Assembly (NCBI GenBank): GCA_016218975.1
Contig: JACRCO010000034.1
Span: forward strand, 1-61,957
Direction of reading: 5' to 3'
Length of the DNA stretch: 61,957 nt
Origin: Deltaproteobacteria bacterium
Lineage (GTDB): Bacteria; Desulfobacterota; Deferrimicrobia; Deferrimicrobiales; Deferrimicrobiaceae
The number at the start of each line of letters is the position of its first letter. Position 1 is the first letter of the stretch. The notes below the pieces were generated by a model. That model worked only from the letters and a program-made list of their open reading frames with translations, made no database searches and was not told the DNA's origin. The position numbers were made by a program, and so were the translations under genes. Shown here in pieces: positions 1 through 61,957 of this stretch.

Positions 1-462
1 GGTGAGCTTCGCCCGCAGCTTCTGGACCGGTTCGGCCTGTGCGTCGAGGTGACGGGCGAGAAGGACCTTGGGTTGCGCCGCCAGATCGTCGAACGCGTCC
101 TGTCGTTCGAGGCGGACGATCCGGAATTCAACGAGAGGTGGGCGAAGGAGGACGCGACGCTCCGCGACCGGCTCATCGCGGCGCGGGAGAGGCTGCCTTC
201 CGTCGTGATATCCGGGACCGTGCTGGACGCGGTCGTGGAAGTCGTCGCCGATCTTGGAGTCGCCGGCCACCGGGGCGACATCACAATACTCAAATGCGCC
301 AAGGCACTCGCGGCCGTAAAGGGAGTGACTACGCCCGACGAGGAATGCCTTGCCGACGCATTCCGGCTGTCGTTGCCGCACAGGCTGAAGGAAGACCCTT
401 TCGAGGAGACCGCCTCCGGCAGGCGAAGGCTTGACGCGGTGCTGGCCCGCTTTTCCCGCTGA
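1..462 (+). CDS. Magnesium-chelatase-type AAA+ ATPase subunit (ChlI/BchI-like), 3' part
   Basis: The reading frame is open from base 1, so the 5' end lies outside the window; 153 residues remain. The first visible residues, ELRPQLLDRFGLCVEV, match the conserved sensor/arginine-finger segment of Mg-chelatase I subunits, where the Arg of LLDRFG completes the ATP site of the AAA+ ring. The rest is the helical lid typical of the family (RERLPSVVIS, then a region around HRGDITILKCAKALAA). Such ATPases drive metal insertion into tetrapyrroles, or act with VWA-domain partners in chaperone-like complexes. The partner gene is not visible, so the substrate is unknown. Family assignment is strong; the metal or pathway cannot be told from this fragment. 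Confidence 0.8.
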   Translation, partial: GELRPQLLDRFGLCVEVTGEKDLGLRRQIVERVLSFEADDPEFNERWAKEDATLRDRLIAARERLPSVVISGTVLDAVVEVVADLGVAGHRGDITILKCAKALAAVKGVTTPDEECLADAFRLSLPHRLKEDPFEETASGRRRLDAVLARFSR

Positions 463-701
463 TATTCTGCCGCTGCTTATACGTGTGTATCATCCGCGTT
501 GCGCCCGATCGGGCATGAACGGCACGTAAATAATATTCCCGCAATCCGAATCGACCTGCCTTCAGGAAATACCTAATTTATTGGAGAGCTTTTTATGTGC
601 CTGCCGTCGGCGGGAACAGGAGGTATATCAAGGAATTACGATATTTATTTCCCCGTGATTATTCTCCCCGGGACAATCCCGACGTATGGGGAGGTATCCG
701 C

Positions 702-3191
702 ATGAAAGAACGGATATTTTTCCTGAGGATCCTGCTCATAGTGGCCGGCGCGGAGATACTGGCGATGACGGTACTCTCCGGGGCCGGAGTTCCCGAAGGA
801 AAGCTATTTATCATTTTCGACGTATTCCTGCTCACCGTTTTCAGCGCTCCGTTTCTCTACGTTTATGTTGTCAAGGAAATGGCACTCCGGTATGAAAGGG
901 CCCTGTCTGCGGAAAGGGAACTCGCCGACCGGATGTATTCCCTCGCGAACAACGTACCCGGAGTCATTTACAGGGGCCTCCGGGACTGGTCGATTTCATT
1001 TATCGGCAGCGAGGTCGAGCGGCTGACCGGTTACACGGCCGGAGAATTCTTGCGCCGTGAAGTCGAGTGGCAGCAACTGATCCATCCCGAGGATCGAAAG
1101 ACGATAAGGGAAGCGTTCAGGAAAGCCGTGCGCGAGCAACGGAAGGTAATGCGGACGGAGTATCGCATATTGCACAGGGACGGAAGCTACAAGTGGATCG
1201 CCGACCGTCGGCAGCTCATATACGACAGGGAGGGAGATTTCGCTTACGTGGACGGCCTTGCGCTGGACATCACCGACCGCAAGCAGGCCGAGGAGGAACG
1301 GCTTTCGAGCGAGCAACGTTTCCGGGCGATCGCCGACACCGCGACGGACGCGATCATATCGGCGGACTCCGCCGGCCGGATCATTTTCTTCAACCGCAGC
1401 GCGGAGACCCTGTTCGGGTACTCGGGCGAAGAGCTGGCCGGAAAAAGCCTGTCGGTGCTTATCCCCGCCAGATACCGTTCCGCGCATGAGCGGGGGATCG
1501 CGAGGTTCCTGGAAACGGGCGAGGCCCGGCTCATAGGGAAGACGGTCGAGCTGCACGCCCTTCGGAAAGACGGCGCCGAATTCCCGATCGAATTGTCCCT
1601 TGCGACATGGAATTCGTCCGAAGGGGTCTTTTTCACCGGAATCATCAGGGACATAACGCCGAGGAAGCGCGCGCAGGAAGAGGTTTCCCGCCTTGCGACC
1701 GCCGTCGGGCAACTGGCGGAAGCGGTCATCATCACGGACACCGCGGGAATCATACAATATGTGAACCCCGCCTTCGAACGGATCACCGGCTACTCCGCCG
1801 GGGAGACCATCGGCAAAAACACTTCCATTCTCAAGAGCGGCCGGCACGACGAAGTTTTTTACCGTGACATGTGGGAGAAACTTCGCGGCGGAGAGGTCTG
1901 GGCGGGCCGGTTTTTCAACCGGAGGAAAGACGGAAAGGTATACGAAGAGGATGCGCTGATCTCGCCGGTACACGACGAATCCGGGAGGATCGTGAACTAC
2001 GTGGCCGTGAAGCGGGACGTCACCCGGCTTGTCTCGCTGGAGAAGCAGGTGCAGACCGCCCAGAGGATGGAAGCGGTGGGAACGCTTGCGGGAGGCATAG
2101 CGCACGATTTCAACAATGCTCTGACGGGGGTGCTCGGATTCGCCGAGCTCCTCCAGTCGAAAATCGGGAGGGATCCGCACGCGCTTGCGGATCTCGGCCA
2201 GATCAAGCATTGCGCGGAGCGGGCGTCCGGACTGACGAAACAGCTCCTCACCTTCGCGCGCCGCCAGACCGTTGTGCCGGTAAATCTGAACCTGAACGAC
2301 GTCGTTTCGGGAATGATGAAGTTCTTCTCCCGGATCCTGGGCGAGAGGATCGAGCTGGATCAATCGCTCGCCGGGGAACTTCCCGCCGTCAGGGCCGATT
2401 TCGGTCAGATGGAGCAGATCCTCATGAACCTGTGCCTGAACGCCCGGGATGCGATGCCGGAAGGCGGCAGGATCCGGATCGAAACAAGGGAAGAGAAACT
2501 CGGCGGGGATTACGCCATGCGTCATCCCTACGTGAAGCCCGGCAGGTACGTCCTGCTCACCGTGTCGGACACGGGATGCGGGATGGACGAAAAGACCCGG
2601 GAGCGCGCGTTCGAACCGTTCTTCACGACAAAAGGGCCGGAGCGGGGGACGGGCCTCGGCCTCTCCGTGGTTTACGGGATCGTCAAGATGAACAACGGCA
2701 TCCTGAACCTTTACAGCGAACCGGGGATGGGGGCGACATTCAAGATATATTTCCCGGCGGTGGACGCTGTTCCCGACGTGATTCCCGCCCGGAATGAGGA
2801 CGCGGCAATGCGGGGAGGGACGGAAACCATACTCCTCGCGGAGGACGACGAAGTGGTTCGTACACTTGCGGAGCGCGCGCTGAAGGATGTCGGGTACACC
2901 GTGATTGCGGCCAGGAACGGGGAGGAAGCCGTGGAGATCTTCAGGAAATGCCGTGACGTCGAATTGGCCTTGCTGGACATGATCATGCCCGAATTGGACG
3001 GCAGGGAAGCATACGAAAAGATGCGAGGGATAAAGCCCGACCTGAAGGTGATCTTCACGAGCGGCTACGCCGCCGACCCGGAGGGGAAACCGTTCGTCCT
3101 GGAAGAAGGGGTCCCCTTTCTGGCGAAGCCGTACGGGCTGGTATCGCTGGCACGGATGGTGCGGGAAGTCCTGGATAAAAAGGCCACCTGA
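702..3191 (+). CDS. Hybrid PAS-domain sensor histidine kinase with C-terminal receiver domain
   Basis: An 829-residue membrane-anchored hybrid sensor kinase. Two hydrophobic segments lie in the first ~60 residues, followed by three PAS/PAC modules (approximately residues 75-195, 205-320 and 325-445). The phosphoacceptor is His468 in GGIAHDFNN, followed by a HATPase domain with N box (NLCLNARDA), G1 (DTGCGMDE) and G2 ([11 protein letters not shown]). A receiver domain has its phospho-Asp at about 759 ([11 protein letters not shown]). This is the NtrB-like/complex PAS kinase layout. The start at 702 is chosen because GGGGAGG lies 7 bases upstream; the frame extends to a GTG at 597 without a ribosome site. 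It ends 12 bases from convergent trmO. No adjacent response regulator or target was seen, so the ligand and output are unknown. Confidence 0.9.
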
Positions 3192-3203
3192 CCGGTTAGT
3201 TAT

Positions 3204-3677
3204 TCAGCCGTCCAGTTCGGGTGAATGCGGCTTGATGTCGACGACCGGCGTGCCGTCGACCGCGTCCATGCCGCGGACGCGAAGTACCGTCCCGCGGACT
3301 TCCAGCAGTTCCACCGTGTGAATGGAAATCGGGTTGGGACGATGCGGCGACCGCGTCGAAAAGACGCCGCGCTCCGGGGAATTCTCACGCCCCCGCGGAT
3401 GTACCTTCCGCCGGGCGCGGTCGGCCCTGTCCATCCAGCACATCACGATGATCTTCCCGCTCTTGCGATGCGTGTCGCCGGGGAAGGGCGCTTCGCCCGG
3501 CGGGCCGGTGCGCATCGCCAGTCCTTCGAGCGCATCGGCGTATATTTCGTACACGACTATCTCGGCTTCGGTGCCGGCAAGCGCCCCCTGCTTCGGCGCG
3601 CCGTCGAGCGACTTGACCGCGGAGCGGACAAACCCGATCGGATGGATGACGTATTCCCGTTCCATGACGCTTTTCAT
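3204..3677 (-). CDS. trmO: tRNA (N6-threonylcarbamoyladenosine37-N6)-methyltransferase, TrmO/TsaA family
   Basis: 157 residues, close to the single-domain form of the family (the E. coli protein is longer). The N-terminal beta strand reads YVIHPIGFVRS; the centre holds IIVMCWMDRADR, then HPRG, and the signature SPHRPNPIS binds S-adenosylmethionine. TrmO methylates N6 of t6A at position 37 of ANN-decoding tRNAs. The upstream start (3677) has no Shine-Dalgarno; the second Met (3665) lies 10 bases after a TACAAT hexamer, so a near-leaderless transcript is possible. It converges on the histidine kinase and lies downstream of, and on the same strand as, the protease gene. Confidence 0.85.
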   Translation of the reverse strand: MKSVMEREYVIHPIGFVRSAVKSLDGAPKQGALAGTEAEIVVYEIYADALEGLAMRTGPPGEAPFPGDTHRKSGKIIVMCWMDRADRARRKVHPRGRENSPERGVFSTRSPHRPNPISIHTVELLEVRGTVLRVRGMDAVDGTPVVDIKPHSPELDG

Positions 3678-3708
3678 TGTAGCGGATCGCTCTGACGGAA
3701 AGTCGGTC

Positions 3709-4587
3709 TCAGTAATTCGAAAGCCGGAACGGGATCTCGTTGTCCTTGAGGTAATTCACGAGGAGCTCGGGGTGGATCGCCACGCCGAGGTTGAGCGAGA
3801 GGATCTCCTTGTGGGGACGCTCCCTTCCCGGAATGCGGGTCTGGACAGGGAAAGAATGCATGTCCGTCCGGCTCTGGACTCCCCAAAGAGTTCCACGCGA
3901 ATCGAACAGCGGCCCCCCGCTCTGGCCGATCAGCCCCGGGGAGGAGGTTTCCAGGAATTTGATATCGTACCGCCCGTCGGAGGACTTTCCGGCAGAGAGC
4001 GTCCTCGTGTAGATTCCTTCCATCGGGAATCTCGCGAGCGGCTGGGAGCCTTGCGTCAGATGGAACCTGCCGCCGTTTTCGTCGTATGAGGCCTTGACCT
4101 GCTGGAACGGGTATCCCAGCTTGCATAGCGGCGTGCCCACGTCGAGAGACGAGGGATCCTTGACGACCGGGTAAGGCCGGAACATCTCCGGATCGAACGG
4201 CTCAAGCCTTCCGACCGCGAGATCAGCCTCGGGAAGCAGGCGGACCTCCCCCAGGCGCATGGATTCCTGCCCCCACCGGAAGGAAACGTTCGTGAGCCAT
4301 TTAGGATTGGTCTTCAGCCGGGAGATCTTCCGCCGCTTTTCCTCGAGGGAAATGTCCTGCTCGCTCTGGATGCCGAGGATTTTTCCGTAATAAGCGGAAA
4401 TCTCCTTCGAGCTTTTTTGAAGTGCGTCTTCGGCGGCGAGCAGGTGGGCCGCGGTCAGGATCCATCCATTCTCATTGAGAACTACGAAGGCCGCGCAGCT
4501 GCACTCGGTCGAGCGGTCGAAATAGCGGCGCGCCGTGATGACGGGATAGGTGTAGCGGGAAGCGAGCTTGCATGCGTCGGCGAACAT
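3709..4587 (-). CDS. Trypsin-like serine peptidase (S1 family), cytoplasmic-looking
   Basis: 292 residues with a complete chymotrypsin-fold triad: His48 in ILTAAHLL, Asp122 in EADLAVGRL and Ser223 in GQSGGPLFD. An insertion of about 60 mainly charged, probably helical residues separates the His and Asp regions. No signal peptide or PDZ domain is visible, so it is not a standard DegP/HtrA. Proteins like this are annotated as trypsin-like peptidase domain proteins; the substrate is unknown. It lies 31 bases upstream of trmO on the same strand and could be cotranscribed. Confidence 0.85.
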   Translation of the reverse strand: MFADACKLASRYTYPVITARRYFDRSTECSCAAFVVLNENGWILTAAHLLAAEDALQKSSKEISAYYGKILGIQSEQDISLEEKRRKISRLKTNPKWLTNVSFRWGQESMRLGEVRLLPEADLAVGRLEPFDPEMFRPYPVVKDPSSLDVGTPLCKLGYPFQQVKASYDENGGRFHLTQGSQPLARFPMEGIYTRTLSAGKSSDGRYDIKFLETSSPGLIGQSGGPLFDSRGTLWGVQSRTDMHSFPVQTRIPGRERPHKEILSLNLGVAIHPELLVNYLKDNEIPFRLSNY

Positions 4588-4823
4588 CTCTGCACCGCCT
4601 TGTGCTTACTGCGCCTCGTCGTGTCTCAAAGGTGGTTGGGCAGATAGTTGCCGTTATTTTGTAATTACAGATTAGCGAATAAAGGCGGTCGTTACAAGCC
4701 CCAATGAGGGGGGCAGTCCCAATGTGCGGGAGCGCCCCCGACGGGGGGAATCCCCGATGGCAAGGCTATATTCCCGGATGTCCTTTATCCACCGGGGTTT
4801 CCCCGCCGGATCCAGGTATCGGC
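4588..4823. other. Intergenic region with GC-rich self-complementary stretches
   Basis: 236 bases between two minus-strand genes. Positions about 4700-4765 contain short G/C hairpins, for example CCCCCGACGGGGG near 4725-4740 and a following GGGG-AAT-CCCC. No open frame, no T-run after a stem and no riboswitch consensus that I recognise was seen. Confidence 0.4.
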
Positions 4824-5009
4824 TCATGCCGCTTTATCCTCCTTTATGAGCCTGTTTATTCTGGTTAACAGGTCAGAGGGGATTTCCTTCATTCCATGAG
4901 CTTTCTTTACGTGTTCCTGTACGTTCCGCAGCAGCTCCTCCTCCGTCTTCCCCTCCGACACGAAATTACAATCCACCCCTGCTTCCTTGCAGCTGATCGT
5001 ATACGGCAT
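4824..5009 (-). CDS. DUF1059 small protein
   Basis: 61 residues. The sequence starts MPYTISCKEAGVDCNF and continues through an ELLRNVQEHVKKAHGM block; two Cys and His residues match the DUF1059 family of predicted small metal-binding proteins. The start is fixed by GGAGGTG six to eight bases upstream on the minus strand. The biochemical role of the family is not established. No operon partner is evident: 93 bases separate it from the rRNA methyltransferase gene upstream. Confidence 0.8.
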   Translation of the reverse strand: MPYTISCKEAGVDCNFVSEGKTEEELLRNVQEHVKKAHGMKEIPSDLLTRINRLIKEDKAA

Positions 5010-5102
5010 GAAACACCTCCGGATGCGTATTCGATGGTTAACATGGCGCCTTCACCATGCTCTTATACGATGAGTTCCGGTTATTGAGGGTTGCCCATCG
5101 AT

Positions 5103-6236
5103 TCAATAGAGATCGTACCTGAGGAGACGGCAATCGATAGGGCCGTTCATGAGCGGAAACTTTCGCGAGGACTTCAGCCCGATGTGCCTTGTGGCCGACG
5201 GATTTCCCGAGAGAACATATGCGGTCCATCCGCTGCACCTTTTCTTGAGCGCCTCTCCCATTGCCCTGTAGAATTCCTCGATTCCAGTTTCATCCGCAGC
5301 CATACGGACCCCGTAAGGCGGATTGCAGAGGATCGTCCCCGGCGGTTCCCCCGGCGTGAATTCCCGTATGTCGCACCGGTGGAACGACACGATATTCGCC
5401 ACTCCCGCCCTCTTCGCGTTGCGCCCGGCTCCCGCGATCGCCTCGGAGGAAACGTCGAATCCGGCGATGCGGGGGATTCCATACGTGCGTACCGCATTCG
5501 CGGCTTCGTCGAGCATCGATGCCCATGACTTCGGACGGTAATCGGAATGCTTCTGGAATCCGAAGTAAGCGCGGAGGGATCCGGGGGCGGTGCGCGTCGC
5601 AAGCAGGGCAGCCTCGATGAGTATCGTTCCCGCGCCGCACGCCGGGTCCGCAAGCGGGGTTTTTCCGTCATACCCCGACAGCAGGACGATCCCCGCCGCG
5701 ACCGTTTCCCGAAGCGAGGCCTCGGCAGGGTCGGCGCGGTACCCGCGCCGGTTCAGGCTTTCCCCCGAAGTGTCAAGCGAAAGGGTGCATACGTCCCGCA
5801 CGATCCGGATGTGGATCCTGATGTCGGGCGCTGCGAGGTCGACGTCGGGCCTGGTCCGCACCTTTTCGCGGAACCGGTCGACGACGGCGTCCTTGGTTTT
5901 CTGCGCGGCGAAATGGGAATGCGCGATGGCGGAATCGCGCACCGCGGCCTCGACCGCTATTTTGTTCCGCACGGCGAAAACATCCGGCCAGGGGATCGCC
6001 TTCACCCCTTCGTAAAGCGCTTCAGGCGCGGGCGCGGGGAATTCCGAAAGCCGCAACAGCACACGGTTCGCTGTCCGCAGCCAGAGGTTCGCACGGTAGC
6101 GCAGATCGAAGTTCCCCGAAAAGGAAACGCCGCCCGGGCCGGCGGCAATCTCCTTCCCTCCCAGAGCGGATAATTCGTCGGCTAATACCCCTTCAAGTCC
6201 TTTCGATGTCGTCGCGAAATAGGTATACGCCGCCAT
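5103..6236 (-). CDS. THUMP-domain class I SAM-dependent 23S rRNA guanine-N2 methyltransferase (RlmL/YcbY N-half-like)
   Basis: About 377 residues. The N-terminal ferredoxin-like/THUMP region (residues 1-155) includes the FATTSKGLEGVLADEL start and the RIHIRIVRD strand. It is followed by a Rossmann methyltransferase with LADPACGAGTILIEAAL (SAM motif I), GFDVSSEAI (motif II) and the catalytic NPPYG (motif IV). This is the RlmL N-domain/YpsC layout, modifying exocyclic N2 of a 23S rRNA guanine. The ATG at 6236 begins a typical MAAYTYFATT; a GTG at 6251 in the same frame is an alternative. It lies directly downstream of the MBL-fold hydrolase (stop at 6253), suggesting cotranscription. Confidence 0.87.
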   Translation of the reverse strand: MAAYTYFATTSKGLEGVLADELSALGGKEIAAGPGGVSFSGNFDLRYRANLWLRTANRVLLRLSEFPAPAPEALYEGVKAIPWPDVFAVRNKIAVEAAVRDSAIAHSHFAAQKTKDAVVDRFREKVRTRPDVDLAAPDIRIHIRIVRDVCTLSLDTSGESLNRRGYRADPAEASLRETVAAGIVLLSGYDGKTPLADPACGAGTILIEAALLATRTAPGSLRAYFGFQKHSDYRPKSWASMLDEAANAVRTYGIPRIAGFDVSSEAIAGAGRNAKRAGVANIVSFHRCDIREFTPGEPPGTILCNPPYGVRMAADETGIEEFYRAMGEALKKRCSGWTAYVLSGNPSATRHIGLKSSRKFPLMNGPIDCRLLRYDLY

Positions 6237-6252
6237 GCCGCCATCATACACC

Positions 6253-7380
6253 TCAATGCTGCGAGCTCCTGGGAGAAGTGGGGAGTTTGAACTCCTCGTA
6301 CAGTTTGGCGATTGCGGGCGCGATGCAAAATCCCCATGAGAACACCGCGAACCCCTTGAAACGCGCAGGGATGACGTACCTGTGTTTCGCCTCCTCGACG
6401 GGGATTCCGGCCTTGTACATCTTCCTTGCCTGATCCGTCAGATCGCCGAACACGTCCCGGAGCCTTTCCACCCCTTCCGGCCCGCAGACGGGACCGTGGC
6501 CGGGTACGAAAAGCGTCTCCTTGTCGTATCCTGAAAAAGCGAGGAGAGTTTTTTCCCAGGCGCGAAGGTCCGCATCGAACGTGGCGGGATACATCAGATT
6601 GAACAGCAGGTCGCCCGTGAAGACGATGTTCCGGTCGGGAATGCGCACGATCAGATCGGTAGGCGTGTGCCCGGGGCGCGCCTCGATGACGGCCTTGACG
6701 CCGCCGAGATCGACCGTCAGCGGCAGCTTCGACACTTCGAGCGGCCGGGTCGGCAATCCGATCATCGTGGAATCCATCGTGGCGAACACAAGCTTGTACG
6801 CGTTCAGGTCTCCCTTGGCGTGTTCCCTTTCGGCCTCGGTGGGCGCTTCCCGAGCTTGTTTCTCGAGCGCGGAAAGTTTATCCGTCTTGTCCGTCCCCTG
6901 AAGGCTTCCGTAGTTCAGCGCCATCATGGCCGCCGTTTTCTCGTGCGCCCATACCGGAATGCCCTGAGCGCCGTAGTGCGAGTTCCCCATCGAATGGTCG
7001 AAGTGGTAGTGGGTGTCGACCGCCGCCTGGACCGGAACCCTGCTCACGCTCCGCAGCGCTTCCATCTGGAATTCCGCGCCCGCCGGTTGGCGGAACCCTT
7101 CGATCATCAGTGCCGATTCCTTGCCGACGATGAACCCCCCGTTGGAAGTCGTCGTCAGTCCTTTCGACAGGTCGGAGATGGTCGCGTATACGCCGTCCCC
7201 GATCTTGCGTACGGATGCGAATCCCTTGTCGGCCAGCGGTTGCGCGGCCACGCGTGCGTCCGTAGCGACCTCGGCCGCCATCGCGGGCGCGGGCAGATAA
7301 CGCGCCATCGCGATCGCCGCCCCGAGGCACGAGGTTGATACCAGAAATCCCCTGCGGGTGAACTGCGCATTGCCGTTCAT
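6253..7380 (-). CDS. Tat-exported metallo-beta-lactamase-fold hydrolase
   Basis: 375 residues. A twin-arginine signal (TRRGFLV at residues 8-14, hydrophobic stretch, then APAMAAE as likely cleavage region) predicts folded export to the periplasm. The metal site has His124-x-His126-x-Asp128-His129 (THYHFDHS), a later GHTPTDL histidine, the bridging Asp in FTGDLLF and a C-terminal PGHGPV. This fits the MBL superfamily of quinoprotein relay/SoxH-like periplasmic hydrolases; substrate unknown. AGGAGA precedes the ATG. The presequence suggests metal loading in the cytoplasm before export. Confidence 0.88.
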   Translation of the reverse strand: MNGNAQFTRRGFLVSTSCLGAAIAMARYLPAPAMAAEVATDARVAAQPLADKGFASVRKIGDGVYATISDLSKGLTTTSNGGFIVGKESALMIEGFRQPAGAEFQMEALRSVSRVPVQAAVDTHYHFDHSMGNSHYGAQGIPVWAHEKTAAMMALNYGSLQGTDKTDKLSALEKQAREAPTEAEREHAKGDLNAYKLVFATMDSTMIGLPTRPLEVSKLPLTVDLGGVKAVIEARPGHTPTDLIVRIPDRNIVFTGDLLFNLMYPATFDADLRAWEKTLLAFSGYDKETLFVPGHGPVCGPEGVERLRDVFGDLTDQARKMYKAGIPVEEAKHRYVIPARFKGFAVFSWGFCIAPAIAKLYEEFKLPTSPRSSQH

Positions 7381-7570
7381 GGGAATATCTCCTTTTCAAT
7401 GGATCGAACGGTTTGCCGCGATATTTTCTTTTATCAGAGCGGCTCCTTGCCGGGAACCACGTTTTTTTGATGGTCGGAAAGTTGTTCAGGTTCAGGGCGG
7501 GGGCAAACGTTGTTATCACCGCCCTTCCTTCAATGGCGAGTTCCTGCCGACGCAAGATTAGTTAAGCAGA

Positions 7571-7813
7571 TTATAATTTTAAGGTGTCGGCAAGAAGACG
7601 ATGGCCTTTGCGGATGCTTCTTGCCGCCCTCGATGGAGTAAGGTCTTTTTCCCCCGAAAGCTGGGCGAGAAGCAAGGCATAGGTCAGAGTTTGGGCGTAT
7701 GCGTGGAACGGAATATGGACCGAAAACTTGTCTGTGAGCGCTGTCGCGAGGGCTTTCAATGGCGCAAGCAGATTATCGGATTTCCCTCGAGCATATGGGC
7801 GTCGGCGATACAT
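7571..7813 (-). pseudogene. Fragment resembling the N-domain of type IIG/N6-adenine methylase restriction enzymes
   Basis: An 80-codon frame whose middle (HAYAQTLTYALLLAQLSGE) resembles the conserved YAQTL-YGLF-ARL helix near the N terminus of N6-adenine DNA methylase/type IIG restriction proteins. The remainder of such an approximately 1000-residue protein is missing on both sides, so this looks like a relic rather than a working gene. It overlaps another fragment on the opposite strand. The resemblance is from memory of the motif and was not tested by alignment. Confidence 0.35.
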
Positions 7814-8087
7814 ACTGTCACGCAGCTTCTACTCGTTCATTGGCAAGAAAGGAATCTACACGCGCAAACGCGGACTCGACAGGGGGACAAACAAGGAGCT
7901 TCTCTATAAACATATCCAGGAGAACCGTAAAGAAGGCAGCAGGCTTCGTGATCTAATGGATGTGCTTCCATCACTTACACGCGCTCAAGTTCAGGCTTTG
8001 CTCCGTACGCTGAAAAGGGAGGGACGTGCCCATTCTGTCGGGCTGACGAGAAGCGCTCTTTGGTATCCAGGAAATGGGCCTAAATGA
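7728..8087 (+). pseudogene. Fragment ending in a winged-helix-like domain
   Basis: Up to 119 codons. The last ~70 residues look coding: charged linker, then RLRDLMDVLPSLTRAQVQALLRTL in pieces, a helix-turn-helix/winged-helix-like pattern ending SALWYPG. Similar tails occur in DNA-binding or ATP-dependent regulators, but no catalytic domain precedes it and there is no ribosome site, so it is probably a 3' remnant. It overlaps the methylase-like fragment on the other strand; both cannot be intact. Confidence 0.35.
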
Positions 8088-8458
8088 CAGGTTTTTAAAT
8101 TGCGTCGTCATGTTGGGATAAATGCAATGGTGATGCAATAGCTTCGTGAACATGCATGATTTTAATCGTCATTTTTGCTTCGCTAAATAAAACAAAACCA
8201 TTTTTTATAAGCAATTGAAAGCAATCGGGTGGTAATGGGTTGAGGAAAAAAGGCCATTGCGAGCCCGATGACATTTTTGCGAGCAATACATGCCGGAAGG
8301 TGCTGGGCGCAGCCTTGCGACGCATGACGGAAAGCCCTGTTGTTAGAGATCCGAAAATCTAAAGCGCTTATGTGATAAATTGAAGCAACGCGGGGCGGTG
8401 GAAACCGCCCCGTTCTTTCCGGGGCTGGCGCGAAACCGCATGTCGGAGGAATTATTTA
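8088..8458. other. AT-richer intergenic region before gatC
   Basis: About 370 bases without a credible gene. GC content between roughly 8090 and 8370 is visibly lower than in the neighbouring operons, with many A/T runs, which fits decayed acquired DNA. Short frames on either strand have no ribosome sites or family motifs. Confidence 0.5.
8391..8418 (+). terminator. Terminator-like hairpin upstream of gatC
   Basis: A perfect 8-bp stem, CGGGGCGG (8391-8398) with CCGCCCCG (8405-8412), six-base loop, followed by TTCTTT. It lies 40 bases before the gatC start, so it could end transcription entering from the left or attenuate the gat operon. Confidence 0.5.
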
Positions 8459-8749
8459 ATGGCGATCACGCGGGAAGAGGTGTTGCACGTAGCGCGGTTG
8501 GCCCGGCTTTCCCTCCCGGAAGAGGAGGCGGAGAGGCTCCGCGAGCAGCTCGGCAACATCCTTTCCTACATCCGCCAGCTCGACGCGCTCGACACGAAGG
8601 ACGTCGTCCCCACCTCGCACGCCGTGGAAATGGGCACGCCGTTCCGGGACGATGCAGTCCATCCGTTCGGCGACAAGGAGGCGATCCTTTCGAACGCTCC
8701 CGACCGTCAGGAGGATTTCTTCCGCGTGCCGCGCATCATCGAGGATTGA
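8459..8749 (+). CDS. gatC: Asp-tRNA(Asn)/Glu-tRNA(Gln) amidotransferase subunit C
   Basis: 96 residues, the usual GatC length. It begins MAITREEVLHVARLARLSL and contains the LGNILSYIRQLDALDT linker that wraps around GatA. GGAGGA lies 8 bases upstream of the ATG. GatC holds GatA and GatB together in the complex that converts misacylated Asp-tRNA(Asn) or Glu-tRNA(Gln) to the amide form. First gene of gatC-gatA-gatB, with 18 bases to gatA. Confidence 0.96.
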   Translation: MAITREEVLHVARLARLSLPEEEAERLREQLGNILSYIRQLDALDTKDVVPTSHAVEMGTPFRDDAVHPFGDKEAILSNAPDRQEDFFRVPRIIED

Positions 8750-8767
8750 ACGGAGACCTTCCCCGCA

Positions 8768-10246
8768 ATGACCGGCGTCCCTATCCATGAATGGACCCTT
8801 CTCGATGCGGCCGAAAAAGTCCGCAGGAAGGAGATCTCCTCCCGCGAACTGACACGCGCGCTTCTCGACCGGATCGGACGTCTCAACCGGAAGTTCAACG
8901 CCTACATCACCGTGCTGGAAGAGGGTGCGATGCGGGAGGCCGCGGCCCGCGACGAGGCGCAAGCACGCGGAGAAGCGGCAGGCCCGCTGCACGGCGTTCC
9001 CGTGGGCTTGAAGGATATCTTCTGCACCCGGGGGATTCTTACCACTTGCGGCAGCGGGATCCTGCGCAATTTCCTTCCGCCGTACGACGCTGCCGTGACC
9101 GAACGGATCCGCGCCTCGGGCGCGGTGCTATTGGGCAAGCAGAACATGGACGAGTTCGCAATGGGCTCCTCCACGGAAACCTCCCGGTTCGGCCCGGCTC
9201 GGAACCCATGGGCGGCGGACAGGATTCCCGGCGGTTCTTCCGGCGGGACGGCTGCCGCGGTCGCGGCGGGCCTCTGCTTCGCGGGGGTGGGGACCGATAC
9301 CGGCGGCTCCATCCGGCAGCCGGCGGCGGTGTGCGGCGCCGTGGGGATGAAACCCACATACGGCCGCGTGTCCCGGTACGGCATGGTAGCGTTCGCCTCC
9401 TCACTCGACCAGGCGGGGCCGATTACACGCTCCGTCCCCGACGCGGCGGCGTTGCTCTCGGTCATCGCGGGGCACGACCGGCGGGATTCCACATCGGTCG
9501 ACCGGCCCGTCCCGGACTACCCGGCGGCGGCGAAAAGGGACGTCAAGGGTCTCAAGGTAGGACTTCCGAAAGAGTACTTCGAAGGTGAGGGGCTCGACTC
9601 CGAAGTCAGGAAAGCCGTGGAGAAGGCGCTCGCTGCGCTCATATCGCAAGGGGCGGAGGTCCTGGATGTATCGCTGCCTCATACCGCCTATGCCCTGGCT
9701 GCCTACTACATCATCGCCCCTGCGGAGGCGTCATCGAACCTGGCCCGGTACGACGGCGTGCGGTACGGCTACCGAGCGAAGACCGACGGCGGCCTGATCG
9801 AGATGATGTCGCGGACGCGGGCGGAAGGTTTCGGCGCGGAGGTAAAGCGGCGCATCATGATCGGGACGTACGCGCTTTCGGCGGGGTATTACGAGGCTTA
9901 CTACGGAAAGGCGCAGAAGGTCCGCACTCTGATCCGCCGCGATTTCGAATCCGCCTTCGCAAAGGCGGACGTGCTGCTCACCCCCACATCTCCCACGCCG
10001 GCCTTCCGCCTGGGAGAGAAGACGGACGATCCCCTGACCATGTACCTGTCCGACATATTCACCATCCCGTGCAACCTGGCGGGGATCCCCGGGATTTCGG
10101 TGCCGTGCGGGATGTCCGGAGGCGGCCTTCCGATCGGCGCCCAGTTGCTGGCGAAGCACTTCGACGAGGAAAGCTTGATCGCCGCCGCAGCGGCGGTGGA
10201 GCGGGCGATCCCGCTGCCGCGCGTCGCGCCGGACCCGGGAGCGTGA
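8768..10246 (+). CDS. gatA: Asp-tRNA(Asn)/Glu-tRNA(Gln) amidotransferase subunit A
   Basis: 492 residues, full length for the amidase-signature family. The catalytic Lys is in VGLKDIFCT, the Ser of the cis-Ser pair in [14 protein letters not shown] and the nucleophilic Ser in [11 protein letters not shown]. GatA releases ammonia from glutamine and channels it to GatB. The start ATG follows gatC closely; the stop overlaps the gatB GTG by 4 bases (GTGA), implying translational coupling. Alternative amidases are unlikely given the gatC/gatB neighbours. Confidence 0.97.
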
Positions 10247-11667
10247 CGAAGGTGGGATTCGAAGCGGTCATCGGGCTGGAAGTCCACGCGCAGCTCTCGA
10301 CGCGCAGCAAGATCTTCTGCTCCTGCTCCGCATCCTTCGGCGCATCCCCGAACGAGAACACCTGCCCCGTTTGCACAGGGATGCCGGGGGTTCTCCCCGT
10401 CCTGAACCGACGGGTCGTCGAATTTGCGATCCGCACCGCGCTGGCCACTTCCTGCACGGTGCAGCCGAAGAGCGTCTTCGCGCGGAAGAACTACTTCTAC
10501 CCGGACCTTCCCAAGGCGTACCAGATTTCCCAGTACGAACTGCCGCTGGCGCTTGCGGGGCATATAGACGTCGAGGTGAACGGGACGGCGAAGCGGATCG
10601 GCATCACGCGCATCCATATGGAGGAGGACGCCGGCAAGCTTGTGCACGAAGGGGAATTCGCCGGTGCGCAGGCGTCGCTGGCCGATCTTAACCGCTGCTC
10701 GGTGCCGCTGATGGAGATCGTCTCGGAGCCCGATCTCCGCACGCCCGAGGAGGCGGGGGCGTATCTGAGGATGCTGCACGACATCCTCGTGTACCTTGAA
10801 GTATGCGACGGGAACATGGAGGAAGGCTCCTTCCGCTGCGACGCGAACGTCTCCGTCCGGCCGAAGGGACAAAAAGAGTTCGGTACGAAGGCGGAACTCA
10901 AGAACATGAACTCCTTCAGGAACGTGGAGCGCGCGCTGGACTTCGAGATCCGCCGGCAGATCGAGCTGATCGAGGACGGCGGGAAGGTCGTGCAGGAGAC
11001 CCGGCTGTGGGACGCGGCGGCTGGCGTGACGCTGTCCATGCGGGGGAAGGAGGAAGCCCACGATTACCGGTACTTCCCCGACCCCGATCTCCTTCCGCTT
11101 GTGGTGGACGACGCCTGGATAGATGAGCTGGGAAAGACGATCCCGGAACTCCCTGCGGAGAAGACGGCGCGGCTCGAAGCGGCTTACGGGATTCCGAAAT
11201 ACGACGCCGGGCTTCTCGCCGGAAGCCGAAAGCTGGCCGATTTCTTCGAAGCTTGCGTGGCCCTCTACGGAGGCAACCCGAAAGTCACAGCCAACGAGTG
11301 CATCCACTGGAAGGACACCGTCGCCGCCGGGAAGCTTTCCCCCGAAACGATTGCGCACGCCGTGGAAGACAGGGAATCCGGCGTAATCTCGGCTACGGTT
11401 TCCAAGAAACTCGTAGAGACGTCGATCGAAACCGGAAAACCTATCCGCCTCCTCCGCGACGAGATGGGACTCACCCAGGTTTCCGATACGGGGGCGCTCG
11501 AAGAGATCGTTTCCGTGATCCTCGCCGCGAATCCGAAAGAGGTGGAAAGCTACCGCGCCGGGAAGGCCGGGCTCATCTCCTTCTTCGTCGGGCAGGTGAT
11601 GAAGGAAACCCGGGGAAAGGCAAACCCGAAGGTCGTGCAAGAGGTGCTCCGGAAGAAACTCGGTTAG
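10243..11667 (+). CDS. gatB: Asp-tRNA(Asn)/Glu-tRNA(Gln) amidotransferase subunit B
   Basis: 474 residues. N-terminal signature [14 protein letters not shown], then [20 protein letters not shown] including the zinc-type Cys pairs, EEDAGKLVH, and a C-terminal GatB/YqeY helical domain ending [14 protein letters not shown]. GatB activates the misacylated tRNA with ATP and receives ammonia. The GTG at 10243 overlaps the gatA stop (GTGA); a second in-frame GTG at 10252 is possible. The open frame continues upstream inside gatA, but those codons are out of family. Confidence 0.96.
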
Positions 11668-11725
11668 CCCGCGCAATCTTGAGGGGGAAAGCGGGTTCGG
11701 CGCCGCCCGGACCGGGGAGGGAGCC

Positions 11726-14203
11726 ATGCGGAAAGCGGCAATCGCAGCCGCGATAGTTTTTATCGCAGCGGCCGTCCTGGTCCTTGTCCTTCCTCGTGTG
11801 ATCTCCCTCGAGCCGTTCAAGCCCCGCATCGCGGCGCTTCTGGAAGAAAAGACGGGCCGAAAGGCCTCCTTCTCGAAAGTTACCCTGTCGCTTTTCCCCG
11901 GCATAGGTCTGAAGATCGAGGGGCTTACGATTTCCGGAGATCCCGGGCACACTGCGGAGAACCTGCTTTCCGTGCCCGAGGCGGAGGCCCGCGTGGCCTT
12001 GGCAAAGCTTCTCGCGGGACGAGTGGAGTTCGGAAGGCTCATCTTCCGCCGTCCCGAAGTCGTATTCCGTAAATACAAGGACGGCACCCATTCGCTGACG
12101 CGGATCGCGGAGCGCATGTCGGGAAAGGATGGGGCCGCGCCGCAAACCGCAAAGGAACCCGTATCGGTCACGATCCGTACCGTTTCCATCGAAGAAGCGA
12201 AGCTGCACCTGTTCCTGGAGGATACGGACGGTAAGGAGACCCGATGGGACATCGAGCCGTTCACATTCCGGTTAGACGGGATCGGCGGAAAGCGGAACGA
12301 GTTCATGATCGAGACCCGGATCGCCGGGGTGTTGCGAGGGGAAATACGGGCGGCAGGAAGCATGACCCGCGAGGAGGCGGCGTCCGCCGGACTGCCGCGG
12401 TACCGTCTCGCAGCGGATGGGAAGATATTCGGGCAGCAGATGAGCGCGGAGGGAACGATCCCCGATCCGCCGGGGTCCGGCGCTGCGGACGTGACCGTCG
12501 TCTTTCCGAAGATCGAGATGGCGAAGATCCCCGGAATGTTCGCCGCCGTTCCGGAAGCGCTGGCGAAGGCCTCTCCCGAAGGGCTTGCATCGCTCAAGGT
12601 CGATATCTCGGGCGACGTTCAGGCTGCGGAATTCAAGGCGGAGGCCGATCTCACAAGGACGGGATGGACGGTGCTCCCGGGCCTGCGCAAGTTTATGGAT
12701 ATGCCATGCACGGTAACGGCTCAGGGGCGCCGCTTTCCGGACCGTTTCGTCGTGTCGAATGCGGAATTGAAATTTCCTCCGCTGAGCGCAACCGGGGAAG
12801 CCTCGTATTCCCCCTCCACGGGAAGGCGGGAATGGGCCGCCTCGGCCCGCATCGCGTCCCTTTCGGAGTTCGCAAGGAGCCGCGGCAACATGTTGGGAAA
12901 ATGGTCGCCGTCGGGGCAGTTGACCGCCTCCGGAAAGGGGTATCGTCCCGCGGCGTCGGCCAGGGAAACATGGAACGTTTCGCTCGACCTTGGGAACGTA
13001 GCCGCCCGTTTCCCGGAGGACAGGATCGACCTTGGCGACGTGGACGGCCACGTGGAGATTTCTTCCGGAAAAATCGAATTCCAGCCGCTCGCGGGGCTGT
13101 TCAACGGCCAGCGCTTTTCCCTCAAGGGATCGGTTTCCCTCGGACCCGCTCCGGCGGGACAGGCAAGCCTTTACATGCCTTACCTCGATCCGGATAAATT
13201 GTTCCCGCCCGATGAAAGCGGAGACCGGGCGAAACCGGCGAAGCGGGATACGGACGCAGGAAAAGCGCCGGTGGGAACGGAGATCTCCGCGCGCGGGAGC
13301 GTGCGCATAGACGCGGGGAAGATCAAGGGGCTGGAGTTCAGGAACCTTTCGGGGACGGGGCGATACGAGCGGGGAACGCTGACGGTCGATGAAATGACCG
13401 CGCGGATGTACGGAGGCGATGCCGATATATCCGGCCGGATAAGGCTCAAGCCGCAGGATCGTGATTTCCGGGTCAGGGTGGCGGCGAAAAATCTTCAGAT
13501 CAACGAAGTGCTGTCGAGGACGACCAGCCTTAAGGATTTCATCGCGGGCGCGGGGTCGCTTTCGGCGGATCTCGGCGGCAGTTCCCGGGATTTCGCCGAA
13601 TTCAGCCGGACGGCAGGCGGTTCGGGGTCCTTCCGGGTCACCGGTGGTAAAATCAGGGGGGTGGATCTCCTGGCGTCCGCGACGGGACTGGCCGGGCTTG
13701 GCGGGGTCTATTCGCCGAAGGGGGGCCCGGGCGAGGGGAAATCGAAGGAGACATCATTCTCGGATCTCGCCGCCGATTTCAGGATCGAGGGGGGGAAGAT
13801 CCGAACGGAGTCCTTGAAAATCTCATCGGGGAAGTTCAGCCTCGAAGGGAAGGCCGCGGTCGGATTCGACCGTTCATTCGATTTCCGGGGAATGCTTTTT
13901 TTGCCGAAGGAGCTTTTGCAGTCCGCCCGCGCAGCGAAGGGGAAATTTCTGGTCGGTCCGTCCGGGCGCGTAGAGATACCGCTGTCGATGTCGGGATCCG
14001 TCACCGCTCCCGGAATGGCGATCGACGCCGAGACGCTCGCGAAGGGGATCGCGAAAAGGGCGATCAGGAAACTGCTGGACGGGAACGGGGACGCGGAACC
14101 ACCGGCTCCACCGGGGACGGAAAGCGGGAAACCGCCGGAACGGCCTGCGCCGGAAAAGAAACTCAAGGACCTGCTCGAAAGGTTCCTGCCCGGGAAGAAA
14201 TAG
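11726..14203 (+). CDS. AsmA-family envelope protein
   Basis: 825 residues. One N-terminal membrane anchor (residues 4-24) is followed by the AsmA motif region (LEPFKPRIAALLEEKTGRKASF) and a long, low-complexity beta-rich body with repeated G-x-I/L strands. The C-terminal AsmA_2-like part contains GSLSADLGGSSRDF and VTGGKIRGVDLLA. The family builds bridge-like lipid-transfer proteins between inner and outer membrane or affects outer-membrane assembly. GGGAGG precedes the ATG. It is 58 bases downstream of gatB, probably in the same transcript. The extreme C terminus (after about residue 780) is Pro/Glu/Lys-rich. Confidence 0.85.
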   Translation: MRKAAIAAAIVFIAAAVLVLVLPRVISLEPFKPRIAALLEEKTGRKASFSKVTLSLFPGIGLKIEGLTISGDPGHTAENLLSVPEAEARVALAKLLAGRVEFGRLIFRRPEVVFRKYKDGTHSLTRIAERMSGKDGAAPQTAKEPVSVTIRTVSIEEAKLHLFLEDTDGKETRWDIEPFTFRLDGIGGKRNEFMIETRIAGVLRGEIRAAGSMTREEAASAGLPRYRLAADGKIFGQQMSAEGTIPDPPGSGAADVTVVFPKIEMAKIPGMFAAVPEALAKASPEGLASLKVDISGDVQAAEFKAEADLTRTGWTVLPGLRKFMDMPCTVTAQGRRFPDRFVVSNAELKFPPLSATGEASYSPSTGRREWAASARIASLSEFARSRGNMLGKWSPSGQLTASGKGYRPAASARETWNVSLDLGNVAARFPEDRIDLGDVDGHVEISSGKIEFQPLAGLFNGQRFSLKGSVSLGPAPAGQASLYMPYLDPDKLFPPDESGDRAKPAKRDTDAGKAPVGTEISARGSVRIDAGKIKGLEFRNLSGTGRYERGTLTVDEMTARMYGGDADISGRIRLKPQDRDFRVRVAAKNLQINEVLSRTTSLKDFIAGAGSLSADLGGSSRDFAEFSRTAGGSGSFRVTGGKIRGVDLLASATGLAGLGGVYSPKGGPGEGKSKETSFSDLAADFRIEGGKIRTESLKISSGKFSLEGKAAVGFDRSFDFRGMLFLPKELLQSARAAKGKFLVGPSGRVEIPLSMSGSVTAPGMAIDAETLAKGIAKRAIRKLLDGNGDAEPPAPPGTESGKPPERPAPEKKLKDLLERFLPGKK

Positions 14204-14213
14204 GGGGAGAGCC

Positions 14214-14756
14214 ATGGTACCCGACGGCCGCGCGCTTCTCGTCATAGACATGCTGGAGGATTTCGTGAGGCCCGGAGCGCCGCTTGAAGTGCCCCGGACG
14301 CGGGACATCCTTCCCGCGTTGCGCCGCCGCATCGCGCGGGCGAGGAAAGAGGGGGAGCTGGTCGTGTACGTGTGCGATTCCCACGGCAGGCGCGATCCCG
14401 AGTTCGCGCGGATGGGGTGGCCCCCTCATGCGATCTCTGGGACTCCCGGAGCGGCCGTGGCCGCGCAGATCTCTCCGGAACCGGGGGATGTGGTCGTAGA
14501 GAAGAAGACGTACTCGGGCTTTCATCGCACGTCGCTTGCGTCCGTCCTGCGCCGCCGCCGCATCCGGCACATTTCGCTTTCCGGCTGCGTAACCAACATC
14601 TGCGTCCTGTACACGGCCGCGGACGCCGCCATGCGCGGCTTCGACGTTTCCGTCGACGAGTCGCTCGTGGCAGGGCTCGACCGGAAGACGCACGCCTTCG
14701 CGCTCGAACAGATGGAAAAAATCCTTGGAGTCCGGGTGACCCGAAAAAAGGGATGA
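14214..14756 (+). CDS. Cysteine hydrolase of the isochorismatase/nicotinamidase family
   Basis: 180 residues. The catalytic triad pattern is present: Asp in LLVIDMLEDF, Lys in VVEKKTYSGF and Cys in SGCVTNICVLYTA. GGGGGAG precedes the ATG. The next gene encodes nicotinate phosphoribosyltransferase, so nicotinamidase activity (nicotinamide to nicotinate) is the most likely role. This rests on context; isochorismatase-like proteins of this length have several substrates. The stop codon TGA overlaps an in-frame ATG of the next frame, showing tight packing. Confidence 0.85.
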   Translation: MVPDGRALLVIDMLEDFVRPGAPLEVPRTRDILPALRRRIARARKEGELVVYVCDSHGRRDPEFARMGWPPHAISGTPGAAVAAQISPEPGDVVVEKKTYSGFHRTSLASVLRRRRIRHISLSGCVTNICVLYTAADAAMRGFDVSVDESLVAGLDRKTHAFALEQMEKILGVRVTRKKG

Positions 14757-14776
14757 TCCGGGCGGGAGGAACTTCG

Positions 14777-15952
14777 ATGAACCCGATCCCCGGCTGGGAG
14801 GAGATTCGGCGGGGGGATACGACCGACGTCTATTTCCGCAGGACGATGGAGGTCCTGAGAAAGCTCGGCAAGGACCGGACCGTGGTGAAAGCGGAGGCCA
14901 TCGTCAAGAAGATGCCCGCGGGATACGATTACGGAATCCTCTCCGGCATAGACGAGATGCTGTCCCTCCTCGCCGGGCGCGACACGGGCCTGCGGGCGAT
15001 GGAGGAGGGAACGCTGTTCCTGCCGTGGGAACCGGTTTTCTCGATCGAGGGGCCTTACGGGGAGTTCTGCGAAATGGAAACCGCGATGCTGGGCGTCCTC
15101 TGCCAGTCCTCCGGGATCGCAACCAAGGCTTCCCGCATCAAGCATCTGTGCGGCGACAGGATGGTGTTGAGCTTCGGCGCGCGCAGGATGCACCCCGCAC
15201 TCTCGACGGTCATCGATCGGAACGCATTCATCGGCGGAGCGGACACCGTGTCGGTGGTCCGCAGCGCGGAGTTTCTCGGGGAAAACGCAGTCGGCACGAT
15301 GCCACACGCCTTGATTATGGTTCTGGGCGACACCGTCGAAGCGATGCGCGCATTCGACGAAACCGTGAACCCGGCGGTCCCGCGGATCTGCCTCATCGAC
15401 ACGCTGCAGGACGAGAAGTTCGAGGCCCTGCGGGTCGCCGAAGCGCTGGGGGAGCGGCTTTTCGGAATACGGCTCGACACGCCCTCCTCCCGGCGCGGCG
15501 ATTTCCGCAGGATCGTCGAGGAGGTCCGCTGGGAGCTCGACCTGCGGGGCTTCTCCCGCGTTAAGATCTTCGCATCGGGCGGCATCGGGGAAGAGGAGGT
15601 GCGCGAGCTGGCCGGCGTCGTCGACGGGTTCGGCGTCGGGACCGCGCTCTCCAACGCGGCGACACTCGATTTCGCGCTGGACATCGTGGAGGTGGAGGGC
15701 GTACCGTTCGCCAAGCGGGGAAAGCATTCCGGGGGCAAACAGGTGGCGATCTGCCCCTCCTGTTTTTCGCGGAAGGTGCTTCCGGAAGGCATCGGGCAGC
15801 AGCGGTGCCCCTGCGGGGATGCGATGGAGCCCCTCCTCCGGCCTGTCATGCGGGAGGGGAAGACGCTTGCTTCCCCCCGGCCGCCCCGCGAAATCCGGGA
15901 TCGGGTCCTTGCCCAGGTGTCGCGGTTCCGTTCCATGAAAGAGAGGAATTGA
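14777..15952 (+). CDS. Nicotinate phosphoribosyltransferase, archaeal-like form with C-terminal zinc ribbon
   Basis: 391 residues. Nicotinate + PRPP + ATP gives nicotinate mononucleotide, the committed step of Preiss-Handler salvage. Visible landmarks are the N-terminal TTDVYFRRTMEVL, GPYGEFCEMETAMLG, the active-site region SFGARRMHPA and the phosphate-binding KIFASGGIGEEEV with the following GFGVGTALSNA. After residue ~330 comes a Cys4 zinc-ribbon-like tail (CPSC, then CPCG). The start at 14777 is chosen for GGGAGGA seven bases upstream; an ATG at 14753 overlapping the previous stop is possible. It is 2 bases from mtnA, clearly cotranscribed. Confidence 0.9.
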   Translation: MNPIPGWEEIRRGDTTDVYFRRTMEVLRKLGKDRTVVKAEAIVKKMPAGYDYGILSGIDEMLSLLAGRDTGLRAMEEGTLFLPWEPVFSIEGPYGEFCEMETAMLGVLCQSSGIATKASRIKHLCGDRMVLSFGARRMHPALSTVIDRNAFIGGADTVSVVRSAEFLGENAVGTMPHALIMVLGDTVEAMRAFDETVNPAVPRICLIDTLQDEKFEALRVAEALGERLFGIRLDTPSSRRGDFRRIVEEVRWELDLRGFSRVKIFASGGIGEEEVRELAGVVDGFGVGTALSNAATLDFALDIVEVEGVPFAKRGKHSGGKQVAICPSCFSRKVLPEGIGQQRCPCGDAMEPLLRPVMREGKTLASPRPPREIRDRVLAQVSRFRSMKERN

Positions 15953-15954
15953 AA

Positions 15955-16986
15955 TTGTCCTTCCTGACGATCGAGTGGACGGGGGATGCCCTGCTCCTGC
16001 TGGACCAGCGCGTGCTTCCCATGAAAGAAACGATGCGCCGCTACACCGACGCCGAGGGCGTCGCCGAGGCGATACGCACGATGGTGGTCCGGGGAGCGCC
16101 GGCGATCGGCGTGACCGCCGCCTTCGGTCTCGTCCTTGCGGTCCGGAAGGCGGCCCGAAGAGGGCGGCCGTGGCGGGAGACGTTCCACGCAGCCGCCGAG
16201 ATGCTTGGAGCCACGAGGCCCACCGCGGTGAACCTTTTCTGGGCGATAGAACGGATGCACAGGGCGGCGGCATCCCTCCCGGAAGATTCCGGGGCGGCGT
16301 CGACCTTCCTCGAGCGGGAGGCAATCGCCGTCTACGAGGAAGACGTGGCGGCCAACCGGGCCATGGGGGCGCACGGGGCCAGGCTTCTGCCGGGAAAATG
16401 CTCCGTGCTGACGCATTGCAACGCAGGGGCGCTTGCGACCGCCGGCTACGGAACTGCGCTGGGCGTTATCCGCGCGGCGACGACTGCGGGGAAGAAGATA
16501 CACGTCTACGTCGACGAAACGCGGCCCTTCCTGCAGGGGGCGAGGCTTACGGCGTGGGAGCTGATGAAGGACGATATTCCCTGCACGCTCGTGACCGACA
16601 ACATGGCGGCGAAGCTGTTCGGCGACGGAAAGATCCAGGCGGCGATCGTGGGAGCCGACCGGATAGCGCGGAACGGCGACGTGGCCAACAAGATCGGCAC
16701 TTACGGGGTTGCGGTCCTTTGCCGCGTCCACAGGGTCCCCTTCTACGTGGCGGCTCCCTGCTCCACCATCGACGTGGGCATTCGCTCGGGTAAGGATATC
16801 CCCATCGAGGAGCGCAACGGCCGGGAGGTGACCCACGTGATGGAACATCCCGTCGCGCCTCCGGGCGTGCCCGTCTACAACCCGGCCTTCGACGTCACCC
16901 CTGCGCGCTACGTTTCCGCCATCGTCACGGAAAAGGGGGTGCTGAAAGCTCCCCTTTCCCGCGATATCCGGGCGCTCTTCCGGTGA
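15955..16986 (+). CDS. mtnA: S-methyl-5-thioribose-1-phosphate isomerase
   Basis: 343 residues from a TTG start at 15955, which has GAGAGGA eight bases upstream and sits two bases after the previous stop. The catalytic Cys155 is in THCNAGALATAGYG and the catalytic Asp235 in VGADRIARNGDVANKIGTY. N-terminal VVRGAPAIGVTAAFG is the phosphate-binding signature. MtnA interconverts methylthioribose-1-phosphate and methylthioribulose-1-phosphate in methionine salvage; no other mtn gene is in the window. Deltaproteobacteria often keep mtnA beside gat and glnE genes, as here (from memory). Confidence 0.95.
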   Translation: MSFLTIEWTGDALLLLDQRVLPMKETMRRYTDAEGVAEAIRTMVVRGAPAIGVTAAFGLVLAVRKAARRGRPWRETFHAAAEMLGATRPTAVNLFWAIERMHRAAASLPEDSGAASTFLEREAIAVYEEDVAANRAMGAHGARLLPGKCSVLTHCNAGALATAGYGTALGVIRAATTAGKKIHVYVDETRPFLQGARLTAWELMKDDIPCTLVTDNMAAKLFGDGKIQAAIVGADRIARNGDVANKIGTYGVAVLCRVHRVPFYVAAPCSTIDVGIRSGKDIPIEERNGREVTHVMEHPVAPPGVPVYNPAFDVTPARYVSAIVTEKGVLKAPLSRDIRALFR

Positions 16987-19900
16987 ACCGCACCCCCGCG
17001 TCCGCCCCCTCCCTGATCGACCGGCTGCTTTCGCTCGGCGTGGAGAACACCGCCCGGGCCCTGCCGCTTGTGGAGGAAATCCGGAAGCGGCTTTCTTGGG
17101 GGGAACCCGACCTTGCGCCGCTTTGGAAGGGGGCTGAGGCCGCCCCCGATCCATTGGGATTTTTTCTCGGCCTTTCAAAGCTTGCCGACACCGCCCCCAC
17201 GGATGATCTCGCGGGCGTTATCTCGCGGCCGGAAAAGCTACGTGCGCTGGGGGCCCTCCTCGGCGGATCCGAATTTCTCTCCGACCAGATCGCAAGACGA
17301 AGGGAGATCTTTTCCTTCCTTTTCCTCGAGGACGGATTCATGCGCCGGGCGGATGCGGCGGAGCTCATGGAGGAAGCGGTTTCCGCCGCACGGAGTTGCT
17401 CGACGGAAAAGGAAATCAAGGCCGCCTTGCGGCGCATGAAGCTGCGCGAGGTCGCGCGGATCGCCACGCGCGACCTTTCGGGGTTGTCTCCTCTCGCCGA
17501 GGTGACGGAGGATCTCTCCTCCCTGGCCGCTGCGGCGCTTTCGGGAGCGATCGGTTTCGCCAGGCGCACTCTCACCGACAGGTACGGCGCTCCGCTTGTG
17601 GAGGGTGCGGACGGGCGCGAGTGCGGGTTCGTCGTCATGGGGATGGGAAAGCTGGGAGGGGTCGAGCTGAATTTCAGCTCCGACATCGACCTGCTCTACC
17701 TCTACGAAACCGACCACGGGATGACCGGCGGCGGCGCGGAAGGGAAAACGGTCACCTTGCATCAATACTTCGTCCGCCTTTCGGAAATGGTCACCCGGAT
17801 CGTTTCAGAGGTCACGGAAGACGGGTTCGTTTTCCGCGTCGACCTGCGGTTGCGGCCCGAAGGGACCAAGGGTGACCTCGCCAACTCGCTCCGCTCCGCC
17901 GAGATCTATTACGAGTCCTGGGGGCAGGCGTGGGAGCGCGCGGCCCTGATCAAGGCGCGGCCGGTCGCGGGAGACCTCGCCGTGGGAGAGGAATTTCTGC
18001 GGATCGTCACCCCGTTCGTGTACCGGAAATACCTGGACTTCACCTCCATCGAGGAGATCAAGGAGATGAAGGACCGGATCGACCTCGCCGCCGCCCGCTC
18101 CCGCAAAGGCGGCAGGGACTTGAAGCTCGGCGTCGGGGGAATCCGGGAGATCGAATTCTTCGCGCAGGCCCACCAGCTCATCTACGGCGGGAAGGCCCAG
18201 GCCCTCAGGATGCGCGGAACGATGCAGGCCCTGGAGGCGCTGGCCAGGCTGGGGATCGTCCCGAAAGAGGAGCTGTCCGTCCTTTCGGAGGCATACGGGT
18301 TTTTGAGGACGCTCGAACACCGGATACAGGTGTTCCAGGAGCGGCAGACGCACACGCTTCCCCAGCGGGAGGAAGATCTCTCGAGGCTTGCCCGGTCCAT
18401 GGGTATGGAAGGCGGCGAGTCGCTCCTGCAGGCCCTGGAAAGTCATACGGAGAACGTGCGGGCGAGCTACGGCCGGCTCTTCCGGGGAGCGCCGGAGGAA
18501 GCTTCCGACGAGATTCCCGCCGACGTCCAGTCTCTCTTTCTCTCCGAGTCCGGTGAAGAGGAAACCGCGGCCCGGATGAAAGCCCTCGGGTTTGCCGATC
18601 CCGTGGCCGCAGCGAGGAACCTGGCGACGCTTCGGGACGGGCCGCCGTTCGTCCGACTCCCCTCCCGCGCCCGCAGATACCTCGGAAAGATCACCCCGGC
18701 GATCCTCGCCCGCGCGATACGCACGCACGACCGCGACATGGCGCTCGCGCACGCGGAGCGGTTCCTCGCGGCGATCGGCGCCAGGACGATGTTCTACGCC
18801 CTTCTTTTCGAAAATCCGAAGGTGGTCGACGCCCTCGTCCGCCTTTTCGGAAGCAGCCCTTACCTTTCCGGTTACCTGCTGCGCCACCCGGAGCTGCTTG
18901 ACACTTTCCTGAAGCAGGACCTGAACGTGCTCGGAAAATCGAAGTCCGACCTGCGAAGGGAGGCGGGCGAGGCGCTTGCCGCCTGCAACGATTTCGAGCA
19001 GGAGATGGACGAGCTGCGCAGGTTCCGGAATCTGGAGACGCTTCGGATAGGCACGCACGACCTGTCGGGGAGCCTTTCCCTGGAGGAAGGGATGTACCAG
19101 CTCTCCGCGCTGGCGGAGGTGCTTCTCGCGAACACGTTTTTCATCGCGCGGCGCGAGGTGTCGCGGCGGTTCGGCATTCCCGTGACCGACAGGGGCGGGG
19201 AGGAGGCGAAATTCTGCGTGCTGGGGCTGGGGAAACTGGGATCCGAGGAGCTTTCGTACCACAGCGACCTGGACATCATTTTCGTCTATTCCGGGGAAGG
19301 CGAGACAGTGCCTCCGCCCGGCGCGGACCCCTCGGGATACCGCAAGTTGACCAACCACGAATACTTCGCGAAGATCGCCCAGCGGATGATCTCCATTCTT
19401 ACCACGGTGACCCGCGAGGGATACGTCTACAAGCTGGATACCCGGCTGCGTCCCTCGGGCAACGCCGGCCCGCTCGTATCCTCCATGACCGCCTTCGAGA
19501 AGTACCACGAACGGTCCGCACAGCTATGGGAGCGCCAGGCGCTGCTCAAATGCCGGTTCGTCGCCGGGGACCGGGATTTCGGGAAGAAAGTCGAGGCAAA
19601 GGTGGCCGGGTTCATCTACTGCAAGCCGCTGCCCGCCGACGCGGCGATGGAAATCCACAGGCTGCGGACGCGGATGGAGGTGGAGCTGGGCAAGGAGCGC
19701 ACCGACCGGTTGAACCTCAAGGTCGGGAAGGGGGGCGTGGTGGACGTGGAGTTTGCCGTGCAGTACCTGCAGCTCCAGTATGGAGCCGGAAGCACCGCCC
19801 TTCGCGCCCGGTCCACGTTGAAGGCGCTCTACGAGCTTATGCGGGCAGGAAGGATAGAGGTCCCGGACTACCAGGAGCTCGACGGGGGGTATCGCTTCCT

Positions 19901-20054
19901 GCGCGCGCTGGAGGTTCGGCTGCGGCTTTCCCAGGACGCGTCGATAGAGCAGTTCGATCCGGCGGCCCTTGGCCCGGAATTGCTGGAGCGCTACAGGGAA
20001 GAAACCGGACGGATAAGAAAGGTTTACCTGAAGATTCTCGGGCTGCGCGATTAG
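16983..20054 (+). CDS. glnE: Bifunctional glutamine synthetase adenylyltransferase/adenylyl-removing enzyme
   Basis: 1023 residues with two nucleotidyltransferase domains: an N-terminal one (GMGKLGGVELNFSSDIDLLY, adenylyl-removing) and a C-terminal one (GLGKLGSEELSYHSDLDIIF, adenylylating). Each is followed by a GlnD-like helical domain. Between them lies the central regulatory PII-binding region. GlnE tunes glutamine synthetase with nitrogen status. The GTG start overlaps the mtnA stop (GTGA). The 3' end overlaps the convergent small gene by 4 bases. glnA/glnB are not in the window. Confidence 0.96.
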   Translation: MNRTPASAPSLIDRLLSLGVENTARALPLVEEIRKRLSWGEPDLAPLWKGAEAAPDPLGFFLGLSKLADTAPTDDLAGVISRPEKLRALGALLGGSEFLSDQIARRREIFSFLFLEDGFMRRADAAELMEEAVSAARSCSTEKEIKAALRRMKLREVARIATRDLSGLSPLAEVTEDLSSLAAAALSGAIGFARRTLTDRYGAPLVEGADGRECGFVVMGMGKLGGVELNFSSDIDLLYLYETDHGMTGGGAEGKTVTLHQYFVRLSEMVTRIVSEVTEDGFVFRVDLRLRPEGTKGDLANSLRSAEIYYESWGQAWERAALIKARPVAGDLAVGEEFLRIVTPFVYRKYLDFTSIEEIKEMKDRIDLAAARSRKGGRDLKLGVGGIREIEFFAQAHQLIYGGKAQALRMRGTMQALEALARLGIVPKEELSVLSEAYGFLRTLEHRIQVFQERQTHTLPQREEDLSRLARSMGMEGGESLLQALESHTENVRASYGRLFRGAPEEASDEIPADVQSLFLSESGEEETAARMKALGFADPVAAARNLATLRDGPPFVRLPSRARRYLGKITPAILARAIRTHDRDMALAHAERFLAAIGARTMFYALLFENPKVVDALVRLFGSSPYLSGYLLRHPELLDTFLKQDLNVLGKSKSDLRREAGEALAACNDFEQEMDELRRFRNLETLRIGTHDLSGSLSLEEGMYQLSALAEVLLANTFFIARREVSRRFGIPVTDRGGEEAKFCVLGLGKLGSEELSYHSDLDIIFVYSGEGETVPPPGADPSGYRKLTNHEYFAKIAQRMISILTTVTREGYVYKLDTRLRPSGNAGPLVSSMTAFEKYHERSAQLWERQALLKCRFVAGDRDFGKKVEAKVAGFIYCKPLPADAAMEIHRLRTRMEVELGKERTDRLNLKVGKGGVVDVEFAVQYLQLQYGAGSTALRARSTLKALYELMRAGRIEVPDYQELDGGYRFLRALEVRLRLSQDASIEQFDPAALGPELLERYREETGRIRKVYLKILGLRD

Positions 20055-20257
20055 CCGATTTCGTCGTCCGGGAAATCGAACATGGGAAGCCGCTTGATCC
20101 ACTCGGAGGCTATGCCTGGCACGGCAGGCGGAGGAACGGACCCGGACTCCACGTCCAGCATCGCGTTCCGGATTTCCATCAGCAGCTGCATGTTGAAGCC
20201 GCCGACGTCCTCCCAGCTCCCGGCCACGCCCCGCTTGTTTTCGTAAAAATTAGCCAT
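20051..20257 (-). CDS. Small protein of unknown function
   Basis: 68 residues, not recognised. It is acidic, has a Met/Leu-rich centre (NMQLLMEIRNAMLD), a Pro-rich hinge (SVPPPAVPGIA) and an acidic tail (DFPDDEIG). The gene looks genuine: AGGAGAG lies ahead of the ATG and a strong promoter lies about 80 bases upstream. It converges on glnE with a 4-base overlap, so glnE transcription could interfere with it. No signal peptide or metal motif is evident. Confidence 0.65.
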   Translation of the reverse strand: MANFYENKRGVAGSWEDVGGFNMQLLMEIRNAMLDVESGSVPPPAVPGIASEWIKRLPMFDFPDDEIG

Positions 20258-20281
20258 GATTCGCTCTCCTGCCTATTAGAA

Positions 20282-20366
20282 CGGCTGGAACGGGAAAAAG
20301 ATTCAATAAAATATCGTCCAGCCGGTTTTGCGAAAGAATCCTATAGGCCGCGCCCCGAATTGTCAA
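20282..20366 (-). promoter_or_regulatory. Sigma-70-type promoter and 5' leader of the small orphan gene
   Basis: On the minus strand TTGACA (20361-20366, perfect -35) is separated by 17 bases from TAGGAT (20338-20343, -10). The leader then carries an 8-bp complementary pair, CGGCTGGA (20282-20289 on the + strand) with TCCAGCCG (about 20317-20324), enclosing an A/T-rich loop shortly before the ribosome site. Confidence 0.55.
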
Positions 20367-20415
20367 AGGGAAAATCGGGAGGCTCCGTAACGTTAGCTGC
20401 AACGGCCGGCTGAAT

Positions 20416-21108
20416 TCAGCAAGGCGGCCGGGCCTCGTAAAGGATCGGATCGGGCACGCCCGCCTCCGCGAAGGCGCGAAGGCGAAGGGCGCAGGAATCG
20501 CACCTGCCGCAGGCCTTCTCTCCTCCACGGTAGCACGACCAGGAGTGCTCGAACGGCACTCCCATGGATTTTCCCATCAATACGAGGTCCTTTTTCCTGA
20601 GGTGAACGAAGGGGGCACGGACCACGATTCCACTTCCATCTTTCGTTCCCCGGCGGACGGTCTCGTTCATCGATTCGTAGAACTCGGGCCTGCAGTCCGG
20701 GTAGCCGGAGGAGTCGGCCATCACCGCGCCGACGTAGACGCTTTTCGCCCCGATCACCTCTGCCCATGACACGGCGATGCAGATGAAATGAGCGTTGCGA
20801 AACGGCACGTAGGTGACGGGCACTCCCGGACGCTCCAGGTCCGCCGCCGGGATCGCGATGGAAGGATCGGTCAGTGCGCTTCCACCGATATCCTTAAGAT
20901 AGCCGATGTCGGCGACCAGCCGGTCCTTCACCTGCAAGTGGTCCGCGATCGCCCGGAAGCAGGCAAGCTCTTTCCGCTCGGTGGGCTGGCCGTAATTGAC
21001 GTGAAGCAGGGCGACGTCGCTTTCCCGGGTGGCGAAGGCCGCCAGCACAAGGCTGTCCATCCCGCCGCTTGCGAGCACAACACCTTTCGGCTTCGGAGTT
21101 ATGGTCAT
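20416..21108 (-). CDS. queC: 7-cyano-7-deazaguanine synthase
   Basis: 230 residues. The N-type ATP pyrophosphatase P-loop is SGGMDS (residues 14-19). The C terminus holds the zinc-binding cysteines (HSWSCYRGGEKACGRCDSC). QueC converts 7-carboxy-7-deazaguanine to preQ0 with ammonia and ATP in queuosine synthesis. The ATG at 21108 overlaps the queE stop (ATGA) and is preceded by AAGGGAG; the frame runs farther upstream inside queE, but those codons are excluded. Coupled to queE. Confidence 0.95.
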   Translation of the reverse strand: MTITPKPKGVVLASGGMDSLVLAAFATRESDVALLHVNYGQPTERKELACFRAIADHLQVKDRLVADIGYLKDIGGSALTDPSIAIPAADLERPGVPVTYVPFRNAHFICIAVSWAEVIGAKSVYVGAVMADSSGYPDCRPEFYESMNETVRRGTKDGSGIVVRAPFVHLRKKDLVLMGKSMGVPFEHSWSCYRGGEKACGRCDSCALRLRAFAEAGVPDPILYEARPPC

Positions 21109-21743
21109 ACTCCCTTCGCTCCCGGGCCCCACACCAGCTTGTGGAGCTGGAGCTGGAACCGCGCCGAGAGCCCGTCGCCCACCATCCAGCCGGCGAGCTT
21201 TTCGGGGGCGAGAAATCCGAAAGCGGGGGACAGCAGCACGGAGAAGGGGCCCTTCGCACAGTATCGCCCCATGATTTCCTTGGCGTACCGGTAGTCCTCT
21301 TCGGAGGCGATGACGAATTTGACTTCATCCCGGGGGGTAAGCGCCGAGAAATTTTCCCACAGCATCTTACGGTCCTCGCCGGATCCGGGGCACTTGACGT
21401 CCATGACCTTGACCGCCCGTGGATCGAGCGTGGCAAGGGGGACGGTGCCGTTGGTCTCCACAAGGACCGTGAACCCCCGGTCGAGGAATGCCTTGACGAG
21501 TTGGAACGCTTCCGGCTGCAGGAGCGGTTCCCCCCCGGTTACCGTGACCCTCTGAATGCCGAAAAGCTCCACCCGTGATACAACTTCTCCGAGGGAGAAC
21601 TCTTCCCCGCCATCGTACGCATAGGTGGTGTCGCAGAAGCGGCACCGGAGGTTGCAGCCCGTCAGCCGGACGAAAGAGAAGGGGAGGCCCACGTAGGAGG
21701 TTTCCCCCTGAATGCTGGCGAATATCTCGGTCACGAGCAGCAT
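21105..21743 (-). CDS. queE: 7-carboxy-7-deazaguanine synthase (radical SAM)
   Basis: 212 residues. Begins LLVTEIFASIQGET, then the radical-SAM Cys30-x3-Cys34-x2-Cys37 (CNLRCRFC), and TGGEPLLQ for SAM binding. QueE turns 6-carboxytetrahydropterin into CDG. The start ATG at 21743 has only a weak ribosome site but lies seven bases after TAGAAT, so transcript and coding start may nearly coincide. The open frame extends upstream across the divergent CDF gene, which is an artefact. queD is not in the window. Confidence 0.94.
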   Translation of the reverse strand: MLLVTEIFASIQGETSYVGLPFSFVRLTGCNLRCRFCDTTYAYDGGEEFSLGEVVSRVELFGIQRVTVTGGEPLLQPEAFQLVKAFLDRGFTVLVETNGTVPLATLDPRAVKVMDVKCPGSGEDRKMLWENFSALTPRDEVKFVIASEEDYRYAKEIMGRYCAKGPFSVLLSPAFGFLAPEKLAGWMVGDGLSARFQLQLHKLVWGPGAKGV

Positions 21744-21822
21744 GCTTTCGATTCTACCAGATGCAGGGCGCGGAGGAATCCATGTGTTATCCTGCAATTT
21801 GCATCGAACAGGATGGCGACGG

Positions 21823-22815
21823 ATGACGGAATCGTACGCAAATAGGGAACGAGACCGGAAACGGATCGGTGCGGCGCTGTTTTCCCTGTGCAGCGCTATT
21901 GTGCTTGCGGCCGCCAAATTCGTCTTCGGGATAATTTCCGGATCCCTCGGGGTCCTTTCCTCGGCTTTCGACAGCCTTGCCGACGTTTTCATGTCCGCAG
22001 TCAACTTCCTCTCGATACGTAAATCCGCGGAGCCGCCCGACAAGTCGCACCCATACGGGCACGGCAAGGTGGAAACGCTGGCTACGCTGTTCCAGGGGCT
22101 GGTCATCGCAGGCACCGGAATCTGGGTAGTATACGAAGGGATCCAGCGCCTTATCCGCAAGAGGGTGCCCGAGTCGGCGGAAGCGGGGATCCTGGTCATG
22201 GCGGCGGCGCTTGCGGCATCGTGGATAATCTCGCGGCGGATACGTAAAGCGGGAGAAGAGACCGGCTCCACGGCGCTGGTCGCCGATTCCCTGCATTTCG
22301 CCACGGACGTCTACACCAACGGCGGTATCCTGGCATCGCTCGTGGTGTTCCGGTTCACGGGGTGGACCTGGCTGGACCCGGGGGTCGCGCTGATCGTCGG
22401 GGCCTATATCCTCTACGCCGCCGGGGGACTGCTCGTTTCGGCAGTACACGACCTCATGGACAAGGGCCTGCCCGAGGAGACGGTCGAGTTGGTGCGCAGG
22501 ATCATAAACGAGCACCGCCCCTTGCTCGTCGATTTCCACGACTTGCGGACCAGGCGCGCGGGTTCGGAAAAGCACGTCGATTTCCACGTCGTCGTCTGCC
22601 GGGAGTACAAGCTGGACGACGCCCACAAGGTGGCGGACCACCTGGAAAAGGAAGTCCGGCTTGCGTTGGGAAACGTGCACGTCGTGACCCACGTCGATCC
22701 CTGCGACATCGAATGCCCGGGCATGGAACGCTGCGAGCGCGTCCTGACACGAATCCGCGACCTCAAGGACCCGGCGGACGAGAAGCGGGCGGGCGTTTCC
22801 GGCACCGTGCTATAA
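21823..22815 (+). CDS. Cation diffusion facilitator family transporter
   Basis: 330 residues. Six predicted membrane helices: SLGVLSSAFDSLADVF carries the TM2 metal-site Asp residues, HPYGHGKVE is the cytosolic loop signature, and ADSLHFATDVYTN is the TM5 metal site (D...HxxxD form). A C-terminal cytoplasmic ferredoxin-like domain extends from about residue 215, with HVDFHVVV and a late Cys pair (CDIECPGMERC). Exports Zn, Fe, Mn or similar divalent ions by proton antiport; the metal cannot be assigned. Divergent from queE with only ~80 bases between starts. Confidence 0.9.
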   Translation: MTESYANRERDRKRIGAALFSLCSAIVLAAAKFVFGIISGSLGVLSSAFDSLADVFMSAVNFLSIRKSAEPPDKSHPYGHGKVETLATLFQGLVIAGTGIWVVYEGIQRLIRKRVPESAEAGILVMAAALAASWIISRRIRKAGEETGSTALVADSLHFATDVYTNGGILASLVVFRFTGWTWLDPGVALIVGAYILYAAGGLLVSAVHDLMDKGLPEETVELVRRIINEHRPLLVDFHDLRTRRAGSEKHVDFHVVVCREYKLDDAHKVADHLEKEVRLALGNVHVVTHVDPCDIECPGMERCERVLTRIRDLKDPADEKRAGVSGTVL

Positions 22816-22825
22816 TCCCCCCGCA

Positions 22826-23104
22826 ATGAGAGCGGTCCTCCTTCTGATAATCGTCCTCCTGGCGGTGGTGGCGGCGTTCGCCGTCCAGAACCCGGGCATC
22901 ATCGACGTGCGTTTTCTCCACCTTTCCGGGAGCACGTCGCTTCTCGTCGTCATCGTCCTTGCTTTCGGGATCGGAGTTCTCGTCGGGTTCCTGGGCTGCG
23001 TTCCCTCCTCCATCCGCCGGGCTCGGAGGATACGGGAGCTTTCCGCCGAGCTCGATTCGCTTCGCAAGCCTTCCGGCGCTCCCCCGCCGCCGGTGAACCC
23101 GTGA
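22826..23104 (+). CDS. LapA-family (DUF1049) small membrane protein
   Basis: 92 residues with two membrane helices (about residues 3-20 and 39-60). QNPGIIDVRFL between them is the family hallmark, and a basic cytoplasmic RRARRIRELSAELDSL coiled segment follows. LapA/YciS works with LapB in control of lipopolysaccharide synthesis in enterics; here only the domain is established. TATAAT (22811-22816) overlaps the CDF stop and lies nine bases before the ATG, so a very short leader is possible. The stop overlaps the next GTG. Confidence 0.8.
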   Translation: MRAVLLLIIVLLAVVAAFAVQNPGIIDVRFLHLSGSTSLLVVIVLAFGIGVLVGFLGCVPSSIRRARRIRELSAELDSLRKPSGAPPPPVNP

Positions 23105-23394
23105 CCGTCGACGCAGACGGGGGCGGGTGTGATATGCGGTCCGACCTTTCCCGCGTCGAGAAAAAGTTGCTTCATTGCCTTCTTCTTTTCTATAGGGAGA
23201 TCGGCCCCGGTGCGACGCCCGCCCTCGCGGGGCTCGACGAGGAGGCGGGGATGGAGCGGCACGAACTGGAGGAAGCGGTCAAAGGATTGCGCGAGAAAGG
23301 ACTGATCGAGTACTGGCCTCTCCAGCCCGCGGTCCGCCTGAACGCGGAGGGCCTGCACCTTGCGATCTCCCTCAAAGGGTGCGGCGGGAAGTGA
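23101..23394 (+). CDS. Small winged-helix-like protein
   Basis: 97 residues, not assigned to a named family. The pattern of helices (VEKKLLHCLLLFYREIG, LAGLDEEAGMERHELEEAV, then LREKGLIEYWPL) followed by a beta hairpin ending in RLNAEGLHLA resembles a winged helix-turn-helix. GTG start overlapping the lapA stop; the stop overlaps the nth GTG. The coupled position suggests a housekeeping operon rather than a local regulator. Confidence 0.65.
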   Translation: MTVDADGGGCDMRSDLSRVEKKLLHCLLLFYREIGPGATPALAGLDEEAGMERHELEEAVKGLREKGLIEYWPLQPAVRLNAEGLHLAISLKGCGGK

Positions 23395-24101
23395 CCGCGA
23401 AGAAACCGGGAACGGACCTGCCGGCGCGCCTCCGCGACGTATCCGGCCGGCTCGCGGGGCGGTTCGGACGTCCCCGCCGCTCGCCGCACCGGACCGAGCC
23501 GGTGCGGAACCTGATCCTCACCATCCTTTCCCAGAACACGAACGATGCGAACCGCGACCGCGCCTTCGCGCAGCTGACCGAACGGTTCCCCACCTTTCCC
23601 CTCCTTGCGGCGGCGCCGCAGGAAGAGGTGGAAGAGGCGATCCGTACGGCAGGGCTGGCGCGCGCAAAGGCGAAGGCGATCCTGTCCGCGCTCGCCCGTA
23701 TCCGGCGGGAGCGGGGTAAATACACGCTCGACTTTCTCTCGGAGATGCCGCTGGCCGAAGCGCGGGAATACCTTATTTCCTTCTCCGGCGTAGGGATCAA
23801 GACGGCGAACGTGGTGCTGCTTTTCTCATTCGGCAAGGAAGCGTTTCCCGTGGATACGCACATCCTGAGGGTGGCGAAACGCCTGGGTCTGGTGCCTCCT
23901 TCCGCCGACCTGTCCCGCGCGGCTCGTTTGCTCGAGCCGCATGTCCCACCGGGAGAGCCGATGCCCCTCCATATGAACATGATCCGGCTGGGCCGGGAAA
24001 TATGCCGCCCGCGGAACCCCCTTTGCCACGAATGCCCGCTGCTGCCGGTATGCCCGGAGGGGAAAAGGCGCACGGAAAAGCGTGGAACGCCGCCGCGATG
24101 A
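23391..24101 (+). CDS. nth: Endonuclease III-like DNA glycosylase
   Basis: About 236 residues. HhH motif with catalytic Lys (SGVGIKTANVVL), catalytic Asp in FPVDTHILRV, and a 4Fe-4S cluster loop C-x6-C-x2-C-x5-C (from CRPRNPLCHEC onward). Removes oxidised pyrimidines with lyase action. The LSQNTNDANRDRAF segment replaces the usual LSAQTTD, so this is a divergent subgroup. The GTG at 23391 overlaps the previous stop; 23379 is an alternative GTG. The stop overlaps the plsC ATG (ATGA). Confidence 0.87.
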   Translation: MTAKKPGTDLPARLRDVSGRLAGRFGRPRRSPHRTEPVRNLILTILSQNTNDANRDRAFAQLTERFPTFPLLAAAPQEEVEEAIRTAGLARAKAKAILSALARIRRERGKYTLDFLSEMPLAEAREYLISFSGVGIKTANVVLLFSFGKEAFPVDTHILRVAKRLGLVPPSADLSRAARLLEPHVPPGEPMPLHMNMIRLGREICRPRNPLCHECPLLPVCPEGKRRTEKRGTPPR

Positions 24102-24820
24102 ATTTTTTGAGCGCGCTGAAGTGGATTTTCATAGGATTCCTGACGACGGTTTTCGCCGTGCCGGGGTCGCTCCTCGCCCTGCTGTTGCCGGGGAGGTCGC
24201 TGAAAGGGAAGGTCTTCCTGTGGGTCTCCAAGTACTATTCGCGGATCGCCCTGTTCGTCCTGGGGATAAAGGTGTCGTGCCGGGGGCTGGAGAACATCGA
24301 CCTCCTGGAATCGTACGTGTTCATGTCGAACCACGTGAGCCACGCCGACGCGCCTGCTCTTGCTTCGGTCATCCCCCACCCGCTCCACTGGGTGTTCAAG
24401 AAGGAGCTGTCGCGGATTCCGGTCCTCGGGTGGATTCTCCTTGCCGGCGGCCAGATCATGATCGACCGGTCCGACCCGGAGAAGTCCAGGACCGCCCTTG
24501 AAGAAGCGCTCGGCGGGCTTTCCGGTAACAACTCCGTGATGATCTACCCCGAAGGGACTCGCAGCCGCGACGGGAAGCTCCAAACGCTGAAAAAGGGCGG
24601 CTTCTGGATGGCGCTGCATTCGGGGAAACCGGTTGTCCCCGTACGCGTGTCGGGCACGCGCGAGGTTGTGGCCGCAGGCACGCTCCGGATCCGTCCGGGA
24701 AACGTGCTGGTCGAGATCTTCCCACCGATTCCCACCGCGGGGAAAGGGCTTCACGACATGCAGGAGCTCATGGACCGGGTGCGGTCGGCGATGCTTTCCG
24801 GAACGCAGGGTCCTGCGTAA
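24098..24820 (+). CDS. plsC: 1-acyl-sn-glycerol-3-phosphate acyltransferase
   Basis: 240 residues. One N-terminal membrane helix, the acyltransferase H-x4-D motif (NHVSHAD), the glycerol-phosphate-binding YPEGTRSRDG and a VPVRVSGT strand. Makes phosphatidate from lysophosphatidate at the inner membrane. The ATG overlaps the nth stop. The 3' end overlaps the convergent MFS gene by 53 bases, an unusually long tail-to-tail overlap. Confidence 0.9.
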   Translation: MNFLSALKWIFIGFLTTVFAVPGSLLALLLPGRSLKGKVFLWVSKYYSRIALFVLGIKVSCRGLENIDLLESYVFMSNHVSHADAPALASVIPHPLHWVFKKELSRIPVLGWILLAGGQIMIDRSDPEKSRTALEEALGGLSGNNSVMIYPEGTRSRDGKLQTLKKGGFWMALHSGKPVVPVRVSGTREVVAAGTLRIRPGNVLVEIFPPIPTAGKGLHDMQELMDRVRSAMLSGTQGPA

Positions 24821-25934
24821 AGAAGAAGATGCCTCCGGCGGCTGTCGCCGCGGCGGCGGAGAAGAACATCGCGTTGTACCCGTGGCGCTCCGCGACGAAG
24901 CCGAACAGCGCGGCGCCGATCACCAGCCCCATGTCGAACGCGCCGGTGAACATCGCCATCGCCATCCCGCCTTTTTCCTTCCCGGCGCGGTCGAGGATGA
25001 GCGCCGAAAGCGACGGGAAAAGAAACCCGTGCCCCGTCCCGGAAACCATTGCAACGAAAGCGAGCCCCGCGGAGCCGGAGAGAAAGGGGATGGCGCAGAT
25101 CCCCGCTCCCATGAGCAGCAGCGAGACGAGGCTCAATCTCTCGCGGGGCATCCGGTCGGCGAGCTTGCGCGCCAGTGTCCGCGTTCCGATGACCGAGAGC
25201 GCATATACGAAGAGGAAAACGCCGAGCGAGGAGATCTGCCGGATCAGCAGGTAGACGGGCAAAAAGGTGAAGAGGGAGCCGAACGCCATTCCGAACAGGA
25301 ACCCCGCCGAGTTGGGGATGAAGTAGGGGCGCGTGAGGAAGTCGAGCAGGGAAGAAGGCGAAAGCCGGGAAGCTGCTTTCGGTTCCCGCATCGCCAGCGG
25401 GAACAGGGCGGAGAGGAACGCGATTATCGCAGCCCCCAGAAAGAGGCCGTGGAATCCCGACCTGGCGATCACCCATTCCCCGAGCCAACCTCCGATAGCC
25501 GTCGGGAGAAAAAAGGAGAGGCCGAACACCCCCAACGCCTCCCCCCGCCTGTGTGCAGGTGCCGCAACCGCGATGTAGGCGTAGGAAGCGGTGGCGAAGA
25601 AGGAGTAGGCCGCACCCTGGAAGATCCGGATCGCGAAGAGGTGAGCTCCCCGTTCCGTTACGAACAGCCACGGAATCGTGGAAGCGGATGCGAGCAACGC
25701 CCCGGAGACCAGGAACGCCGTGCGCCCCCCGCGGTCCACGAAGAGCCCGTTGACGGGTTTGAGCGCCACCGACACCAGCGTTCCCGTCGCCATGATGAGC
25801 CCGATCTCGCCTTCGCGAACGTTCAGACGGTAAAGAAACGGCGGGAGGAAGATGAAGACGGTCGCATACAACGAATAGAGGAAATTCGAGATATTCAGAA
25901 GAAGATAATTCTTGTTGTAGAGGGTTTTCGGCAT
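24768..25934 (-). CDS. Major facilitator superfamily transporter
   Basis: About 388 residues with 12 hydrophobic segments in two halves. The loop after TM2 contains KPVNGLFVDRGGRT, a form of the MFS A-motif, and the second half has ARKLADRMPRERL. Likely a drug or metabolite exporter; no substrate signature. The ATG at 25934 is taken as start because it leads straight into TM1; the frame extends 19 codons farther. It is divergent from nadE with about 95 bases between starts. Confidence 0.85.
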   Translation of the reverse strand: MPKTLYNKNYLLLNISNFLYSLYATVFIFLPPFLYRLNVREGEIGLIMATGTLVSVALKPVNGLFVDRGGRTAFLVSGALLASASTIPWLFVTERGAHLFAIRIFQGAAYSFFATASYAYIAVAAPAHRRGEALGVFGLSFFLPTAIGGWLGEWVIARSGFHGLFLGAAIIAFLSALFPLAMREPKAASRLSPSSLLDFLTRPYFIPNSAGFLFGMAFGSLFTFLPVYLLIRQISSLGVFLFVYALSVIGTRTLARKLADRMPRERLSLVSLLLMGAGICAIPFLSGSAGLAFVAMVSGTGHGFLFPSLSALILDRAGKEKGGMAMAMFTGAFDMGLVIGAALFGFVAERHGYNAMFFSAAAATAAGGIFFFTQDPAFRKASPTAPGP

Positions 25935-26029
25935 CGGAGTTGGAAGGATACTACAATAGATGCCGTTTCGTGAAACGGCGCTTGAATCCAATTGATGTGT
26001 AACCGTTTTTCCGTGAGAATGACATCTAT

Positions 26030-27646
26030 ATGAAGCCGCTCCGCATCGCCCTGGCGCAGATCAACACGACCGTCGGCGACATCTCCGGCAACGCGAGGAA
26101 GATACTGGAATACGCGGACCGGGCGAGAAGCGAGCGAGCTGCAATAGTCGTCTTTCCGGAACTTGCACTCACAGGCTATCCGCCGGAAGACCTGCTCCTT
26201 CGCACCTCCTTCGTCGACGCGAACCTTTCGGCGTGGCGGGAGATCGCCGGGAAAATATACGGCGTCACCGCGGTGGTCGGATTCGCGGACCGCGGGAAGG
26301 ACGGGCGCGTCTACAACGCGGCGGGTATCGCCTCCGGCGGACGCGTCCGAGGCGTTTATCGCAAAATGCATCTCCCGAATTACGGCGTGTTCGACGAGAT
26401 GCGGTACTTCGGCCGGGGGAAGGAGCCGTTCCTCTTCCGGGCGGGGCGTGCGCCGGTCGGCGTGACGATTTGTGAAGACATATGGGTGCGCGGAGGTCCG
26501 CTCCCCCGCGAGGCGAAGGCGGGCGCGCGCCTTATCCTCAACCTTTCATCCTCTCCGTACCACGCGGGGAAGTGGGAGATCCGCAAGGAGCTGGTGGCCG
26601 GCCATGCGCGGCGCACCGGAAGGCCCGTCGCCTACTGCAACCTGGTGGGAGGGCAGGACGAGCTCGTCTTCGACGGCGGCAGCATGGTCGTTTCCGGGAA
26701 AGGCGAGCTCCTCGCGAGGGCGCGGATGTTCGAAGAGGAGCTTCTCGTCTGCGATGTGGACGGGAACGGCGAAGGCGGGCCGGTGGCTCCCGTCCTCGGG
26801 GAAGAGGAGGAGATCTTCAGTGCGCTGGTGCTGGGCACGCGCGACTACGTCGAAAAAAACCGGTTCCCGGGGGCGATCATCGGGTTGTCCGGCGGAATAG
26901 ATTCCTCCATTGTTGCGGCGATCGCGGTGGAGGCGCTCGGGCCTTCCCGTGTGACCGGCGTCACGATGTCATCGCCCTATACGATCCCGCAGAGCGTAGA
27001 GGACGCGCACGCGCTTGCCGGGAACCTCGGCATCCGGTGCATCGACCTCACCATCGACGAGGCCTTCTCCGCATTCGGCGAAACCCTGGCGGGCGAGTTC
27101 CGCGGGCTTTCACCCGACGCAGCTGAAGAAAACATCCAGGCGCGAATCCGCGGGACGCTGCTCATGGCCCTATCCAACAAGTTCGGGTCGCTGGTGCTGA
27201 CTACGGGGAACAAGAGCGAGATGAGTGTCGGGTACGCCACGCTTTACGGGGACATGGCCGGCGGGTTCGCAGTCATAAAAGACCTCTACAAGACGATGGT
27301 CTACCGGGTTTCCCGCTACATCAACGCGAGGAAAGGGAGCGAGGTAATACCGGAACGGGTCCTGACGCGCCCGCCTTCGGCGGAGTTGCGGCCCGACCAG
27401 AAGGATTCAGATTCTCTGCCCGAGTACGACGTCCTCGACCCGATCCTTCGCATGTACGTTGAGAAGGACCGCAGCATTCCGGAGATGATCGCGAGGGGAT
27501 ACGCCGAGAACGTCGTGCGAAAGGTCGTCTCCCTGGTCGACAAAAGCGAGTACAAGCGCCGCCAGGCCCCTCCCGGCGTGAAAATAACACCCCGCGCCCT
27601 CGGCAAGGACCGCCGCATGCCGATCACCAACCGGACGAACGGGTAA
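26030..27646 (+). CDS. nadE: Glutamine-dependent NAD+ synthetase
   Basis: 538 residues, a two-domain enzyme. The N-terminal nitrilase-type glutaminase has Glu44 (FPELALTGYPPEDLL), Lys112 (RKMHLPNYGVFDE) and Cys148 (TICEDIW). The C-terminal synthetase has the P-loop GLSGGIDSS and the conserved TTGNKSEMSVGYATLYGD. Amidates deamido-NAD using glutamine ammonia; last step for both de novo and nicotinate salvage routes, so it completes the pathway begun by the hydrolase and NAPRTase at 14.2-16 kb. No Shine-Dalgarno is evident at the ATG. Confidence 0.95.
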   Translation: MKPLRIALAQINTTVGDISGNARKILEYADRARSERAAIVVFPELALTGYPPEDLLLRTSFVDANLSAWREIAGKIYGVTAVVGFADRGKDGRVYNAAGIASGGRVRGVYRKMHLPNYGVFDEMRYFGRGKEPFLFRAGRAPVGVTICEDIWVRGGPLPREAKAGARLILNLSSSPYHAGKWEIRKELVAGHARRTGRPVAYCNLVGGQDELVFDGGSMVVSGKGELLARARMFEEELLVCDVDGNGEGGPVAPVLGEEEEIFSALVLGTRDYVEKNRFPGAIIGLSGGIDSSIVAAIAVEALGPSRVTGVTMSSPYTIPQSVEDAHALAGNLGIRCIDLTIDEAFSAFGETLAGEFRGLSPDAAEENIQARIRGTLLMALSNKFGSLVLTTGNKSEMSVGYATLYGDMAGGFAVIKDLYKTMVYRVSRYINARKGSEVIPERVLTRPPSAELRPDQKDSDSLPEYDVLDPILRMYVEKDRSIPEMIARGYAENVVRKVVSLVDKSEYKRRQAPPGVKITPRALGKDRRMPITNRTNG

Positions 27647-27671
27647 TGAACTGCGGTACGGGCAATGGCGG

Positions 27672-28235
27672 TCATTTTTTCGATCTTGACACGATGGTCC
27701 TCCAAATATCGGTCAGCCCCTTGCGTGCAGCCCACATTTCCACATAAGAAAGGTCCATGTCGTCGCCGGACACCTTGATTATCCCGGCGATATCCCGAAG
27801 ATGTTTTTCCGAACCGCCTTCGCGAAAATATTCCAGCTTCTTGATGATGACATCCTCGGGCGATGCGAAGTCGGCCGGGCGATCAGGAAAGACAGGCAGG
27901 TTCCGCTTGCGCGCAAAACGGCTTCGGTCGAACTCGTCCGTTTTTCGTATTATGACGTCGACCTTCAGGCCGGAGTCCGGATGAATCACATTGAATTGTC
28001 TTCGTCGCTCGATCGCCTCCGATGCCGCATCGCGGGATACGTAGAATTCCGGGGAAGGAAAAAAGGAAAGGAACCGCGGAAGATTATCGCGGGTCAGGTC
28101 TGCAACGACGTCGATATCCAGCGTCAGGCGTGGTTCCCCGTATGCGGCCGAAGCTACCGAACCTACCAGGATGTACGGCGCTCCCGATGCATCGAATGCG
28201 TCAAGAACCGTCCGGAGGAGATTACTCTGATCCAT
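27672..28235 (-). CDS. Nucleotidyltransferase-fold protein (AbiEii/MNT-like)
   Basis: 187 residues. N-terminal ILVGSVASAAYGEPRLTLDIDVV is a DNA polymerase-beta-type nucleotidyltransferase motif (GS...D-x-D). A second carboxylate lies in SGLKVDVI, and SPEDVIIKKLEYFREGGSEKHLRDI is the C-terminal block typical of the AbiEii/DUF6036-like group. Such proteins act as toxins that modify RNA or nucleotides, or have unknown housekeeping roles. The start overlaps the upstream small gene by 14 bases, so the two are translationally coupled. Toxin activity is inferred. Confidence 0.8.
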   Translation of the reverse strand: MDQSNLLRTVLDAFDASGAPYILVGSVASAAYGEPRLTLDIDVVADLTRDNLPRFLSFFPSPEFYVSRDAASEAIERRRQFNVIHPDSGLKVDVIIRKTDEFDRSRFARKRNLPVFPDRPADFASPEDVIIKKLEYFREGGSEKHLRDIAGIIKVSGDDMDLSYVEMWAARKGLTDIWRTIVSRSKK

Positions 28236-28464
28236 GCAGCCATATCCGGGCCACTTCTTTCCTTACCTGTTCGTCGCCCCATCCCGGGTTCCGGCCCTTT
28301 ACGCCTGCCTCCACAAGGGTTCTTGTAAATCTATTCGCCTGGAAAACCAGCTCCAACCGGCGGGCGGGCCCCATCTCCCGAAGTGCCGCCGCGACCAGGT
28401 CGTCGACGACTTCGATCCGTTTCGGATCCATACCGAGCTCCTTTAAACCGCCGGTTACTGTCAT
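28222..28464 (-). CDS. Small coupled partner of the nucleotidyltransferase
   Basis: 80 residues. The C-terminal pattern (RRLELVFQANRFTRTLVEAG, then GWGDEQVRKEVARIWL) matches the short helical proteins that often precede AbiEii-like nucleotidyltransferases, from memory of such pairs. It would be the antitoxin or a targeting partner. The ATG at 28464 lacks a clear ribosome site. The frame continues upstream to 28536 but through a Phe-rich stretch that is probably non-coding. Confidence 0.6.
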   Translation of the reverse strand: MTVTGGLKELGMDPKRIEVVDDLVAAALREMGPARRLELVFQANRFTRTLVEAGVKGRNPGWGDEQVRKEVARIWLHGSE

Positions 28465-28885
28465 ACTATCAATGCAGAGGAAAAAGAAGAAGGGGGCTGG
28501 ACTGCCGGGCAGACTTATCGATCGCGTTGAGAACACTTATTTATGCCAGGTGAGTTGGATAGGCACCGGCAATAGCTATGTGTAATTCGGACCTTCAACT
28601 TCCGATTTTTAAAACCTGTTTACGCCGCAGTGGTTTTCTTTCTGGACGGTTGTCGGATAATGTTCGACCGGATATCGGACTCTCTTCCTTCGACATATTT
28701 TCCATAACTCTCTCCGGGCCGGCTCCAGCCGCCAAACACCGCCGCATACATCCGCAGTTTCCTTTCATAACCGCAAACTGAAATCTTCGGGCACGGATAG
28801 TGCTGGCGAACCTCACTAACTGCGCCCGTGAGAATCGGCGCGAATGAACACCGGCGGCGGGGATCGGCCGGAAAGGGAGGAGCGG
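28465..28885. other. Gene-poor stretch between the nucleotidyltransferase pair and the OmpA-domain gene
   Basis: About 420 bases. Open frames of up to 100 codons exist on the minus strand, but they are Arg/Ser-rich, lack ribosome sites and match nothing I know. No strong hairpin or repeat seen. Confidence 0.4.
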
Positions 28886-30220
28886 ATGGGCAGGAATCAT
28901 TGGATAGCGCCCGCATTAGTCGCTTTCATCGCATCTACGGCGCATGCGGGATGGCTTGGGGATACGTTGATGGGCGCTGCGGAGCGGGTGGGTTATCGGG
29001 CTGCCGGCGATGCCGCGGATGGAGCGTACGAAAAGGCGAAGGGAACGGTGGCGTCAAGTGACGACGCAAGCGCGACAGCCCGGCAACCTGCTCCGCAAGG
29101 AGAGGATACCGATAAACGACCGTTAAAGGAGTCGGCTTCTCCGCAGCAGGTACGGACGGGCGGAAGAGATATCTCGAGTGGAGGTGGGGGGGCGGTGAAT
29201 TTTAAAAATCTCTCCTCCCTGAATGACTTCGTCCCGGGGGATCGGACTCTCTTCTTCGACGATTTCAGCGAAACGGACGAAGGGGAATTCCCGAGGAAAT
29301 GGACGCTCCGAAGCCCATTCGAATTCAGCGAGAAAAAAGTTCCCGTCGAGGTCGTACGGCATAACGGGAAAAAATATTTACGATTCAGACCTTCCGATGT
29401 CCGTGTAGATGTCGGTACGATCCTCTTCGTGAGATTCAATCCGGGGAAAGACATGCCGGAGCGATTCACCGTGGAATTCGATGCGGTTTTTCCTGTTGTG
29501 CCGCGGATCGATCAATCTCCAGTTTACCAGGTACTCCTTTTCAACGGAGGAACCCGCTACCGTGAAAGGACTACAAATTTCGGGCAACGAAATGCCGCAG
29601 GCGTCGGTTCCGATCAGGCCACATCAGCCAACCTCTTCGCCAGTTATGAAATGGGTGACGGACAGATCCATCATGTGGCTATAAGCGTAAACGGTTCCTT
29701 TATCAAGACATACGTGGATGGAGAGAGAGTCATCAATGACCCCGACGGTCTTGTCCGTCCCGTGAATTTCATCGGGATGGAAATGGTATTCCAGACCGGT
29801 CACGGCATACAGCCGCTCATGTTCACGAACTTCCGCGTAGCCGCGGGAGGGAAAGAGATCAAGTCGGCACTCAACACGGACGGCAAAATCGTTACTCACG
29901 GAATCAGGTTCGACACGGGATCGGCAGAGATCCGGCGCGAATCCTTCCCGACCCTTGAGAGAATCCGTGGGCTGATCGCGGAAGATCGTTCTCTGCGTTT
30001 CTCGATCGAGGGGCATACCGACAACCAGGGAACGTCCCGACTCAACGGGCCACTCTCCGAGCGGCGCGCGGAATCCGTGAAGGCATGGCTTATCGAAAAG
30101 GGGATCGAGCCGGAAAGGCTTGCGACGCGGGGATGGGGGCAGGCCAAGCCCCTCGAAGCCAACGATTCCGCCGAGGGGAGGGCGAACAACCGCCGCGTGG
30201 AATTCGTGCGGCTGCCGTAG
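28886..30220 (+). CDS. OmpA-C-domain outer-membrane/periplasmic protein
   Basis: 444 residues from an ATG preceded by AGGGAGGAG. Signal peptide ends near TAHAGW. A low-complexity spacer (to about residue 105) leads to a beta-rich domain resembling a lectin/LamG-type sandwich (DDFSETDEGEFPRKW, FTVEFDAVFP, HHVAISVNGSF, YVDGERV). The C terminus is an OmpA peptidoglycan-binding domain (RFDTGSAEIR, IEGHTDNQG, LSERRAESVKAWL, NNRRVEF). It probably anchors a carbohydrate- or protein-binding module to the wall. Confidence 0.85.
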   Translation: MGRNHWIAPALVAFIASTAHAGWLGDTLMGAAERVGYRAAGDAADGAYEKAKGTVASSDDASATARQPAPQGEDTDKRPLKESASPQQVRTGGRDISSGGGGAVNFKNLSSLNDFVPGDRTLFFDDFSETDEGEFPRKWTLRSPFEFSEKKVPVEVVRHNGKKYLRFRPSDVRVDVGTILFVRFNPGKDMPERFTVEFDAVFPVVPRIDQSPVYQVLLFNGGTRYRERTTNFGQRNAAGVGSDQATSANLFASYEMGDGQIHHVAISVNGSFIKTYVDGERVINDPDGLVRPVNFIGMEMVFQTGHGIQPLMFTNFRVAAGGKEIKSALNTDGKIVTHGIRFDTGSAEIRRESFPTLERIRGLIAEDRSLRFSIEGHTDNQGTSRLNGPLSERRAESVKAWLIEKGIEPERLATRGWGQAKPLEANDSAEGRANNRRVEFVRLP

Positions 30221-30238
30221 CCGGTGCTGTTCTTCGCA

Positions 30239-30259
30239 AACCGGCGGGATATGCCGGTT
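30239..30259. terminator. Bidirectional terminator-like hairpin between convergent genes
   Basis: Perfect 7-bp stem AACCGGC (30239-30245) with GCCGGTT (30253-30259), seven-base loop, followed on the + strand by a T-containing tract ending CTTTT. It overlaps the stop of the PIN gene. Confidence 0.5.
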
Positions 30260-30665
30260 AGAGCTTTTCGAGGAACCCGGCGACTGTCCGGATGACGATT
30301 CCTGCAGTAAGATCCGGCCGGTTCATGAGAAATCCGAAATGTTTCCGATCTCCAGTGAGCAGATGTGTCGCCCCGCACTTCATGGCCGCCTCGAATATGG
30401 GCCGGTCTTTTTCCGGCAGATCGACAGGGCAGGATCGGCCTGTCCCCGAGGGGACGACACTCAAATTCGAAAGCAATCTATCGAGCCGATCCAGCGACTT
30501 CGGGAACTTGGCCGCGATATTGCGCCGTGCCTCTTCCGCCGCATAGGCGCTCGTGCGAAGCTCCCAATGCCCCTCGTCGGCCAGATCGAAAAGGAACGCC
30601 GCCTTTCCATTCGGATTATGCGCGGCTGTGAAAAGGACATTTGAATCGAGGAACAGCCTCCTCAA
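30258..30665 (-). CDS. PIN-domain protein (VapC-like toxin candidate)
   Basis: 135 residues. FLDSNVLFTAA has the first PIN acidic residue, Glu in EEARRNI the second, and the CGATHLLTGDRKHFG block the third Asp. Acts as a Mg-dependent RNase in VapBC-type modules. The TTG start overlaps the stop of the upstream AbrB-type gene (TTGA); no nearby ATG would keep the PIN N terminus intact. The pair arrangement, antitoxin first, fits a type II toxin-antitoxin locus. Confidence 0.8.
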   Translation of the reverse strand: MRRLFLDSNVLFTAAHNPNGKAAFLFDLADEGHWELRTSAYAAEEARRNIAAKFPKSLDRLDRLLSNLSVVPSGTGRSCPVDLPEKDRPIFEAAMKCGATHLLTGDRKHFGFLMNRPDLTAGIVIRTVAGFLEKL

Positions 30666-30913
30666 TGCCGGCGTCCCGCGCGCTTCCGGATGACGGTCCG
30701 CTCAGCATCGGCCAGCCGGTCTTCCTTGTCCCACGCGGCTATATCAATATCCGAAAAGGTCGTGATCTCCATCACGGCCGCCGGACGGAGAACTATCCCG
30801 TCTTTCCGTTCCACGAGGATCAGGACTCCTCCGGCGGCGAGCCCCAGCCGCTTCCTGACTTTTGCAGGCAGGGTTATCTGCCCCTTGGCGGAAACCGTCA
30901 CGCTTTCCTTCAT
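30662..30913 (-). CDS. AbrB/SpoVT-type DNA-binding protein (antitoxin candidate)
   Basis: 83 residues. SVTVSAKGQITLPAKVRKRLGL is the swapped-hairpin AbrB/MazE fold, read in two blocks; a C-terminal acidic/basic tail (SDIDIAAWDKEDRL) would wrap the toxin. The ATG at 30913 has GGGAGGG upstream. The antitoxin of such modules represses its own promoter; AT-rich dyads around 30930-30965 could be the operator. Coupled to the PIN gene. Confidence 0.8.
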   Translation of the reverse strand: MKESVTVSAKGQITLPAKVRKRLGLAAGGVLILVERKDGIVLRPAAVMEITTFSDIDIAAWDKEDRLADAERTVIRKRAGRRH

Positions 30914-31020
30914 GCCGTCCCTCCCGCGGATATTTCCGATATTCATAATATCCGATATTCGGATTATCTGCCATAACCGCAAGAGGCGCCCACAAGATGC
31001 TGCCGGCATGGCGGGGTCCG

Positions 31021-31242
31021 CTAATTATTGTCCCGGGTATTTCCCTGCTCTTCCAGCGTCGAGCCCCTCCACCGGATCACCCGCGTGTTGTGGCACAGGC
31101 ACTGGAAAATGATAACGGGCGGTTTCCCGACCGCCCCTCCCAGGACGCACATGAGTTTCACGACATCGATGTCGACAATCCTGCCGCAGCATTTGCACGG
31201 AGGGAGCGCATCCGCCGAATTTCGCATGCCCAGCCGGTTCAT
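31021..31242 (-). CDS. Small Cys-rich (zinc-ribbon-like) protein, function unknown
   Basis: 73 residues. CKCCGRIVDIDVVKLMC and FQCLCHNTRVIRW give two CxxC/CxC-type pairs around a hydrophobic GGAVGKPPVIIF core, as in a small zinc ribbon. No named family is recognised. Start at 31242, or the second Met at 31227, without a strong ribosome site. It is divergent from the S24 repressor gene across a ~255-base AT-rich spacer carrying that gene's operator-like repeats. Confidence 0.5.
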   Translation of the reverse strand: MNRLGMRNSADALPPCKCCGRIVDIDVVKLMCVLGGAVGKPPVIIFQCLCHNTRVIRWRGSTLEEQGNTRDNN

Positions 31243-31385
31243 CCGTTGTTTTTCCCCGGTCGAATCGTTTGAGGGCCACGCCGTTGATCGCGCACGATGC
31301 CGATCGCTATTAATAACAATTATTTTGTGGTGTAAATATATTTACGGATATTTATGTGCCCTTAAAAAACCCGCCATCCGGCGTT

Positions 31386-31459
31386 TTGCCACAATTATTT
31401 CCAATCATATATAGGACGTATTATCCGGTCTGTCAACAATATTACTGTCCGTATTGTCC
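31386..31459 (+). promoter_or_regulatory. Promoter and direct-repeat operator candidates of the S24-type repressor gene
   Basis: TTGCCA (31386-31391), 16-base spacer, TATATA (31408-31413). Immediately after the -10 is GGACGTATTATCC (31414-31426), and 33 bases farther on, GTCCGTATTGTCC (31447-31459). The shared core is CGTATT-R-TCC. A 33-base offset is about three helical turns, so both copies face the same side of the DNA, as expected for cooperative repressor binding and autoregulation. Confidence 0.5.
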
Positions 31460-31498
31460 AATTGCGGGAGGGGAGGGAAACCGCCTAACATTCACGGC

Positions 31499-32170
31499 AT
31501 GTTCAAGCGGTTCAGAGAAATGATTTTTGAAGCGATGAAGGCAAGGAAGATAAAACGGGCGGACCTTGCCAGGATGACGAAGATCGACTTTTCTTACCTC
31601 GACAGGCTGTTGAAGGGCAAGGCAAGGTTCAACGAACAAAATATCGAAACGATTTCGAAGGTTTTGGGCATTCTTCCGTGGGGGGAGCCGGCACCAATCC
31701 CGGTCCGAATCACCCATTCCGGGAAATTCGAGGACCCCCAACTCCCGAAGGACAGGAAACTCGATTACCTCGCAATACCGATCGTCGAGCCGAGAGTGGC
31801 AGCGGGTAATCCCGAAACCGTCACGAGCGAGCAGGTCATCGATATCGTTTTCATCCACCGCAGGGCCCTCAAGCGAAGGAGCGTCAGGGATTACATCTGC
31901 ACCTACGTCAAGGGCGACAGCATGTCCCCAGTGCTACGGGACGGGGCGATCGTCTGCATCGACACGAAGGCGAGACCGGAGGGGAAGAAGGTCCCGAAGG
32001 ATTCCATCTGGGCCGTGAGGAAGGATGACGGCACCGTGGTAAAACACATCCAGGTCCAGGAAAAATCGATACTGCTGGTTTCCGAAAATCCCGCTTACGA
32101 TATCGAGTCCGTCACCGATAGTGACGTTATCGTTGGGCGCGTCGTGGGGGCGTGGCAGAACCTGGCTTAG
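31499..32170 (+). CDS. Helix-turn-helix repressor with S24 (LexA/CI-like) self-cleavage domain
   Basis: 223 residues. N-terminal HTH (residues ~5-60: KIKRADLARMTKIDFSYLDR), linker, then a peptidase S24 domain. The catalytic Ser141 is in VKGDSMSPVLRDG, Lys182 in DGTVVKHIQV and the likely Ala-Gly cleavage bond is at 102-103 in RVAAGNPE. This is the layout of RecA-stimulated phage/SOS repressors. No phage structural genes are nearby, so it may be a lone stress repressor. The ATG at 31499 is ~20 bases after a G-rich GGGAGGGGAGGG, farther than usual. Confidence 0.87.
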   Translation: MFKRFREMIFEAMKARKIKRADLARMTKIDFSYLDRLLKGKARFNEQNIETISKVLGILPWGEPAPIPVRITHSGKFEDPQLPKDRKLDYLAIPIVEPRVAAGNPETVTSEQVIDIVFIHRRALKRRSVRDYICTYVKGDSMSPVLRDGAIVCIDTKARPEGKKVPKDSIWAVRKDDGTVVKHIQVQEKSILLVSENPAYDIESVTDSDVIVGRVVGAWQNLA

Positions 32171-32264
32171 CAAATGCTCGCCGACAACGGGAACATAATA
32201 CCGCCTGAATCGGCCGCTCCCTACCACCTGTAAGAACCCTGTATTCCCGCCGCGCCGACCTTGT

Positions 32265-33332
32265 TCAGGCGGCGGCGGCCTGTGCGGCGAGTCGCGCCCC
32301 CTCCGTCATCGCGGCGAGTTTTCCGAACGCGATGTCCCGCGGAAGGTGGTTCAGGCCGCAGTCGGGGTTTGCCCACACGCGCTTCGGCCCGAGGATCCCG
32401 ATGACGCGCCGCAAGATATCAGCTACGGTGTCCGCCGTCTCCACCTCGTGCCGCTGGACGTCCACTGCGCCGACACCGAGTGTCTTGTTGGCAGGGAATT
32501 CTCGCAGCACCGACAGGTCTTCAACGCCAAGCGAAGAGAAGGCCATGAGGAAAACGTCGACCTTCGCTTCCTGAAGTACCGGCACTATCGAGGAGAACTC
32601 GGCCGGGAAGATCCTCAAACCCACGTGCGCGGCAGGATCGGGGTTGTAGTTTCCCTGGCATAAGTGGAGCGCCCTCTTTGCGCGCTTGACCCCGCGGAAA
32701 CAGGCGTTGAGCGCCCGGATCCCCCACGGCTGGTCGGCGGCGAGGAACCACAGGATCGGCTCGTCGATCTGGATCACGTCGCAGCCAGTCTCGTCCAGCC
32801 TGCGCAGCTCCGCGTTGATCACGGCGGACATGTCCATCGCCAGCTTTTCGGGATCGCCGTAATGTTCGTCCCAGGCAACACGCGCGAACATGTGGGGGCC
32901 CGTCATCGCGATTTTCACCCGACGGTTCGTCGTTTTCCGGAGGAACCGCAATTCCTCAAGGAGCCCAAGGGGAGCGGGCTGGAGCTTGGAGACGACTACC
33001 GGAGCGGGAATTGAAGCTTCCGGCGCGACCGGAGATATGCCGGATTTAGGGCGAAATTCTCCCGAGAACCCCGGAATTTTCCCTGCGAAATAGCCGATCA
33101 TCGCGTTCGGAGGGCCGAACCGGTTGTCGTCGCGGCGGAACAGTTCGCCGTCGCTTACGATATCAACCCCTGCTTCTTCCTGGTCCTTGACCGCCGCCCG
33201 CGCGGCGATGGATTTCGCCTCACGGAACGCTTCGGGAGTTATTTCCCCTTTCGCTACGGCTGTTTGGAGCGCCGGATACCAATCGGGAACCGTGTACGAG
33301 CCGATGACCGTCGTAGGAATTTTCACCGCCAT
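32265..33332 (-). CDS. Short cobalamin-independent-type methionine synthase (core-MetE)
   Basis: 355 residues: only the C-terminal catalytic barrel of MetE (full MetE is about 750). Zinc ligands are present: His223 and Cys225 (LHLCQGN), Glu245 (FPAEF) and Cys325 (ANPDCGLNH); the substrate-binding QIDEPILWF is intact. Begins TTVIGSYTVPDWYP. In archaea and some anaerobic bacteria such core enzymes take the methyl group from a methyl-corrinoid protein or methylcobalamin rather than methyl-tetrahydrofolate. The donor here is unknown. Stands alone. Confidence 0.88.
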   Translation of the reverse strand: MAVKIPTTVIGSYTVPDWYPALQTAVAKGEITPEAFREAKSIAARAAVKDQEEAGVDIVSDGELFRRDDNRFGPPNAMIGYFAGKIPGFSGEFRPKSGISPVAPEASIPAPVVVSKLQPAPLGLLEELRFLRKTTNRRVKIAMTGPHMFARVAWDEHYGDPEKLAMDMSAVINAELRRLDETGCDVIQIDEPILWFLAADQPWGIRALNACFRGVKRAKRALHLCQGNYNPDPAAHVGLRIFPAEFSSIVPVLQEAKVDVFLMAFSSLGVEDLSVLREFPANKTLGVGAVDVQRHEVETADTVADILRRVIGILGPKRVWANPDCGLNHLPRDIAFGKLAAMTEGARLAAQAAAA

Positions 33333-33394
33333 GGGGAGTCTCCGATCGCATCGATTGATAAGGTGACGATTTAATTTAGATGCAATACGGAATC

Positions 33395-35056
33395 TTAACG
33401 GACGTTGATGGTGCTGTATTTCGCGATGCGGACAAGGCCGGGTTTCGCCCCCTTGAACTTGGAGACGTGCCTTGCCTCCGCGAGGAAAACGGGAACGTTC
33501 GATTGGCCTTTTGCCTTGCTGTGAAAGACGGCAAGCCGGGCGGCTTCCTCGATCACCTCATTCGGAGTTTCCTCCTTCGGGCTGACCTTGATAAGCACAT
33601 GGCTTCCCGGTATCCCCTGCGCGTGCAGCCACAGGTCGTCGGGCGATGCGAGCTCCTTCACGATCCGGTCGTTTCCCACGTTGTTCTTTCCGACGAGGAT
33701 CGCGTATCCTTTGAATTCCCTTCCATCGACCTGCGGGGCGGGCGGTTTCGGCGCGCCGGGACGAGTCGTCTTTTTCTTTACCCCCTTTTGCGGCTTTTTT
33801 GACGCGAATGCCAGGGAAAGCTCCTGGCGCACGGCGATCAGGTCGTCGCGTGATTGCGCCTCAGCCAACTGGCCTTCGAGCGACTCGAGATAGTACACCG
33901 ATTCGGCCACTTCCCGTTTTCTCTTCCGGACGATTTCGACCGCCCCTTTCGCCTTCTTGTGCAGGCGGAAGTACCGGGTCATGTTTTCCACGGGCGTTTT
34001 CGCGGGATCGAGGGGGATTCCCTTGAATTCCGACAACCCCTTGCGCAGATCCCCCAGGTGAATCTTGAGCAATTCTCCGCGCTCTCCCCCTTTAAGCCCT
34101 TCCGCGAGCCTGTCCTCGTCCCCGCCGACGTTTTCGAGCTTATGCCTCTCCTTCTTCAACAGGGAGGAAATGCGAGAGCGTAGCTGCTGGCGAAGTATCG
34201 CCTCATCTCGCGCCGCCGTTACCTCCGAATAGAAAGCGTCGGCTGCAGCATTGGCGGTGGGGAACGGCGTGAAATCCGAAAAACCGGCCGCAGGACATGG
34301 AAAGGGTAGCAGCCGTTTCTTACCCGACGGCAGCGTGCCGATACCGGGCGAAAGGTCGCCCGCTTCGTACCGCCGGACGAATTCGCGGATAACGGCGTAA
34401 AGTTCAGCGGGGCCGCTCTTGCCGCGTTCCGCAGCCTCGCGCGCGAGCTCCTGCCCGAGGCCCGAGATTTCCCGCTGGAGGAGGCGCGGCAGGCTCTCGA
34501 AGGTGAGTGCGGCGATCCGTTCGGCATCGCCCATCGTGAAGTCGGGCAGGAAGATCCGCTCGGGCCTTGGAAGCGGCCGGTACGGGATCCCTGCCGCGAT
34601 TTCCCGGATGCGGCTTTCCTCCTGCCCCACGTTACGAAGCGGTTCGAGGATCGTTCCGTCGCTGTCCGTATAAATGAGGTTTGCGTGCCTCCCGTACAGC
34701 TCGGCGTACATGGTTGTCTTCTCATGGACGGCATCCGGTCTTGTCGCGAGAAAGTCGATCCGTACGAGGCGGTCGAACGGAGCGACGGAAAGTCCTTCGA
34801 TACGCATCCCCTCAAGGTGGCGCCGCAGAAACTGGCAGAACCTCGGAGGCGAGGGCGGGTTGGGAATTTTACGAGATGAAAGATGGATCCGGCAGATCTC
34901 GGGATCGGCGGAGAGAAGGAGCCGCTTTTCGTCCCTGCCTGTCCACAGCGTCAGGACGATTTCCTTTTCCGCAGGTTGGTGGATTTTGGATACCAGCGCG
35001 CCGCGTAGTTCCCCAAGGAGCTCCGCAGCCGCCTGTTTCAGGAGGAAGGCGTCCAT
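33395..35056 (-). CDS. rqcH: NFACT-family ribosome quality-control protein
   Basis: 553 residues. N-terminal NFACT-N (begins MDAFLLKQAAAELLGELRGA), a central coiled-coil (around residues 280-400), then NFACT-R with DDLWLHAQGIPGSHVLIK. Bacterial RqcH binds the P-site tRNA on split 50S subunits and adds C-terminal Ala tails to stalled chains. The older name is fibronectin/fibrinogen-binding protein. The ATG has AAGGG close upstream, and TAGAAT lies nine bases before it. 62 bases separate it from the methionine synthase gene downstream. Confidence 0.9.
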   Translation of the reverse strand: MDAFLLKQAAAELLGELRGALVSKIHQPAEKEIVLTLWTGRDEKRLLLSADPEICRIHLSSRKIPNPPSPPRFCQFLRRHLEGMRIEGLSVAPFDRLVRIDFLATRPDAVHEKTTMYAELYGRHANLIYTDSDGTILEPLRNVGQEESRIREIAAGIPYRPLPRPERIFLPDFTMGDAERIAALTFESLPRLLQREISGLGQELAREAAERGKSGPAELYAVIREFVRRYEAGDLSPGIGTLPSGKKRLLPFPCPAAGFSDFTPFPTANAAADAFYSEVTAARDEAILRQQLRSRISSLLKKERHKLENVGGDEDRLAEGLKGGERGELLKIHLGDLRKGLSEFKGIPLDPAKTPVENMTRYFRLHKKAKGAVEIVRKRKREVAESVYYLESLEGQLAEAQSRDDLIAVRQELSLAFASKKPQKGVKKKTTRPGAPKPPAPQVDGREFKGYAILVGKNNVGNDRIVKELASPDDLWLHAQGIPGSHVLIKVSPKEETPNEVIEEAARLAVFHSKAKGQSNVPVFLAEARHVSKFKGAKPGLVRIAKYSTINVR

Positions 35057-35102
35057 CGCCCTTCCATTCTACGAAAAATCAGCCGGGATTCAGAAAAAGG
35101 GA

Positions 35103-35162
35103 GGTTAAAAACGGGGACGTTCCTGAACTTTTGGTTAAAAACAGGGACGTTCCTGAACTTTT
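35103..35162 (+). repeat. Tandem pair of 30-bp repeats (dispersed family, locus A)
   Basis: Two adjacent 30-base copies, 35103-35132 and 35133-35162, differing by one base (G/A in the AACGGGGACGTTC versus AACAGGGACGTTC core). A third, weaker half-copy (GCAGGGACGTTT) follows at about 35184-35195. Related copies lie at about 35599-35613 (inverted), 47013-47182 and 50622-50645. Confidence 0.9.
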
Positions 35163-35262
35163 TCAAAGTAGACAAACGTGAAAGCAGGGACGTTTCCGAC
35201 CTATTCCCAGGGAAACTGGTAGCCGGTGACTACTTGAAGCACACTCATGTCGATACTTACTC

Positions 35263-35520
35263 TCAAACGACTCCCGCGGCCTTCAGGTCCTTTTCGAACC
35301 GTGCGGCGTCGAATGCGTCTCCCGATACGATCGTCCCTTCGATATCGAGTGTGGGGACTTTTCTCATGCCGTCGTTGAGCTTCATCACTATTTCGGCGGC
35401 ATCGGGGTTAGTTTCGATATCGACCTCCTCGTACGCAATTCCACGTTCATCGAGGAACTTCTTTGCCCGTTTGCAATCGCGGCACCATGAGGTCGTATAT
35501 ACGATAATCCGATTCCCCAC
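35263..35520 (-). CDS. Glutaredoxin/thioredoxin-fold small protein
   Basis: 85 residues. Begins GNRIIVYTTSWCRDCKRAKKF with a CxxC redox site at residues ~13-16, VPTLDIEG (cis-Pro) and SGDAFD. Fits the NrdH/mycoredoxin-like glutaredoxins that reduce disulfides in the cytosol. GTG start with GGGGGAA upstream. It lies between oppositely oriented copies of the dispersed repeat, which may mark a past insertion. Confidence 0.85.
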   Translation of the reverse strand: MGNRIIVYTTSWCRDCKRAKKFLDERGIAYEEVDIETNPDAAEIVMKLNDGMRKVPTLDIEGTIVSGDAFDAARFEKDLKAAGVV

Positions 35521-35598
35521 GACTTCCCCCTTTACGGGACCTGTCTCCTTCTTGATAGTTTACGCCCCCGAAAACCGGAAAGAAGATCCTGATTCAAT

Positions 35599-35613
35599 GG
35601 ACGTCCCCGTTTA
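35599..35613 (-). repeat. Inverted partial copy of the dispersed repeat
   Basis: Read on the minus strand this gives AAACGGGGACGTCC, matching the core of the locus A units in opposite orientation, on the far side of the glutaredoxin-like gene. Confidence 0.6.
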
Positions 35614-35621
35614 TAAGTTCG

Positions 35622-36317
35622 TTAAAGCGTCGGGGGCTCCTCGGGCGGGAGCATCGATTTCCTGCGTTCGCCGACGGGGAGGACGCGCTCCTTGTGGAAC
35701 TTTATGATGTGATCGGAAGCTTCGCGCGGCTCGTCGGTGACGAAGAAATAATCGAGGTCCGACCGGGAAATCGTTCCCTCCGCCACCATGGTCTTTTCCA
35801 TCCACCGGATGAGGCCGTCCCAGTATTTCTTCCCCATCATCACCACCGGAAAGCGGCGTATCTTCCCGGTCTGGAGGAGGGTCAACGCTTCGAAGAACTC
35901 GTCGAGCGTGCCGAATCCTCCCGGCATGATGACGTAACCGGAGGCGTATTTGACGAACATGACCTTGCGTGAAAAGAAGTGGCGGAACTGGAGCGATTTG
36001 TCCTGGAACCGGTTCATCTGTTGTTCCATCGGAAGCTGGATGTTGAGCCCGATGGAAAGCCCCTTCCCCCTCTTGGCGCCGCGGTTGGCGGCCTCCATGA
36101 TTCCGGGTCCTCCGCCGGAAATGATCGAGTAGCCGGCGCGGGAGAGAAGCTCGGTGGTCTTGACCGTCAGTTGGTATGCCCAATCGTTTCTTTTCGTTCG
36201 CGCGCTTCCGAAAACGGAGACCGCCGGCCCCACGTTCCGAAGAGATTCGAACCCGTCCACGAACTCGCTCATGATGCGGAACACACGCCACGTTTCGACT
36301 CCCGAAAATTCCTCCAC
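35622..36317 (-). CDS. LOG-family/TIGR00730 Rossmann-fold protein (nucleoside-monophosphate phosphoribohydrolase-like)
   Basis: 231 residues. SVFGSAR, SGGGPGIMEAANRGA and the signature PGGFGTLDEFFE bind the ribose-phosphate and hold the catalytic Glu of lysine-decarboxylase-like LOG proteins, which cleave N6-substituted AMPs or other NMPs. True lysine decarboxylase activity is not expected. Start GTG at 36317; a Met at residue 16 (MSEFVDGFESL) is an alternative. It lies upstream of the repeat-flanked glutaredoxin gene. Confidence 0.87.
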   Translation of the reverse strand: MEEFSGVETWRVFRIMSEFVDGFESLRNVGPAVSVFGSARTKRNDWAYQLTVKTTELLSRAGYSIISGGGPGIMEAANRGAKRGKGLSIGLNIQLPMEQQMNRFQDKSLQFRHFFSRKVMFVKYASGYVIMPGGFGTLDEFFEALTLLQTGKIRRFPVVMMGKKYWDGLIRWMEKTMVAEGTISRSDLDYFFVTDEPREASDHIIKFHKERVLPVGERRKSMLPPEEPPTL

Positions 36318-36417
36318 GAGCCCTCCGCCTTTTTTTAGCGCCTCGTTTCAGGAATACGACCGCGTTCTGGCGGAGCATCGACGCTCCCGGTACGGACCGC
36401 ATGCATGAATCGGGACG

Positions 36418-36582
36418 CTAAGATTTTTTGGACGTCTTCGCGTAGAACCCTTCCAGCACCTGCACGACGTTGGCGCTGCCGCATTTGGGACACTTCCGCT
36501 TTCCTTCCTCGTATTCCCGGAAAGAAAGGATTTCGAGAAACTGTTTGCCGCACTTTTTGCAGACATACGAATAGGTTGGCAT
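36418..36582 (-). CDS. FmdB-family zinc-ribbon protein
   Basis: 54 residues: MPTYSYVCKKCGKQF, later KCPKCGSANVV, two CxxC knuckles forming a zinc ribbon, and a Lys/Ser tail. FmdB-type proteins are linked with amidase/formamidase regulation but are mostly uncharacterised. GGAGG eight bases upstream fixes the start; the same frame runs on for 310 codons antisense to the next gene, which is not coding. The gene is divergent from the NDUFA9-like reductase. Confidence 0.85.
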   Translation of the reverse strand: MPTYSYVCKKCGKQFLEILSFREYEEGKRKCPKCGSANVVQVLEGFYAKTSKKS

Positions 36583-36747
36583 GCCGGTTCCTCCTTCCTG
36601 CGAAAGTTTGACGCGGGGGAACCGCGAGATCCCCCAATCGTTTAGATTACATGAAGATATGATGTAGGCAAGGGGGATGAAACGCCCGGCGGAATGAAGA
36701 TCGCCGGCCGCTTCCCGCATCATAGATACATGACGTATAGTGCGTTC

Positions 36748-37701
36748 ATGGATTTCCGGGAAATCCTGGTCACCGGCGGAACGGGGTTCGTCGGCACGCA
36801 CGTGTGCCGCGCCCTGATCGCGCGCGGATTCCTGCCCAGGCTGCTGGTCCGGCCGGGGTCGGAGGACCGCATCCCCGCGGATATCCGGGAAAGAGGGCGG
36901 TTCACCCTGGGCGACGTGACGGACCGGGAGGCCGTGGAGTACGCGATGCAAGGGACCACCGCGGTGGTCCACCTGGTCGGGATCATAAGGGAATTTCCCG
37001 AAAAGGGTATTACGTTCGAGCGCCTTCACGTCGCCGCGACCCGGAACGTCGTCGACGCCGCGAGGCGATGGAACCTGTCGCGCATAGTGCACATGAGCGC
37101 TTTGGGCGCGAAGGCGGGTGGAACGACCGGATACTTCGATTCGAAGGGGCGCGCGGAGGAGTACGTGCGCCGTTCCGGCCTGTCGTGGACGATCCTGCGA
37201 CCCTCCGTCATCTTCGGTCCGGGGGACCAATTCATCAACGAGCTCGCGAGGCTCTTGCGGATCGCCCCCTTTCTCCCGGTCCCCGGGAATGGAGAGTACC
37301 TCATGCAGCCGGTGTTCGTGGGGGATGTGGCGAAAGGGTTCGCGGACTCGTTCCTGCGCCCGGAAACTGAGGGACGGTCGTTCGATGTCGGCGGGCCCGA
37401 GCGGCTTTCCTACAACGAACTGCTCGACCGCGTGGCGGCAGGGAAGGGGCGCCGCGCAAGGAAGGTACACGTTCCATTGTCCATTCTGAGACCCGTCGTT
37501 CGGCGGATGCAACGTTACGGCAAATTCCCCCTGACGACGGACCAGCTCGAGATGCTTCTTGCAGGAAACGTATGCGACAGCGGACCTTTCTATTCCGCAT
37601 ACGATTTTGCGCCGTTTCCCCTGTCGGGTTACCTCTCCGGTACGCCGATTTCCGCCACCGGAAGTGAGGGCAATAAATTACCCACAGCAGCGAATGTGTG
37701 A
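36748..37701 (+). CDS. NAD(P)-binding SDR-type protein, NDUFA9/complex I assembly-like
   Basis: 317 residues. ILVTGGTGFVGTHVCRAL is the Rossmann GxxGxxG; HLVGIIREFPEKGITFERLHVAAT and ALGAKAGGTTGYFDSKGRAEE are typical of the atypical SDR group that includes complex I subunit NDUFA9 (YxxxK catalytic pair reduced to YFDSK). Role in bacteria not proven; may bind quinone-pathway or sugar intermediates. Start ambiguous: 36748 lies six bases after TATAGT and fits the fold best; 36694 and 36730 are in frame. Confidence 0.8.
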   Translation: MDFREILVTGGTGFVGTHVCRALIARGFLPRLLVRPGSEDRIPADIRERGRFTLGDVTDREAVEYAMQGTTAVVHLVGIIREFPEKGITFERLHVAATRNVVDAARRWNLSRIVHMSALGAKAGGTTGYFDSKGRAEEYVRRSGLSWTILRPSVIFGPGDQFINELARLLRIAPFLPVPGNGEYLMQPVFVGDVAKGFADSFLRPETEGRSFDVGGPERLSYNELLDRVAAGKGRRARKVHVPLSILRPVVRRMQRYGKFPLTTDQLEMLLAGNVCDSGPFYSAYDFAPFPLSGYLSGTPISATGSEGNKLPTAANV

Positions 37702-37737
37702 AATACATTTCTCATAATTCCCGCAAGCTTTTTCCGT

Positions 37738-37754
37738 CTGAGAATATATCTCAG
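37738..37754 (+). promoter_or_regulatory. Palindrome upstream of the sigma-54 promoter
   Basis: CTGAGA (37738-37743), ATATA, TCTCAG (37749-37754): a perfect 6-bp inverted repeat 32 bases before the -24 element. Possible activator site. Confidence 0.4.
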
Positions 37755-37785
37755 TAAAAACAGAAAGATAAAAGCATTTCACGGT

Positions 37786-37800
37786 TGGCCCGACACTTGC
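37786..37800 (+). promoter_or_regulatory. Sigma-54 (RpoN) promoter
   Basis: TGGCCCGACACTTGC matches the -24/-12 consensus TGGCACG-N4-TTGC with the invariant GG and GC separated by exactly 10 bases. The coding start is 49 bases downstream, giving a leader of about 37 bases. Confidence 0.65.
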
Positions 37801-37848
37801 GGTATCCACGGCTGGATGAAGTAGAAACCAGCCGCCGGAAGGAAACCG

Positions 37849-38991
37849 ATGAAAGCGACAACCTGTGGTTTGTTCGCGATCATGCTTCTCTGGTTCTTCC
37901 CCGCCCCCGCATGCTCATCCTATTCCTACCAGGACATAAATCCTTCCGGCTGGATCGAATCGCGCGCGGTTTGCGTGAATGACCAAGGGGATGTCGCCGG
38001 TTACGGCAACAACGGTTCGGGGGAACGCGGGTTCCTTTGGTCCTCCGGCGACGTCACCGAGATCCTTCCTCCAGGCGCCGCATCGGCGAGGGCCAACTGG
38101 ATAAACGGCCGGGGCGACGTTGCGGGGACGGCGGTCATCGACGGCCAGCCGCACGCGTTCCTATACACCGGCGGGATGTATGTCGATCCCACGCCGGGAT
38201 GGACGTATTCCGAAGCAACCCACGTCGGCGAGGACGGCTCCGTGACAGGCACCGGGGAATTCGGCGCGTTCATTTCCAGGAACGGCGTACCCGAACTTCT
38301 CCCGGGTTTCAACACCGTCGTCGGCGCGAATGCTTCGGGGCAAATCCTCGGGATATCGGGCGGCACGGCCAGGTTGTTCCTTCCCGGAACCGGATACATC
38401 ATTCTCTCCCCGCCGGGATGCAGCTCCGTGATCCCTCGCGGGCTCAACGAATCCGGATTGGTGGCGGTTTCTTCCCGCCATTCGAACACCGAAAAGGGGT
38501 ACGTCTATTCCGGCGGGTTCTACGTCTTCATGACTCCCCAGGGATGGACGTCCTCCAATGCGATGGGGATCAACAACGCTTCACAGGTTGCGGGGTACGG
38601 GGACTCCCCCGCGGGACGCCGCGGATTCGTCCGCACAGGATCAACATACGAAGAGCTGTGGTTTCCGGGCTGGAATTCTACGGAAGCGATTTCGATCAAC
38701 GAGTCGGCGCAGGTGGCGGGCTCGGGTGAGACGGGCTCGGGCGAGACGCACGCGTTCCTTTCCTCTCCCGTGAGCGCTTCGGCCGGCGAGAGTGCAGGAG
38801 CATCGTCGGGCGGCATGGGCGGAGGAGGAGGAGGATGCACCGTTGCCGGCCGGGATGCGCGCGGAACTTTTTCTTGTTCCTCCGCGGCCAATCTTCTCGT
38901 GCTTCTGTTTCCTTTGTTCATCCTGCGGCACTCCTGCAGGAAGGTAAGAATCCTCGATAGGCATGCGGGCAGGGATTCGCGTTCTCGCTGA
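37849..38991 (+). CDS. Secreted HAF-repeat protein with Gly/Cys C-terminal membrane sorting signal
   Basis: 380 residues. Signal peptide (residues 1-22), then about six ~45-residue repeats of the form aVcVNDQGDVAGyG...gFLWssG seen in extracellular HAF-repeat proteins (e.g. INGRGDVAGTA, INNASQVAGYG, INESAQVAGSG). The C terminus holds a Gly run plus Cys (GGGGGGCTVAG), a hydrophobic helix (ANLLVLLFPLFIL) and a basic tail (RHSCRK), the tripartite layout of exosortase/rhombosortase-type CTERM signals. Hence probably surface-anchored. Transcription seems to depend on RpoN. Function unknown; the sorting enzyme is not in the window. Confidence 0.75.
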   Translation: MKATTCGLFAIMLLWFFPAPACSSYSYQDINPSGWIESRAVCVNDQGDVAGYGNNGSGERGFLWSSGDVTEILPPGAASARANWINGRGDVAGTAVIDGQPHAFLYTGGMYVDPTPGWTYSEATHVGEDGSVTGTGEFGAFISRNGVPELLPGFNTVVGANASGQILGISGGTARLFLPGTGYIILSPPGCSSVIPRGLNESGLVAVSSRHSNTEKGYVYSGGFYVFMTPQGWTSSNAMGINNASQVAGYGDSPAGRRGFVRTGSTYEELWFPGWNSTEAISINESAQVAGSGETGSGETHAFLSSPVSASAGESAGASSGGMGGGGGGCTVAGRDARGTFSCSSAANLLVLLFPLFILRHSCRKVRILDRHAGRDSRSR

Positions 38992-38996
38992 AGCGT

Positions 38997-40316
38997 TTAC
39001 GCGGAATTTCCGCCGAACCGGGCGGGCTGTCCCGTTGCCGCAAGGACGGCGGTCCACAGTTCGCTCTCCGGGCTTACCTGTTTTTTCCCCGAAACCACCG
39101 TAGGTATCGGAACATGAATGTGTGTGTTGTGCCAGAACCCGACCATGACGTCGGTCTTTCCCGCCAGCGCCGCATGCGCCGCGTTCCTGGCGAGCTGATC
39201 GCATAGCAGGCTGTCTTCGAGGTTCGCAGGCGCGCTGCGGATCAGGTAGCTCGGGTCGAAGTAGCGCAGGTTGATCGGAATGCCGGACCGGTCGAAGAAC
39301 ACGGTGATGGCGTTCCTGAGGAAAATCCCGATATCGGCGTACTTCGGATTTCCCGAGGCGTCTTTTCCGACGGGGCCGCCCAATAGATCGCGTCCCGCTC
39401 CCTCCGCAACGACGACCACCGCATGGTGCCTTCCGACGACGCGGTCCTTCAGGACTTCGAGGAAACCCCCCGCCCCGTCGAGATCGAAGGTAATTTCGGG
39501 GATGAGCGTTATGTTCACTTCCTGGCTTGCGAGCGTCGCTCCGGCCGCGATGAAGCCCGCGTCCCTGCCCATGACCTTGACGATGCTGACGCCGTTCGGC
39601 GCCCCCCGGGCTTCTTCGTGAGCGCTGCCGATATAATCCCGCGCCTTCTCGAGGGCCGTCGAAAAACCGAACGTCTGCCAGACGAACTGGATGTCGTTGT
39701 CGATGGTCTTCGGGATGCCGACTACGGAAAGGGGATAGCCGCGGCGGACGGCCTCTTCATGGATTGCATGCGCTCCCTTCTGCGTCCCGTCTCCGCCGAT
39801 GCAGAACAGGAGCTGTATTTTTTCCCGTTCCAGCAGGCCGACGATTATGCGAGGGTCCTCCGGTCCACGGGAAGTCCCGAGGGCGGTCCCTCCGTGACGG
39901 TGAATGTTTTCCACGAAGCTCCGAGTGATCCGGACGGGAGGAATCCCGTTTGAAAGATTGAATCCGCGGTAACCGTAGCGGACGCCGAATATATCATTGA
40001 GGCCGTAATTGTGGGACAGCGCATAGTACAGGGACCGGATCACGTTGTTCATTCCCGGGCAGAGCCCGCCGCAGGTTACGATCGCTGCACGGGTATCCGG
40101 GGGATTGAAGGCAAGGAGCTCGCGGGGACCGGCCTTCTCGAATTGAAGGTCGTCCCGCACCTCTTCGCCGGGCATTAGCACCACCTGGAACCGGACCCGC
40201 GCCTCGTCCGGGACGAAATCGCCGAGCAGGTCACCGCGGGTGGAGGACAGGTTGATTGGAGAGCGGAACCGCCGTTCCGCAACCTGTGCGACCTTCAGAT
40301 GGTCAGCCGTCAGCAT
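38997..40316 (-). CDS. ATP-dependent 6-phosphofructokinase (long, plant/clade-X-like type)
   Basis: 439 residues. Contains TCGGLCPGMNNVI, GGDGTQKGA (residues 174-182, ATP-type Gly instead of the PPi-type Asp) and PKTIDNDI (202-209, Lys as in PPi enzymes and plant ATP-PFKs), with MGRDAGFIA for the sugar phosphate. The combination is typical of ATP-dependent group II/X enzymes, but PPi use cannot be excluded without assay. Ten bases after pabBC; the ATG follows TATAAT by eight bases, so it may have its own promoter with almost no leader. Confidence 0.88.
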   Translation of the reverse strand: MLTADHLKVAQVAERRFRSPINLSSTRGDLLGDFVPDEARVRFQVVLMPGEEVRDDLQFEKAGPRELLAFNPPDTRAAIVTCGGLCPGMNNVIRSLYYALSHNYGLNDIFGVRYGYRGFNLSNGIPPVRITRSFVENIHRHGGTALGTSRGPEDPRIIVGLLEREKIQLLFCIGGDGTQKGAHAIHEEAVRRGYPLSVVGIPKTIDNDIQFVWQTFGFSTALEKARDYIGSAHEEARGAPNGVSIVKVMGRDAGFIAAGATLASQEVNITLIPEITFDLDGAGGFLEVLKDRVVGRHHAVVVVAEGAGRDLLGGPVGKDASGNPKYADIGIFLRNAITVFFDRSGIPINLRYFDPSYLIRSAPANLEDSLLCDQLARNAAHAALAGKTDVMVGFWHNTHIHVPIPTVVSGKKQVSPESELWTAVLAATGQPARFGGNSA

Positions 40317-40325
40317 CGACGGTAA

Positions 40326-42242
40326 TTATACTTGTTTCGCCGAACGGCGTGTAGGGGAAGAGAGGGAAGCGGAAGCGGCGGAAGGGAATCCGGCGGCCGG
40401 AACGATTCCCCGCACGGAGTTGGTCAGGAATATCCTTTCCGCTTTCTGCAAGTCCTCCGGGAAGAGAACCCGCTCGGCGGCCCGAAGCGTCCGGTCTGAA
40501 AGAATCCGGCGGCGGAAAACCCCTTCCAGCAGGCCGCAAGAGGCAGGCGGTGTGCAGATCTTTCCGGAGATTTCCGCGAAGAGATTGGTGATCGCTCCTT
40601 CCGTCAGCTCCCCCCGTTCGTTCAGGAACAGCACTTCGTCAAACCCTTCTTCCTTCGCTTTCCGCAGTTCGTCGTCTCTCCATCGGCGATTGGTCGTCTT
40701 GTGCCGTACGAACGGATCACGGGAGGAGACGGTAACTTCCGATAGTTTGATCCGATAGGGAACTGCCGAGGTCCTTCGTGCCGGAACGGGAGACAGGCTT
40801 ACGCTCGCTCCTCCGTCACGCCGGAGCAGGAGGCGGACTCTCGCCGCCCGGTCGCGGCCTTTTATGGACGCTTCCATCCGCGCGAGGACGGCCTGTCCGC
40901 TGAAACGGAATCCGAAATACCTTGCCGAAGAGGTCAGCCGCTGCAAGTGTTCGGTGAGGAACCGGAATCCCCACTCCGGGGACCAGAGGAGAGTTTCGAT
41001 CAGCTCGAAATCGATTGGCGGCTCCGCGAGGTAGCGGCATTTCTGGTGCGCCTCACGCAGCTCTTCGTGCGGTTCCGAGTCCCAGACTATCCCTCCTCCA
41101 GCCCCCGCCTCCGCCCGTCCGTCTTCCACCGTCACCGTGCGGATCGCCACGGAAAACGCCATATCGCCGTTCGGCATAAGCATTCCGATCGCGCCGGTGT
41201 AGATCCCGCGTGGCGTCGGCTCAAGACGCCGCAGCAACCGCATCGAGGAGATCTTCGGCGCTCCGGTGACCGAGCCGCAGGGAAACAGGGCGCGCAGCAA
41301 GTTCGGGAACGTTGCATGTCCTGGCAGCTTCCCCGTGACCGTGGAGACCATCTGGAGAACGGTACGATACCGCTGCACCTCGAACAGGCGGGAAACGCGG
41401 ACGGTTCCGGTCTTGCACACCTTTCCGAGGTCGTTCCGCAACAGGTCGACGATCATCACGTTCTCGGCCCGGTTCTTCGGGTCCTCCCGGAGTGCACGCG
41501 CCGCCTTGCGGTCCTCGGTTTCCGTCAGCCCGCGCGGGGCGGTCCCCTTCATGGGACGGGTTTCGATTTTTCCTCCCCGGACACGGAAAAAAAGCTCCGG
41601 CGACTGGGAGACGACGCAGGAATTTTCCGTGCGGAGGAATGCGCCGTACGGCACAGGCTGCGCGGCGCGCAGTCTCAGGTAAAGTGAAAACGGATCGCCG
41701 GAGAACCGGAAAGCGAACTTTCCCGTCAGGTTCGCCTGGTACACTTCTCCCCTTGCGATGGAACTCCGAATCTCTTCCACTTTACGGATATATTCCTTCT
41801 CCGGGAGGGAGAAACGGGGATCGAGAGATCCATGGAAAGGCTCCGGCAGCGCCGTGTCGCTGCATGTTGCGGGCAAATCCGGGGGTGACGGACCCCCCGC
41901 TTCCCATCTTCCGCTCAGGTGATCGAATCTCAGGAAACCCGGATATACGCCGAACCACAGCAGCGGAAATGGATAGGAAGCTTGTCCTTCGGAAGCCAGG
42001 GCCTCCTCCAGCGCATACCCCGCTTCGTAGGACAGGTAGCCGGCGACGGGGAAGCCCCCGGCCTGCCATGCCGCGGCTTCTTCGACGGCGGGCACGACGT
42101 CTTCCATGCGGGATGAGGTCAATATTTTTTGCGGTGCGCTCAGAATGTAGGAATACCGCTCGCGCACATCCGGGCGCTGCGTTTCCAGCAGGATCGAACC
42201 GGTAGATCCCGATATAGGGACGAACGCCGCGATCGGCTTCAC
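40326..42242 (-). CDS. Aminodeoxychorismate synthase component I fused to aminodeoxychorismate lyase
   Basis: 638 residues. The PabB part (1-405) has the chorismate-enzyme core, with active-site Lys232 in RPMKGTAPRG, GEVYQANLT, and the CGSVTGAPKISSM and AGGGIVWDSEP blocks. The PabC part (about 410-638) is a fold-type IV PLP enzyme; Lys of VRHKTTNRRW forms the aldimine, and GELTEGAITNLFA is the conserved substrate region. Together they make 4-aminobenzoate for folate, needing PabA glutaminase or ammonia. GTG start; four bases after the 4Fe-4S gene. Confidence 0.92.
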   Translation of the reverse strand: MKPIAAFVPISGSTGSILLETQRPDVRERYSYILSAPQKILTSSRMEDVVPAVEEAAAWQAGGFPVAGYLSYEAGYALEEALASEGQASYPFPLLWFGVYPGFLRFDHLSGRWEAGGPSPPDLPATCSDTALPEPFHGSLDPRFSLPEKEYIRKVEEIRSSIARGEVYQANLTGKFAFRFSGDPFSLYLRLRAAQPVPYGAFLRTENSCVVSQSPELFFRVRGGKIETRPMKGTAPRGLTETEDRKAARALREDPKNRAENVMIVDLLRNDLGKVCKTGTVRVSRLFEVQRYRTVLQMVSTVTGKLPGHATFPNLLRALFPCGSVTGAPKISSMRLLRRLEPTPRGIYTGAIGMLMPNGDMAFSVAIRTVTVEDGRAEAGAGGGIVWDSEPHEELREAHQKCRYLAEPPIDFELIETLLWSPEWGFRFLTEHLQRLTSSARYFGFRFSGQAVLARMEASIKGRDRAARVRLLLRRDGGASVSLSPVPARRTSAVPYRIKLSEVTVSSRDPFVRHKTTNRRWRDDELRKAKEEGFDEVLFLNERGELTEGAITNLFAEISGKICTPPASCGLLEGVFRRRILSDRTLRAAERVLFPEDLQKAERIFLTNSVRGIVPAAGFPSAASASLSSPTRRSAKQV

Positions 42243-42246
42243 GAAC

Positions 42247-43500
42247 TTAGTCCAGAAGCGCCTGGAGGTATTGCGAGTCGACCTGCTTCGCGAGGAGCGC
42301 TTTCTTGACGGGCGGCAGGGAGATGAGGATACGGGTTACGGCCCGCAGGGCGGCGTGATCGAGGCGATCGAGTTCGCCGAAAATGAAATTCTGATACTTC
42401 CCGCGTTCGATCGCCATGAGGACCGTCCGGTGCCAGGCGTCCTCGGGCACGAGGATTTTTTCCTTCCGGGGGGCCATCCGTAGCGCATCCTTCGCGCACG
42501 CCGGCTTGCACACGCCGCACCCCAGGCAGGCCCGCTTGTCCACGGAAACCTTCGCCTGGTGTCCCGTACCCTCTATAGAGATCGCCCCGATCGGGCACCG
42601 CTTCGCGCATAGCCCGCAACCGGCGCATTTCTCCCCGTCGATGGCCGCGAGAAAGGGGGAAGTCACCACCGCCCCGAAGACCTTGAACCGGTTGATCGCG
42701 GAAAGCATCCCGCAGCAGCAGCCGCAGCAGTGGCAGACGAAGGCGGGCTTCTTCTTCACGTTGTCGACGATGTGGACCAGCCCGGCTTCCCGCGTCGCCG
42801 CGAAGATATCGGTCGCCTCTTCCCTGGAAATCTTCCGGGCGAGCCCGCGCCGGACCAGGAAATCGGCGCCGCCGTTGAAGGTCGTGCAGACCTCCATCGG
42901 CTTCCCGCACGATTTACCCTCATGCTCCATCACGTGCCGGCAGTAGCAAAGAGAGACGGCGCAGAGCCTCGCTTCGCTGATGAGATGAGCCGCGCGATCG
43001 TGATCCAGTACGCGAGGCAGGTCTTCCGTCCCGACCGTTGTTTCATGGACAAGCGCCCGGCCGGGCTGCACCTTCCCCGCGAAGATCGACCGGACGAAAT
43101 CCGGCGCTTCGTGGACGTACTCCACCATGAAATGCGCCAGTTCCTTCTGGGGGATGTCTTCGCGGACCCGCATGAAGGCGAACTCGAAGAAACCGAGAAG
43201 CGTCGGGGACAGGATGTATCGCGTCTTTCCGTCGCGGGTGAAGTCCATTACGAGCCCTTTTCCCGCCATCGTTTCCAGCAGGGGAAGAAGCTCCGCCTCC
43301 TTCATCCTTGTTCGCCTTGCGATTCCTTTCAGGTCCACGAACCCTACCGGCATCCTGGAGGCGACGAACGCCTCCTTACCGGAAAAGAGCCGCTTGAGGA
43401 TTTCGTAAAGCGCCGGGGCGGGCGGTGCGCCGATCGGATAAGCGTCGAGCCGTTTTTGAAGCCTGCCGTACACTCCTTGCCCGTTTCCGAGATGCGCCAT
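42247..43500 (-). CDS. 4Fe-4S ferredoxin-type protein with N-terminal wHTH-like region
   Basis: 417 residues. Residues ~45-110 look like a winged helix (FVDLKGIARRTRMKEAELLPLL). A Cys-rich middle contains LCYCRHVMEHEGKSC and later FVCHCCGCCCGM, and two ferredoxin clusters follow (CAGCGLCAKRCP; CLGCGVCKPAC). Homologues are widespread in anaerobes and mostly annotated only as 4Fe-4S proteins. Position between hemG and pabBC suggests an electron-transfer role near haem synthesis, which is inference. ATG at 43500 with GGGGAGAA upstream; the frame to 43584 overlaps hemG. Confidence 0.82.
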   Translation of the reverse strand: MAHLGNGQGVYGRLQKRLDAYPIGAPPAPALYEILKRLFSGKEAFVASRMPVGFVDLKGIARRTRMKEAELLPLLETMAGKGLVMDFTRDGKTRYILSPTLLGFFEFAFMRVREDIPQKELAHFMVEYVHEAPDFVRSIFAGKVQPGRALVHETTVGTEDLPRVLDHDRAAHLISEARLCAVSLCYCRHVMEHEGKSCGKPMEVCTTFNGGADFLVRRGLARKISREEATDIFAATREAGLVHIVDNVKKKPAFVCHCCGCCCGMLSAINRFKVFGAVVTSPFLAAIDGEKCAGCGLCAKRCPIGAISIEGTGHQAKVSVDKRACLGCGVCKPACAKDALRMAPRKEKILVPEDAWHRTVLMAIERGKYQNFIFGELDRLDHAALRAVTRILISLPPVKKALLAKQVDSQYLQALLD

Positions 43501-43517
43501 GCCGGTTTCTCCCCTCG

Positions 43518-44930
43518 TTACGCCTTGGCGGAGTAAAGATCCCTTGCGATCCGCTCGGCGGTGAGCCGGGATTGCAGGACGCAATCGTTCAGCGCGATCC
43601 CCCGGTAGGCGTTGCTGTTAAGGTAAAGTCCGGGAAAGGCGGCCAGACGTGCGTCGATGCGGTCCAGGAGCTTACCGTGCCCGACGAGATATTGCGGAAT
43701 CCCCTTTTCGTGGAAGAAGGCGCGGGAGAGAATCGGGTCTGCGGAGATCTCCATAGTCACGGCGAGCTCCGACCGGGTGAGCGCGATCAGCTCCTCGCCG
43801 GGAAGCTCGGCGAGCTCGGGGTTCCGCACCCCGCCGACCATCGCACGTATCAGCGCTTTCCCCTGAGGTGCGCGGTTCGGAAAGACGCTGGAGTCCCAAA
43901 GGGCGCCCAGTATCTTCCGTTTCTCCCCCCTCGGGATAAGGAAACCGAAGCCGTCCAGCGGATTTTCGAGCCTGTCCTGTTCATAACCCAGGGCCACCAC
44001 CGAAATCGGCGAATATGGGATGGCGGTCAAAGCTTCCGCAAGGGAGGGATCGAGCGGCCCAAGCGCCGCCGCGGCGGAGTATGCGGGCGTCGCCATCACC
44101 AGTGCATCGGTGTCGAGTTCCCCGCGCTGCCCCCTTTCGACGATGGAAAGCAGGAACTTCCCGTCGCGTACCTTCACGCTTTGTGCGGAGACGCCCGTGT
44201 GCAGCCCGTCGGCGAGGCGGTCGGCAAGGACGTCGACGATCGCCTGGGCCCCGGTGTCGAACGACATGAGGACGCCGCCCGGCCCCGCCGACATCTCCCG
44301 CTTCTCCCCTGCCTTTTTCCGTTCCCGTTGAAGGGAGATCATTCCCTTTACGAGCCCGCCGTATTTCCGTTCCAGGTCGTGAATCACGGGGAAGCAGCTT
44401 CGAAGCGACATCCTGTCCGGGTCCCCCGCGAAGATTCCGGTCACCATCGGATCGAGCAGTTTTTCGAGCGCCTCCGTCCCCAGCCGCCGCCGTGCGAAAT
44501 CCCCCAGCGACTCGTCAACGTCAACGGGAGGAGGCGGGGCGAACGGTTCTCCCAGGATCCGCAACCGTCCCGGCAGGGAGAGAAGTCCGGAGGCGAAGAA
44601 CGCTTGTGGAGTCTCGGGGAGGCGGTGAAGCCTGCCGCCCGAAAAGATGAAGCGCTTCCTCGCCAGGTCCGACGAACGGGCGAGCCGGTTTTCCATCCCC
44701 AGCTCCTTCACGAGTTCCAGGGAGTACGGCTTGTTGGTGAGGAAGCCGTTGGGCCCCCATTCCATCGCGAACCCGTTTTCGCGAATGGTGCGCATCTTCC
44801 CGCCCGGAACATCTTCGGCCTCGAAGATAAGAATCTCCGCCTCCCGTTTTTCGGCGGAAAGGATCTTTACGAGAAAATGGGCGGTGCATAGGCCCGATAT
44901 GCCCGCCCCGATGATTGCTATGCGCGCCAT
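43518..44930 (-). CDS. Protoporphyrinogen oxidase (HemY type; called hemG in many genomes)
   Basis: 470 residues. FAD dinucleotide site IIGAGISGLCTAHFL, then EAEDVPGGKMRT, the AMEWGPNGFLTNKP block and a C-terminal YLNSNAYRGIALNDCV. Six-electron oxidation of protoporphyrinogen IX to protoporphyrin IX at the membrane. Classic HemY enzymes use oxygen; in an anaerobe another acceptor would be required. Between hemH (13 bases upstream) and the 4Fe-4S gene (17 bases downstream) in one transcript. Confidence 0.93.
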   Translation of the reverse strand: MARIAIIGAGISGLCTAHFLVKILSAEKREAEILIFEAEDVPGGKMRTIRENGFAMEWGPNGFLTNKPYSLELVKELGMENRLARSSDLARKRFIFSGGRLHRLPETPQAFFASGLLSLPGRLRILGEPFAPPPPVDVDESLGDFARRRLGTEALEKLLDPMVTGIFAGDPDRMSLRSCFPVIHDLERKYGGLVKGMISLQRERKKAGEKREMSAGPGGVLMSFDTGAQAIVDVLADRLADGLHTGVSAQSVKVRDGKFLLSIVERGQRGELDTDALVMATPAYSAAAALGPLDPSLAEALTAIPYSPISVVALGYEQDRLENPLDGFGFLIPRGEKRKILGALWDSSVFPNRAPQGKALIRAMVGGVRNPELAELPGEELIALTRSELAVTMEISADPILSRAFFHEKGIPQYLVGHGKLLDRIDARLAAFPGLYLNSNAYRGIALNDCVLQSRLTAERIARDLYSAKA

Positions 44931-44943
44931 GAAACGATCCTTC

Positions 44944-45927
44944 CTACCCTTCCGCCGCGGCGGAAAGGACGATATCCTTCAAGGCCCCGATGAACGCGGG
45001 TGAGTCGTTCAACGACGGAACCCGTAAAAAAGTGCCGATGCCGGAAGAGAGCGCCGTGCTTTTCAGCCGAATGTCGAGCTCATGGAGCGTCTCGATATGA
45101 TCCGAGACGAAACTTACGGGGACGACGACCAGCGTGCGGACTCCTTCCCGTCCCAGCCGCACTACTTCGGAAACGGTGTCCGGCTCCAGCCACTGCGCCC
45201 GCCCGGCCCGGCTCTGGTAAGAGATGGAATGGGGGATGCCCGGAAAGTTGCGCATCGCCGCCGCGACCGTCCGCTCCACTTCCGATGGGTATGGATCCCC
45301 CTCGTCCGCGAACGATTTCGGTATTCCGTGCGCGCTGAACAGGAGGTGCCTTCCCACCGGACCGGTGCCCGAAAGCGTCTCCTCGATCTTTTCCGACAAT
45401 GCGGCGATATATCCCGGATGGTCCGGGTAGGACCGGATTTCCCGGACGGGGAAGGAAGCACCGGCCCAACGCGTCCACGCCGCCAGGTCTTTCAAGCTCG
45501 ACCCCGTGGTCGCAGAGAAATATTGCGGGTACAAAGGGAGAGCGATCGCACGCGCGACACCGTCCTCCTTCATTTCCAGCACCGCGTGTTTGGAAAGGGG
45601 ATACCAGTAGCGCATTCCCACGTAGACGCGGAAATTTCCCGCCGTCGTCCGCAAAGCCTCTTCGAGCGCCGCCCGCTGTAGTTCCGTGAAGGTCCCTATG
45701 GGAGAGCTTCCGCCGATCTCCTCGTAATATCGCTTCACCTTTCTCGCGCGAATCCCGGAGACGATCCACGCGAACAGCGGTTGGGAAACCGGAGCGAGCG
45801 GGAGACGGATAAGGTCCCGGTCGGAGAATAGTCTCGCAAGGAACGGCCGGACGGCGGAGAGACTGTCCGGCCCCCCCATGTTAAGCAGCACGACGCCTGT
45901 GAGCGGCGGCGATGACGCAAGGGGCAT
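44944..45927 (-). CDS. hemH: Ferrochelatase
   Basis: 327 residues. GVVLLNMGGPDS start, FSAHGIPKSFADEGDPY (catalytic His near residue 200), SYQSRAGRAQWLEP, and VVPVSFVSDHIETLHELD (catalytic Glu). Inserts Fe2+ into protoporphyrin IX. No extra C-terminal Cys cluster. 30 bases after hemE; same operon. Confidence 0.95.
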   Translation of the reverse strand: MPLASSPPLTGVVLLNMGGPDSLSAVRPFLARLFSDRDLIRLPLAPVSQPLFAWIVSGIRARKVKRYYEEIGGSSPIGTFTELQRAALEEALRTTAGNFRVYVGMRYWYPLSKHAVLEMKEDGVARAIALPLYPQYFSATTGSSLKDLAAWTRWAGASFPVREIRSYPDHPGYIAALSEKIEETLSGTGPVGRHLLFSAHGIPKSFADEGDPYPSEVERTVAAAMRNFPGIPHSISYQSRAGRAQWLEPDTVSEVVRLGREGVRTLVVVPVSFVSDHIETLHELDIRLKSTALSSGIGTFLRVPSLNDSPAFIGALKDIVLSAAAEG

Positions 45928-45957
45928 GGGCGGACTTCCTCCCGGGAATCGCTAACC

Positions 45958-46998
45958 TTACGATTTCCTGCCGAACCGGTGGACCGCCTCGACCATGGCG
46001 ACGGCGTGCTCCGGATTGGTGGGCGGCAGTATCCCGTGACCGAGGTTGAAGATGTGGGATGCAGCCGCTTCCCCCCGAGAAAGGACGTCTCTCACGCAAT
46101 CGTCGATTTTCTCCGGCGGATGGAAAAGCATCGTCGGGTCCATGTTTCCCTGCAGCGCGGCTTCCTTTCCTACGATGACGGCCGCGACGTCCAGAGGGAT
46201 GCGCCAGTCGACGGCGACCACGTCCACGTCAAGCGTCTTGATCGAAGGCAGCAGCGTTGCGCAATCGTTCGCGAAATGGATGATGGGAACGTTTCCGCCC
46301 CGGATCCCCTCGACCACCTGCCGGGTATACGGGAGGGCGTACTCTTCGTAATCGCCGGGATTCAGGATGCCGGCCCATGTGTCGAAGATCTGGACAGCCT
46401 GCGCGCCGGCTTCGATCTGGGCTTTCAGATATGCGATCACCGTGCGCGTGATCTTCCCCATAAGCGACCGGTACACTTCCGGAGCCTGATACATGAGTGT
46501 CTTGAGTTTGATGAAGTTGCGCGATGTCCCGCCTTCCACGATGTAGGAGCAAAGGGTGAACGGGGCGCCGGAGAATCCTATAAGTGGGACCTTGTTTTCG
46601 AACGCCTTCCGCAGGATCCGGATCGCCTCCATCACGAAGGGGACTTTCTCGACCGGATCCGGCACGGCGAGCGAATCAACATCCGCCTGCGACCGGATCT
46701 CTTTCCCGAGAAGCGGCCCCTTCCCTTCGTGGAATTCCAGCGGCACTCCCATCGCCTCCACGGGAATAAGGATGTCGGAAAAGAGAATGGCGGCATCCAC
46801 CCCGAGCCGTTCGACCGGCTGAATCGTCACCCTGGCCGCGAGCTCGGGAGTCTTGCACATCGTGAGGAACGAGTTCTTTCCGCGCACTTCCTGGTATTCC
46901 GGAAGGTATCTCCCGGCCTGTCGCATGATCCACACGGGGGTGACGTCCACCGGCTCCCGCCGGCATGCCTTCAGAAACCTGTAATCGCCCATTCTCAC
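45958..46998 (-). CDS. hemE: Uroporphyrinogen decarboxylase
   Basis: 346 residues. VWIMRQAGRYLPEYQ (Arg/Asp substrate region), LFSDILIPVEAMG, GFSGAPFTLCSY, QIFDTWAG and FNLGHGILP are the family blocks. Converts uroporphyrinogen III to coproporphyrinogen III. GGAGAGG precedes the ATG. First gene of the haem cluster; a 170-bp inverted-repeat element begins 15 bases upstream of it, placing the cluster's promoter within or beyond the repeat. Confidence 0.96.
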   Translation of the reverse strand: MRMGDYRFLKACRREPVDVTPVWIMRQAGRYLPEYQEVRGKNSFLTMCKTPELAARVTIQPVERLGVDAAILFSDILIPVEAMGVPLEFHEGKGPLLGKEIRSQADVDSLAVPDPVEKVPFVMEAIRILRKAFENKVPLIGFSGAPFTLCSYIVEGGTSRNFIKLKTLMYQAPEVYRSLMGKITRTVIAYLKAQIEAGAQAVQIFDTWAGILNPGDYEEYALPYTRQVVEGIRGGNVPIIHFANDCATLLPSIKTLDVDVVAVDWRIPLDVAAVIVGKEAALQGNMDPTMLFHPPEKIDDCVRDVLSRGEAAASHIFNLGHGILPPTNPEHAVAMVEAVHRFGRKS

Positions 46999-47012
46999 CT
47001 CTCCTTGAATCC

Positions 47013-47182
47013 TAAAAACGGGGACGTTCTTAAATCAAAAACAGGGACGTTCTTAAAAACTCGCAACCCTTACTGTAACGTAATGACATTCCTGGAATTC
47101 GACGATGCTATTCGTTGTATTTTATTGATAAAGACTTTTTAAGAACGTCCCTGTTTTTGATTTAAGAACGTCCCCGTTTTTA
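47013..47182. repeat. 170-bp element with perfect 47-bp inverted repeats (dispersed family, locus C)
   Basis: Left arm 47013-47059 and right arm 47136-47182 are exact reverse complements over 47 bases, separated by 76 bases. Each arm contains two related units with cores AACGGGGACGTTCTTAA and AACAGGGACGTTCTTAA. No open frame inside. It looks like a MITE or a pair of transposase-recognised ends without the transposase. Bases 47037-47060 are identical to 50622-50645. Confidence 0.9.
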
Positions 47183-47190
47183 AGTGCAAG

Positions 47191-48303
47191 TTATTTCTCC
47201 GCGGGCTGCTTGACGGCGGCGACGGTTTCGGAGAGGCGCTTCCGCGTTTTGAGCGGGACGTAGCCGCAGAACGGCTCCTCCTCGAGATAGTCCTCCAGCA
47301 CCGCGTCGGCGCGCGCGCGGCAGCCGCCGCAGACGTTCAGGTACTCGCACTCGCCGCACCGCCCCTTGTACTTTTCGAAGGCGCGCAGCGACTCGAACAA
47401 CTCGGAATGGTCCCAGATCTCCTTGAACGACTGCTTCTTGACGTTCCCCGCGACGACCGGGAAATAGGAGCAGGGCTGGACGTTCCCCTTCGAGTCGATG
47501 AAGGCGATCGTTTGCGCGCAGATGCATCCCTTTCCGCCGCCGGTCGAAAATGTGAGCGACCTCGGGGAGAAGCGATGCCCCTCCTCTTTCATTTTCTGCA
47601 GGCGCACCCGGTAATAGTGCGGAGCGCACGTGGGCCGCACGAGCAGGTCCGTCTCGTCCTTCTCCATCTGATAGTGCCATTCCAAAATCTTCTCGTAATC
47701 TTCCTTGCTGATCAGCTCGTCCATGATCTCCTTCCCCCGCCCGGTGGGGACGATCATGAACATGTACCACGCCTTGGCGCCGATTTCCTTGGCCAGCTTG
47801 TACGTGGCGGCGATGTCGTGCTGATTGCGCTTCGCGAAGGAGGAGTTGACAAGGAACGGGACATCGTTCCGCCGGAAAGTTTCCGCGGCTTTCAGTGTCG
47901 CTTCGAACGCGCCCTGCTGCTTCCTGAAGTCGTCGTGGACGGCGGCCGTCGACCCGTCCAGGGACAGGGAAACCATCTTTATCCCGGCCTCCTTCATCTT
48001 TTCGCATACCTCGTCGGTAACCAGGACCCCGTTCGTGGCGATGCACATGCGCAAGCCTTTTTCGGTCCCGTATTTGGCGATCTCGAAGAGGTCCTTGCGA
48101 AGGAGCGGTTCCCCTCCCGAAAGCACGAGAACGGGGCTGCAGAAGGAGGTTATGTCGTCGATGAGCTTCTTCGCTTCATCCGTCGTGAAATCGGTGTCAT
48201 GCGAGAACATGGAAGAAGCGGCGCGGCAATGTATGCAGTTGAGGTTGCAACGCCCGGTGACTTCCCAGGCGATCCATTTCGGGATGAATTCTTCCTTGGC
48301 CAA
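47191..48303 (-). CDS. Radical SAM/SPASM protein of the AhbC/NirJ (sirohaem-to-haem) family
   Basis: 370 residues. Radical-SAM cluster CNLNCIHC near residue 19, GGEPLLRKD, then [12 protein letters not shown] and [17 protein letters not shown]-type C-terminal cluster region contains [26 protein letters not shown] and FCGY. The best match from memory is 12,18-didecarboxysirohaem deacetylase (AhbC) or NirJ-type proteins; AhbD is less likely. Start TTG at 48303 with AGGA seven bases upstream. It precedes hemE on the same strand, across the 170-bp repeat. Confidence 0.82.
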
Positions 48304-48434
48304 GATGTATCCTTTCCATAGATAAAGGGCGGTAACGCAGAAAACGCCCAATGGCACCTGATAGATAACCTTACTATTATAATCGAAGCATAAAAGACCC
48401 GGATATCGAATTCCCGTCCGCGGGAGGAACTCAA

Positions 48435-49292
48435 ATGTGCATGAAACGAGCGATTCCCATGCTTCTCGCGACTGCGGTGCTTTGCGCGGCCCTTTCCTTC
48501 GCATTCGCGGCGGGACCGGCGGTCGATGTGAAAAACGACACTTCGTACGCGGTATCCATACCGCTTGGTTCCGACAACGGTGTTACCCGCGACAGCGATT
48601 TCCAGGTTTCCGCGGATAACGGAATCGTCCTGATCTATCCGTACGAAATCTTCGAGAAGCGTTTCTGGAGCCAGCCCCTTTCCGGGGACGCCTACGCCAA
48701 AATCCGCGTTGGAATGGAAGTCCGGCCGGCGATCCTTGATAAAGCGTCCCACGACCGGCTGCGTGCGGAAGGCCGGGCGCGCCGTGCGGAACTGCGGGAA
48801 ATGCAGGAAGATGTCCGCATGCAGGCAGATCGGAAGGCGATCGAGGAATTGAAGGAGAAGCGGGACCGTTTGCTGGACCGGCGGGACGCCCTCGACGATC
48901 GGATCGCAGCGACGGAAAAGGGAATGGCGGATGAAGAGGGGCGGATGAACTGGCTCCTCGATTCGGAGGATTCCGCCATCGAAAGGTCTCTCCAGTCTAT
49001 CCAGGACCTCGGCGACAAGCGGGACGAGCTCCAATCTCAGCGCGATGCGATGCCGAGAGGATCCTCGCGTGGAGATGCCGGCCGGATTTCCGCGGAGATC
49101 AAGCGGCTGAACGACAGGATCAGTTCAGAGCGCGACTCGATCCGCCATGCAAAGGACCGCAAGCGGCAGGCGCGTTCCTTCTACCTGGAGCGAAAGCAGG
49201 AGTGGCAGAAACTTATAACGGAACGGAATTCCATTCAGAACGAGATTCGCTCGATCGACCGGAAGATGCAATCGCTGTCCGGTAAAAGGTAG
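48435..49292 (+). CDS. Exported coiled-coil protein, function unknown
   Basis: 285 residues. Signal peptide (cleavage near FAFAAG), a ~75-residue beta-rich segment ([20 protein letters not shown]), then a long charged coiled coil from about residue 110 to the end with heptad-like E/R/L patterns. Similar layouts occur in periplasmic structural or chaperone-like proteins, but I recognise no family. GGGAGGA seven bases upstream selects the first of two ATGs (48435, 48441). Confidence 0.7.
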
Positions 49293-49310
49293 GGCGAGAC
49301 GGGGCGCGGA

Positions 49311-50558
49311 CTATTTCGCCATGTCGGCGTACTTTTTCGCGTTTTGCTTGTCGCCGATCGCTTCGTATGACTTGGACAGGTACCCCGCCGCCTGCTTCGT
49401 GGGCAACAGGTCCATGCTTCTCGAAAGCTCCGGGATAGCTCCCCGATAGTCCCTCTGCTGGTACCGAAGCACGCCGAAAAGGAAGTGCGGCTCGAAGAAC
49501 TCGCCGTCGAGCTGGATCGACCGGCGCAGGGAATTCTCCGCGGCAGGGTAGTTCTTCTGGATCAGGTACACTCGCCCCGCGGACGAGTGGAGCGGGGCCT
49601 GCTCCGGTTGCCGCGAGACAGCTTCCCGGTACCTGTCGAGCGCTTCGCCGTATTTTTTCTCTTTCAGGCGCTTGTCCCCTTCGTCGGCGATGTCGTATGA
49701 CTTCTGCACTTCCCGGATGTCCGCGGTGCTTCGCATGAATGCCGTTTCGTTGAAAGTGTAGTTCGGATTGCGCACGGTGTCCGGGTACCGCTCCGCGATC
49801 CTCGCGCGTGCGTTGTCCAGCCGTTCCCTGGAAAACGGGTGGGTGCGGAAGAGCCCCTCAACGAACATGGGGTTCTTCCCCTTTTCGAGCTCGCGGTAGA
49901 AGTATTCCTGAAGCCGGATCGCCCCTTCCGGGTTGTATCCCGCACGCACCATGTAGTCGATCCCCAGCCAGTCGGCTTCCCGCTCCTGGTCGCGGGAGAA
50001 CCCGTTTTCGAGGAGCGATGTGGTGATGCTCGAGACCTCCATCACACCGGCCCTTTTTCCCGCCGCGGCCGATATCCCCGTGAGCAGCAGGTTGGCGGCC
50101 ATCGCCCGCTGATAACCCGCAAGCGAATGTTTCGCCGTGACGTGCCCGGTTTCGTGTCCAAGGACCGCCGCCAGCTCCGCCTCGCTCTTCAGGTGGACGA
50201 GCAGTCCCCGGTTGATCACGATGAAGCCGCCGGGAAGCGCGAACGCATTGGGAACGGAGGAATTGAGCACCCGGTAGCGATAGTTCAGGTTCGGCCTGTG
50301 GGAGACGCGGGCGAGCCGCATCCCGACGGACTGGACGTACTCTTCAAGCGCCCGGTCCCGGTAGAAGCCTCCCTGCTGCTGGACGGCGGGCGTATACGCC
50401 TTCGCGCCGAGAGCGATCTCCTCCTGCTCCGAGAACGATACGATGGAGAGCTCGGACCTTCCCGTGACGGGGTTTACTGCGCAGCTGTAGGCGATAAGCG
50501 CGAGGAAGACGAACAGGAGCAGGATGACGGCGATGCCTTTGTGGGAACGCTGACCCAT
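49311..50558 (-). CDS. M48-family zinc metalloprotease lipoprotein with TPR repeats
   Basis: 415 residues. Signal sequence with Cys26 followed by AVNPVTGRSEL, the usual start of mature BepA/LoiP-like lipoproteins, although the lipobox (AYSC) is imperfect. Zinc site His135-Glu136-x2-His139 (LGHETGHV) with downstream READWLGIDYM supplying the third ligand. TPR repeats fill the C terminus (from about residue 300). Likely an outer-membrane-associated quality-control protease. ATG at 50558 with GGGAGAGGG upstream; the longer upstream frame is spurious. Confidence 0.92.
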   Translation of the reverse strand: MGQRSHKGIAVILLLFVFLALIAYSCAVNPVTGRSELSIVSFSEQEEIALGAKAYTPAVQQQGGFYRDRALEEYVQSVGMRLARVSHRPNLNYRYRVLNSSVPNAFALPGGFIVINRGLLVHLKSEAELAAVLGHETGHVTAKHSLAGYQRAMAANLLLTGISAAAGKRAGVMEVSSITTSLLENGFSRDQEREADWLGIDYMVRAGYNPEGAIRLQEYFYRELEKGKNPMFVEGLFRTHPFSRERLDNARARIAERYPDTVRNPNYTFNETAFMRSTADIREVQKSYDIADEGDKRLKEKKYGEALDRYREAVSRQPEQAPLHSSAGRVYLIQKNYPAAENSLRRSIQLDGEFFEPHFLFGVLRYQQRDYRGAIPELSRSMDLLPTKQAAGYLSKSYEAIGDKQNAKKYADMAK

Positions 50559-50621
50559 CACGGATCCCTCTCCCGACACGCGAGTATTCAGGCTCACGCC
50601 ATGTACAAAAAACCGGCACTT

Positions 50622-50645
50622 AAAAACAGGGACGTTCTTAAAAAC
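50622..50645 (+). repeat. Single copy of the dispersed repeat (locus D)
   Basis: 24 bases identical to 47037-47060 of the 170-bp element, core AACAGGGACGTTCTTAA. No partner in opposite orientation nearby. Confidence 0.85.
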
Positions 50646-50792
50646 TTTCACCTGCGGATTTCCCCTGATTATTCCACGCGGCCGGGAATGGCCGCAACCC
50701 CGGGTCTGCACCCCGCGTCTGCCCATGTTCCTGTTCCATCCGGAGGCGTCGTCGGACACATCCCATGAACCTTGCGGGTCAAGCAGTGGATC

Positions 50793-50821
50793 TTGGTGCA
50801 AAATGCCGATTGGGATATAAG
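50793..50821 (+). promoter_or_regulatory. Sigma-70-type promoter of corA
   Basis: TTGGTG (50793-50798), 17-base spacer, TATAAG (50816-50821). The start codon is 29 bases farther on. Confidence 0.55.
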
Positions 50822-50850
50822 AGAAAAAACGAAAACGGGGAGGTGCGACT

Positions 50851-51918
50851 GTGGCCGGCAAACGGAGGAAGCGGTGGCATCCCCCCGGCACGATGCCGGG
50901 AACCCTTGCGGCCCACGCTGAAGCCGGTACCGGCCCGGTGCGGATCGCACTCATCAAGTACGACCGGGCGGCTTTCGAGGAGAGGATTCTTCCCGCCGGG
51001 GAAATCCCGTCAGTCTCCGCTCCCGCAGCAGGCGTTCTTTGGATCGATGTCCGCGGCCTTTCCGATCCGTCGGCGGTGAGGGCGATAGGGGAGCGGTTCG
51101 GATTCCACCCGCTGGCGCTCGAAGACGTCCTGAACGTTCCCCAAAGGCCCAAGGTGGAGCTGTATGAGGGGAACCTTCTCATCGTCCTTCGCGAAGTCCG
51201 CTACCCGGAAAGCCCGGAGCAGGTGAGCATATTCCTGGGAGAGCGCGTGGTGGTGACGTTCCAGGAACGGCCCGGGGACTGCTTCGAGCCGATCCGCGAA
51301 CGGATCCGCAAGGGGACGGGGTTCATAAGGAACGAGGGGGCGGATTTCCTCGCCTACGCCCTCTGCGACGCCGTGATCGACGCCTACTTCCCGTCCCTCG
51401 AAAAACTGGGGGACGAAGTAGAGGAACTGGAGGAAAGGGTGATCCGCCATCCCGTACCCGAGACATTGCGGGAGATACACCGTGTGAAAAAACGGATACT
51501 CGAGATACGACGGGCGGTGTGGCCCGCAAGGGACGCGATGAACGAGCTGCTGCGCGAGGAATCCCCACTGGTGCGGCAGGAGACGAAGGTATTCCTGAGG
51601 GACTGCTACGACCATACCGTGCAGGTGATGGACATGGTGGAGACGCACCGCGAGACGGCGTCGGGCATCGTAGACGAGTACATGTCGTCCGTATCGAACC
51701 GGATGAACGAAATCATGAAGGTGCTCACCGTGATCGCGACGATCTTCATCCCCTTGACGTTCGTCGTCGGCATCTACGGGATGAACTTCGACCCGCAGGC
51801 GTCCCCGTACAATATGCCGGAGCTCCACTGGAAATACGGCTATCCGGTTGTCCTGTTCGTCATGGGCGCCATCGCAGCGGGGATGCTGTACTACTTCCGC
51901 AGGAAGAAGTGGCTCTGA
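50851..51918 (+). CDS. corA: Magnesium/cobalt transporter CorA
   Basis: 355 residues. Cytosolic alpha/beta domain, long stalk helices, two C-terminal membrane helices and the pore signature YGMNF, followed by the MPELHWKYGYP loop and a basic RRKKW end. Pentameric Mg2+ channel of the inner membrane. GTG start with GGGGAGG upstream and a promoter just before. A 26-base gap follows to the exporter genes; they may be read from the same transcript. Confidence 0.94.
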   Translation: MAGKRRKRWHPPGTMPGTLAAHAEAGTGPVRIALIKYDRAAFEERILPAGEIPSVSAPAAGVLWIDVRGLSDPSAVRAIGERFGFHPLALEDVLNVPQRPKVELYEGNLLIVLREVRYPESPEQVSIFLGERVVVTFQERPGDCFEPIRERIRKGTGFIRNEGADFLAYALCDAVIDAYFPSLEKLGDEVEELEERVIRHPVPETLREIHRVKKRILEIRRAVWPARDAMNELLREESPLVRQETKVFLRDCYDHTVQVMDMVETHRETASGIVDEYMSSVSNRMNEIMKVLTVIATIFIPLTFVVGIYGMNFDPQASPYNMPELHWKYGYPVVLFVMGAIAAGMLYYFRRKKWL

Positions 51919-51944
51919 GTGTTGACAGCCAAGGGGGAGTCGAT

Positions 51945-52913
51945 ATGCGAAGCGCATTAGTCGTAGCGGCGGTAATTGCCGTCGCGATCGCGGCGGCAGC
52001 CTGCGGCGGGAAAAAGGACGAAACGCTGATCGCGGCCTCCGGCCATGTCGAAGCGACGGACGTGCGTATTTCGAGCAAGGTCGGGGGAAAACTGAAGGAA
52101 CTGCCCCTGAAGGAAGGCGACGTGGTGGCGCCGGGGCAGGTCGTCGCACGGATAGACACTGTGGATCTTCGCCTTTCCCTCGGCGCAACGCTCGCGGAGC
52201 GCGACCAGGCGAAAGCCGACCTGGCCCTGCGGCTTGCCGGAGAGCGGAAGGAAGACATAGCCCAGGCGGAGGCAAGGGTGGCCGCGGCGGAAGCCGACCT
52301 GGATGGGAAGCAGAAGGAGCTTGGCCGGAGGCAGGGGCTCCTGGACACTGGCTCCGGGACGGTGAAATCCCGGGACGACGCCCTTGCGCAGCGCGATGTC
52401 GCCGCGAAAACCCTGGAAGGAGAGAAGGAGAGGCTGCGGCGTCTCAAGGCGGGGTTCAGGAAGGAGGAGATCGACGCGGCGCGGGCGCGGCTTGCCGCCG
52501 CCGAGGCGCGCATCGCGCAGATCCGGCAGCAAATGGAAGACGCGACGGTGACAAGCCCCCTTGCCGGGTTCGTGACCGGGAAGGTGGCGGAGCAGGGGGA
52601 GCTGATATCCGCCGGGACGCCGTTGCTCGTCGTGACCGACCTTGCGGACGCCTGGCTGACGATATACATTGCGGAGCCCGACCTTGGCCGCATCCGCGTC
52701 GGCCAGGAGGTCGAAGTTGTCACGGACGCGGGCCAGAAGAGGAAAGGCAAGGTCACTTATGTCTCCCCGAAGGCCGAATTCACCCCGAAGAACGTCCAGA
52801 CAAGGGACGAACGGGTGAAACTCGTCTACAAGGTCAAGGTGGGCCTTGAAAACGGGGACGGGCTGTTCAAGCCGGGCATGCCCGCCGAGGCCCGGATTCC
52901 GGCGAAGGGGTAG
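51945..52913 (+). CDS. HlyD/YbhG-type membrane fusion protein (periplasmic adaptor)
   Basis: 322 residues. Lipoprotein-like signal (AAAACGG at ~18-24), a lipoyl half-motif (ATDVRISSKVGGKLKELPLKEGDVV), a long alpha-helical hairpin (about 75-180) and the returning lipoyl half (ATVTSPLAGFVTGKV), then beta-barrel and KNVQTRDERVKLVYKVKV. Links the inner-membrane ABC pump to an outer-membrane channel. GGGGGAG precedes the ATG. First gene of a YbhG-F-S-R-like operon; no TolC homologue nearby. Confidence 0.9.
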   Translation: MRSALVVAAVIAVAIAAAACGGKKDETLIAASGHVEATDVRISSKVGGKLKELPLKEGDVVAPGQVVARIDTVDLRLSLGATLAERDQAKADLALRLAGERKEDIAQAEARVAAAEADLDGKQKELGRRQGLLDTGSGTVKSRDDALAQRDVAAKTLEGEKERLRRLKAGFRKEEIDAARARLAAAEARIAQIRQQMEDATVTSPLAGFVTGKVAEQGELISAGTPLLVVTDLADAWLTIYIAEPDLGRIRVGQEVEVVTDAGQKRKGKVTYVSPKAEFTPKNVQTRDERVKLVYKVKVGLENGDGLFKPGMPAEARIPAKG

Positions 52914-52917
52914 GGTC

Positions 52918-53880
52918 GTGGGCGGCGCGGATGCCGTGGTCCAGATCGATAACATGTCCAGGCGCTACGGGACGGTGACGGCAGTCGACGGAATCACCAT
53001 GGACGTGCGCCGGGGAGAGATGTTCGGCCTCATCGGCCCGGACGGAGCGGGCAAGACGACCACGCTGAGGGTCGCAATCGGTCTGCTCCCGCCAAACGCG
53101 GGAACCGTCCGCACCTGCGGGCTCGACCCGGTCCGCGAAAAAAGGAAATTGACTGCCAGGATCGGCTACCTCTCCCAGCGATTCTCCCTCTACGGCGACC
53201 TCTCTGTGGACGAGAACATCGCGTTCTTCGCGGATATCCACGGTGTACGCGGATGGCAGGCGCGGCGGGACGAACTTCTCGACATGGTGCGGATGACCCC
53301 GTTTCGCGGGCGCCTTGCCGACCGGCTATCCGGTGGGATGAAGCAAAAGCTCGCGCTGGCATGCACCCTGATTCACACGCCCGAACTGCTCGTGCTGGAC
53401 GAGCCGACGGCGGGCGTGGACCCCGTGTCGCGCCGGGACTTCTGGAGACTGCTCGCGAGGCTCCGGCAGGAGGGGTTGACGATCCTTATGACGACCCCCT
53501 ATCTCGACGAAGCGGAACGGTGCCATCGCGTCGCTCTCATGGACCGCGGCCGTCTGCTGGCGCTGGATGCCCCGGACGAGCTGAGAAAAGGATTGCAGGG
53601 AATCATCATTGAGATTCTGGCCCGTCCGAAGCGCCGGGCGCTGGAGCTCCTGCGCGGGCTGGACGGGGTCGCGGAGGCGGAATCCTTCGGCGAGCGCCTT
53701 CATGCCTTCCTTCCCGGCGTCCCTTCGGCGGAGGCTCCGCCTGCCGCAACGCGACTGTCCGCGGCGCTTCAGTCCGCGGGGGGCATAGAGGTGGACTCGG
53801 CGCGTCCCGTGGAGCCTTCGCTCGAGGACATCTTCATCTCCCGGCTCCGCTCCCCGGGAGCGGTCCGCGAAGCGGGTTGA
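52918..53880 (+). CDS. ABC exporter ATP-binding protein 1
   Basis: 320 residues. Walker A GPDGAGKTT, Q-loop YLSQRFSLYGDL, signature LSGGMKQKLALA, Walker B LLVLDEPTAGVDP, with switch-region TTPYLDEAERC (Thr-Pro in place of the usual Thr-His). The missing switch His suggests weak or no hydrolysis in this site, so it may be the regulatory half of a heteromeric pair with the next gene. YbhF of E. coli has two such domains fused; here they are separate genes. GTG start at 52918. Confidence 0.9.
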   Translation: MGGADAVVQIDNMSRRYGTVTAVDGITMDVRRGEMFGLIGPDGAGKTTTLRVAIGLLPPNAGTVRTCGLDPVREKRKLTARIGYLSQRFSLYGDLSVDENIAFFADIHGVRGWQARRDELLDMVRMTPFRGRLADRLSGGMKQKLALACTLIHTPELLVLDEPTAGVDPVSRRDFWRLLARLRQEGLTILMTTPYLDEAERCHRVALMDRGRLLALDAPDELRKGLQGIIIEILARPKRRALELLRGLDGVAEAESFGERLHAFLPGVPSAEAPPAATRLSAALQSAGGIEVDSARPVEPSLEDIFISRLRSPGAVREAG

Positions 53881-53898
53881 GGGGAAATTTCGCAAACG

Positions 53899-54855
53899 AT
53901 GACGACCGCCGTCGATGTGAAAAACCTTTGCAAGCGATTCGGCGATTTCCGGGCGGTCGACGACCTGACGTTCTCCGTCGATGAAGGGCTGATCTTCGGT
54001 TTCCTCGGAAGCAACGGCGCGGGGAAGTCCACCGCCATACGGATGCTTTGCGGTCTCCTTGCGCCCTCTTCCGGCTCCGCCCACGTTCTCGGCATCGACG
54101 TCGCGAAAGATCCCGAAAGCGTGAAGCGCGTCATCGGCTACATGAGCCAGCGGTTTTCCCTGTACGAGGACCTCACGGTGCGCCAGAACCTGCGTTTCTT
54201 CGGCAGCGTTTACGGGCTGCAGGGAGAAGCGCAGGCCGGGCGGGAACGATGGGCGATGGAAATGGCGGGGCTCGAAGGCAAAGAGGACCTCCTTACACGC
54301 AGTCTGCCGGGCGGCTGGAAACAGCGGCTGGCGCTCGCCTGCGCCGTCCTGCACCGGCCCCGCGTCCTCTTCCTCGACGAACCCACCGGGGGAGTCGATC
54401 CTGTTTCACGCAGGATGTTCTTTCAATTGATCGACAGGATGGCCGCCGAAGGGGTTACGGTTTTCGTGACCACGCATTACCTCGACGAGGCCGAGTACTG
54501 CGACCGACTTGCGCTGATGCACGCCGGCAGGCTCGTGGCGCTTGGTTCGCTCTCGCAGCTCAAGGGCATTTTCGCCGGGAAGGCGGTGCTCGAAGTTTCC
54601 TGTCCGAGGCCGGTGGAAGCCCTGGAGCGTTTGGGCGGGTGCGAGTGGGTTATCAAGACTTCGATTTTCGGAACGAAGATCCACATAGTCGTCCGCGACC
54701 CTGAAGCGGGGCGCCGGCTTGTCGTCGAGACGCTTGAACGGGATGGGAACTCCCCAGCAACCGCCGAGCCGATTTCGCCCTCCCTGGAGGATATTTTCAT
54801 TCACCACGTCGATGAAGAGGAAACCCGATGGGCGGCGGGGGGAAACGGCAAATGA
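53899..54855 (+). CDS. ABC exporter ATP-binding protein 2
   Basis: 318 residues. Walker A GSNGAGKST, YMSQRFSLYEDL, a degenerate signature LPGGWKQRLALAC, Walker B VLFLDEPTGGVDP and an intact switch His (TTHYLDEAEYC). It complements the preceding ATPase: that one has a good signature but lacks His, this one the reverse, so each composite site may be asymmetric. The stop overlaps the permease ATG (ATGA). Confidence 0.92.
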   Translation: MTTAVDVKNLCKRFGDFRAVDDLTFSVDEGLIFGFLGSNGAGKSTAIRMLCGLLAPSSGSAHVLGIDVAKDPESVKRVIGYMSQRFSLYEDLTVRQNLRFFGSVYGLQGEAQAGRERWAMEMAGLEGKEDLLTRSLPGGWKQRLALACAVLHRPRVLFLDEPTGGVDPVSRRMFFQLIDRMAAEGVTVFVTTHYLDEAEYCDRLALMHAGRLVALGSLSQLKGIFAGKAVLEVSCPRPVEALERLGGCEWVIKTSIFGTKIHIVVRDPEAGRRLVVETLERDGNSPATAEPISPSLEDIFIHHVDEEETRWAAGGNGK

Positions 54856-55976
54856 GGAAAACCCGGGCGATCGCCGTCAAGGAGATGCGGCAGGCGGGCC
54901 GCGACCCTTTAAGCCTCGTCATGCTGCTTGGGGTCCCCTTGTTGATGCTCCTCCTCTACGGGTATGCCGTGAATTTCGATGTCAGGCACGTGGCGCTGGC
55001 CGTGCAGGACCTGGACAAGAGCGCCAGGAGCAGGGAGCTGATCGCATCGTTCACCAACTCCACGTATTTCGATCTTGCAGCGTACCTGCCCGCGGGGGCC
55101 GACCTGGACGCGATCACGGAACGAAGGCTCGCCAAGGCCGTTCTCGTCATCCCGGAGGATTTCTCCCGGTCCCTCGACGCAGGAAGGACGGCCCGCGTGC
55201 AGCTTCTTCTCGACGGAAGCGACGCCAACACCGCATCCACGATCCTCGGTTATGCCTCTTCGCTTGTCGCGGAAACCAACGTAGCGATCATGCACGACCG
55301 GTTCACGGAGGCGGGAAGGGCGGCCGTCCCGTCCATCGCTTATGAGCCAAGGGTATGGTACAACCCCGAGCTTCGTTCCACATATTTCCTGGTGCCGGGT
55401 CTGATCGGATTCATCCTGATGCTCACGGCCGTCCTCTCCACGGCCCTTTCCATCGTCCGTGAGAAGGAGCGGGGAACGATGGAGCAGCTCCGGACGGCTC
55501 CGCTCGGGACCGTCCAGCTTATCCTCGGAAAATGCGCTCCTTTCCTCGGAATCTCGCTGGTTGCGGCTCTTTCCATCCTGGCGGCGGCGAGGTTCCTTTT
55601 CGGCGTGGAGATCCGGGGCCCATATCTCGACCTGTTCCTTGCGACCCTCCTCTACCTCGTCGGAGCGCTCGGATGGGGACTCCTCGTATCCAGCGTTTCC
55701 GATTCGCAGGCCATGGCGTTCCAGATGGGGCTTATCACCTCGATGCTTCCGGCAATTCTTTTGTCCGGCTTCATATTCCCGATCCGCTCGATGCCCCAGG
55801 CGCTCCAGTGGGTGACCTACGCGGTGCCGGCGAGATATTTCCTGATCGTCCTGCGGGGGATCATTCTCAAGGGCGCGGGCCTCGGACCGTACGGGAAGCA
55901 GATGCTCTTCCTCGGGATCTACGCCGCCGCGGTCATGCTGATCGCATCCCTGCGGTTGAGGCGTGAAGAGGCATAG
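54852..55976 (+). CDS. ABC-2 type permease 1 (YbhS-like)
   Basis: 374 residues. One N-terminal membrane helix, a large periplasmic domain (about residues 45-170), then five helices: the ABC-2 layout of YbhR/YbhS. Contains YNPELRSTYFLVPGLIG and KERGTMEQLRTAPLG, the coupling helix seen in drug/lipid exporters. The ATG overlaps the ATPase 2 stop; two bases separate it from the second permease. Confidence 0.92.
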   Translation: MRKTRAIAVKEMRQAGRDPLSLVMLLGVPLLMLLLYGYAVNFDVRHVALAVQDLDKSARSRELIASFTNSTYFDLAAYLPAGADLDAITERRLAKAVLVIPEDFSRSLDAGRTARVQLLLDGSDANTASTILGYASSLVAETNVAIMHDRFTEAGRAAVPSIAYEPRVWYNPELRSTYFLVPGLIGFILMLTAVLSTALSIVREKERGTMEQLRTAPLGTVQLILGKCAPFLGISLVAALSILAAARFLFGVEIRGPYLDLFLATLLYLVGALGWGLLVSSVSDSQAMAFQMGLITSMLPAILLSGFIFPIRSMPQALQWVTYAVPARYFLIVLRGIILKGAGLGPYGKQMLFLGIYAAAVMLIASLRLRREEA

Positions 55977-55978
55977 TC

Positions 55979-57115
55979 ATGCGAATCCTTCTACAGGTCA
56001 TCGTCAAGGAATTCCTCCAGTTGCGGCGGGACAGGAAAATCCTTCCGATGATTTTCATCGCGCCCGCAATCCAGCTTGTCCTTTTCGGATATGCCGCGAA
56101 CCTGGATGTCTCCGGTATCCCGCTTCTCCTCGTCGACCAGGATCGGACGGCTGCAAGCCGCGAACTGGCGGAACGGTTCACCGGATCGGGGTATTTCGTG
56201 TTGGCCGGATACGAGGACGGCACGGCGGCTGTCGAGCGATGGCTGGTCGACGGGCGCGCGCAGGTGGCGCTCGTCATCGCACCGGGTTTCGGAAAGGAGA
56301 CGGCGGCGGGGAGGTCCCCGCGCGTCCAGTTGATCGCCGACGGCAGCGATTCCAACTCGGCGGTCGTGGGATTGGGCTACGCTTCACGGATAATTTCCGA
56401 AAAAAGCGGCGTGTTGATACGAAACAGGATCGGAAACCTCGCCGGCCCCGGGGCGATGTCGCGGCTTGCTGCCGTCGAGCTTGTGCCCCGCACCTGGTAC
56501 AACCCCGATCTGAAGAGCCGTTGGTTCTATGTCCCGGCGATCCTCGCGATGGTCATCATGGTGATGACGATGGTCATGGCATCCATGGGAGTGGTCCGCG
56601 AGAAGGAGATCGGCACCATGGAGCAGGTGATCGTGACCCCGATCCGATCGTGGCAGCTGATCGTCGGGAAACTGTTTCCTTTCGCTGTCATCGGAATCGT
56701 CGATCTCCTTCTGGTGACTTCCATCGCCGTATGGCATTTCCGCGTGCCTCTTCGCGGGTCCTTTATCCTCCTTGTTCTTCTTACATGTTTGTTCCTCCTT
56801 ACGACGTTGGGCCTGGGCCTCCTCGTGTCGACCCTCGTCCGCACGCAGCAACAGGCGATGATGGCCTCCGGGTTCCTTCTGATGACGCCGATGGTCTACT
56901 TGTCCGGGCTGCTTTTTCCGATAGAGAACATGCCCGCCGCGATCCAGTACGTCACCTACGCCGTCCCGCTTCGTTACTATGCGACCGTCATCCGCGGGAT
57001 CTTCCTCAAGGGAAGCGGGATCGGGGTCCTTTGGCCGGAGGCGCTTGCCATGGCGGGTTTCGGGGTCTCCCTGCTGACCATCGCATCGCTCCGGTTCAGG
57101 AAACGGCTCGACTGA
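55979..57115 (+). CDS. ABC-2 type permease 2 (YbhR-like)
   Basis: 378 residues, a paralogue of the preceding permease with the same topology: TM1, periplasmic domain, then five helices. Shares WYNPDLKSRWFYVPAILA and REKEIGTMEQVIVTP. The pair probably forms the heterodimeric membrane channel of the exporter. Substrates of such systems include cationic drugs, Na+/Li+ and chloramphenicol-like compounds in enterics; here unknown. Confidence 0.92.
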   Translation: MRILLQVIVKEFLQLRRDRKILPMIFIAPAIQLVLFGYAANLDVSGIPLLLVDQDRTAASRELAERFTGSGYFVLAGYEDGTAAVERWLVDGRAQVALVIAPGFGKETAAGRSPRVQLIADGSDSNSAVVGLGYASRIISEKSGVLIRNRIGNLAGPGAMSRLAAVELVPRTWYNPDLKSRWFYVPAILAMVIMVMTMVMASMGVVREKEIGTMEQVIVTPIRSWQLIVGKLFPFAVIGIVDLLLVTSIAVWHFRVPLRGSFILLVLLTCLFLLTTLGLGLLVSTLVRTQQQAMMASGFLLMTPMVYLSGLLFPIENMPAAIQYVTYAVPLRYYATVIRGIFLKGSGIGVLWPEALAMAGFGVSLLTIASLRFRKRLD

Positions 57116-57175
57116 AGCGGCATCATATATTGTGCGATCACTCCTTGAAAAACGATCATGCCGAGGGGGATTCCG

Positions 57176-58180
57176 ATGAGATATCTCATTCTGGGATGCG
57201 GTCCCGCCGGTGTCGCCGCCGCGAAGGCCATCCGCGGGAAAGATCCGAATGCCGGAATCGTAATCGCGACGGAGGAGCGGGACCCGCCGTATTCAAGACC
57301 GTTGCTGACCGAGTTGATCGCGGGCCGGGTGGGACGCGCCGCGATTTCAGAGCCTCAGGCCGCCGACCTTTCGGAACTGGGGATCGACGTCCGCCTCGGG
57401 ATGCGCGCTTCGAAGCTCGATACCGCGGGAAATCGTGTTGTATTTTCCGACGGAACCGGGTCGGCGTACGACGTCCTTCTAGTGGCGACCGGCGGGAAGC
57501 CCGGCATTCCGCCCGCGCTGCGGATCGGCCACCCGTCGGTGTTGCCGTTCGATTCACTGGAAGACACGTTGAAGATCCTCGAGCGTGTCCCGCCGCGGGG
57601 GACCGTTGCGGTGTGCGGGCCGGGGTTTCTCGCGATCGTTACGAGCAGCGCCCTGCGGAAACGGGGAAACGGCGTGGTCTGGTTCCGTTCCGACAAACCA
57701 CGCCACGGCTACCCGATCGGGGGGGAACTGGAAGCCAACATCCTCGATTCGGTCAGGAACACCGGCGTAAGGATACTCGACGGACATGACATCGCCGAAC
57801 TGCGTGAGGTCGCAGGAGGTCTCGAGGCCGTTCCGACCGTCGGCGGCCCACCGGTCCGTTGCGATGCAGTCGTGATCGCGAACGAGCGGTCGCCTTCGAC
57901 AGGATTTCTTGCCGGCAGCGGGGTGGAGACGGGAGCCGGGATTCTCGTGGACGACCGTCTTAGAACGAACGTTCCGAACATCTACGCCGCCGGCGACTGC
58001 GCCGAGCTTTTCGACTGGGGGAGCGGGCACAGCAGGATCAATTTCGGATTGCGCAGCGCCATAAAGCAGGGGAGACTTGCGGGTGAGAACATGGCGGGCG
58101 CGGAAAAGCTTTACGCCCGGGAAACGTCGGATTACTTCTGGATCCTCTTCGGACCGGCGCTGCTTGACCGGATCAAATAG
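57176..58180 (+). CDS. FAD-dependent NAD(P)H oxidoreductase (rubredoxin/ferredoxin reductase-like)
   Basis: 334 residues. N-terminal FAD site ILGCGPAGVAAAKAI, PPYSRPLLTELIAG, a second dinucleotide region VAVCGPGFLAIV and the C-terminal FAD block NIYAAGDCAE. It lacks the disulfide CxxC of thioredoxin reductases and the C-terminal reductase-dimerisation domain, so it is a short electron-transfer flavoprotein. GAGGGGGA six bases before ATG 57176 fixes the start; an ATG at 57158 is in frame. Partner unknown; it leads a small operon with the thioesterase. Confidence 0.85.
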   Translation: MRYLILGCGPAGVAAAKAIRGKDPNAGIVIATEERDPPYSRPLLTELIAGRVGRAAISEPQAADLSELGIDVRLGMRASKLDTAGNRVVFSDGTGSAYDVLLVATGGKPGIPPALRIGHPSVLPFDSLEDTLKILERVPPRGTVAVCGPGFLAIVTSSALRKRGNGVVWFRSDKPRHGYPIGGELEANILDSVRNTGVRILDGHDIAELREVAGGLEAVPTVGGPPVRCDAVVIANERSPSTGFLAGSGVETGAGILVDDRLRTNVPNIYAAGDCAELFDWGSGHSRINFGLRSAIKQGRLAGENMAGAEKLYARETSDYFWILFGPALLDRIK

Positions 58181-58197
58181 AAGGCGACGGGGGGGAA

Positions 58198-58626
58198 ATG
58201 GAGCAGGCCTTTTCGGATCGGATGAAGGAAAAGATGAAGACGCCGCCGGTGGCCGTCCTCGTGGGGATCCGCTCGCTGTCGTTCGGAGGCGGCGAAGCAG
58301 TACTGGAGATGAAAGCCGACAAGCGCCATCACAACCCGATGGGGACGGTCCACGGCGGGATCCTGTGCGACCTCGCGGACCTCGCGATGGGATACGCGTT
58401 CGCAACGACTCTCGGGCCGGGCGAATCGTTCACGACCCTTGAACTCAAGGTCAATTTCCTGAGACCCGTTTTCGACGAGAAATTGACGGCTAAAGCGAAG
58501 GTGACGCACAGGGGAAGGACGGTCGGCATGGTGGAGTTCGACGTGACGAACGAGGCCGGAAAAACGGTGGCGCGCGGCTCCTCCACATGCACGGTGCTCT
58601 CGGGCGAAGCAGCAAAAGGGAGATGA
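58198..58626 (+). CDS. PaaI/YdiI-family hotdog-fold thioesterase
   Basis: 142 residues. HHNPMGTVHGGILCDLADLAMGYA carries the conserved His-Gly-Gly and acidic catalytic residue of PaaI-type acyl-CoA thioesterases, read in parts; FTTLELKVNFLRPV is the second family strand. Hydrolyses acyl- or aryl-CoA; substrate unknown. Follows the oxidoreductase by 17 bases; its stop overlaps the next ATG (ATGA). Confidence 0.9.
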   Translation: MEQAFSDRMKEKMKTPPVAVLVGIRSLSFGGGEAVLEMKADKRHHNPMGTVHGGILCDLADLAMGYAFATTLGPGESFTTLELKVNFLRPVFDEKLTAKAKVTHRGRTVGMVEFDVTNEAGKTVARGSSTCTVLSGEAAKGR

Positions 58627-59270
58627 GGCGGACCGGCGCCCTGCTGGTCCTTTTCGCCGCCGCGATGGCGTTCGCCGAGGCGGCGGTCGTCGTCTACCTC
58701 CGCCGGGTTCTCGGGGAGGTAGAAATCTTCCCCATGAAGGATCTTCCCCCCCCGCTGCTCACGATCGAGATCGCCCGGGAAGCCGCGACGGTCGCGATGC
58801 TGATTTTCGTTTCCTTTCTTTCCGGGCGAGGCGGTCTGCGCAGGATGGGAGCATTCCTCCTTACGTTCGGCGCCTGGGACATTTTCTATTACGTGTGGCT
58901 TCGCGCCGCCATCGGGTGGCCTTCGGGGCTTTTCGATTGGGACATCCTGTTCCTGATTCCCGCTCCGTGGGTGGGACCGGTCTGGTCGGTGATTCTCATC
59001 TCCACGGGGATGATCGCGTTCTCGTTCGTGTTCCTTCGCATGCCCGAGGATGCCCCGTTTGCACCCGGCCTGTGGGGGTGGATGTCCGGCGCGGCGGGCG
59101 CGCTTGCGGTTATCGGGACATACATCCGGGAATGGGCCAAAATCGGCTACGGGAAGAACGTGCCGTCGGGTTTTTTCCTTCCATCCTATCTTGCGGGTAT
59201 CCTGCTGCTCGCCGTTTCCGGCTGGATCGCATACCGCAAAGCGGGCGGCGTACCCCGGGGAAATTTCTGA
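58623..59270 (+). CDS. Polytopic membrane protein of unknown function
   Basis: 215 residues with about six hydrophobic helices. Short loops carry GAWDIFYYVWLR and an ILFLIPAPWVGPVW block, which I have seen in uncharacterised membrane proteins of anaerobes but cannot name. The ATG at 58623 overlaps the thioesterase stop; the frame extends 12 codons upstream within that gene. Confidence 0.65.
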   Translation: MRRTGALLVLFAAAMAFAEAAVVVYLRRVLGEVEIFPMKDLPPPLLTIEIAREAATVAMLIFVSFLSGRGGLRRMGAFLLTFGAWDIFYYVWLRAAIGWPSGLFDWDILFLIPAPWVGPVWSVILISTGMIAFSFVFLRMPEDAPFAPGLWGWMSGAAGALAVIGTYIREWAKIGYGKNVPSGFFLPSYLAGILLLAVSGWIAYRKAGGVPRGNF

Positions 59271-59346
59271 CCGGGACATCACATCCGAAACGGCAACCCG
59301 CGGCCCGCATATCTTATAGGAAAGCATTCAGTGCAGAGGAGACTGC

Positions 59347-60315
59347 GTGGGAGAACTCGTCGTTTACATACGAATATACGGCGGCATCGCGATTTTCGCC
59401 GCGAGCCTGATCGAGAACCTCGGCGTCCCCTTCCCCGCCTATCCGCTCATCATTCTTGCAGCCGCCTTTGCGGCTTCGGGGATACTCTCCCTTCCGGGGA
59501 TAATTGCGGCCGCCGTTCTCGGAGCGATCGGGGGCGACATCGCCTGGTACTACCTGGGGCGGCATCGGGGCGTCGGGGTGCTCTCTCATCTTTGCAGGGT
59601 CTCCTTCAACCCGGATGCATGCCTCGAGCGCGCAGTGGACGGTTTCCATCGGCGCAAGGTCGCGACCATACTTTTCGCCAAATTCCTCCCCGGCGTGAAC
59701 CTCATCATGCCTCCCCTTGCCGGGGTCTCGAAGATGCCCATCCTTGCATTTCTCGCTCTCGACGGAGCGGGCGCGACGCTTTGGGCGGGAAGCGCCGCCG
59801 CGCTCGGGTGGACGTTCGGCGAGGAGATCGCCGAGTCCGCGCGCGGAATCCAGGGCTGGACGGGATGGATCCTTCTTGCCGGGATCGGCGCCTCTCTGGC
59901 CTGGCGGCTCGGGTTCCGCTACTACCTCGTTCACGCGTTTTCCGCCCCGCGCGTGATGCCCGAGGAAGTCCACCGGAGACTCGCATCGGGGGACGACCTG
60001 CTGGTCGTCGACCTGCGAAGGGACAACGATTACGCATCGTCCGACAGCATGATCGCCGGCGCCTTGCGCGTCCGCCCCGCATCCTTCCACCGGTTCGCCC
60101 ACCATCTGCCCCGTGACCGCGACATCGTTTTTTACTGCACCTGACCGGTCGAGGCCACCAGCGCCAGTCTGGCGCGGATCCTCATCAAGCGCGGGTACGA
60201 CAGGATCGCGGTTCTCTACGGCGGTTTCGACGCATGGTTGCGGGCCGGATTTCCCACTCAGCCCATCATCGCCGGCGAGGCCCCGACAACGGCCTTCCCG
60301 GACGCAACGCAGTAG
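59347..60315 (+). CDS. DedA/VTT-domain membrane protein fused to rhodanese, in-frame TGA at codon 266 (candidate selenoprotein)
   Basis: Reading through TGA 60142-60144 gives 322 residues. The DedA/VTT part (1-~205) has FAKFLPGVNLIMPPLAG, the family F-x-P-G motif, and several helices; the rhodanese part (~210-310) has VVDLRRDNDYASSDSMIAGA and the active-site loop YCT-U-PVEATSA. In relatives, as I recall them, this loop reads YC-x-CP-NEATSA, so TGA sits where Cys is expected, two after catalytic-position Cys264. The 56 codons after TGA keep high GC3 and normal rhodanese ending (YGGFDAWLRAGFP) before TAG. A SECIS-like hairpin follows the TGA. GTG start with GAGGAG. Alternative: a recent nonsense mutation or sequencing error. 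Confidence 0.75.
60151..60183 (+). promoter_or_regulatory. Bacterial SECIS-like stem-loop downstream of the in-frame TGA
   Basis: Upper stem GCGCC (60161-60165) with GGCGC (60171-60175), loop AGTCT with G second. Bulged lower pairs CC/GG (60158-59 with 60176-77) and GAGG/CCTC (60151-54 with 60180-83). The loop starts 21 bases after the TGA, inside the 16-37 base range used for bacterial SECIS elements. Confidence 0.6.
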
Positions 60316-60372
60316 TCTCTTCCGCCCCTGCCTCCGCGTCGGAAACATGCTGATGGCTGCGGGTTTATCCGC

Positions 60373-60402
60373 TTGACTGGCGGGGGTGGGGGGGAATATA
60401 TT
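60373..60402 (+). promoter_or_regulatory. Promoter of tRNA-Asn
   Basis: TTGACT (60373-60378), 18-base spacer that is almost all G, TATATT (60397-60402), about 20 bases before the tRNA. Confidence 0.55.
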
Positions 60403-60422
60403 TTTTCTCTGCCGTTTTTCGT

Positions 60423-60498
60423 TCCCTGGTAGCTCAACCGGCAGAGCGGGTGGCTGTTAACCACTAGGTTGCAGGTTCGAGTCCTGCCCAGGGAGCCA
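60423..60498 (+). tRNA. tRNA-Asn (anticodon GTT), CCA encoded
   Basis: 76 bases. Acceptor TCCCTGG (60423-60429) pairs with CCAGGGA (60488-60494), followed by discriminator G and encoded CCA. D-arm AGCTCAACCGGCAGAGC, anticodon stem GGTGG/CCAC with loop CTGTTAA, and T-loop TTCGAGT are all present. The serine recombinase stop codon (60464-60466, minus strand) lies inside this gene. With GatCAB upstream, the tRNA may be charged through Asp-tRNA(Asn). Confidence 0.96.
60464..60498. other. Probable integration (att) site in the 3' half of tRNA-Asn
   Basis: The recombinase frame runs across the T-arm and acceptor of tRNA-Asn and ends at the anticodon arm, giving the tell-tale C terminus LAPWAGLEPAT. 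This is the pattern left when an element inserts in a tRNA 3' end and restores it. The second att copy would be beyond the right edge. Confidence 0.45.
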
Positions 60499-61957
60499 AA
60501 TAGTCCGCCGTACGAACCGAGGCCCGCTTCGGTAAGCAGTACCAGACCTCGATCGTGCGGCGATCGTGGATAAGCACCTTCTTCACCACTCGGCGGAGAA
60601 GGTGCTTTTTTTGCGGGTTCGTCCCGTTCGCCATCGTCTCGTCGAACTCCCTCAGGATCTCTTCGAGCATCTCCTTGTCGACCGGCGGGATCGTAAGCCG
60701 GCCTTTCCGGGCAGCCAGTTCTTTTCTCTCGATCTCCAGCGCTTCCAGGGTGGCGGTGAGGTCCTTGACCTTCTGGTTGCATAGGTCGGGCTTCATGGTC
60801 CCGGCCTCGAACGCTTCGAAGTACCGGTCGAGCTTGGCCCGTGCCTTGGCGATCTGACTCTCGATCCGGGCGAGCTCCTTCTTCAGGGCGGGTTTCTCCG
60901 CGACCAGCAGCTCGTTCGCCTTTGCCCACAGGCGGGCCATGAAATCCTCGTCCCGGAGCATCGTCCGGATGTCCTTGATGATCGCCGCCTCGAGGAGGTC
61001 GGCCCGCACGTAGTCCTGGTCGCATTCGCGGATGCGCCAGCGCTTGTTGCAGAGGTAGTAGGGGAACTTGCGGCCATGATTACGTGTGCTCACCCCGACC
61101 ATGTGGGTCTTGCACTTGGCGCAGTAGATGATGCCGGCCAACAGTCGTTCTTCCCCGTTGTCGAACCGGCGGCCGCTCAAGGTCTCCACGCGGTCTTTGA
61201 GGAGCCCCTTGGTCTTGTCGAAGAGGGCCTCGGAGACGATGGGCTGGTGGGTTCCCTCGTAGATCACCTCGCGCCAGCGGATCTTCCCCACGTAGATCGG
61301 GTTCCTGACCATGTGGAGGATCACCTGTTTGGTCCACTTCTGCCCGCTGCGCTTGCGGTGACCGGCCTCGTTGAGCTTGTGGCAGATTGTCTGCATCCCT
61401 TCCCGTCCGAAGGCGTACATCTGGAACATCTTCCTGACGATGAGGGCCTCCTCCTCGTTGATCACGAGGCCCTTTTCCGGATCGAGCGTGAATCCGTACG
61501 GGACGTTTCCGCCCACAAACTTTCCGCCCTTGGCCTTCTTCTCCATCCCGACCTTTGTGCGTTCGACGATGGTGGCGTGCTCGAACTCCGCGAAGACGCC
61601 CAGCATCTGGAGCATCATCTTCCCGGCGGCATTCGCGGTATCGAACGGCTCGGTGATGCTTTTCAGCGCGATCCCGTTCTTCGTGAGCTCATCGACCATC
61701 ATTGCGAGCTCGCGGACCTTGCGGGATAGCCGGTCCACCCGGAACACGAGAAGAGTATCGAACGCCCGGGCCCCGGCGTCGTAGAGCATCTCCTCGAGGC
61801 CCGGGCGGTTCATGTGCGTCCCGGATTCGGTGTCGCGGAAGAGCTTGTGGAGGCGCCAGTCGTCTCCGTACTGCGATTTGCAGTAGGCCTCCAGCCGTTC
61901 CGACTGGGCCCCGAGGGAGTATTTCTGGTGGTCTTCGTCGGTCGAGATGCGGGTGTA
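60464..61957 (-). CDS. Large serine recombinase (5' end outside the window)
   Basis: At least 497 residues; the frame is open to the right edge, where YTRISTDEDHQK is the catalytic start (Ser of RIST). Only about ten N-terminal residues are missing. Resolvase domain includes VFRVDRLSRKVREL and GKMMLQMLGVFAEFE. Recombinase domain GGNVPYGFTLDPE follows, then a zinc beta-ribbon (IIYCAKCKTHM ... YYLC) and a coiled coil (about 340-410 of the visible part). Integrates or excises mobile elements. Its 3' end lies in tRNA-Asn. Confidence 0.92.
   Translation of the reverse strand, partial: YTRISTDEDHQKYSLGAQSERLEAYCKSQYGDDWRLHKLFRDTESGTHMNRPGLEEMLYDAGARAFDTLLVFRVDRLSRKVRELAMMVDELTKNGIALKSITEPFDTANAAGKMMLQMLGVFAEFEHATIVERTKVGMEKKAKGGKFVGGNVPYGFTLDPEKGLVINEEEALIVRKMFQMYAFGREGMQTICHKLNEAGHRKRSGQKWTKQVILHMVRNPIYVGKIRWREVIYEGTHQPIVSEALFDKTKGLLKDRVETLSGRRFDNGEERLLAGIIYCAKCKTHMVGVSTRNHGRKFPYYLCNKRWRIRECDQDYVRADLLEAAIIKDIRTMLRDEDFMARLWAKANELLVAEKPALKKELARIESQIAKARAKLDRYFEAFEAGTMKPDLCNQKVKDLTATLEALEIERKELAARKGRLTIPPVDKEMLEEILREFDETMANGTNPQKKHLLRRVVKKVLIHDRRTIEVWYCLPKRASVRTADYLAPWAGLEPAT

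Follow-up and report, generated by a model that had tools for sequence, protein, structure and literature searches.

Undecaprenyl-phosphate flippases of the DedA family depend on four essential residues, which are Glu39, Asp51, Arg130, and Arg136 in YghB (PMC10127716). DedA proteins fused to a rhodanese are also on record, and their purpose is unexplained (PMC10127716). One of them is PA1209 of P. aeruginosa, which is a DedA/rhodanese fusion by its Pfam domains (PMC12893004). Among the bacterial selenoproteins, a recent list includes a rhodanese of the CxU kind, in single-Sec form only, and the accompanying review also covers a rhodanese/DsbD fusion; DedA is not mentioned there (PMC13188914).

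The window analysed here is the whole stretch of 61,957 nucleotides of contig JACRCO010000034.1 (assembly GCA_016218975.1), from a deltaproteobacterium of the family Deferrimicrobiaceae. It contains a DedA-rhodanese fusion gene, whose features are listed in Table 1. The frame holds a single in-frame TGA, which sits in the rhodanese loop (YCT-U-P) and is followed by 56 sense codons up to the TAG. On comparative evidence this TGA is a selenocysteine codon, with a probability of roughly 0.97. The product is then very likely a selenoprotein in which a DedA (VTT) half is joined to a rhodanese half, carrying the loop Cys264-Thr-Sec266.

Table 1. Features of the fusion gene; positions are those of the window.
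Feature	Position	Strand	Remarks
DedA(VTT)-rhodanese selenoprotein gene (predicted)	59347..60315	+	GTG start, TAG stop (60313-60315); 322 aa with Sec266
GAGGAG, likely ribosome-binding site	59336..59341	+	5 nt 5' of GTG 59347 (sequence)
VTT (DedA) domain, residues 30-154	59434..59808	+	Pfam VTT_dom, 34.3 bits
Cys83...Cys92 loop, CRVSFNPDAC	59593..59622	+	both Cys invariant in 18 aligned fusions
Rhodanese domain, residues 205-299	59959..60243	+	Pfam Rhodanese, 43.6 bits; NF041203, 104.2 bits
TGC, Cys264	60136..60138	+	aligns with the canonical rhodanese active-site Cys (YC)
TGA, codon for Sec266	60142..60144	+	column comparison, coding continuity
SECIS-type hairpin GCGCC-AGTCT-GGCGC	60161..60175	+	invariant apical G at 60167

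The fusion was found in 11 of the 24 genomes of the window's family, and eight copies are full-length, including the window's own. The seven others are 54-62% identical to the window protein, and all eight have TGA at the same column. In a ninth genome (G008) the TGA lies beyond an assembly gap, so that the codon is TGA in 9/9 readable cases; the two remaining fusions are cut by contig ends before the codon can be read. A wider sample of 395 genomes was drawn from the same phylum. TGA was also found in four fusions from three other families (G034, G213, G081, and G195), and their close kin G071, G106, and G164 have TGT at exactly the same codon. The proteobacterial fusions L039-L041 have TGC, and the Cupriavidus metallidurans CH34 fusion also has Cys at this column. 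The 18 aligned fusions comprise 12 TGA and 6 TGT/TGC forms. On their maximum-likelihood tree the Sec label takes three changes, two of which are forced by well supported branches, so that exchange between Sec and Cys took place at least twice. By sequence comparison, the Sec form of the fusion occurs in four or more families of a single phylum, and relatives carry Cys forms. Because 12 other genomes share the TGA column, it is neither due to chance nor to a base-call error.

The TGA is followed by a candidate SECIS hairpin. With the first base of the TGA taken as offset 0, the stem GCGCC/GGCGC begins at offset 19 and encloses a five-base loop. All five stem pairs are retained in 62 of 65 Sec rhodanese genes, fusion and stand-alone forms together, and the second loop base is G in every one of the 65. 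Both bases of the second stem pair are third bases of codons, which in most genes are Ser AGY and Ala GCN. It is C-G in 31 genes and T-A in another 31, with T-G, C-A, and C-C found once each. Since both sides of this pair can change without altering the protein, the covariation points to an RNA structure. The pair is C-G throughout the window's own family, and the T-A forms come from the stand-alone relatives. The hairpin is nearly identical within the family, so its conservation there partly reflects ancestry and amino-acid constraint.

Codon choice was compared with a synonymous shuffle, in which the protein stays unchanged and codons are drawn according to the usage of the gene concerned. 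For the window hairpin, P was about 0.02 for the pairs and 0.008 for the energy, making a chance origin of its codon choice unlikely. The stem gave P = 0.008-0.048 in 11 of the 12 Sec fusions; the exception is L020 (P 0.20), in which the hairpin is shifted and weaker. Five of the six Cys fusions lack the hairpin and have no significant stem. The sixth, L072 (G164), keeps a perfect SECIS-type hairpin, and may be a recent Sec-to-Cys change still carrying the old structure. Folded alone and compared with shuffles, the hairpin gave only weak signals (z -1.5 and -0.4); the case was decided by the comparative tests and not by lone folding. On this comparative evidence the hairpin is a SECIS, predicted to aid Sec decoding by SelA/SelB/SelC/SelD.

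The genes for this machinery, which an earlier note on this DNA had named as a check, are all present in the window's own genome (97.6% complete). The tRNA-Sec gene selC scored 74.2 bits (contig C53), selA 569 bits (C13), selB 304 bits, above the cut-off (C36), and selD 322 bits (L059, G000:C3:20088-20882). An in-frame TGA also interrupts the selD match, so SelD is probably itself a selenoprotein. No selC above the cut-off was found in three draft genomes with a Sec fusion (G017, G081, and G213). Within the family, selA is present in 11/11 genomes with the fusion and missing from 3/13 genomes without it; this co-occurrence is consistent, in a sample too small for proof.

The DedA half narrowly passes the VTT/DedA cut-off of PF09335 (34.3 vs 33.9 bits), and the rhodanese half passes that of PF00581 (43.6 vs 22.2 bits). 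Among the curated families the rhodanese half comes closest to NF041203, 'rhodanese-related (seleno)protein', for which the score of 104.2 bits falls below the cut-off of 115. By this score the rhodanese half is a relative of NF041203 and not a formal member. The CxU loop that characterizes NF041203 is present as YC-T-U. The residue two positions before Sec is the canonical rhodanese Cys, where the ordinary rhodaneses L050 and L051 align as YCxxGxRS. The proposal of the earlier note that Sec stands at the rhodanese active site holds for the active-site loop and can be refined for the residue: the canonical Cys is Cys264, and Sec266 follows two residues later. Double-Sec loops (YUxU), with TGA at the canonical catalytic position as well as two residues on, were observed in five stand-alone rhodaneses of two families, f9 and f59: L024 (G032), L087 (G141), L126 (G254), L132 (G161), and L136 (G233). 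Their presence in these relatives is in keeping with chemical activity of both residues of the pair.

The AlphaFold model (18 sequences; mean pLDDT 87.7) combines a helical membrane half with a rhodanese half, and the Foldseek matches listed are rhodanese domains of solved structures, with TM-scores by target up to 0.87. The Arg/Lys-rich loop at about residues 75-105 and the Arg-rich segment past the last helix are both predicted to be cytoplasmic. The rhodanese half would then lie on the cytoplasmic side, as would Cys83 and Cys92, which the Arg/Lys-rich loop holds. The CxU pair might act as a thiol/selenol redox couple. Cys264 would accept sulfane sulfur as a persulfide, or become oxidised; Sec266 would then attack Cys264, releasing sulfide and forming a selenenylsulfide, which either a cellular reductant or the Cys83/Cys92 pair could then reduce. 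Such a redox/persulfide mechanism is given somewhat less than even odds. The DedA half would not be a standard undecaprenyl-phosphate flippase but a diverged transporter or anchor, serving to place this chemistry at the membrane. More tentatively, the diverged DedA transporter and the CxU rhodanese may form one membrane selenoenzyme that acts as a unit at the inner membrane, where its substrate would be a sulfur, selenium, or thiol compound and Cys83/Cys92 would exchange electrons with Cys264-Sec266; this specific picture is doubtful. As to function, our guess is that the protein is no ordinary flippase but a membrane-bound enzyme of thiol/selenol redox or sulfane-sulfur chemistry.

The selenoprotein might instead import or detoxify selenium or sulfur species, with the DedA half moving the compound and the CxU rhodanese binding it on arrival. 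DedA has been linked to selenite resistance, according to the passage of PMC10127716 that cites Ledgham 2005. Sulfane sulfur is handled by rhodaneses, and a Cys-form fusion occurs in C. metallidurans CH34. This is reportedly the strain in which that resistance was studied, though the resistance gene need not be the fusion. Conserved selenium or sulfur transport genes were not found beside the fusion, and import or detoxification seems rather unlikely. The genes 5' of the fusion (57158-59270) encode a Pyr_redox_2 protein, a thioesterase, and an unnamed membrane protein of 227 aa; several family genomes have homologues of each close to the fusion. Outside the family, the fusions share no obvious neighbour, and the neighbourhood offers no decisive clue to the mechanism. 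Downstream, a serine recombinase gene with Resolvase, Recombinase, and zinc ribbon domains (60464-61813, minus strand) abuts tRNA-Asn (60423-60498), and probably marks the end of an integrated element.

Alternatively, the DedA half could work as a normal undecaprenyl-phosphate flippase, and the Sec rhodanese could be a redox sensor or regulator of flipping. The DedA halves of the fusions match the flippase models NF052604/5 weakly (30-33 bits). The published count of COG0586 includes rhodanese fusions (PMC10127716). The position of YghB Glu39 corresponds to E23 of the window protein and is Glu in 15 of the 18 fusions. However, the position of Asp51 (residue 32) is acidic in 0/18 fusions, that of Arg136 (N118) is N, T, S, or A in 18/18, and that of Arg130 (K112) is Lys in 17 and Arg in one. 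The fusions thus lack the full four-residue set of the COG0586 flippases, whereas in the unfused kin L077, L079, and L090 the Asp51 position is acidic and the Arg136 position is Arg. A normal flippase half is unlikely. Cys83 and Cys92 are found in 18/18 fusions. A Cys pair at the same place also occurs in the unfused L077 and L090, and so may predate the fusion.

A real stop at the TGA would leave a truncated 265-aa DedA-rhodanese, as a decaying gene or a sequencing error. TGA is a stop in the standard code, and it ends neighbouring genes at 58626 and 59270. This normal use nearby means that the code is not reassigned, and a reassigned code was ruled out on the same ground. However, this TGA is shared by 13 genomes from four families, and the coding sequence past it is conserved. 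GC3 of the window gene is 0.78 on the 5' side of the TGA and 0.84 on the 3' side. Pairwise dN/dS within the family is 0.17-0.55 after the TGA and 0.19-0.47 before it; the ratios are rough, as synonymous divergence is high, and they indicate that the tail is under protein-level selection. Considering also the Sec/Cys exchange at this column and the covarying hairpin, a real stop is very improbable. Chance or decay was ruled out by the conserved TGA column, the Sec/Cys pairs, and the constraint after the TGA. The earlier note had described the in-frame TGA and the 56 codons beyond it, the high GC3 kept past it, Cys in homologues at this column, and a hairpin with a loop G at SECIS distance, and had considered a decayed gene unlikely; its coordinates and description were correct, and each of these points was upheld. 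Decoding of the TGA as Trp or Gly, or by near-cognate readthrough, is recoding of a kind that exists elsewhere, and it is hardly credible here, since at this column the homologues carry Cys and in no case Trp or Gly, TGA serves the genome as an ordinary stop, and the Sec machinery is complete.

The selenocysteine reading adds a membrane architecture to the bacterial selenoproteins, in which a Sec active site is tied to the DedA family. A DedA-rhodanese selenoprotein was absent from the selenoprotein lists and family models compared, and no paper joining selenocysteine, rhodanese, and DedA was found among the open-access papers searched. The earlier suggestion of a new selenoprotein architecture holds for the membrane DedA fusion; the rhodanese half is close to the catalogued Sec family NF041203, so the novelty lies in the fusion. 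As the score is below the cut-off of this nearest NCBI model, ordinary annotation pipelines probably cut the gene short. The function lends itself to testing, given that near relatives have switched repeatedly between Sec and Cys and that culturable Burkholderiales and Pseudomonas relatives have the Cys form.

Compared with the known systems, the fusions share the VTT domain with the COG0586 flippases such as E. coli YghB, and resemble them at the Glu39 position only in part; they differ in the Asp51, Arg130, and Arg136 equivalents. TsoB (NF045694) is likewise named as a rhodanese fusion selenoprotein, of the rhodanese/DsbD fusion-like kind. However, it has another fusion partner and two Sec residues (UxxxxU), and the window protein scores 33 bits against its cut-off of 805. 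The rhodanese_LYCAU family NF041203 (rhodanese-like form 3, CxU, PMC13188914) shares the CxU loop and the position and kind of the SECIS, and its domain can be aligned with that of the window over 110 residues. Its model describes a 126-position stand-alone domain, and the start reads as a signal peptide in the two members inspected (L024 and L087), whereas in the window protein the domain follows a fused DedA membrane half. The Pseudomonadota DedA/rhodanese fusions (PA1209 of P. aeruginosa, Cupriavidus, and Burkholderia) have Cys in place of Sec, and the SECIS hairpin is absent in L039-L041. Their domain order is identical to that of the window protein, and the fusions L039-L041 and that of CH34 also share the YCxCPxE-type motif and the Cys83/Cys92 pair.
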